From: a virus
Virus record (IMG/VR): IMGVR_UViG_3300020463_000118
Span: 1 to 25,456 of that record
Length of the DNA: 25,456 nucleotides
Reading direction: 5' to 3' (one strand)
Below, in pieces: positions 1 to 25,456 of this stretch; positions within the stretch are counted from its first letter, which is position 1, and the number at the start of each line of letters is the position of its first letter. Both the position numbers and the translations under genes were made by a program. Below the pieces are notes generated by a model. That model made no database searches and was not told where the DNA came from. It saw only the letters and a list, made by a program, of their open reading frames with translations.

Positions 1-143
1 TTAATTGCACCAACTAAATCAGAATCAACTGTAGTCGTTAATCTTGCAAGACCACCAACTTCTTTACCAATTGTGTTTGAGTTTGTAACAAACTGACTAA
101 AGTTATCGGTAGTAAAGGTTTTTGTAAAATTACTATCAGGCAT
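1..143 (-). CDS. Fibre-like structural protein, N-terminus only (runs off the left edge)
   Basis: The reading frame opens with ATG at 143-141 and stays open to the window edge, giving about 47 residues. It begins MPDSNFTKTF and contains a segment of the type IGKEVGGLARLTTTVDSDLV followed by GAI. This resembles the 'G-L-x-x-L-T-T-x-x-x-S-x-L-V-x-A-I-N' signature common in phage tail-fibre and baseplate-fibre proteins. Its start overlaps the stop of the upstream coiled-coil gene by 8 nt, so the two are probably translationally coupled as the distal part of the baseplate operon. The fibre assignment is inferred from this short motif only; most of the protein lies outside the window. Confidence 0.6.
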   Translation of the reverse strand, partial: MPDSNFTKTFTTDNFSQFVTNSNTIGKEVGGLARLTTTVDSDLVGAI

Positions 144-351
144 ATTTTTTTACCAGTTGTTTAACAAGGTCTTTTAATTCAGACACTTCTTCTTTTAGTT
201 CTACTAATTCTTGTTCTTTTAACAAGTTTTTTTCTTTTATTTCTTTTTGTCTTTTTATTTCAGATACATTTGAATTTAAAATTGCACCACTTTCCCTATC
301 TCTTACAAGATTTGGATTGTTTTCTACTTGTATATATCTATTTTCATCCAT
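136..351 (-). CDS. Small coiled-coil protein, conserved in marine T4-like phages
   Basis: This is a 71-aa protein. Residues 1-27 form a short head with the motif NPNLVRDRESGAILN. It resembles the 'NLVRD-x-x-TGAI' head of small proteins I associate with cyanophage structural regions. Residues 28-70 are highly charged and heptad-like (KEIKEKNLLKEQELVELKEE, then VSELKDLVKQL), predicting a coiled coil. There is no signal peptide or membrane segment. Its ATG (351-349) overlaps the TAA of the 1713-aa gene in a TAATG arrangement, so it probably reinitiates from that gene. Its place between two structural genes suggests a minor virion or assembly protein, but no function can be assigned from sequence. 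Confidence 0.75.
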   Translation of the reverse strand: MDENRYIQVENNPNLVRDRESGAILNSNVSEIKRQKEIKEKNLLKEQELVELKEEVSELKDLVKQLVKKYA

Positions 352-3300
352 TATGTTGCAAGTGCGACAATACGCAAGTCCTTAAAGACAGGCACTTTCG
401 AAGAATTAGTTGAATTCATTACAATTTTAACTTGATATTGGTTAAAAGATGCAATTGCATTTTGTAATGATGCCATGTATCGGTACTCTTTGAAATTAGT
501 ATTATCAGCTGCAACTGGAGATTCTAGATTTGCAAGGACATAACTTTGTTCTGTGATATCTTGTCCTTCGGTTGCAGTTCTGAAATATACGTCAAAACTT
601 GCAGTAGAAGGTTTTCTACATGCAAATAATATTTTTAAGTTAACCGCATCTTCGAGAAGTGTAATTGGTCTAGTTATATGTTTACTTAATGCACTACCAC
701 CAAATGGTTGTGTTTCTGCAACAAATAGTAGTGGAGTATTACTTACACCCGCAGACGCACCCCCAGATACTTGGTTATCAATTCTGTGATGAACTGCAAG
801 TAATCCAGTTCTTTGTGTATCGATTACTGGTGACACATCTGCACGAGTTGTGTTCATATTTGCACGAATAGTTGTAGATTTCTCACCCGCACCTAATTGT
901 GCAGTTTCATTAGCTGCAGTTGCAAGTAATTTTGGTGCATCAAAAGAATTATCAGTATTTAATACTAAGTCAGTTGAAAAACTTGCATCTTTTGAAAATC
1001 TTGTTTCATTACCCGCAAGTGAACTACCCGTAGTAAATTTACCAGAAAAACTTAAAGTAGTATCTTCTGGAACTATATTATCTAAAGTTGGAACAGCAAT
1101 ATCCATTAAGATTTGTCTGGTTGATTTAACTCTAGAACCACCAACATAACCAGCTGCAGTTGCAGAGTCATTTATATTTACTTGATAGGAGTTTCCGTCT
1201 ACTCCAGTAATTGTGTGTGCTTTATTTACTGCACCCGCAGAGTCTATTCCGTTTAAAACTCCAGTTCCCGCAGAGTCAAAACCACTGATTGTGACTGCGT
1301 CCCCTACTTCAAATCCATGGTCTGGTGAAAGTACAGTAATACTTGTACTACCCGAGTCTGTTAAGATTGGGTTTGCAGACAATAAATTATCTGGTACTGG
1401 TGAATTTTCAAAAGTTGCAAAACCACCCGCAGTACTAAATGATGCTTTAAACATAGTAAACGCAAGGTCTTTAGTTTGGTCAGGCTCCCATGTAGTTCCG
1501 TTCTGTGATTTAAATAAACTTCCTAATGATGGTTGTCTGTTAATTCTTCTTTCAGTACTTCCCAATTCAAATGCATAAGTTTCACCAACATATGCATTAT
1601 ATGAAGTACAATCTGAAAGTAATACAATTGAATATTCTGTATTAGGGTTTAAAAACACTGGTTCAGTAAATTCAAAAGTACTTGGTGCAGATAAAACTGC
1701 ATCCTGAGTTTGACTAGCAGGTACATTAACCGAAGTAGGATTTAAAAATACACTTGAGCCTGGAACTATATGGTCAGAACTAGGCGCACCATTCACAACT
1801 GGTCTTATTTGTAGTTGTACTGGTATTGCAGTATCTTTAGTTGAAAAATAACATTGTACTTTAGTGACAAACATACCACTTGGTGCAGTCACCATAAAGG
1901 TTTGTGCAAGTGGGTCAGACCATGTGACTTGTTCCCATGTTCTTGTTGCAATAGTTGTTGTTCTAGTACTAACAATATCTTGTTGTCTAGTATCGATTGT
2001 TCCTCTTGAAGTAAATATTTTACTTGCAAAAGATGTTGCAGATGATTGATTATCAACTGAAATATCTAATAATTTAAATTCTCTATCACCACTTCTAAAT
2101 CTATTTGTATCAGAAGAAGGTATTAAGAAAGAACCTTCTACTGCTCCGTTTGCATCGGTGACTATATTTGTACTTCCACTCGGGTGTACATTTAGTCCTT
2201 GATATTGATTACCAACATAAGTTTGTCCCGCAACATTTGTAAATTCACTTGTTCCCGCACGAGTAAAGTCATCAAATGCAACACCGTCAAAGAATGGGAA
2301 GTATTTTGTTGTTGGTCTTAAACCTTCTACTTTATAGAATACTAATCTTGGTCGCATAAACGGAATAAAAGTTAAAGATACTGTTCTGTCCGCAATTACT
2401 TCATTTACTACTTCACTTGAAGTTATTACCTCTTGCGAGAAAGTTCTAGTTCTTCTTCTACCCGATGTAACATCACTAGTAAGAATTGCATCACCCGTGA
2501 CATTAGAAATACCAAGCCAGTTCCAACCCCAATTACCAAACCAGTTAGTAGTATCTAACTGTCCAGCAGCACCAAAATTAGGCAACTGGACACCATTCCA
2601 TGCAAAAGGTCTTGGTTGTTGTCCTTGTATTACTCCTTGGTCAACTGTGACTTCTACATTGGTCACATTTGCGGGTTCGAATTCTGTGTTTACCCAGATA
2701 TCTGACTCAGGAGATAGAGTGATTTGTCCTTCGTGTACAACAACTGCAAATGGGTTAACATTTTCCGTTCCAGAAACAAGTCTATTTGCAATTGCAGAGT
2801 CATGACTATAATGTAAATAAATGTTATCACCTTTTAATACTACATTCGAAGATTTTGCAGAGTCATAATCTAATGGTACATTTAATACAGAAACATGTGG
2901 ATGTAAAGTTTTTGTTGCTGGATTTATTGATGCACGATAATCTGGGTCTTGGTTATCAGAGAATGCTCTGTCTTTAAAGTTATCAACTAAGAAACCAGTC
3001 TTAGTTCTTGCAGTACCACTAGAGTCAGTAATTAATAAAGTTTCTGTTTGTTGTTCTAAGAAAGTTAATGCAGTTGTTTCTTCAAGGTCATCTATTCTTT
3101 CTTCAAGTCTTGCAATGTCTTCCATACGAAATCTTTTTGATTTCATTACTCTTGTAGATAAATCGGAGTCACTAATACCATACCCATTTAAATTTAATTC
3201 AAATAAACTTAGAGTATTGTTTGGTGTAGGAGGCAATTGTCTACTAAATCCAGGCTGACCCGATTCTAGTTTTAATGTTCCATCTACATTTGCAACTATT

Positions 3301-5492
3301 TTATCTGACCTTGGTAAATAGAATTCTACATCGGTAGTCACGATATCACCATTTGAAGGTAATTCATGAATAGTTCCAAAAGAACCAGTGGCTGCACCAC
3401 TATCTCTAACACTTCTAAAGTCAATTACGTCTCTTAAATTTACAGATTTTCTTGAACTAATTGTTAAGTCTGGTATGTTTTCATAATTAACCTGACCAGT
3501 ATATGAGTTAACAGAGAAAAAGTCTCCAGTCGCACCGTGTGAGAAAAACTTATAACGAGTAAAAATTGTACCACTTGGTGCAGAAGTATTTTTTCTTACA
3601 ACCAATCTACCATTTTGATAATAGTTTGTTCTTTGTCCGTTATCAACTTCAAATTTTGCAGATAAATCCGCACCATTTGAATCAGTTTGTTTCATTGATA
3701 GGACTTCAAAGATATCTGCTCTTGGTAATTTTAAGAAAGATATTCCACCTTCGGTAACTATTGTACCAGTAGTTGTTTCTTCTGTCAAGGTTTTTGTTCT
3801 AGACTGTCCAATAGATTTATTTACCTTTGCGTATACTGATACTGCAGTATTACCTGATGCGGGTAAATTACTAATTGTCATTGAATTACTTCCAACTGAA
3901 CCAAAAGATGCATCAGAGTCAGTAAGACCAGATGAGTCAATTGTGACTAACCAGTCCGAAGTGTTTACAAAAGTTTCTCCAGTTGTAGATAAACTTAATG
4001 TTAATTGACCACTACCATTTGCAGTACCCGTAAACATTCTTTGTACTTCAAGTGAGATATCACTTAAGTTTTTAGGTCTCGGTCTAGATGTCGGGAAAAC
4101 TAATGATTGTTCTACTGAGTTTTTCAATACTGCCTTACTACTTTCTAAAATTATATTTGCGAAGTCTGTAGTGCTTGTACCTAAAGATTTAACATCACGG
4201 AATGAACCCGAAGACATATTAATATCAAATAAATAAACTTTATAGTTTGCACCATCTTCTTGTATTGCTCTTACTCTTGCAGTTCCAACTGTAGAACCAC
4301 CATGTGCAACTGCGTCTCTTAAATTAACTAAACCAAAGGATGCAATACCTAGATTACCAAGTATATTTGGTACGAGTACAAATGAACCATAGTTAACACC
4401 TACTACATCATTATTAATTGTAGTTGTTGTTCTTGGTTTCGGAACAACAAGTTTTGTTGGATTTGCAGTATTAAACCTATATCCATTAATATATGCAGTT
4501 CCTTTTGAAACATTTGCAATTAAATTAGATGTACTTCCCCCCGCAGAGTCTTCTTCATAAGAAACTCTAAATGGATTTACAATGTAATTACCAGATTCTT
4601 CTTTTGTTCTTAACGCAAGAACATCGTTTATTTTATTGTATTGATTTGAACCCGTGACTTGTTCTATTATTTCACCTCGAACTACTTCACAATAAAATAC
4701 AAAGTTATCGGACGCAGATACCGTAGTTTTGTTTGCAAGAGTTAATTGAATTCTGTATCGGTCTGCTCCAGGCGATGTAGTATTTGGAGTTGCACCTTGA
4801 TTATCAAACAATGCAGTATCATCTGCAGTTGTGACGATATCTTCTTTTACAGTAAATCCAATTATTGCATCTGGATATTTAGAATATTTAGAAATTAATA
4901 AGGATTGTGGTTTCGCAAAAACAAAATGTCCTCTTACAAAGAAGTCTCCACCCGAATTGTTTATAAGTGTACCTTGTCCAGTCGCTGGGTTTGCAACAGT
5001 GTTTGTTGTTTGTACAGTTAGGGTAGTTGCACCCGAAGTAATATTTTCACCCGCAGTAAATCTTACTGGAGTTGTTCCTGCTTCACCACTTGTATCAGTA
5101 TCAGTGTATTGCACATATATTGTTGCGGGGTCACTATCAGCTGCAACTTCGACTCTTACGACTCTTGCTTTTATACTTGAAGTTGCACCCGTAAATTCTA
5201 ATCCAATCAAAGTTGAAGTATCTGTTGGTAATGTATTTGTTGTTGTATTTAACTTGACAAATTCAAAAGAATTGTTTACAGTAGGCCCGCCTGGGTTTAC
5301 AGCTGCACCATCTTTAAATATATTACGACCAAATCTTGCAACCTCTTCTTGAATAATAGTTTGCATCTGCGTAAGTTCTCTTGCCTGCAATGCACGACCA
5401 GAGTTAAATAATATTCTATGATAATTATCACTATCTAGAAAATCATCTTTATATGTGGTTTCGAAACTATTTTTAGTAAAGTTAGTTGCCAT
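351..5492 (-). CDS. Giant DUF4815-type baseplate/fibre structural protein
   Basis: This 1713-aa protein is the largest in the window. Residues 22-62 carry the DUF4815-like signature (NYHRILFNSGRALQAREL, then TQMQTI), typical of large structural proteins of marine T4-like phages. Residues about 91-160 hold a small beta module also found in gp8 and gp53 here. A short acidic/Leu coiled-coil lies around 785-815 (ARLEERIDDLEE). Around 1190-1330 is a DPLAQTF-type domain seen in cyanophage virion proteins. Residues about 1590-1713 form a C-terminal beta domain ending in KDLRIVALAT. It follows gp8 in the operon with a 4-nt gap. It is probably a peripheral baseplate or fibre-network component standing in for T4 gp10-gp12 or the short fibres. 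That role is inferred; membership of the family is fairly certain. Confidence 0.8.
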   Translation of the reverse strand: MATNFTKNSFETTYKDDFLDSDNYHRILFNSGRALQARELTQMQTIIQEEVARFGRNIFKDGAAVNPGGPTVNNSFEFVKLNTTTNTLPTDTSTLIGLEFTGATSSIKARVVRVEVAADSDPATIYVQYTDTDTSGEAGTTPVRFTAGENITSGATTLTVQTTNTVANPATGQGTLINNSGGDFFVRGHFVFAKPQSLLISKYSKYPDAIIGFTVKEDIVTTADDTALFDNQGATPNTTSPGADRYRIQLTLANKTTVSASDNFVFYCEVVRGEIIEQVTGSNQYNKINDVLALRTKEESGNYIVNPFRVSYEEDSAGGSTSNLIANVSKGTAYINGYRFNTANPTKLVVPKPRTTTTINNDVVGVNYGSFVLVPNILGNLGIASFGLVNLRDAVAHGGSTVGTARVRAIQEDGANYKVYLFDINMSSGSFRDVKSLGTSTTDFANIILESSKAVLKNSVEQSLVFPTSRPRPKNLSDISLEVQRMFTGTANGSGQLTLSLSTTGETFVNTSDWLVTIDSSGLTDSDASFGSVGSNSMTISNLPASGNTAVSVYAKVNKSIGQSRTKTLTEETTTGTIVTEGGISFLKLPRADIFEVLSMKQTDSNGADLSAKFEVDNGQRTNYYQNGRLVVRKNTSAPSGTIFTRYKFFSHGATGDFFSVNSYTGQVNYENIPDLTISSRKSVNLRDVIDFRSVRDSGAATGSFGTIHELPSNGDIVTTDVEFYLPRSDKIVANVDGTLKLESGQPGFSRQLPPTPNNTLSLFELNLNGYGISDSDLSTRVMKSKRFRMEDIARLEERIDDLEETTALTFLEQQTETLLITDSSGTARTKTGFLVDNFKDRAFSDNQDPDYRASINPATKTLHPHVSVLNVPLDYDSAKSSNVVLKGDNIYLHYSHDSAIANRLVSGTENVNPFAVVVHEGQITLSPESDIWVNTEFEPANVTNVEVTVDQGVIQGQQPRPFAWNGVQLPNFGAAGQLDTTNWFGNWGWNWLGISNVTGDAILTSDVTSGRRRTRTFSQEVITSSEVVNEVIADRTVSLTFIPFMRPRLVFYKVEGLRPTTKYFPFFDGVAFDDFTRAGTSEFTNVAGQTYVGNQYQGLNVHPSGSTNIVTDANGAVEGSFLIPSSDTNRFRSGDREFKLLDISVDNQSSATSFASKIFTSRGTIDTRQQDIVSTRTTTIATRTWEQVTWSDPLAQTFMVTAPSGMFVTKVQCYFSTKDTAIPVQLQIRPVVNGAPSSDHIVPGSSVFLNPTSVNVPASQTQDAVLSAPSTFEFTEPVFLNPNTEYSIVLLSDCTSYNAYVGETYAFELGSTERRINRQPSLGSLFKSQNGTTWEPDQTKDLAFTMFKASFSTAGGFATFENSPVPDNLLSANPILTDSGSTSITVLSPDHGFEVGDAVTISGFDSAGTGVLNGIDSAGAVNKAHTITGVDGNSYQVNINDSATAAGYVGGSRVKSTRQILMDIAVPTLDNIVPEDTTLSFSGKFTTGSSLAGNETRFSKDASFSTDLVLNTDNSFDAPKLLATAANETAQLGAGEKSTTIRANMNTTRADVSPVIDTQRTGLLAVHHRIDNQVSGGASAGVSNTPLLFVAETQPFGGSALSKHITRPITLLEDAVNLKILFACRKPSTASFDVYFRTATEGQDITEQSYVLANLESPVAADNTNFKEYRYMASLQNAIASFNQYQVKIVMNSTNSSKVPVFKDLRIVALAT

Positions 5493-5496
5493 TTTA

Positions 5497-6891
5497 TTAT
5501 ACCTGAATTACAATTTTAATATCTTCTGTTTGGTCTGCAGAACGGGTAACCGCAGAACGATTGTCAATATACATTATTTCACCCGTATGTGGGTTTACTT
5601 CAAATGCAGTTTCAAATGCACCCGCACTATCTAATACACCCGTACCAGTTCCGTCCGTTTCGTTTACAGTTTCACCTGCTTGGAAAGACCTAAATCCAGT
5701 ATCGTCATTTTGGTGGTAGAATACTGAGTTTCCAGAGTCTTTATCAATAAATGCTTTTGCACCAGAAGTTGCACCTAATATGGTTTTGTCTTCTGAGAAG
5801 TCAGTATTTACTGCAGAGAAGTTTAGCGCTTTTAATGCACGACCAGTTGATGCTGTAAATGCAGTAGAAACTCCATTACCACCGTGTCCCGCAGAATCTA
5901 CTTGTGGATTTTTTATTAATCCTACTTGTCTAAAGTCTTGTCCGATTACAAAGTCAAGTGTTTCCGTTCCAGCAGGTTTTGCATTAAACATAATTGCAGT
6001 TGCTTTTAAGTCAAGAGTAGGGTCATTACCTAACCCACCTTGAGCTGCAAGAATAGTTCTAATTTTTGCGGGTTTACTTGGAGTTCCCCCACCAGTAACT
6101 TCAACATTTGCGTAATCATAACCACTACCAAAGTTTGCAATCTTAAGTGTTGCATCTGAACTATCTGCAACTTCTACTTTAACTACTTGTCCACCAGATA
6201 TTGTTGCAGTTGCAGCTGCATTTGAACCATTTCCTTTTATTGTTAAAGTTGGTGTAGAACCATATCCCGCACCCGCAGAGTCAATACCATATCCAATTAT
6301 CTGTCCATGAACAGCTGCATTTTGAACTGCAAGTTGTTCAACATCTGATACTGGTGAGTTTGAGTCAGTTCCAGTAATAATTTGTATTGGTAAAAAGTTT
6401 GCAGATTGAAACTTGTTTGCACTTGTTGAACTAACAGTATACATAAACTTCCAAACATAACCATCAGTAGTTAAGAAAGGAGTACCCGTAGTTCCCCCAG
6501 TAGGTTCTACTGTAGATGCAACTGCAGTACCCGTTGCAGATTTAGCAGAACGAATTACCATGTATACTTGTTGGTTTGAATTTATTACATAATAAGAAGT
6601 AGATGGATAACCGACTTGAGTGTCATCATATGCAGAATAAAATGTACCAGTTGACCAGTTATATCTAGGAATTACTAAAGAAACATCATTAATTAATTTC
6701 ATAGATTGCATAGAGTTTCTAAAATCATTTTCTTCTGATTTTGTTCTTAGTGGAGTCGGAGATAAATCCGAATCGTTCCATGTTTCAGAACGACCAATAG
6801 CTGCATAGTATTTATTTGATGCATCACTATCGTTTAATTTAAGTAAGTCTACGACTAAATTCTTAAGTGGGTCTGTTATAATCGCTGCCAT
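5497..6891 (-). CDS. 8: Baseplate wedge protein gp8
   Basis: This 464-aa protein is homologous to T4 gp8 (334 aa), a dimeric wedge component contacting gp6, gp7 and gp10. Shared signatures recalled from T4 are IGRSETW at 32-38 (T4 IGRSEPW), SLVIPRYNW at 71-79 (T4 DAVIPRRDW) and DGYVWKFMY (T4 DGYVWEYLF). The C-terminus at 435-464 reads HTGEIMYIDNR...DQTEDIKI, against T4 HSGEMIYMENR...DQTEEINI. It is about 130 residues longer than T4 gp8. The extra sequence includes a Gly-rich beta segment with GIDSAGAGYG and a module at 365-424 related to segments in gp53 and the 1713-aa protein. It lies directly after the 333-aa fibre gene, with a 5-nt gap. Confidence 0.93.
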   Translation of the reverse strand: MAAIITDPLKNLVVDLLKLNDSDASNKYYAAIGRSETWNDSDLSPTPLRTKSEENDFRNSMQSMKLINDVSLVIPRYNWSTGTFYSAYDDTQVGYPSTSYYVINSNQQVYMVIRSAKSATGTAVASTVEPTGGTTGTPFLTTDGYVWKFMYTVSSTSANKFQSANFLPIQIITGTDSNSPVSDVEQLAVQNAAVHGQIIGYGIDSAGAGYGSTPTLTIKGNGSNAAATATISGGQVVKVEVADSSDATLKIANFGSGYDYANVEVTGGGTPSKPAKIRTILAAQGGLGNDPTLDLKATAIMFNAKPAGTETLDFVIGQDFRQVGLIKNPQVDSAGHGGNGVSTAFTASTGRALKALNFSAVNTDFSEDKTILGATSGAKAFIDKDSGNSVFYHQNDDTGFRSFQAGETVNETDGTGTGVLDSAGAFETAFEVNPHTGEIMYIDNRSAVTRSADQTEDIKIVIQV

Positions 6892-6897
6892 TTTTTA

Positions 6898-7899
6898 TTA
6901 CGCTACTGCGCCTCCATATGTTGCAAGTACTTGCCAGTTTGTTCCGTCAAAAACTAAAGTTCCAGTTTCATTTTGTTGCAATGCTAAAGTAGTTCCCGCA
7001 CCAAAATTTGCGGGAGTGATTGTTGCAGTACCAGCACCACTTACACTAATGTATTTAACTTGTCCAACAACACCATCTGCAAGTGAATATGCACCCGCAG
7101 TTCCTTTAGTTATTTCACTATATGGTAATACTACCGATAATGCACCATTACCACTTACAGTTTCTTGTTTTAATATTTCAGGACTATTTAATAAAATACC
7201 CCCAGTTCCTTGTCCTTCTATCTCTATGTCAACATTAGTGTCCGTTCCTTTTGCACTTATTTTTGGATTATTATTTGTTGCATTGTTTGTTATGTTGACA
7301 TGATTAACTGCACTCGCAGTCTTAGTTAATTCTAATACTTCATTACCCGCAGAGTCTTTTAAAATACCACCACCAGACAAACCCGTGATAGTAGGAGCAT
7401 TTATTGTTGGAGTGGTTAAAGTTTTGTTCGTTAATGTTTGTGCATGTGCATTGAAAGTAAATTCATCTGCACCAGTCAATAAAGGTAATGTGACTGTTCT
7501 ATCAGCTGCAAGTTCTGATACTGCAACCACATATTGGTGGTTTGCACTCGTATCGTTTATCTGTGGTGTAGTCAATACGGGACTTGTAAGAGTTTTATTG
7601 GTTAGTGTATTAGTACTTGAGTCTAATAAGATATTACCACTTGCATTCGGAAATACTATTTGTCTATCTACAGTCGGGTCAGTAAAAATTAAAGTAGTCT
7701 CATGTGAGTCTGCAGTCGCACCTTCAAAGGTGACATTACCGTCACCCAAAGATATTTTAGATGTTAGTGCAGTGGAATCACCACCTAACATAGTATAGAT
7801 TTCTGAAAAATTAGAATTTATCTTCGTTGCAGCTGAACGAAGAGTATCACCCGTTCCGTCATTTGCGGTTGTTCCGTTTGCGATTACTGATTTTGCCAT
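6898..7899 (-). CDS. Baseplate fibre protein with gp9/gp10-like N-terminus and TLTNKTLT repeats
   Basis: In this 333-aa protein, residues 9-40 (NGTTANDGTGDTLRSAATKI, then NSNFSEIY) match the N-terminal motif of T4 gp10 (DDGTGDYLRKGGIKINENF) and T4 gp9, the part that anchors these proteins to the wedge. Two tandem modules follow. Each has a D-R-x-(I/V)-x-(F/L)-P segment and then TLTNKTLT(S/T)P, at about residues 78-114 and 133-172, as in many phage fibre proteins. The C-terminus is a small beta domain (TGTLVFDGTNWQVLAT). A late promoter and an AGGA ribosome-binding site (7910-7913) lie just upstream, so it can be expressed independently of the rest of the operon. It is probably a short trimeric fibre or adaptor on the baseplate; the exact T4 equivalent is unclear. 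Confidence 0.78.
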   Translation of the reverse strand: MAKSVIANGTTANDGTGDTLRSAATKINSNFSEIYTMLGGDSTALTSKISLGDGNVTFEGATADSHETTLIFTDPTVDRQIVFPNASGNILLDSSTNTLTNKTLTSPVLTTPQINDTSANHQYVVAVSELAADRTVTLPLLTGADEFTFNAHAQTLTNKTLTTPTINAPTITGLSGGGILKDSAGNEVLELTKTASAVNHVNITNNATNNNPKISAKGTDTNVDIEIEGQGTGGILLNSPEILKQETVSGNGALSVVLPYSEITKGTAGAYSLADGVVGQVKYISVSGAGTATITPANFGAGTTLALQQNETGTLVFDGTNWQVLATYGGAVA

Positions 7900-7920
7900 G
7901 TTTTATATTTCCTATGTTCC

Positions 7921-7928
7921 TATTTATA
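7921..7928 (-). promoter_or_regulatory. T4-type late promoter upstream of the 333-aa fibre gene
   Basis: TATAAATA on the minus strand (within GTATAAATAG) lies in the 36-nt gap upstream of the ATG at 7899. It matches the T4 late promoter recognised by gp55 sigma with the gp33/gp45 co-activators. With T4 spacing, transcription would start near 7915, leaving a 16-nt leader that contains AGGA (7910-7913). Confidence 0.75.
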
Positions 7929-7935
7929 CAAGTTA

Positions 7936-8973
7936 TTAACTTAAATGTTCCGCAGAATCTAATTTACTGAAATAAATATCACTATCTGCACTAAAGAACT
8001 CAAATTTCTCTTGGTCAAAGGTTTCCGAAGTAAATGCATTACTAAAGTCTATGTTTACAGTAGTTGAAAGTCCAGTAGAATCTGCATCAAATGTCGGACT
8101 GGTTCTTAATTCTGCAGCTCTTAATGACTCATATTGTTTTGAAATATCAACAATACTAGTAGTTTGAATAGATGTAAGTAAATTATCATCAATAATAACT
8201 CTTTTGAATACTCCGTCACTGTCACCACTATCTCTTGAAATACCAGTTATTTCTGGTGCGAATTGTATAACATTATCAAAGTTAAATGCAGTTGAACCCA
8301 CTACATCAATTGTTCCTACATCTGAGTCAATAAGACTATCTGGTGCAAGTAAAAAATTCTCTACTGTACCTTCCAGTCTTACTTCTGAACCCACAAACAT
8401 TCCTGCTGGATGGACAAATAACTTATAAGGTCGTTGCCATTTTGCAATAGGTAATTCACTAACTATTTTAATTGCAAATTGTTGAAACAATTCTGCATTT
8501 GTTAAAAACCTTATTGATTCTGTACCTATTTCACTTCCCACTTCTCCAATCTTAAAAACTTGTTCTTTCGTATATTCGATGTCAACATCAACTCCAAAAA
8601 ACATACGAAAAAATTGTTGGATTGAATACTTTGTACCTTTTGAACGATATAGATTATTAGAAAATTTAGCTGCAGTTCTTTTATCAACAAACCCTTCAAA
8701 ATAAGACTGTCCTAATAGTAATTCATCTTCAATGTAATTTAACATAGAAGTATCGACTTGGTTAATATCACGACTATAAAATAAATCATTAACCAATCTA
8801 CTTGGAGAGACATCACTGTCTTCAAAGTGATAATATTCTTCTAGAAATGAAGTTATTTTTGGGTAATCAGTTTTAAAATACTCAGGAAGATTTTTCTTTA
8901 CTTCCAAACCAGTAGTTAGAGCAATTTCTCTTCTACCATCATCCCTTAGAGTATCGTCTGATTTATGTGTCAT
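7936..8973 (-). CDS. Compact gp7/gpI-like baseplate wedge protein (inferred)
   Basis: This 345-aa protein directly follows gp6, with a 1-nt gap. Residues 29-52 (LPEYFKTDYPKITSFLEEYY) and 106-140 (NNLYRSKGTKYSIQQFFRMF, then FGVDVDI) are the recognisable parts. The second resembles the 'R-x-x-G-T-x-x-(S/A)-(I/L)' followed by 'F-G' region of gpI-type wedge proteins, the family equated with T4 gp7 and type VI secretion TssG. The core wedge of contractile machines is (gp6)2-gp7, and no other gp7 candidate lies beside gp6. T4 gp7 is about 1032 aa, so this version would be a minimal one lacking the peripheral domains. The C-terminal third is acidic, with many DSD motifs. The baseplate location is confident; gp7 equivalence is inferred. 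Confidence 0.6.
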   Translation of the reverse strand: MTHKSDDTLRDDGRREIALTTGLEVKKNLPEYFKTDYPKITSFLEEYYHFEDSDVSPSRLVNDLFYSRDINQVDTSMLNYIEDELLLGQSYFEGFVDKRTAAKFSNNLYRSKGTKYSIQQFFRMFFGVDVDIEYTKEQVFKIGEVGSEIGTESIRFLTNAELFQQFAIKIVSELPIAKWQRPYKLFVHPAGMFVGSEVRLEGTVENFLLAPDSLIDSDVGTIDVVGSTAFNFDNVIQFAPEITGISRDSGDSDGVFKRVIIDDNLLTSIQTTSIVDISKQYESLRAAELRTSPTFDADSTGLSTTVNIDFSNAFTSETFDQEKFEFFSADSDIYFSKLDSAEHLS

Positions 8974-8974
8974 T

Positions 8975-10819
8975 TTAATTTAATACATCTGTTGATACTT
9001 CAACCACTGATACCAATGACCTTCCTAAGTCATGTTTTATTACGTCTTGTCTAAAAGGTGTAATAAAAGATTGATTTTCAGGAGTTGCAGTTACTTTTAC
9101 AAAACCTTCACCACTTGGTATTGCATCTACTTGTAACCCTATTAAACTAATAGTATCACCCGTATATGACCCTACATTATCAACAACAATGACATTACTA
9201 GTTGTATCAAACACTTCAAGTATATTCGAATTTAAACGGTTTCTTATAATACAGTTTTTATTTTGAAAAGTAAATGCAGTTGATGTTACAATTCTATTTA
9301 CATCATCTTGAGTTGCAAGTGCTTGAGGCATTCTTAAAGTATAATCAGATATTGCAGTTAAAGTTGGGGTAATTCTTTGTTGCATTGCGACAGTGCATCG
9401 AGAAGATAAGATTGATGGACTTACTGCATCAATCAGTGTTAATAAATTACTTCGTCTAAATGATTGTTTAAATTTACCAGTGTTTGCATCAAAATAATTA
9501 GTTATAACATCTTGTACTTGGTTTTTAATTGTATTTTCTGCTAAAGTTGTTAAGTTTGGATTAAATTGAAAAAATACAGAAGTTTCTACAAATGATTGTA
9601 CTGGGTCAGTAAATTTAATATCAAAAGATGCAACCGATAAATCTTTTGCAAGGGAAATAATACCATTTTTAGTTGTTTGTTTAATTGTTTCACCTGAAGC
9701 TGCATCGTTTTCTACTGCATCAGTAAATAATAAAGATAAAAAGATTACACCAAATTCTGGTTTAAGTGCATCTTCACCACCGAAGGATGAAATATCACTT
9801 AATAATGACCCGAAGTTTCTTTGTACTAGTGTCGCATAATCTTCTGCAGTAACCATTCTATTCTGTGTTGCATATTGAAATGGTGCAGTACTTCTAATAG
9901 ATGCCGTAGTTTCTTTCGGTGACCCACCATAAGAATTAGACACTGTTGTAGAAATCACTGTGTAATTAGCACCACCAACAGTTATTTGTGACGTAGGAGT
10001 AAAGGTTTTACCACCGTTTGAACCTAGACCCGCACACGATAAGTAATCAACAGTCACTTTATTACCCGCAACTGGTGATACACCAAGGACTGTTCCATTA
10101 CCAAAAGTAAGTTCAAAGTCTCCTTTTGGGGTTTCTTTTAATATATAAAGTGTAGAAGTTGCAGATATGTTAGTTGCTTTTCTCAAGTCAGTATAAGATG
10201 TACCAGAAGTAGAGGATGGAGTTTCAAAACTTCTTACAACTGCAGTATCGATATCCATACTTTCATCTGGAATAACATATGCAAAGTTTTCTGTTGCACC
10301 AGTAATTAAAAAAGTTTTTGTTTTCTGTGTTCCTTCGTAAATTATTATATCTGCACTATTATCTACAGTTTTAAAAGTATAACTACCATTTCCATCATCT
10401 GTTGCAGAAATATCTTCTTGAGTCTGAAAAGTATATGCAATTCCATCTACTGTAGTATTAAAAGCATATCCACTTGGAATGGTTATTTTATTTGGACGAC
10501 CAGAAACACCCGCAAGACTTGTTGTTAAATTAACAATTGCACGAGAACAATTAACTGAATCGGGAATATATCCAATACCTTCTGCAAGAGATACTAAAGA
10601 ACTACGCAGTTGTGCAGTTCCAAGATAAGACTCATTCAATGCAAAGTTAGCGATAAGTCCGTTAAAGTGTGTGTTTGTTGCAAGAACATCAAGTATGTTT
10701 GATAGTCCAGATGCTTCAAAATTATAATCACTAAACTCTGTTGATTGACTTAGACTAGTCTTTAGATTATTTTTAATCGCAGTAAAGTCTAATGAAGTGG
10801 ATTGAATTGTAGTTGCCAT
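8975..10819 (-). CDS. 6: Baseplate wedge protein gp6
   Basis: This 614-aa protein is homologous to T4 gp6 (660 aa), the dimer that forms the continuous ring of the baseplate core and belongs to the baseplate J superfamily. The clearest block is residues 33-90: NFEASGLSNILDVLATNTHF, followed by NESYLGTAQLRSSLVSLAEG and IGY. T4 gp6 carries the matching pattern GSGLSTLLDVLAYNTHYNG and AQLRDSVVSHAKELGY. The middle contains TASIRSTAPFQYATQNRMVT and AEDYATLV, typical of the J-like core. It sits between gp25 (1-nt gap) and the gp7-like protein (1-nt gap), so the core wedge genes 25-6-7 are contiguous and probably translationally coupled. Confidence 0.95.
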   Translation of the reverse strand: MATTIQSTSLDFTAIKNNLKTSLSQSTEFSDYNFEASGLSNILDVLATNTHFNGLIANFALNESYLGTAQLRSSLVSLAEGIGYIPDSVNCSRAIVNLTTSLAGVSGRPNKITIPSGYAFNTTVDGIAYTFQTQEDISATDDGNGSYTFKTVDNSADIIIYEGTQKTKTFLITGATENFAYVIPDESMDIDTAVVRSFETPSSTSGTSYTDLRKATNISATSTLYILKETPKGDFELTFGNGTVLGVSPVAGNKVTVDYLSCAGLGSNGGKTFTPTSQITVGGANYTVISTTVSNSYGGSPKETTASIRSTAPFQYATQNRMVTAEDYATLVQRNFGSLLSDISSFGGEDALKPEFGVIFLSLLFTDAVENDAASGETIKQTTKNGIISLAKDLSVASFDIKFTDPVQSFVETSVFFQFNPNLTTLAENTIKNQVQDVITNYFDANTGKFKQSFRRSNLLTLIDAVSPSILSSRCTVAMQQRITPTLTAISDYTLRMPQALATQDDVNRIVTSTAFTFQNKNCIIRNRLNSNILEVFDTTSNVIVVDNVGSYTGDTISLIGLQVDAIPSGEGFVKVTATPENQSFITPFRQDVIKHDLGRSLVSVVEVSTDVLN

Positions 10820-10820
10820 G

Positions 10821-11270
10821 TTATCTTAATCTCCTTAAAGTCGTAGAAAATTCTGCAACCTCATTGGTATTCCTTATTTTAAATTCTAATTTTACACCCA
10901 ACCTATTATAGTCTGGGTCTACTTGCACATCTAAACTTAATACTTGAATTCTAGGTTCAAATATTTGTATGGTAGAAACAATATCTTTTTTTAAAAAGTG
11001 GTCACTTTCTCCGTCCGCAAGTTCAAATAACATACCCGTAATATCTGCACCAAATTTTGCTTCAAAGGGTTTTTCTAATCTATTAGTCATTAGTAAATTT
11101 TTAATTGCCTGTTTTACTGCAGCCTGTTCAGTTTTTTTAAATATATCTCCCGAAGTACTTTTTGCAGAAAAATTCAAATCAATATCAATGTGTTCTCTAT
11201 TTCGTGCAGACTTCACCGTGGAAGTATTTAAATCCCCTTGGTCTTCTCTTGAATATGCGTATCTAACCAT
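10821..11270 (-). CDS. 25: Baseplate wedge/sheath-initiator protein gp25
   Basis: This 149-aa protein is a homologue of T4 gp25 (132 aa; GPW_gp25 family, TssE in type VI secretion). It binds the gp6-gp7 core and templates the first ring of tail sheath. The invariant EPR triad of the family is at residues 105-107 in QIFEPRIQVLSL. It follows KNLLMTNRLEKPFEAKFGAD (58-77), the usual 'T-x-x-G-(E/R)-x-x-x-x-P-x-x-G' region in diverged form. The N-terminus is longer than in T4 by about 15 residues. The ATG lies 13 nt after the preceding stop and is preceded by TATAAATAGAAGT, a late promoter placed so that the transcript would start at the AUG. Confidence 0.94.
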   Translation of the reverse strand: MVRYAYSREDQGDLNTSTVKSARNREHIDIDLNFSAKSTSGDIFKKTEQAAVKQAIKNLLMTNRLEKPFEAKFGADITGMLFELADGESDHFLKKDIVSTIQIFEPRIQVLSLDVQVDPDYNRLGVKLEFKIRNTNEVAEFSTTLRRLR

Positions 11271-11275
11271 ACTTC

Positions 11276-11283
11276 TATTTATA
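11276..11283 (-). promoter_or_regulatory. Late promoter abutting the gp25 start codon
   Basis: TATAAATA on the minus strand is followed by GAAGT and then the ATG of gp25 (11270-11268). The full string AGTATAAATAGAAGTATG is identical at the starts of the 195-aa gene (20672) and the tape-measure gene (22936). With T4 late spacing, position +1 falls on the A of the ATG, and no Shine-Dalgarno sequence at usable distance is seen. Confidence 0.72.
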
Positions 11284-11874
11284 CTATTTTTCTCGAATCT
11301 CTACTAATTCATTTGCACTTTGTAAAACATTGTTATATACTGTTTCCACATTCTTACTAAAGTTTGCATCAAAGGTTTCTCCAACTACAGGCATTTCAAC
11401 CCCTATTTGTGCAGTTAGTGTTCCATCTGGATTATAGGTATCATAATCTAATATAATTTTTTCATAAGTTGTGTAATCTTTCCAGTATTCTGCAATCTCA
11501 AATGTTTTTTCGAAATCAATATTTCCATTTTGATTGATTACTTGGTAATAAATTAATTGTCCCTTGTTTTTCTTTTCACAATCACCCGATAAAGTTTCTG
11601 TTGGGCCTGCACGATAGATACCTTCACTAACAATTAAACGAACATCATTAAACAATTCAATATTACCTTGAATTACTCGCATCATTTCAGACTGTAAATA
11701 TAACTGTCTTGCAATAGATAATCTAGTTTTTTCATCACCAACAAAACTAAAAGGTGTTCTATCTCCATATGCACCTAAAAACTTTGCAATAGTAATCCCT
11801 GGCCCAAGTTTAGTTGCAGAACTTATCTGTCCCGCAAAGTTAGGATTAAATACTGGGTCAACTAATATCATCAT
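11284..11874 (-). CDS. Unknown baseplate-operon protein, 196 aa
   Basis: I do not recognise this 196-aa protein. It is soluble-looking and mildly acidic, with no signal peptide, membrane helix or catalytic motif. It starts MMILVDPVFNPNF and has a single Cys near residue 98. The two adjacent ATGs (11874 and 11871) overlap the spike gene's TGA, and either could be used through coupling. It lies between the gp5 spike and gp25, the position expected for a hub or wedge accessory protein. T4 gp53, which has the same length, was considered, but the real gp53 is clearly at 18216-18974. A structural or assembly role is inferred from context alone. Confidence 0.6.
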   Translation of the reverse strand: MMILVDPVFNPNFAGQISSATKLGPGITIAKFLGAYGDRTPFSFVGDEKTRLSIARQLYLQSEMMRVIQGNIELFNDVRLIVSEGIYRAGPTETLSGDCEKKNKGQLIYYQVINQNGNIDFEKTFEIAEYWKDYTTYEKIILDYDTYNPDGTLTAQIGVEMPVVGETFDANFSKNVETVYNNVLQSANELVEIREK

Positions 11875-13358
11875 TTTGGTGTGAACCTCTTTCCTCTATT
11901 CTCAATTGCATTACCAATTGGGGTATATCCAAATCTAGATGTTGGAGTTTTACCAACACTTCTACCAATTGCGGGTGGATTTGCAGTAAAAGACTTATCC
12001 CCAACTCTTTCTTCACTCATCAATTGACCAAGTAAAGTATCTCGATTACCTGAACTACGCATTGCAGAACGAATCTCTTGTGTACTTGGATGTTTATTAA
12101 AGATACCTTTGTAATCATCTGTCAGGTCAAGAATATCTTTTAGTTTATCTCCTTCATCAATTACTACATCACGAATCGCAAACTCTCCGTTGTTTGCAAG
12201 TGCGGTCACAACTTCTGGTACTGGCCACTCTTCGAAAGAACCACTCCAAGGCGCACCAGATAAATCTTGTTGTTGATTAATAGTTTCAGGCGCACCACCA
12301 GTTGGTACACTTCCACCACTACTTGTTAAATCTGCACCATAGTTTTGTGACTCAGTAACACCCGAGGTTTCTGCAAACTTAGACTTTTCAGCTTTCCATG
12401 CAAATCGAGAAAACATTGCAGATGTTGATTGTCCAAAGAATGAACCAAAGAAAGCCGCATCACTAGCATATGGTTTAGGGCCTGCATTACCTTGATATAC
12501 TTTACCAGTGAAATTGATTGCTTTACCCCCGATATCCCCCGCAGTACCAAGAACTGATAACTTTTCACTACCAGTTATGTTTGTTGCTTTTGATGTAGCT
12601 GCAATTGACTCTTTACCAGTTATTAATATACCTTTTTCTGAATTCATTTCGACTTCACCTTGTACCCAGTTTTTCTGAGTACCCTTGACAAATTGATTAT
12701 TATCTGATAACATAATATCTGAATGTTTTCCAATAGTCTTGGTAGATTTAGTTCCTTTAGTCACATATTCTGAATTGTTTGAAACAAAAGTACGATGGTT
12801 ATCACGAATACCCATAATATGATTACCCGCAACATTTACATTGTAATTACCCCCAACATCAACATTATAGTCTCCAGTCACGGTTAAATTCATATTACCT
12901 TTGTATACTAGATTACCAGTACCTTCAACAATAACTGTTTGGTCTCCACCAGTCACTTCAACCTTGTTATTTGTAGAAGAAACAATCACACTTCCGTCTG
13001 CTCGCATTTCTACACCCGCACCAGTTCGATGTCTAATTAGTATTCTTTCTCCGCCTGGGGTGTCATCATATTCGACAACATGACCTGATATGGTTTCATC
13101 TACTTGGTTAAAAGGAAACTCCGAAGGTCTTTGGTCTTCTATATTTAAAGATACTCCAATATCTCCACCACCAGTGTAGAGTTTATTAATTTTAGTTCCT
13201 CTTGATGCTTTGTTTATACCAGAACCATAATTATAATCTCGTTTTGGAAACTCACCCGTGGGGTCTTGAAAACCATCTTTGGGTACACCAAGAGATTCTT
13301 CTACTCCAGTACCTAGTTTTTGTGTTCTTATTAAAAAGTTATCTTTTTTAGTTGTCAT
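11871..13358 (-). CDS. 5: gp5 C-terminal part: beta-helix membrane-puncturing spike, without OB or lysozyme domains
   Basis: This 495-aa protein corresponds to the end of T4 gp5. Residues 28-43 (DGFQDPTGEFPKRDYN) match the T4 gp5 linker after the OB-fold (EGFSDPTGQYPRR). Residues 91-113 (SGHVVEYDDTPGGERILIRH, then RTG) match T4 SGHIQEFDDTPGQERYRLVHPTG at the base of the spike. Residues about 130-285 are V-x-G-type octapeptide repeats (NLTVTGDYNVDVGGNYNVNV), the triple-stranded beta-helix. No lysozyme domain lies between linker and spike. Residues about 290-495 form an extra non-helical C-terminal region absent from T4 gp5, which ends near the helix tip. It probably trimerises on the gp27-like hub and pierces the outer membrane. 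The matching OB-fold is encoded separately at 15990-16877. Confidence 0.88.
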   Translation of the reverse strand: MTTKKDNFLIRTQKLGTGVEESLGVPKDGFQDPTGEFPKRDYNYGSGINKASRGTKINKLYTGGGDIGVSLNIEDQRPSEFPFNQVDETISGHVVEYDDTPGGERILIRHRTGAGVEMRADGSVIVSSTNNKVEVTGGDQTVIVEGTGNLVYKGNMNLTVTGDYNVDVGGNYNVNVAGNHIMGIRDNHRTFVSNNSEYVTKGTKSTKTIGKHSDIMLSDNNQFVKGTQKNWVQGEVEMNSEKGILITGKESIAATSKATNITGSEKLSVLGTAGDIGGKAINFTGKVYQGNAGPKPYASDAAFFGSFFGQSTSAMFSRFAWKAEKSKFAETSGVTESQNYGADLTSSGGSVPTGGAPETINQQQDLSGAPWSGSFEEWPVPEVVTALANNGEFAIRDVVIDEGDKLKDILDLTDDYKGIFNKHPSTQEIRSAMRSSGNRDTLLGQLMSEERVGDKSFTANPPAIGRSVGKTPTSRFGYTPIGNAIENRGKRFTPK

Positions 13359-14066
13359 TTAATATCCTATTGCATCGTACTGACCAAATGCCCAAAATTT
13401 TTCTTCGCACCAATAACATTCTCCGCAAGGTTTTTCATGATAATCAGTTTTTTCCGTATCTTTATTTAGACATGAACGAGTTAATGGAAATAAAGTTTCT
13501 AGTAAAAATAAATCTTTGTAAACTTGTGCGGTAAATCTTTTATCTACATGTTCAAATGGTTTGTATTCTGGTGTATCATAGATACCTAAATATTCTAAAT
13601 CTTTAGTATTATAATTTCTAAGTGCCTTTTCAGATGCAACCATTTTACCTAGTTCTTTATTTGATAGTATTTCTATCGGTGGTGGTCTATTGACTGCATT
13701 TGTAAAAAATACAATATTATATTCCTCAGATAATTTTACTGCATATTCATTCCATACATCTCTATAAGGTATTGTTAGTTTAGTGTAGACGTGGTCTTCA
13801 AAAGATACTTTGGGAAAATTACTTTTAACTTCATCAATTATCATTTGTGCAACTATGTTTCTATCTGGTTTATCTAAAAATGTATAGGGTAAAATAGAGA
13901 AGTTTAAATTTCTTTCTTGTATCTCTTTTGCAAGTAAATATAATAAAAGTGCAGTATCAGAACCACCTGATAACTTCGCACCAATCACACCCTTGTCTGA
14001 TTTTAATGATTGTAAAAATTGTTTTGATAACAAGTCTACTTTACCATATTTATTTTTGTATATCAT
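13359..14066 (-). CDS. QueC-like PP-loop ATPase inside the baseplate operon
   Basis: This 235-aa protein has a PP-loop pyrophosphatase motif SGGSDT at residues 33-38 (usual form SGGxDS). A four-cysteine zinc site (C199, C214, C217, C220) lies in PLTRSC and KPCGECYWCEEKFWAFG. This matches the QueC layout of Cys followed by CGxCxxC and a downstream R/K-x-x-AF. QueC makes preQ0 (7-cyano-7-deazaguanine) from CDG, ATP and ammonia. QueC-like proteins also occur in antiviral operons (QatC, type IV CBASS). Here the gene starts in a 4-nt overlap with the amidase stop and ends against the spike ATG, so it is co-translated with hub proteins. No other preQ0-pathway gene is in the window. The fold is confident; the substrate (nucleobase, DNA or a virion protein) is unknown. 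Confidence 0.82.
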   Translation of the reverse strand: MIYKNKYGKVDLLSKQFLQSLKSDKGVIGAKLSGGSDTALLLYLLAKEIQERNLNFSILPYTFLDKPDRNIVAQMIIDEVKSNFPKVSFEDHVYTKLTIPYRDVWNEYAVKLSEEYNIVFFTNAVNRPPPIEILSNKELGKMVASEKALRNYNTKDLEYLGIYDTPEYKPFEHVDKRFTAQVYKDLFLLETLFPLTRSCLNKDTEKTDYHEKPCGECYWCEEKFWAFGQYDAIGY

Positions 14067-15997
14067 TTGTTCACCGATGTATCTGTTGGGTCTACTGGAC
14101 TTTCTGAAAGTGGGTCAACAATTTTATTTGTTGATTTTCTAAATACTTTTTCAACATAGTCTTGCACATCAAAGTAAGGGTCTATTTCATTCACATCTAA
14201 GTCGTTGTGACCAAAAACATTTCCGCCTGGATACTTACTATAAAATGCCTCTAAAAACCTCTCTAAAGTAGTGTATTGTTCTCTAGTAAACGAAGATGCA
14301 GACCTATTCGCAAGTGGTTCTACTTCTCCAGTTGCAACATTAATACCACCAACTAATGCAATTCCAATTGAAAAATTGTTATGATTATTGACGGAAGTGT
14401 GGTCACCTATTCTGTCTGCTGGACGACCTCGTTGTAATCTACCGTCTCTTCTTATTACATAATGATACCCAATACCGTCATGTCCTAATTTATTTTGCAT
14501 ATTATTTATTTCAATAGAACCAATATCTCTATCGGTTGTAGTTTCAGTCGCATGAATAACAATTTCACTTATTGGTCTTGAGATAGATTGAATTTCTGCA
14601 TTAAGTTCTTCTACTGACGATACATAAGTAAATACATCGTCTCCACTACTTCTACCAGACCATTTAGATATCTCTTCCCCAATTGGTTTAGGGGGGTCAT
14701 AAAATTGTGCATCTAACACCATTTGACCCGCAATCGTTGGGTTTAATTTTTTAATCTCATCATCTGCTCTATCAATTACTCCAGTTGCGTTATCAATTTC
14801 ATCACTTGGAACACCTTCTTCCTTTGCAACTCTTTCTACCTCTGATTTAAAGTCATCTGGGTTAGTTCCAGTTGGTACGTTTTCAACTACACTTTTCATA
14901 GATTCTGATATGTTTGCATTTCCAGTGACCGCCTTAACTGCTTTTGCATCACCTAAATCAGTACCTTCGGTAATATTTTTAGTAATATCTTTTATTTTAT
15001 TTCCTGAAAATGCATTTCCATCTGCCATACCAATTACAGTATTTTTAGTATTTGCTGTTATACCTTCGGTAATGTTTTGTAAATTACCCCCAAGTCCAAC
15101 ATCTATTTTACTTGTTAAATCTGCAGTAAAACCACTTGCAGCTGAAGATAGTTTTGAAACATCCCCTTTTAAATCTCCTAGTTTATCCAACTTATCCATA
15201 CTTGGAATACCCGATAAACTGAGTTTTTTAATTTTTGTTTTAGCTTCAAGTGCTTCAATTCCCGTAATATTTTTTACATTACCTAAATCATCTAACGGGT
15301 CATCTAAAGTTTTTAGTGCGGGAACTCCTGAGATTGCACCCCCTAATTTATCTCCAAGACCACCAATGCCTGGAATGTTTATATCTGGAATAACATCTGC
15401 AACTTCTGATAATTCACTTGCATCTAAAGCACCACTCAATCCTGCCTGAACTGCAGCTCCCTTTCCACTTGCAAGTGATTTTGCTTTACCTAATGCATCA
15501 CTTATTCCTGCTGGACTTCCAGATGCAACCATATTTAAAGGAGACTTTGGAAGTTCTAATTTTGGTGTAGGTAAACCAGTTATTGAACCGAGTATTGCAG
15601 ATAATGCTTGGGGTGTCTCTCCCCCAGTTTTTGATGCACTTACGGTAAACCCCGCAGAATCATATCCTGAATCTGCACTTGTATAATTAAGTACGACATT
15701 TGAAGTAGAATAAGGTAAAGTTTTTGATTTAGGGTCTAATTGTCCAGTAATACCAGCTGCATCTGTTATCAGTGCAACACCTTCACCTTGAATAACATCA
15801 CCCGCAGAATTTTGTACTACTTCAAGAGATTCAATACCAGATGTAGTTTTATCGTCTCGACCAATAATTGTATCTAATTTTGCACGAGTATTTTCTACGG
15901 ATTTAACTTTAGTATCGGTTTGATACTTTTGTTCCGCATCTTGACGATTTAAAGATTTTAATTTTGCGTTGATATTTGTTTTTAAATTTTTACTCAC
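14063..15997 (-). CDS. Hub-associated N-acetylmuramoyl-L-alanine amidase with long N-terminal region
   Basis: In this 644-aa protein, residues about 477-618 form an Amidase_2/PGRP domain like T7 lysozyme. The motif EIVIHATE carries zinc ligand H482. GYHYVIRRDG carries Y511, equivalent to T7 Tyr46, and FSIGIALVGG is the core strand. GHNDLD carries ligand H597, and EIDPYFD supplies D606 where T7 has Cys130, as Asp does in AmpD. The T7 Lys128 position appears to be Glu604. It should cleave the amide bond between MurNAc and the stem peptide. Residues 1-440 are low-complexity and rich in G, S, A, K and D, with amphipathic stretches, probably extended or tape-like. It overlaps the OB-fold gene by 8 nt and lies between the two halves of gene 5, so it probably acts as the tail-tip wall-degrading enzyme during entry. 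Confidence 0.87.
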   Translation of the reverse strand: MSKNLKTNINAKLKSLNRQDAEQKYQTDTKVKSVENTRAKLDTIIGRDDKTTSGIESLEVVQNSAGDVIQGEGVALITDAAGITGQLDPKSKTLPYSTSNVVLNYTSADSGYDSAGFTVSASKTGGETPQALSAILGSITGLPTPKLELPKSPLNMVASGSPAGISDALGKAKSLASGKGAAVQAGLSGALDASELSEVADVIPDINIPGIGGLGDKLGGAISGVPALKTLDDPLDDLGNVKNITGIEALEAKTKIKKLSLSGIPSMDKLDKLGDLKGDVSKLSSAASGFTADLTSKIDVGLGGNLQNITEGITANTKNTVIGMADGNAFSGNKIKDITKNITEGTDLGDAKAVKAVTGNANISESMKSVVENVPTGTNPDDFKSEVERVAKEEGVPSDEIDNATGVIDRADDEIKKLNPTIAGQMVLDAQFYDPPKPIGEEISKWSGRSSGDDVFTYVSSVEELNAEIQSISRPISEIVIHATETTTDRDIGSIEINNMQNKLGHDGIGYHYVIRRDGRLQRGRPADRIGDHTSVNNHNNFSIGIALVGGINVATGEVEPLANRSASSFTREQYTTLERFLEAFYSKYPGGNVFGHNDLDVNEIDPYFDVQDYVEKVFRKSTNKIVDPLSESPVDPTDTSVNK

Positions 15998-16877
15998 CGA
16001 TACTCTCTAATATTTCTATTGCCTTTCCTTCAACCTCATCTTTAAAACCAGATTGAGTATTTTCTAAATAGTATTTAGTCACAATCTCCGCAAGGTTATC
16101 TTTACCTTCTATATTATCAGATTGTAATAACAATATATTTGCATTTGCTTTTTTACCTCTTAATTCGTATGCAACAAATTCTAATTGGGTATCAAAATTT
16201 TTAAAAGAAGGTGAAAAGTTAACTAAATCTACAAAACGACTACTTGTAAAACCACCAATACCTTTACGTTCACCCTCGGTATTTGTTACGAGTTTACTGG
16301 TAATAAACAGACCCGCAGTTAAAGTGATAGATTGTTTTTCGGTATAACCTAAATTCAAAAAGAATCGAACTGCAGTTTTTAGTCTTTGAGTTCTAACCTT
16401 TTCAGTAATTATTTTTCGGTCATTAGAATTATCAATTCCTATATCTCTAGGTTTTATAAAGTTAACTAAAGTACTAAATAAATTTTCTGGTTTACTATCA
16501 TCCCCAATATCTTCTTGGTCTTGTTCTGTTTGAGTTAAAGTAGGTAATTCTATGTGTGGTAAAGAACCTAGAATTATTGGAGTTTGTGAGTGTTTACCAT
16601 CCATAAACATCCCAAAAACTAAAGAATTAGATTGAAGTTTAGGGGATTTACCTATACCAGATATACCACCTTCTGTAGTTGGGAGAACACATTGCGCCCA
16701 TGGTAAGTCTTGTTGTGGTAATAAGTATGTCTCGTGACTATGTAAACCGTGAATTCTTATCTTCACACGACCTTCAAAACCTAAAGGTGGACTTGCATCT
16801 ATAACAGTTGCAATAAACCAACGAACATTATCTCCATAATATTCGTAAGGTAAAGGAATATATTCGTTTTGGTTCAT
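15990..16877 (-). CDS. gp5 N-terminal part: hub OB-fold with degenerate tail-lysozyme-like domain
   Basis: In this 295-aa protein, residues 18-110 match the T4 gp5 OB-fold: VRWFIATVID, GRVKIRIHGLH, DLPWAQCVLPTTEGGISGIG and ILGSLPHIE. T4 has NWFVGVVED, GRVRVRVVGLH, KLPWMSVIQPITSAAMSGIG and VLGTYGGI. A polar linker follows (111-160). Residues about 165-290 resemble the phage tail lysozyme family: LGYTEKQS, AGLFITS, GIGGFTSSRF and QLEFVAYEL. In that family the second block normally reads G-N-L-x-x-E-S and the third Q-W. Here the Glu position aligns with Thr193 and QW is replaced by GF, so activity is doubtful. The gene overlaps the gp27-like gene by 4 nt (ATGA). It should cap the gp27-like trimer and hold the separately encoded spike. 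Confidence 0.85.
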   Translation of the reverse strand: MNQNEYIPLPYEYYGDNVRWFIATVIDASPPLGFEGRVKIRIHGLHSHETYLLPQQDLPWAQCVLPTTEGGISGIGKSPKLQSNSLVFGMFMDGKHSQTPIILGSLPHIELPTLTQTEQDQEDIGDDSKPENLFSTLVNFIKPRDIGIDNSNDRKIITEKVRTQRLKTAVRFFLNLGYTEKQSITLTAGLFITSKLVTNTEGERKGIGGFTSSRFVDLVNFSPSFKNFDTQLEFVAYELRGKKANANILLLQSDNIEGKDNLAEIVTKYYLENTQSGFKDEVEGKAIEILESIGE

Positions 16878-18211
16878 CGTTCTGCTTCTAATTTTGCAAC
16901 TTGCATTAACACTTTATGTTTTTCTCCAACAAAAGTATGTCTTAATTCTAAGATTAAATGTTTTCCAGATTTTTTCTTATCAAGTAAATCATCTTCACTT
17001 GATTGATTTCCAACTTCTATGTTTGAGTTTACTACTTTTAAGTTTACCGTATCCCCAACTGTTGCTTTACCTAAAAAGAATGCAGTGCCTGGAACTGCAA
17101 CACTCATAGTATTCTTTAATAAAAGATTTTTTATAACACTTGACTCTAATTTTTTCGTAAGTAATGATTTATCAAACTCATCATGATAAGATTTATAGTC
17201 ACCATATGTTCCCGTAGAAACTACCGAGTGAATATTCATTGCATCAAAAAGTGCAAGAGGTTTATTTTTTAATAAAAATTCATCATCATAAACATTTTGT
17301 TTGGTCATATCAATTACTTCTGCGTTAGATAAATTAGTTAAAGTCTCCAATACATCAAAATGTCTTCTTTCTATTTGTCCAGTATTTAAATTTGTTGTTT
17401 CTTGATTTGCACCAATATTACCATTCCTTAATAATCTGAGTAAATTACCAGACTCGCCAGGAAATATAGTAGAGATTGTGAATCCTTGTTCCAACTCACT
17501 TAATCCTTCTGCGACATTAGTATTTGCGGGATTATAGGTATAAGGTAAACTTTGATTCCAAGGTTCTTGAGTATACATAGTATCTAGATTACCGAATCTT
17601 AAATTATCATCATGTAAAGACGCCCATAGAAAAAAAGGTGAACCAGTATTCGTAGTCGCACGACTCATTAACCATTTAATTGCTTTTATAGGATTTAAGT
17701 TAGGAATAATAACTCGCATTGCAGTTTGTATTGAATCAATTCCACCCGTATATGATGCGTCAACACTTTTTTTTAATTGTGATAATGCAATATTTGAAAC
17801 CATCTGACTAATTGTTCCTCGGTAAGAGTTTCTTAATTTTTCTGCAGATGAAATAAATGCATGTTCTTCAAGTAAACTAAAAGTATAAACTGATTGTTTA
17901 TCTCCTGCTCTGTCTTCGGTTTCAATACCAGTCATAATAAAAGTTTTATCCATAAGGGGTTCTGCATTAACAGTTGCACCCGATAGTTCTAATCTTAATC
18001 TTTCGTTTCCTTGAAAATTTACTTCATCATATAATGCTTTGTCATCTACTACAGTAATATTACCAGTTAATGCAAGATTGTAAATACTTTCATATATGTT
18101 TATTTCAACGATTTGATTTTTTATATCAAAAAAAGTAGTTTCAAATCCACCAATCCTATCTGCGGTAAATGAAGCTTTTGTTATTTGAAACTGACTAGGT
18201 TGTTGTGACAT
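16874..18211 (-). CDS. 27: Baseplate hub protein gp27-like
   Basis: This 445-aa protein (T4 gp27 is 391 aa) lies immediately upstream of the OB-fold gp5 half and overlaps it by 4 nt, the position of the hub that forms the trimeric adaptor between tube and spike. The N-terminal half has the beta-rich hub pattern (VEINIYESIYNLALTGNITV, then a GNERLRLELSG strand). The middle has NLNPIKAIKWLMSRA followed by SPFFLWASLHDDNLRFG, a 'P-x-x-A-I-x-W-L ... F-F-x-(W/F)' signature of gp27/gpD-like hubs. T4 gp27 diverges strongly, so identification rests on this pattern, size and gene order. It is followed by a C-terminal domain containing LLLKNTMSVAVPGTAFFLG and GDTVNLKV. Confidence 0.82.
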   Translation of the reverse strand: MSQQPSQFQITKASFTADRIGGFETTFFDIKNQIVEINIYESIYNLALTGNITVVDDKALYDEVNFQGNERLRLELSGATVNAEPLMDKTFIMTGIETEDRAGDKQSVYTFSLLEEHAFISSAEKLRNSYRGTISQMVSNIALSQLKKSVDASYTGGIDSIQTAMRVIIPNLNPIKAIKWLMSRATTNTGSPFFLWASLHDDNLRFGNLDTMYTQEPWNQSLPYTYNPANTNVAEGLSELEQGFTISTIFPGESGNLLRLLRNGNIGANQETTNLNTGQIERRHFDVLETLTNLSNAEVIDMTKQNVYDDEFLLKNKPLALFDAMNIHSVVSTGTYGDYKSYHDEFDKSLLTKKLESSVIKNLLLKNTMSVAVPGTAFFLGKATVGDTVNLKVVNSNIEVGNQSSEDDLLDKKKSGKHLILELRHTFVGEKHKVLMQVAKLEAER

Positions 18212-18215
18212 ATCA

Positions 18216-18974
18216 TTATGAATTAGTTTGTGTTAAGAATTTTTGAAATTCTGACACAACCGAAACTATATTATCTGGATTAATTACTACCATTTCTCTT
18301 AACTCATCGTTTCTACTTTCGAGTCTATCACGATAAGTTATAGGAGTTAAACTTGCACCTGGCCCACTAAATGGGTCAATATCTACTGATAAACCATTAT
18401 CTTCATAATGATGTACCGCATTGTATTGTTCAGTTTCACTAGTTATTGTAAGAGTTCGGGTCGGACTACCCGTTGCACCAGTATCTACATAAGATATAGT
18501 TTCTCCCCCAGTAAATTTAGTACCCGTTGTTAATTCTACAAATAGTTGTCCTAAATCTAAATTTCTTTTTACAATTTTACCAATTGAACTTGAAGATTGT
18601 CCTTCAATTATCTGACCCACTGGAAACAATGCACCTATTTCAGATGTTGTTGTTAAAACACGATTCGGATATTTTGATTTTACTTGAGTAAGTATTTCTT
18701 CATTGTTTAGTGGCCATCCACTTAGTTTCAAATGGTCATTCATTAGATAAAATGTCCAGTAGTAATCCATAGTACCATAAAGTTTATGCGATACTATATC
18801 AGGTCTATCTCCAGATAATATTTGATATTTTTCAGTAAAAGAAATGTTATTTTTTATCTGGTCAATTAAATCTACATATTGAGTTAAATCTTTAAATAAA
18901 TCATAGTTATCAGTATTATCACCAAACTTATATTCAGTATATTGAAAATTTTTAAAGTAATTACCAGATGCCAT
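18216..18974 (-). CDS. 53: Baseplate wedge protein gp53
   Basis: This 252-aa protein (T4 gp53 is 196 aa) holds the wedge arms together around the core. Residues 57-82 (RPDIVSHKLYGTMDYYWTFY, then LMNDHL) match T4 gp53 RPEELANAIYGNPQLYWVLL and MCNDNY, and the N-terminus (YFKNFQYTEY) also fits. Residues 117-172 (QIIEGQSSSSIGKIV ... FTGGETISY) are an insertion absent from T4. It resembles beta modules in gp8 and the 1713-aa protein here. The C-terminal part (AVHHYEDNGLSVDIDPFSGP) resumes the family pattern, ending in an Asn/Asp-rich helix. The start codon overlaps the gp48 stop by 1 nt (TAATG), consistent with translational coupling. Confidence 0.9.
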   Translation of the reverse strand: MASGNYFKNFQYTEYKFGDNTDNYDLFKDLTQYVDLIDQIKNNISFTEKYQILSGDRPDIVSHKLYGTMDYYWTFYLMNDHLKLSGWPLNNEEILTQVKSKYPNRVLTTTSEIGALFPVGQIIEGQSSSSIGKIVKRNLDLGQLFVELTTGTKFTGGETISYVDTGATGSPTRTLTITSETEQYNAVHHYEDNGLSVDIDPFSGPGASLTPITYRDRLESRNDELREMVVINPDNIVSVVSEFQKFLTQTNS

Positions 18975-20131
18975 TAGTATCCCCCGTCCATATCTATTTC
19001 TTCTCTTGTTAAGGTTCTTGTCTCAGTAAATGCAAGTGACATATCTATTTCAGTAAAGTGGGGGTCATCACCACCGTGCATTATCTGATTAGTTGGATTA
19101 TATACCACACTTACATCCCTTAAATAACAAGGAAGTATTCTAGTATCTGTAATTGGTTGATTGTTATACATTGGAGTTAAAACAAATTTTCTTGGAAATT
19201 TATAACCTATCGCAACTTTAGTATCTCCAACATCAACAGTTATTGACTCAGGATATAGTTCGGTTCTAAAAAACTTAACTATTTTTCTGACCTCATCTGC
19301 TTCTTGTTTAGATTTTGCAATAAATTTAAATTGAAATGCAAATTCACGAATTGCAACACTTTTAAATAATGAACGAGTGTTTGGGTTTAGGGTCACACCA
19401 GCGGCTTGTCTTGCAGCTGCTTTAACTCCTTCTCCAAGAACTTTATTAGTGACATTTAATTGTAATGCAGCTAAAGTTCCAAGGTCTGAACCACTTTTAA
19501 ATACAGATGCAAGTGTACCACCCGCTCCTTCCATTATACCTGTTAAAATACCTCTATCTGGTTGATTTAAACCACCTTCAGCAGCTGCACCTAATGTTCC
19601 TAAGTCAGTATTTTCGTATGAAACATTATCTCTAAAGTTAAGTGCCATTGGTAAATATATTGATACCTTCTGGTCTAAAGTTGGGGGTATAGTAATTTCT
19701 CCATCGAAGTTAGGCCCTAATTTCTGTGTTTGGTCATCATAACCACCACCTTCGAGAAAACTTATTCTATCAGAAACTTCACTTATAACTTCGTCTTGGA
19801 AGGCCATTATACGTCTACCCTGTGCTTGATAATCTTGTGAACTTATACCCTTAAGTTCTATTTCTCCTGCCCGTTCAGCTGCAAGCTTAGTTTTTACTCT
19901 TTCTTTAGAAGCATTAATTCCTTCTATACCATCTTGATGTGACTTGATTGTTGCTTGTCGGGTTGCATCTTGAACTAATTTATTGTCAGATTCTTCTTCT
20001 AGTAGTTCGAAAACTAACCTACCTTTGTAGTCAGTATCATCTAAAGGATATTTTAAATCCAATCGTTTTAATGCACCAGCGTCTCTACTGCCTTTTCTAG
20101 GGGGTTCAAATTTCTTTGCTTTATCAACCAT
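18974..20131 (-). CDS. 48: Baseplate tail-tube cap protein gp48 (gp48/gp54 family)
   Basis: This 385-aa protein (T4 gp48 is 364 aa) is the first gene of the minus-strand baseplate operon. The diagnostic part is the C-terminal tube-like domain, residues 249-385: NPNTRSLFKSVAIREFAFQF, KFIAKSKQEADEVRKIVKFF, RTELYP, and later RILPCYLRDVSVVYNP. This is the 'R-x-F-x-F-x-F-x-(P/A)-x-x-x-x-E' followed by 'I-I-x-F-F' signature of gp48 and gp54. Residues 1-150 are charged and helical, and 180-245 are Gly/Ala-rich. It should join the baseplate hub to the tail tube. AGGA at 20138-20141 (minus strand), 6 nt from the ATG, and a late promoter at 20162-20169 explain its expression. Confidence 0.87.
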   Translation of the reverse strand: MVDKAKKFEPPRKGSRDAGALKRLDLKYPLDDTDYKGRLVFELLEEESDNKLVQDATRQATIKSHQDGIEGINASKERVKTKLAAERAGEIELKGISSQDYQAQGRRIMAFQDEVISEVSDRISFLEGGGYDDQTQKLGPNFDGEITIPPTLDQKVSIYLPMALNFRDNVSYENTDLGTLGAAAEGGLNQPDRGILTGIMEGAGGTLASVFKSGSDLGTLAALQLNVTNKVLGEGVKAAARQAAGVTLNPNTRSLFKSVAIREFAFQFKFIAKSKQEADEVRKIVKFFRTELYPESITVDVGDTKVAIGYKFPRKFVLTPMYNNQPITDTRILPCYLRDVSVVYNPTNQIMHGGDDPHFTEIDMSLAFTETRTLTREEIDMDGGY

Positions 20132-20142
20132 GTATTTTCCTA

Positions 20143-20149
20143 CTAAATA
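20143..20149 (+). promoter_or_regulatory. Variant late promoter candidate for gp4 (CTAAATA)
   Basis: CTAAATAG lies in the divergent gap, 25 nt before the gp4 ATG. The same CTAAATAG string precedes gp26 at 21996. The only perfect TATAAATA in this gap points the other way, so this is the best candidate for forward transcription. It departs from the T4 consensus, so confidence is limited. Confidence 0.4.
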
Positions 20150-20161
20150 GTTCTTATGTTC

Positions 20162-20169
20162 TATTTATA
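20162..20169 (-). promoter_or_regulatory. Late promoter of the minus-strand baseplate operon
   Basis: GTATAAATAG on the minus strand lies 30 nt upstream of the gp48 ATG. T4 spacing would put the start near 20156, leaving a 25-nt leader with an AGGA ribosome-binding site. It should drive gp48 and the roughly 20 kb of co-directional baseplate genes, helped by internal promoters at 11276 and 7921. Confidence 0.8.
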
Positions 20170-20174
20170 CACAA

Positions 20175-20657
20175 ATGAAGACATACAAAGGAAGATATAA
20201 AGTAAAAAATATAAAAAAGTATAAAGGTGACTACACAACAGTCATCTTTCGTTCTCTATGGGAACGTAATTGTTTCCGTTGGTGCGATGATAATCCAAAG
20301 GTACAATCGTGGAGTTCCGAAGAAGTTGTTGTTCCGTATTTTTATGAAGTAGACAAAAGATATCATCGATATTTTCTTGATTTGAAAATAACATTTAAAG
20401 AAGGTAATACTATCTTAGTAGAGATAAAACCTGACTCTCAGACTAAACCACCTAGAAAGGGAAGTAGAAAAACTAAGACCTTTATAAACGAGGCTGCAAC
20501 CTATGTTAAGAATATGAATAAATGGGATGCAGCTAATGAGTTTGCAAAGGACAATGGATATGAGTTTCAAATCTGGACGGAAAAAACTTTAGAGTCTATG
20601 GGTATTCTACCAAAATCTATGAAACCCTTAAAACCTTTTACAAAAAGAAAAAAATAA
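20175..20657 (+). CDS. 4: Head completion protein gp4, PD-(D/E)xK/TnsA-like fold
   Basis: This 160-aa protein (T4 gp4 is about 150 aa) is needed to finish DNA-filled heads before tail joining. Its recognisable stretches are IFRSLWERNCFRWCDDNPKV, QSWSSEEVVVPY, HRYFLDL and LVEIKPDSQTKPP, the conserved gp4 pattern. Candidate nuclease residues are E30 (LWER), D69 (FLDL), and E83 and K85 (VEIKP), the E-D-ExK arrangement of TnsA-like PD-(D/E)xK enzymes. The C-terminus is strongly basic (PFTKRKK). It is the first plus-strand gene, divergent from gp48. In T4, gene 4 lies co-directional with and beside gene 53, so this block has been inverted relative to T4. No clear Shine-Dalgarno sequence precedes the ATG. 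Confidence 0.9.
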   Translation: MKTYKGRYKVKNIKKYKGDYTTVIFRSLWERNCFRWCDDNPKVQSWSSEEVVVPYFYEVDKRYHRYFLDLKITFKEGNTILVEIKPDSQTKPPRKGSRKTKTFINEAATYVKNMNKWDAANEFAKDNGYEFQIWTEKTLESMGILPKSMKPLKPFTKRKK

Positions 20658-20658
20658 G

Positions 20659-20666
20659 TATAAATA
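20659..20666 (+). promoter_or_regulatory. Late promoter abutting the start of the 195-aa gene
   Basis: TATAAATA is followed by GAAGT and then ATG (20672), all within the 14-nt gap after gp4. AGTATAAATAGAAGTATG is identical to the gp25 and tape-measure starts. Late-promoter geometry puts +1 on the A of the ATG. Confidence 0.72.
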
Positions 20667-20671
20667 GAAGT

Positions 20672-21259
20672 ATGTCAAATATATTCCAGAAGTTAGAACT
20701 TGCGGCTTTTAGAAATCAGATTACTCCAAGAACAGCTGAGAGTAGAGCATGGTTTATGGATAAAGCAAAGACTATGCGTGGTATTAATCGTGAAAACTTA
20801 ATGCAAGAAGACCCATTAACAAGAAGTAGTCGTAGAATTATAGGTTCTATGCAAATGTTTTACTATGACCCAAAACATAAAGAAACTCTACCTTATTACG
20901 ATAGGTTTCCATTATCAATTATAATCAAACCCGCAAAAGGTGGTTTTCTTGGAATGAACTTACACTACTTACCACCAATACTTCGTGCTCAGTTCCTTGA
21001 TGCACTAATGGATAATGTGACAAGTACAAAGAGTGATGACGCAAAATTTAAAATAACTACAAGATTACTTGCGGGAACAAGTTCTTTAGAATTTTATAAA
21101 CCTTGTATTAAACACTATTTGACTGCACATGTAAAAAGTAAGTTTGCAGAAGTAAAAGCACCTGAATGGGAGATTGCAACCTTTTTACCAACCGCAATAT
21201 TTGAAAAAGCATCGAAACAGAAAATATACTCAGACAGTAGGAAAAAAATAAATGGCTAG
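20672..21259 (+). CDS. Conserved T4-like phage protein of unknown function, 195 aa
   Basis: This 195-aa protein has a conspicuous block MQMFYYDPKHKETLPYYDRF, PLSIII and GGFLGMNLHYLPPILRAQFL (residues about 61-112). I recognise this pattern ('Y-D-P-K ... LPYYDRFPL ... GFLGLNLHYLPP') as recurring in marine T4-like phages without an assigned function. The N-terminus is helical and charged. The C-terminal part (HYLTAHVKSKFAEVKAPEWE) is also helical. There is no membrane segment or catalytic motif. It lies between gp4 and the tube-like protein and overlaps the latter by 8 nt. T4 genes 3, 2 and 4 are neighbours, so a neck or DNA-end-protection role is possible by position, but I see no sequence support for it. 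Confidence 0.7.
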   Translation: MSNIFQKLELAAFRNQITPRTAESRAWFMDKAKTMRGINRENLMQEDPLTRSSRRIIGSMQMFYYDPKHKETLPYYDRFPLSIIIKPAKGGFLGMNLHYLPPILRAQFLDALMDNVTSTKSDDAKFKITTRLLAGTSSLEFYKPCIKHYLTAHVKSKFAEVKAPEWEIATFLPTAIFEKASKQKIYSDSRKKING

Positions 21260-21995
21260 AATAGACGATTTAAAATCAGAAATAACGGGTGGTGATGGTC
21301 TTGCACTTGCAAACCGATTTAGAGTATTTTTACCACCAGTAGGTGGTGCGTCCGCAAGAAGTTTAGATTTACTTTGTAAAAGTGTTACTTTGCCTGGAAA
21401 ACAAATAATGTCTACAGATTATCCACTCGGTGCAACAAATAGAAAAATTGCAAATGGACATGCATTTGCAGATGTCTCTATGACCTTTATTGGACTGAAT
21501 GACTTTAAAGCAAGAAAATATTTTGATACATGGCAAGCAGCTGCATTGAATCCTAGTAGTTTAGAATTAGGATATTACAAAGAATATACCAAACCAGTAG
21601 TGATACAACAGTTAGAAAAGAATGCAAAATCTCCACTATTTGGGCCAGAAAGTATATTTGACCAAAAATTACCAAGTCCAATTGCAGAAAAATTACCAAG
21701 TGTTGGCCCAATAGATTTTCAAAATGGTACTTTTGATTTAGGTTTAGTTGGACGACAAGATTTAACAACTTTAGCAGAAGGTGTAAACTATTCTGTAAGA
21801 CTTAATGAAGCATACCCCACTACTTTGAATGAAATACCTTTATCAAACGAACAAGATGGTTTAGTTGAAATAACCGTCCAACTGTCATATAAAGACTTTA
21901 CTATAGTTGAAGGTAATATAAAAGATAAACTATTAGATAAAGTTATGGAGAAGACTGGATTAAATGATATATTTCCAGACTCACTTAGTTTCTGA
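21252..21995 (+). CDS. Tail-tube-fold protein (gp19/gp54-like, probable tube initiator)
   Basis: This 247-aa protein follows the tail-tube pattern. ANRFRVFLPP (about residues 20-29) is the first strand, LLCKSVTLPGKQIMSTDYPL (40-59) is the C-x-x-x-x-(L/I)-P-G loop, and VSMTFIGLNDFKARKYFDTW (about 75-94) is the helix-bearing segment. T4 gp19 is 163 aa, and T4 gp54 (320 aa) is the tube-like initiator on gp48. The intermediate length and the place among baseplate and tape-measure genes favour a gp54-type role. A major tube protein would be expected beside the sheath gene gp18, which is not here. Residues about 130-170 are a Pro-rich insertion. The gene overlaps the preceding one by 8 nt. Confidence 0.72.
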   Translation: MARIDDLKSEITGGDGLALANRFRVFLPPVGGASARSLDLLCKSVTLPGKQIMSTDYPLGATNRKIANGHAFADVSMTFIGLNDFKARKYFDTWQAAALNPSSLELGYYKEYTKPVVIQQLEKNAKSPLFGPESIFDQKLPSPIAEKLPSVGPIDFQNGTFDLGLVGRQDLTTLAEGVNYSVRLNEAYPTTLNEIPLSNEQDGLVEITVQLSYKDFTIVEGNIKDKLLDKVMEKTGLNDIFPDSLSF

Positions 21996-22022
21996 CTAAA
22001 TAGAATTACATTATAATAGGAG
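21996..22022 (+). promoter_or_regulatory. Variant late promoter (CTAAATA) and strong RBS before gp26
   Basis: CTAAATAG begins right after the tube-like gene's TGA (CTAAATA at 21996-22002), the same string found before gp4. AGGAG at 22018-22022 lies 7 nt before the gp26 ATG and is the best Shine-Dalgarno sequence in the plus-strand block. The RBS is clear; the promoter reading is tentative. Confidence 0.5.
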
Positions 22023-22029
22023 TAATATT

Positions 22030-22743
22030 ATGAATAATGTTTTACCAAAGATAAATGCGACACCTTCGCACGAGTTGACAATCCCGTCAACTGGACAAAA
22101 AATAAATTTTCGTCCATATCTTGTAAAAGAAGAGAAGATACTTCTTCTTGCATTTGAGTCTAATGACAATAAAACTGCAATGAAAGCAATGGTTGATACC
22201 ATTCTTGCATGTATTTCAGAACCTTTAGACCCTTCCAAACTTGCAACCTTTGATATCGAATACATGTTTACTCAAATTAGAAGTAAATCTGTAGGTGAAT
22301 CTGCAAAGGTAAATGTAAAATGTGAAGAGTGTGATACTGAAAACGAAATAGCAGTAGACTTAGGTACTGCAGAAGTTGAAATGCCCGAAGACATTGTCAA
22401 AAGAGTTGAAATAACAAAAGAAGTTTCAGTAGAACTTAAATTTCCTTCTTATGAAGTACTTTATGACATGAAAGAAGGTTTGACTGAAACTGCAATGACT
22501 TATGATATTGTAAACAGTTGTATCGATGCAGTTGTGACAGAAGATGAAAGAATTGATGTCGCAGATGTTGGAAAAGAAGAGTTGAATACTTTTATTGAGT
22601 CTATGAATGGAGAACAGTTTAAAAGAATAACTGATTTTGTTCAACAGATGCCAATATTAAGAAAAAATATACAATTTAAATGCAAAAATTGTGGTCACGA
22701 AAACGATAGAGATTTACAAGGTATTACTGATTTTTTTTCTTAA
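22030..22743 (+). CDS. 26: Baseplate hub assembly protein gp26 / tail-assembly chaperone
   Basis: This 237-aa protein (T4 gp26 is 208 aa) matches the T4 baseplate gp26 family. It has ELTIPSTGQKINFRPYLVKE followed by EKILLLAFES (residues 15-44), the usual 'LPSTG ... RPF-x-V-x-E-E-K-x-L-L-x-A-x-E-S' pattern. Two CxxC pairs (C98/C101 in CEECDTE and C218/C221 in CKNCGHEN) should form a zinc ribbon. The frame ends GAT TTT TTT TCT TAA. A T_TTT_TTT heptamer just before the stop allows a -1 shift into a 64-codon open frame, giving a 300-aa product. Its place between a tube-fold gene and a tape-measure-like gene is that of gpG/gpGT-type chaperones. Confidence 0.9.
   Translation: MNNVLPKINATPSHELTIPSTGQKINFRPYLVKEEKILLLAFESNDNKTAMKAMVDTILACISEPLDPSKLATFDIEYMFTQIRSKSVGESAKVNVKCEECDTENEIAVDLGTAEVEMPEDIVKRVEITKEVSVELKFPSYEVLYDMKEGLTETAMTYDIVNSCIDAVVTEDERIDVADVGKEELNTFIESMNGEQFKRITDFVQQMPILRKNIQFKCKNCGHENDRDLQGITDFFS
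22731..22737 (+). promoter_or_regulatory. Candidate -1 ribosomal frameshift site (T TTT TTT)
   Basis: The run of eight T at 22731-22738 contains X_XXY_YYZ in register with gp26: T | TTT (22732-22734) | TTT (22735-22737). A one-base slip back makes the next codon TTC (22737-22739) and bypasses the TAA at 22741. P2 gene E uses a related T-rich slippery site for its E+E' product. I did not find a strong stem just downstream. Confidence 0.65.
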
Positions 22744-22931
22744 ACCTTTCGCATGATAGTTTAGTTAATTATTATCAAACAAACTTTGCATTGATGCAGA
22801 ATTATCAATATAGTTTGACTGAACTAGAGAATATGATACCGTGGGAAAGGGAAATATACATCACTTTATTACTCGAATGGGTAAAAAAACGAGAAGAAGA
22901 ACAAAAAGCAAACGAATCTAAGTATAAATAG
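22737..22931 (+). CDS. -1-frame extension of gp26 (gpT/E'-like domain)
   Basis: The -1 frame is open from the T-run to TAG at 22929-22931, adding 64 residues to the first 236 of gp26. The translated extension includes LSHDSLVNYYQTNFALMQNY, QYSLTELENMIPWEREIYIT and LLLEWVKKREEEQ. This helical, charged 'L-x-x-(L/I)-x-x-(M/L)-(I/P)-x-x-E-R-E-x-x' style is typical of frameshift-encoded tail-assembly chaperone C-termini. No ATG with a ribosome-binding site lies near its beginning. The first in-frame ATG (22794) would give only 45 aa and has no good RBS. It could alternatively be a stand-alone gp51-like gene. The frame fills a gap of about 190 nt that would otherwise be empty in a very compact genome. 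Confidence 0.72.
   Translation, partial: FLNLSHDSLVNYYQTNFALMQNYQYSLTELENMIPWEREIYITLLLEWVKKREEEQKANESKYK
22923..22930 (+). promoter_or_regulatory. Late promoter abutting the tape-measure start codon
   Basis: TATAAATA, GAAGT and then ATG (22936) form the third copy of AGTATAAATAGAAGTATG. The stop of the -1 gp26 extension (TAG, 22929-22931) is embedded in the motif. Late-promoter spacing again puts +1 on the A of the ATG. Confidence 0.72.
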
Positions 22932-22935
22932 AAGT

Positions 22936-24513
22936 ATGGCTGATACTGCAACATTACAAATACTAGAAATTGCAAAGGATATTTCTGCTACAAATGCATC
23001 TACGCAAAGTGCAATTCAAAAACAAGAAGCAACTTTAGAAGTCCTCGGTGACACTATGAAGTCTCTTGTTGAAGGACAAAAAGGAAACGCACTCGAAGAC
23101 GAAGAAAAAAGAAGGAAAGAGGCGAAAGCGGTCTCACAAAGACCAATGTTTATCAACCTTGATAAAACTGGTATTAAATCTGCAGATATGGGTATAGGTT
23201 TTTCTGCAGCTATTTTAGGGTTAATAAGAGGACTTTCAATAGAATTTGGAATAATGATAAAAAATGCTTCCATAGTTGCAACTAAAGCAATAAAAAGTTT
23301 TTATATTTTTATACTTGGTGGTAAAAATGGTAGAATTCTAACATTTCTTAGAAGTCTGAGAAATGCATTTACAACCGCTTTTAAGTTTCCAACTTTATCT
23401 AAATTTATGAACCTTAAAGGTGTTACACGCCCAATCGCTGCTTTAGGTCGTTTTGTAGGAAGAATTACACAATTTTTTCAAAACATAGGAAAACAAACCC
23501 AAGGTATACTTAAAAGTTTAAAGGACTCTTCAAAACTTCAATCGTTTTTTCTAGCAATGAAAAATTTTGGTCTTAGAATAATTAAACCTTTTACTGAGGC
23601 TCAAAAAACTATAACTGCAACAGTAAAAGGATTTCAAGGTGGTAATTCTGCTCTTAAATCTTTGTCTAAAGTAGGTGACTTTGTTAAAAAAGCATTCCCA
23701 CTTTTTAGACAGTTTGGTGCTATATTTACAACCATAGGTCGAGTTATTTTTCTTCCTTTAAATGCGATTATCGGATTGTTTGCTGGTATAAGTGGAATGT
23801 TTAAAGGTATTGAAGAACAAACAGAAAAAGACCGTGGAATAGGATTTCAAATATTAGGTGGACTGACTGGTGCAATAGAAGGTATTATTAATTCCTTAGT
23901 TATGTTGCCTTTTGACTTCTTTAAAGGTGCAGTTGCATGGATATTAGATTTAATAGGTTTAGATTTTATTGCAGACATACTTAGGTCTTTTAGTTTCCAA
24001 GATATGTTTTCAGGAATAATTGACAGCTTTATGGGTCTGTTTGACGGATTTGAAGATGGTTTTATGTCAGGTGTAGGGGGAATGTTTAGTGGTTTAATGA
24101 AAATCATGGGAAGAATAATAAAATTCCCACTTGCACTTGCGGCTGGAGCTGCAGCTGCATTGGGTGGACTATTTTTTGGTGACCCGATAGGTGCATTTAA
24201 ACGTACCTTTAGTAAAGTTTTAACAGCGGGAGAAGGAATAGCAGGAGAACTAACATCTAAGGTTGGTGATGCTATGACCGCAACTCCAGTAGGAAAAGAC
24301 AAAAAATTAGCTAGAGCATCATCAACAACAGAAGGTTCTTTAAATAAACTTAGTGATTCCAATCAACAATCCAAACAGACAATAATTAATAATGTTACTG
24401 ACGCTTCAAGAACAGAAAATCGTAGTGGTGGTGGTGGTGGAAGTTCAGTATTTATTCCTAATGCTGGTAATACCGCAAATCCTAATTTAGAAAGTATTCA
24501 ATCAGTCCAATAA
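22936..24513 (+). CDS. Tape-measure-like tail protein (gp29 position)
   Basis: In this 525-aa protein, residues 1-70 are helical and charged (MADTATLQILEIAKDISATN, then TLEVLGDTMKSLVEG). Several hydrophobic stretches follow: around 85-110 (GFSAAILGLIRGLS), 270-295 (FLPLNAIIGLFAGISGMF), 305-355 and 397-420 (ALAAGAAAALGGLFFG). Basic amphipathic helices lie between them. The C-terminus is Gly/Ser/Asn-rich (RSGGGGGSS) and disordered-looking. Tape measures are long helical proteins with hydrophobic segments that can insert into the host membrane at injection. T4 gp29 is 590 aa. At about 0.15 nm per residue this one would span roughly 80 nm. It lies right after gp26 and its frameshift frame, as expected. 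Sequence identity to gp29 cannot be asserted. Confidence 0.72.
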   Translation: MADTATLQILEIAKDISATNASTQSAIQKQEATLEVLGDTMKSLVEGQKGNALEDEEKRRKEAKAVSQRPMFINLDKTGIKSADMGIGFSAAILGLIRGLSIEFGIMIKNASIVATKAIKSFYIFILGGKNGRILTFLRSLRNAFTTAFKFPTLSKFMNLKGVTRPIAALGRFVGRITQFFQNIGKQTQGILKSLKDSSKLQSFFLAMKNFGLRIIKPFTEAQKTITATVKGFQGGNSALKSLSKVGDFVKKAFPLFRQFGAIFTTIGRVIFLPLNAIIGLFAGISGMFKGIEEQTEKDRGIGFQILGGLTGAIEGIINSLVMLPFDFFKGAVAWILDLIGLDFIADILRSFSFQDMFSGIIDSFMGLFDGFEDGFMSGVGGMFSGLMKIMGRIIKFPLALAAGAAAALGGLFFGDPIGAFKRTFSKVLTAGEGIAGELTSKVGDAMTATPVGKDKKLARASSTTEGSLNKLSDSNQQSKQTIINNVTDASRTENRSGGGGGSSVFIPNAGNTANPNLESIQSVQ

Positions 24514-24514
24514 A

Positions 24515-24551
24515 AAAACCCGATGTCGAGAGGTAGTTAACATCGGGTTTT
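24515..24551. terminator. Bidirectional intrinsic terminator between the tape-measure gene and gene 32
   Basis: AAAACCCGATGT (24515-24526) pairs perfectly with ACATCGGGTTTT (24540-24551) around a 13-nt loop. The 12-bp stem has a G/C core and A/T flanks, so either strand transcribes a U-tract. Seven A's on the plus strand (24512-24518) give U7 on the minus transcript. It separates the converging late tail block and gene 32. Confidence 0.88.
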
Positions 24552-24552
24552 A

Positions 24553-24578
24553 AAAACTTGTTTTTATAACAAAGTTTT
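24553..24578 (-). terminator. Second AT-rich hairpin just after gene 32
   Basis: AAAACTTG (24553-24560) and CAAAGTTTT (24570-24578) pair with one bulged base around an AT loop, 3 nt beyond the gene 32 stop. It is weak alone, but with the GC-cored hairpin next to it, it could form a tandem terminator for gene 32 or protect the 3' end of its mRNA. Confidence 0.4.
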
Positions 24579-24580
24579 AT

Positions 24581-25456
24581 CTATTCGTCATTTGCAAGTT
24601 TAGCAAAATAACTCAAAGTTTCATCATCAGATTCAGTTGACGCAACTACTGGTTCAGGAGAACTAGGTGCAACAACTGGTGTTTCAACTTTATTAGGTTC
24701 AACTGCTTCTGCAGTTTTACTTAAGTCTTCCATACTCTGAGTCTTACCTTCTCCAACTGCTTCACCTAGAACTACAGATAGTCTCTGTTTTAGTTCATCA
24801 TAAGTTTTATAGTTGGTTGGGTCAACGAACTCCGCAACATTAAACATAGAATTATATGTTGCTTCAAGTTTAGTTTCGTCTGCATCGTATAATGGACTTA
24901 CGGGTTTGAACGAAGATTTGTCGTAGTTTCTATAACCAGCGACATTAGTAATCTTTAATTCAAAATCCGCACCATTCCAAAAATCAAATGGATTTACTGG
25001 TTCTTCGCCAGGAAATTGTGGTTGCATAACATCCATAACTTTATCCATGATTTTCTTTCCAAAGTCGTAAAGGAATACTTTACCATTGTTGGAAGGATTT
25101 GCGGGGTCAGAAACAATCATGATGTTTGCGACATGGTGCAATCTTCTTTTTTGTTTCCTTGCAGTTTCTTTATCCTCTTCGATACCAGAATTCCATAATC
25201 TAGAATTCAGTTCTCCAAGTGGGTCTTTCTGACCAATAGATGTAAGAGACTTCTCAACATACCATTGTCCAGTTGGGCCTTTAAAGAAATGGTCGAAATA
25301 CCTAACCCATGGTAATTCTTGACCTTCTGCGGCTGGTAGAAATCGGATAACAGCATAACCATTACCAGATTCATCTACAGTGGGTTTCCAAAATCTTTCG
25401 TCTTCGTAAGATTTCTTTTGGGTTGTTGCACCAGTAGCTTCTTGCACTGCAGAAAC
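24581..25456 (-). CDS. 32: ssDNA-binding protein gp32, N-terminus beyond the right edge
   Basis: There are 291 residues in the window, with the frame open to the edge. The first GTG (25447) is not taken as the start, because the T4 gp32 N-terminal basic cooperativity region should lie further upstream. Core matches are GNGYAVIRFLPA (T4 GNGQAVIRFLPS), GQWYVEKSLTSIGQKDP, HVANIMIVSDPANPSNNGKV (T4 WANILVVKDPAAPENEGKV), FLYDFGKKIMDKV and AGYRNYDKSSF. T4 binds zinc with H64, C77, C87 and C90. This protein has no Cys at all in the visible part, as in marine T4-like relatives. The acidic tail (ESDDETLSYFAKLANDE) follows a Pro/Val/Glu-rich linker and should recruit replication and repair proteins. It converges on the tail block across a terminator. 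Confidence 0.95.
   Translation of the reverse strand, partial: VSAVQEATGATTQKKSYEDERFWKPTVDESGNGYAVIRFLPAAEGQELPWVRYFDHFFKGPTGQWYVEKSLTSIGQKDPLGELNSRLWNSGIEEDKETARKQKRRLHHVANIMIVSDPANPSNNGKVFLYDFGKKIMDKVMDVMQPQFPGEEPVNPFDFWNGADFELKITNVAGYRNYDKSSFKPVSPLYDADETKLEATYNSMFNVAEFVDPTNYKTYDELKQRLSVVLGEAVGEGKTQSMEDLSKTAEAVEPNKVETPVVAPSSPEPVVASTESDDETLSYFAKLANDE

Follow-up and report, generated by a model that had tools for sequence, protein, structure and literature searches.

Organization of the gp26 locus

The window, meaning the whole stretch of DNA analyzed here, is a 25,456-base viral record (IMG/VR IMGVR_UViG_3300020463_000118) from an uncultured, marine T4-like virus. The gene order at the locus, all on the plus strand, is tail tube, gp26/51, probable tape measure. 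The upstream gene (21252–21995) encodes a tail-tube-fold protein (phrog_45 tail tube, 2.1e-33). The gp26 homologue (22030–22743) is the short form, TAC-N, of 237 aa. It matches PF12322, the T4 gp26 family, at E 3.1e-57 (194 bits against a gathering cut-off of 24.5) and phrog_150 at 6.6e-58, and its AlphaFold2 model has a pLDDT of 93.7. The downstream gene (22936–24513, 525 aa) is the probable tape measure gene. We base this identity on the gene's position together with a weak match (phrog_26084 tape measure, E 0.0027), because BLAST found no similarity between it and the downstream gene of P-SSM2.

The gp26 gene ends GGT ATT ACT GAT TTT TTT TCT TAA. The original prediction, an in-phase T_TTT_TTT three codons ahead of the gp26 termination codon, is what the locus holds: the heptamer occupies 22731–22737 on the plus strand in the gp26 (0) frame, within a run of eight consecutive T (22731–22738), and the 0-frame stop TAA lies 3 nt 3' of it (22741–22743). 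The −1 frame is bounded by a TGA at 22728–22730, is open from 22731, and closes with a TAG at 22929–22931. Counted from a slip at 22737 it holds 64 codons, the length originally predicted, and the extension so defined (TAC-C, the ‘gp51’ domain) spans 22737–22931 on the plus strand. The predicted product of a shift is 236 + 64 = 300 aa long (...GITDFF-FLNLSHDSL...). The first ATG, GTG or TTG in this frame is a TTG at 22791, which is extension residue 19 and past the start of the conserved domain. In profile searches, the extension hit phrog_634 (gp51, ‘baseplate hub assembly catalyst’) with an E value of 1.2e-24 and also the final positions of phrog_150, the gp26 profile.

A T4-late-promoter-like TATAAATA overlaps the end of the extension (22923–22930, plus strand) and has a counterpart in this position in L014, the closest relative. 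This is probably the promoter meant in the original prediction, which had the extension ending at a tape-measure promoter and start. Five copies of TATAAATA, the T4 late promoter consensus, occur in the window (7921–7928, 11276–11283 and 20162–20169 on the minus strand; 20659–20666 and 22923–22930 on the plus strand). Each precedes a gene start in the matching orientation by no more than about 30 nt, although chance could produce this many copies.

By itself, the gp26 heptamer is unremarkable in so AT-rich a window, where 75 in-phase X_XXY_YYZ heptamers occur in 8309 codons. Besides the gp26 site, just one of these opens a −1 frame of more than 37 codons, which corresponds to the next annotated gene and has an ATG of its own. 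In the window gene at 20175–20666, an AAAAAAA in phase precedes the stop by 6 nt; the gene that follows occupies the −1 frame but has an ATG of its own at 20672. This run of A is probably due to chance.

Conservation across relatives and in T4

Tblastn searches found the extension in 560 phage records and gp26 in 694. Phages with the extension were mostly cyanophages, and also included pelagiphages and phages of Methylophilales, Vibrio, Rhizobium and Sinorhizobium. Alignments of gp26 served as queries for collecting relatives. The comparative set comprised 340 usable loci, taken from isolates as well as viral contigs, with 298 unique gp26 proteins. The single window protein used as the query gave one relative.

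An in-phase T_TTT_TTN was present near the gp26 stop in 276 of the 298 unique homologues, corresponding to 82 of 87 clusters at 50% identity and 35 of 39 at 40%. The stop follows at a distance of 6–15 nt, with two cases at 30 nt. The last base of the heptamer is C in 155 sequences, T in 115, A in 3 and G in 3; the six variants with TTT TTA or TTT TTG exchange Phe for Leu and retain the slippery site. The joint probability of a constant NNT TTT at this site, calculated from each gene's own codon usage over 82 clusters, is about 10^-44, an approximate figure that takes the clusters as independent, which is fair for synonymous sites below 50% protein identity. Conservation of the heptamer had been proposed as a check on the original prediction, and the check came out in its favor. 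GC-rich phages keep the heptamer as well. It reads GAT TTT TTC in Acidovorax and Stenotrophomonas phages, with gp26 of Acidovorax phage ACP17 ending ...GAC GAT TTT TTC GTA TAA; in an Agrobacterium phage, the context is GAT TTT TTT. To judge from these sequences, the slip-critical bases are maintained against codon bias in GC-rich phages. One locus lacking the heptamer, L172, is short of a single T compared with the related locus L096, and the missing T (around 2220) is probably a homopolymer error in the database genome.

In all 272 closed cases among the relatives, the extension is 55–71 aa long (median 64) and never truncated. Its consensus is FFxxxLSHxxLxNxYxTNFxLMQHHKYSLTELENMxPWERxIY. The median dN/dS is 0.36 over 1303 pairs; between the window and its nearest relative (L014), dN is 0.09 and dS 0.62. 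By these sequence comparisons the extension evolves under purifying selection, which is the protein-level constraint that the original prediction had set as a test of itself. In 105 of the 276 heptamer-bearing relatives, the window included, no standard start (ATG, GTG or TTG) occurs between the point where the −1 frame opens and codon 13. Homologues with a start of their own and no T-run had been named as the pattern that would speak against a frameshift; what we found were these 105 sequences with no start, and phages P-SSM2 and S-SRM01, which have an ATG yet keep the T-run.

The gp26 genes of Ackermannviridae (L012, L098, L102, L103 and L313–L332) have no T-heptamer. They end NTT-TTY-x-stop, with an invariant NTT TTY in which NTT encodes Leu, Val or Ile, and their −1 frame still encodes the gp51 domain. 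The sites include G_GTT_TTC, A_ATT_TTC and G_ATT_TTC. In Serratia phage 2050H1 the site is G_GTT_TTC, identical to the heptamer found in phase close to the end of T7 10A; the 10B form of that gene carries a join annotation. These sequences suggest that NTT TTY is possibly a variant slippery site like that of T7 gene 10. A stop–start overlap (TAATG) may instead serve in this family, although no standard start occurs in 10 of the 15 distinct sequences.

T4 carries relatives of both parts of the locus. T4 gp26 matches PF12322 over its whole length, and T4 gp51 (249 aa) matches it over residues 1–201 (3.9e-52). In hhalign comparisons, the gp26 profile aligned with T4-type gp51 at E 1.2e-12, reaching the position of the slip-site FF, and the extension profile aligned with T4 gp51 residues 200–246 at 9.1e-8. 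The junction of the T4 gp51 domains aligns at the FF of the slip site. On these alignments, T4 gp51 joins a gp26-like domain in frame to the same extension and is not the extension alone, so that T4 has a separate gene for the short form and for the long form, the two being divergently oriented. T4-type gp51 was found in 1339 records. The gp51-type identity first proposed for the extension stands, on both the phrog_634 match and the alignment to the T4 gp51 C-terminus.

In Foldseek searches the gp26 model matched T4-type gp26 as well as a T4-type gp51 (Acinetobacter phage ZZ1, 1.6e-6), and an AlphaFold model of T4-type gp51 has nearly the same order of elements as gp26, plus three C-terminal helices. 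Against the PDB, the HK97 tail assembly chaperone 2ob9 ranked second for the gp26 model (prob 0.66, E 0.4, not statistically significant), and the T4-type gp51 model had no match. No solved structure matching gp26 or the extension by sequence was found.

Candidate stimulatory elements and the probable route to the long form

Most relatives have a strong anti-SD-pairing element of the GAGGGA type upstream of the heptamer. Pairing across the family peaks for 8-mers ending 5–9 nt upstream of it, where the mean falls to −5.65 kcal/mol, compared with about −0.5 at most flanking positions. It is stronger than in synonymous resampling (−6.1 vs. −5.0, p 7e-8), indicating selection beyond the protein. 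The window differs from most relatives in this respect: its candidate upstream stimulator, CAAGGT at 22717–22722 on the plus strand, is weak (duplex −4.0 kcal/mol).

On the 3' side, the family RNA from 5 to 65 nt downstream of the heptamer is more stable than shuffled sequences (mean z −1.6), with z below −1.5 in 46% of sequences vs. 4% in a control region. Of 275 sequences, 79 can form 8 or all 9 pairs of a stem between heptamer +14..22 and +61..69, after a 7-nt spacer; no other register tested reached this except in 6 cases at −5. Among the loci from rhizobial-phage queries the arms of this stem pair better than swapped arms do, with 7.23 pairs vs. 6.83 (maximum 7.09 of 2000). The window RNA downstream of the heptamer has no significant structure (z −0.72), and for this reason we claim no 3' stimulator there. 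Because the SD-like element is weak and the downstream RNA is not significantly structured, frameshift efficiency in the window could be low.

The comparative sequence evidence makes it very probable that a −1 frameshift on T_TTT_TTT yields a gp26–gp51 fusion beside gp26, the two acting as a G/GT-type chaperone pair. A fraction of the ribosomes on gp26 would slip back one base at the heptamer, with the P- and A-site tRNA-Phe re-pairing with TTT TTT. The slipped ribosomes would read 64 more codons, giving the 300-aa fusion in addition to gp26 of 237 aa. If the pair works as lambda gpG/gpGT does, many TAC-N (short) and few TAC-NC (long) copies would coat the tape measure protein; the extension would recruit tail tube subunits, and both chaperone forms would then leave. 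We infer the synthesis of both products and their ratio, and position, family and analogy point to the chaperone (TAC) function of gp26 and the fusion. Both the −1 frameshift and the G/GT analogy were part of the original prediction, and heptamer conservation, the missing alternative start, selection on the extension and the homology to T4 gp51 all bear them out.

Conceivably, gp51 could be an independent gene that has a start of its own and is translated through internal initiation or stop–restart coupling after gp26. Most records annotate it so, including P-SSM2 and S-SRM01, where it begins at an ATG just after the gp26 stop; an ATG lies within 13 codons of the slip site in 85 of the 276 relatives, and a KVP40-type phage (L094) has TAATG. 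However, the window and 104 others have no ATG, GTG or TTG there, and the heptamer persists even where an ATG is present. The SD-like element is positioned relative to the heptamer (5–9 nt upstream) rather than to those ATGs. Annotations with a forced start remove conserved residues (Mosig, Melnitz), and elsewhere the gene is omitted (S-BM3, Sf-CH1b). We regard a separately initiated gp51 as improbable.

Slippage of RNA polymerase on the T-run, which would shift the frame in the mRNA instead of on the ribosome, is more improbable still. The window's eight consecutive T would suit it, but 155 of the 276 relatives have TTTTTTC, and a run of only six T is usually too short for polymerase slippage. 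Nor would transcription need the codon phase relative to gp26, which is strictly kept, and the family has an SD-like stimulator that is ribosomal in nature. The least probable explanation, which we give almost no weight, is a chance heptamer next to a decayed or mis-sequenced fused gene. Although in-phase heptamers are common in the AT-rich window, the same layout occurs in hundreds of independent genomes, isolates included, and the extension is under purifying selection; the comparative data refute this reading.

Ribosomal frameshifting at the gp26 site may also be part of a broader pattern, which we put forward tentatively and at slightly less than even confidence. The chaperone frameshift of the T4 superfamily would use a dnaX-like cassette, in which T_TTT_TTN is preceded at 5–9 nt by an anti-SD element and, in one clade, followed after 7 nt by a covarying 3' stem. 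Ackermannviridae would have moved to a T7-gene-10-like site (G_GTT_TTC, N_ATT_TTC). There would then be at least three routes to the long form of one homologous chaperone: the T-heptamer, the variant heptamer, and gene duplication plus fusion as in T4.

Comparison with known systems

Vladimirov, Gautam and Davidson (Virology 2022, 566:9–15) reportedly identified the tail assembly chaperone genes of T4-like phages, and their abstract is said to name T4 gp26 and gp51. One later paper states, citing Vladimirov, Gautam and Davidson 2022, that poly-T slippery sequences are known in the TAC-N genes of T4-like phages (PMC12846349); another, with the same citation, states that some T4-like phages have one short gene and one longer, separate fused gene (PMC10274946). 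The poly-T −1 signal and the short plus long fused gene of these statements are the same system as in the window. They contradict the original prediction on one point, since it knew of no described case in T4-like phages. The window frameshift is a correct rediscovery of what was already reported for this group, to which the window adds a new member from an uncultured virus. The candidate upstream stimulator, the 3' stem in a distant subclade and the Ackermannviridae variant site may be modest additions.

Atkins et al. 2016 describe G–T frameshifting as widely conserved in long-tailed phages ‘except T4’ (PMC5009743). Our results explain this exception: most testable gp26 lineages keep the frameshift, and T4 stands apart because it carries gp26, the short form, and gp51, the fused long form, as separate copies. 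The T4 proteins are homologous to those of the window, with gp26 as the short form and gp51 as a gp26-like domain plus the extension, but T4 has two divergent genes without a frameshift and the window has one gene with a slip site. T4 gp26 and gp51 are named hub assembly chaperones, and gp51 is described as required for assembly and missing from the final particle (PMC3004832); a T4 review mentions conflicting reports that gp26 may belong to the hub. Many phage records give gp51 doubtful starts or omit it altogether. Among records with the phrog_634 extension, gp51 has forced internal starts in Mosig and Melnitz and is unannotated in S-BM3, Sf-CH1b and S-CAM1.

Lambda gpG/gpGT likewise combines a short chaperone with a −1 frameshifted C-terminal extension adjoining the tape measure gene (PMC5009743). 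The system described here differs in its T-rich heptamer, in the SD-like stimulator of most relatives and in the contractile tail, and the two are compared by arrangement, not by sequence. Chaperone frameshifting in myoviruses is also represented by Vandenendeviridae (Pseudomonas phage Adele) and by P2 E/E'. The Vandenendeviridae slip site is T-rich, given as GTTTTT in PMC12846349, but this motif is unlike the T_TTT_TTN of gp26, and the likeness is again one of arrangement rather than sequence.
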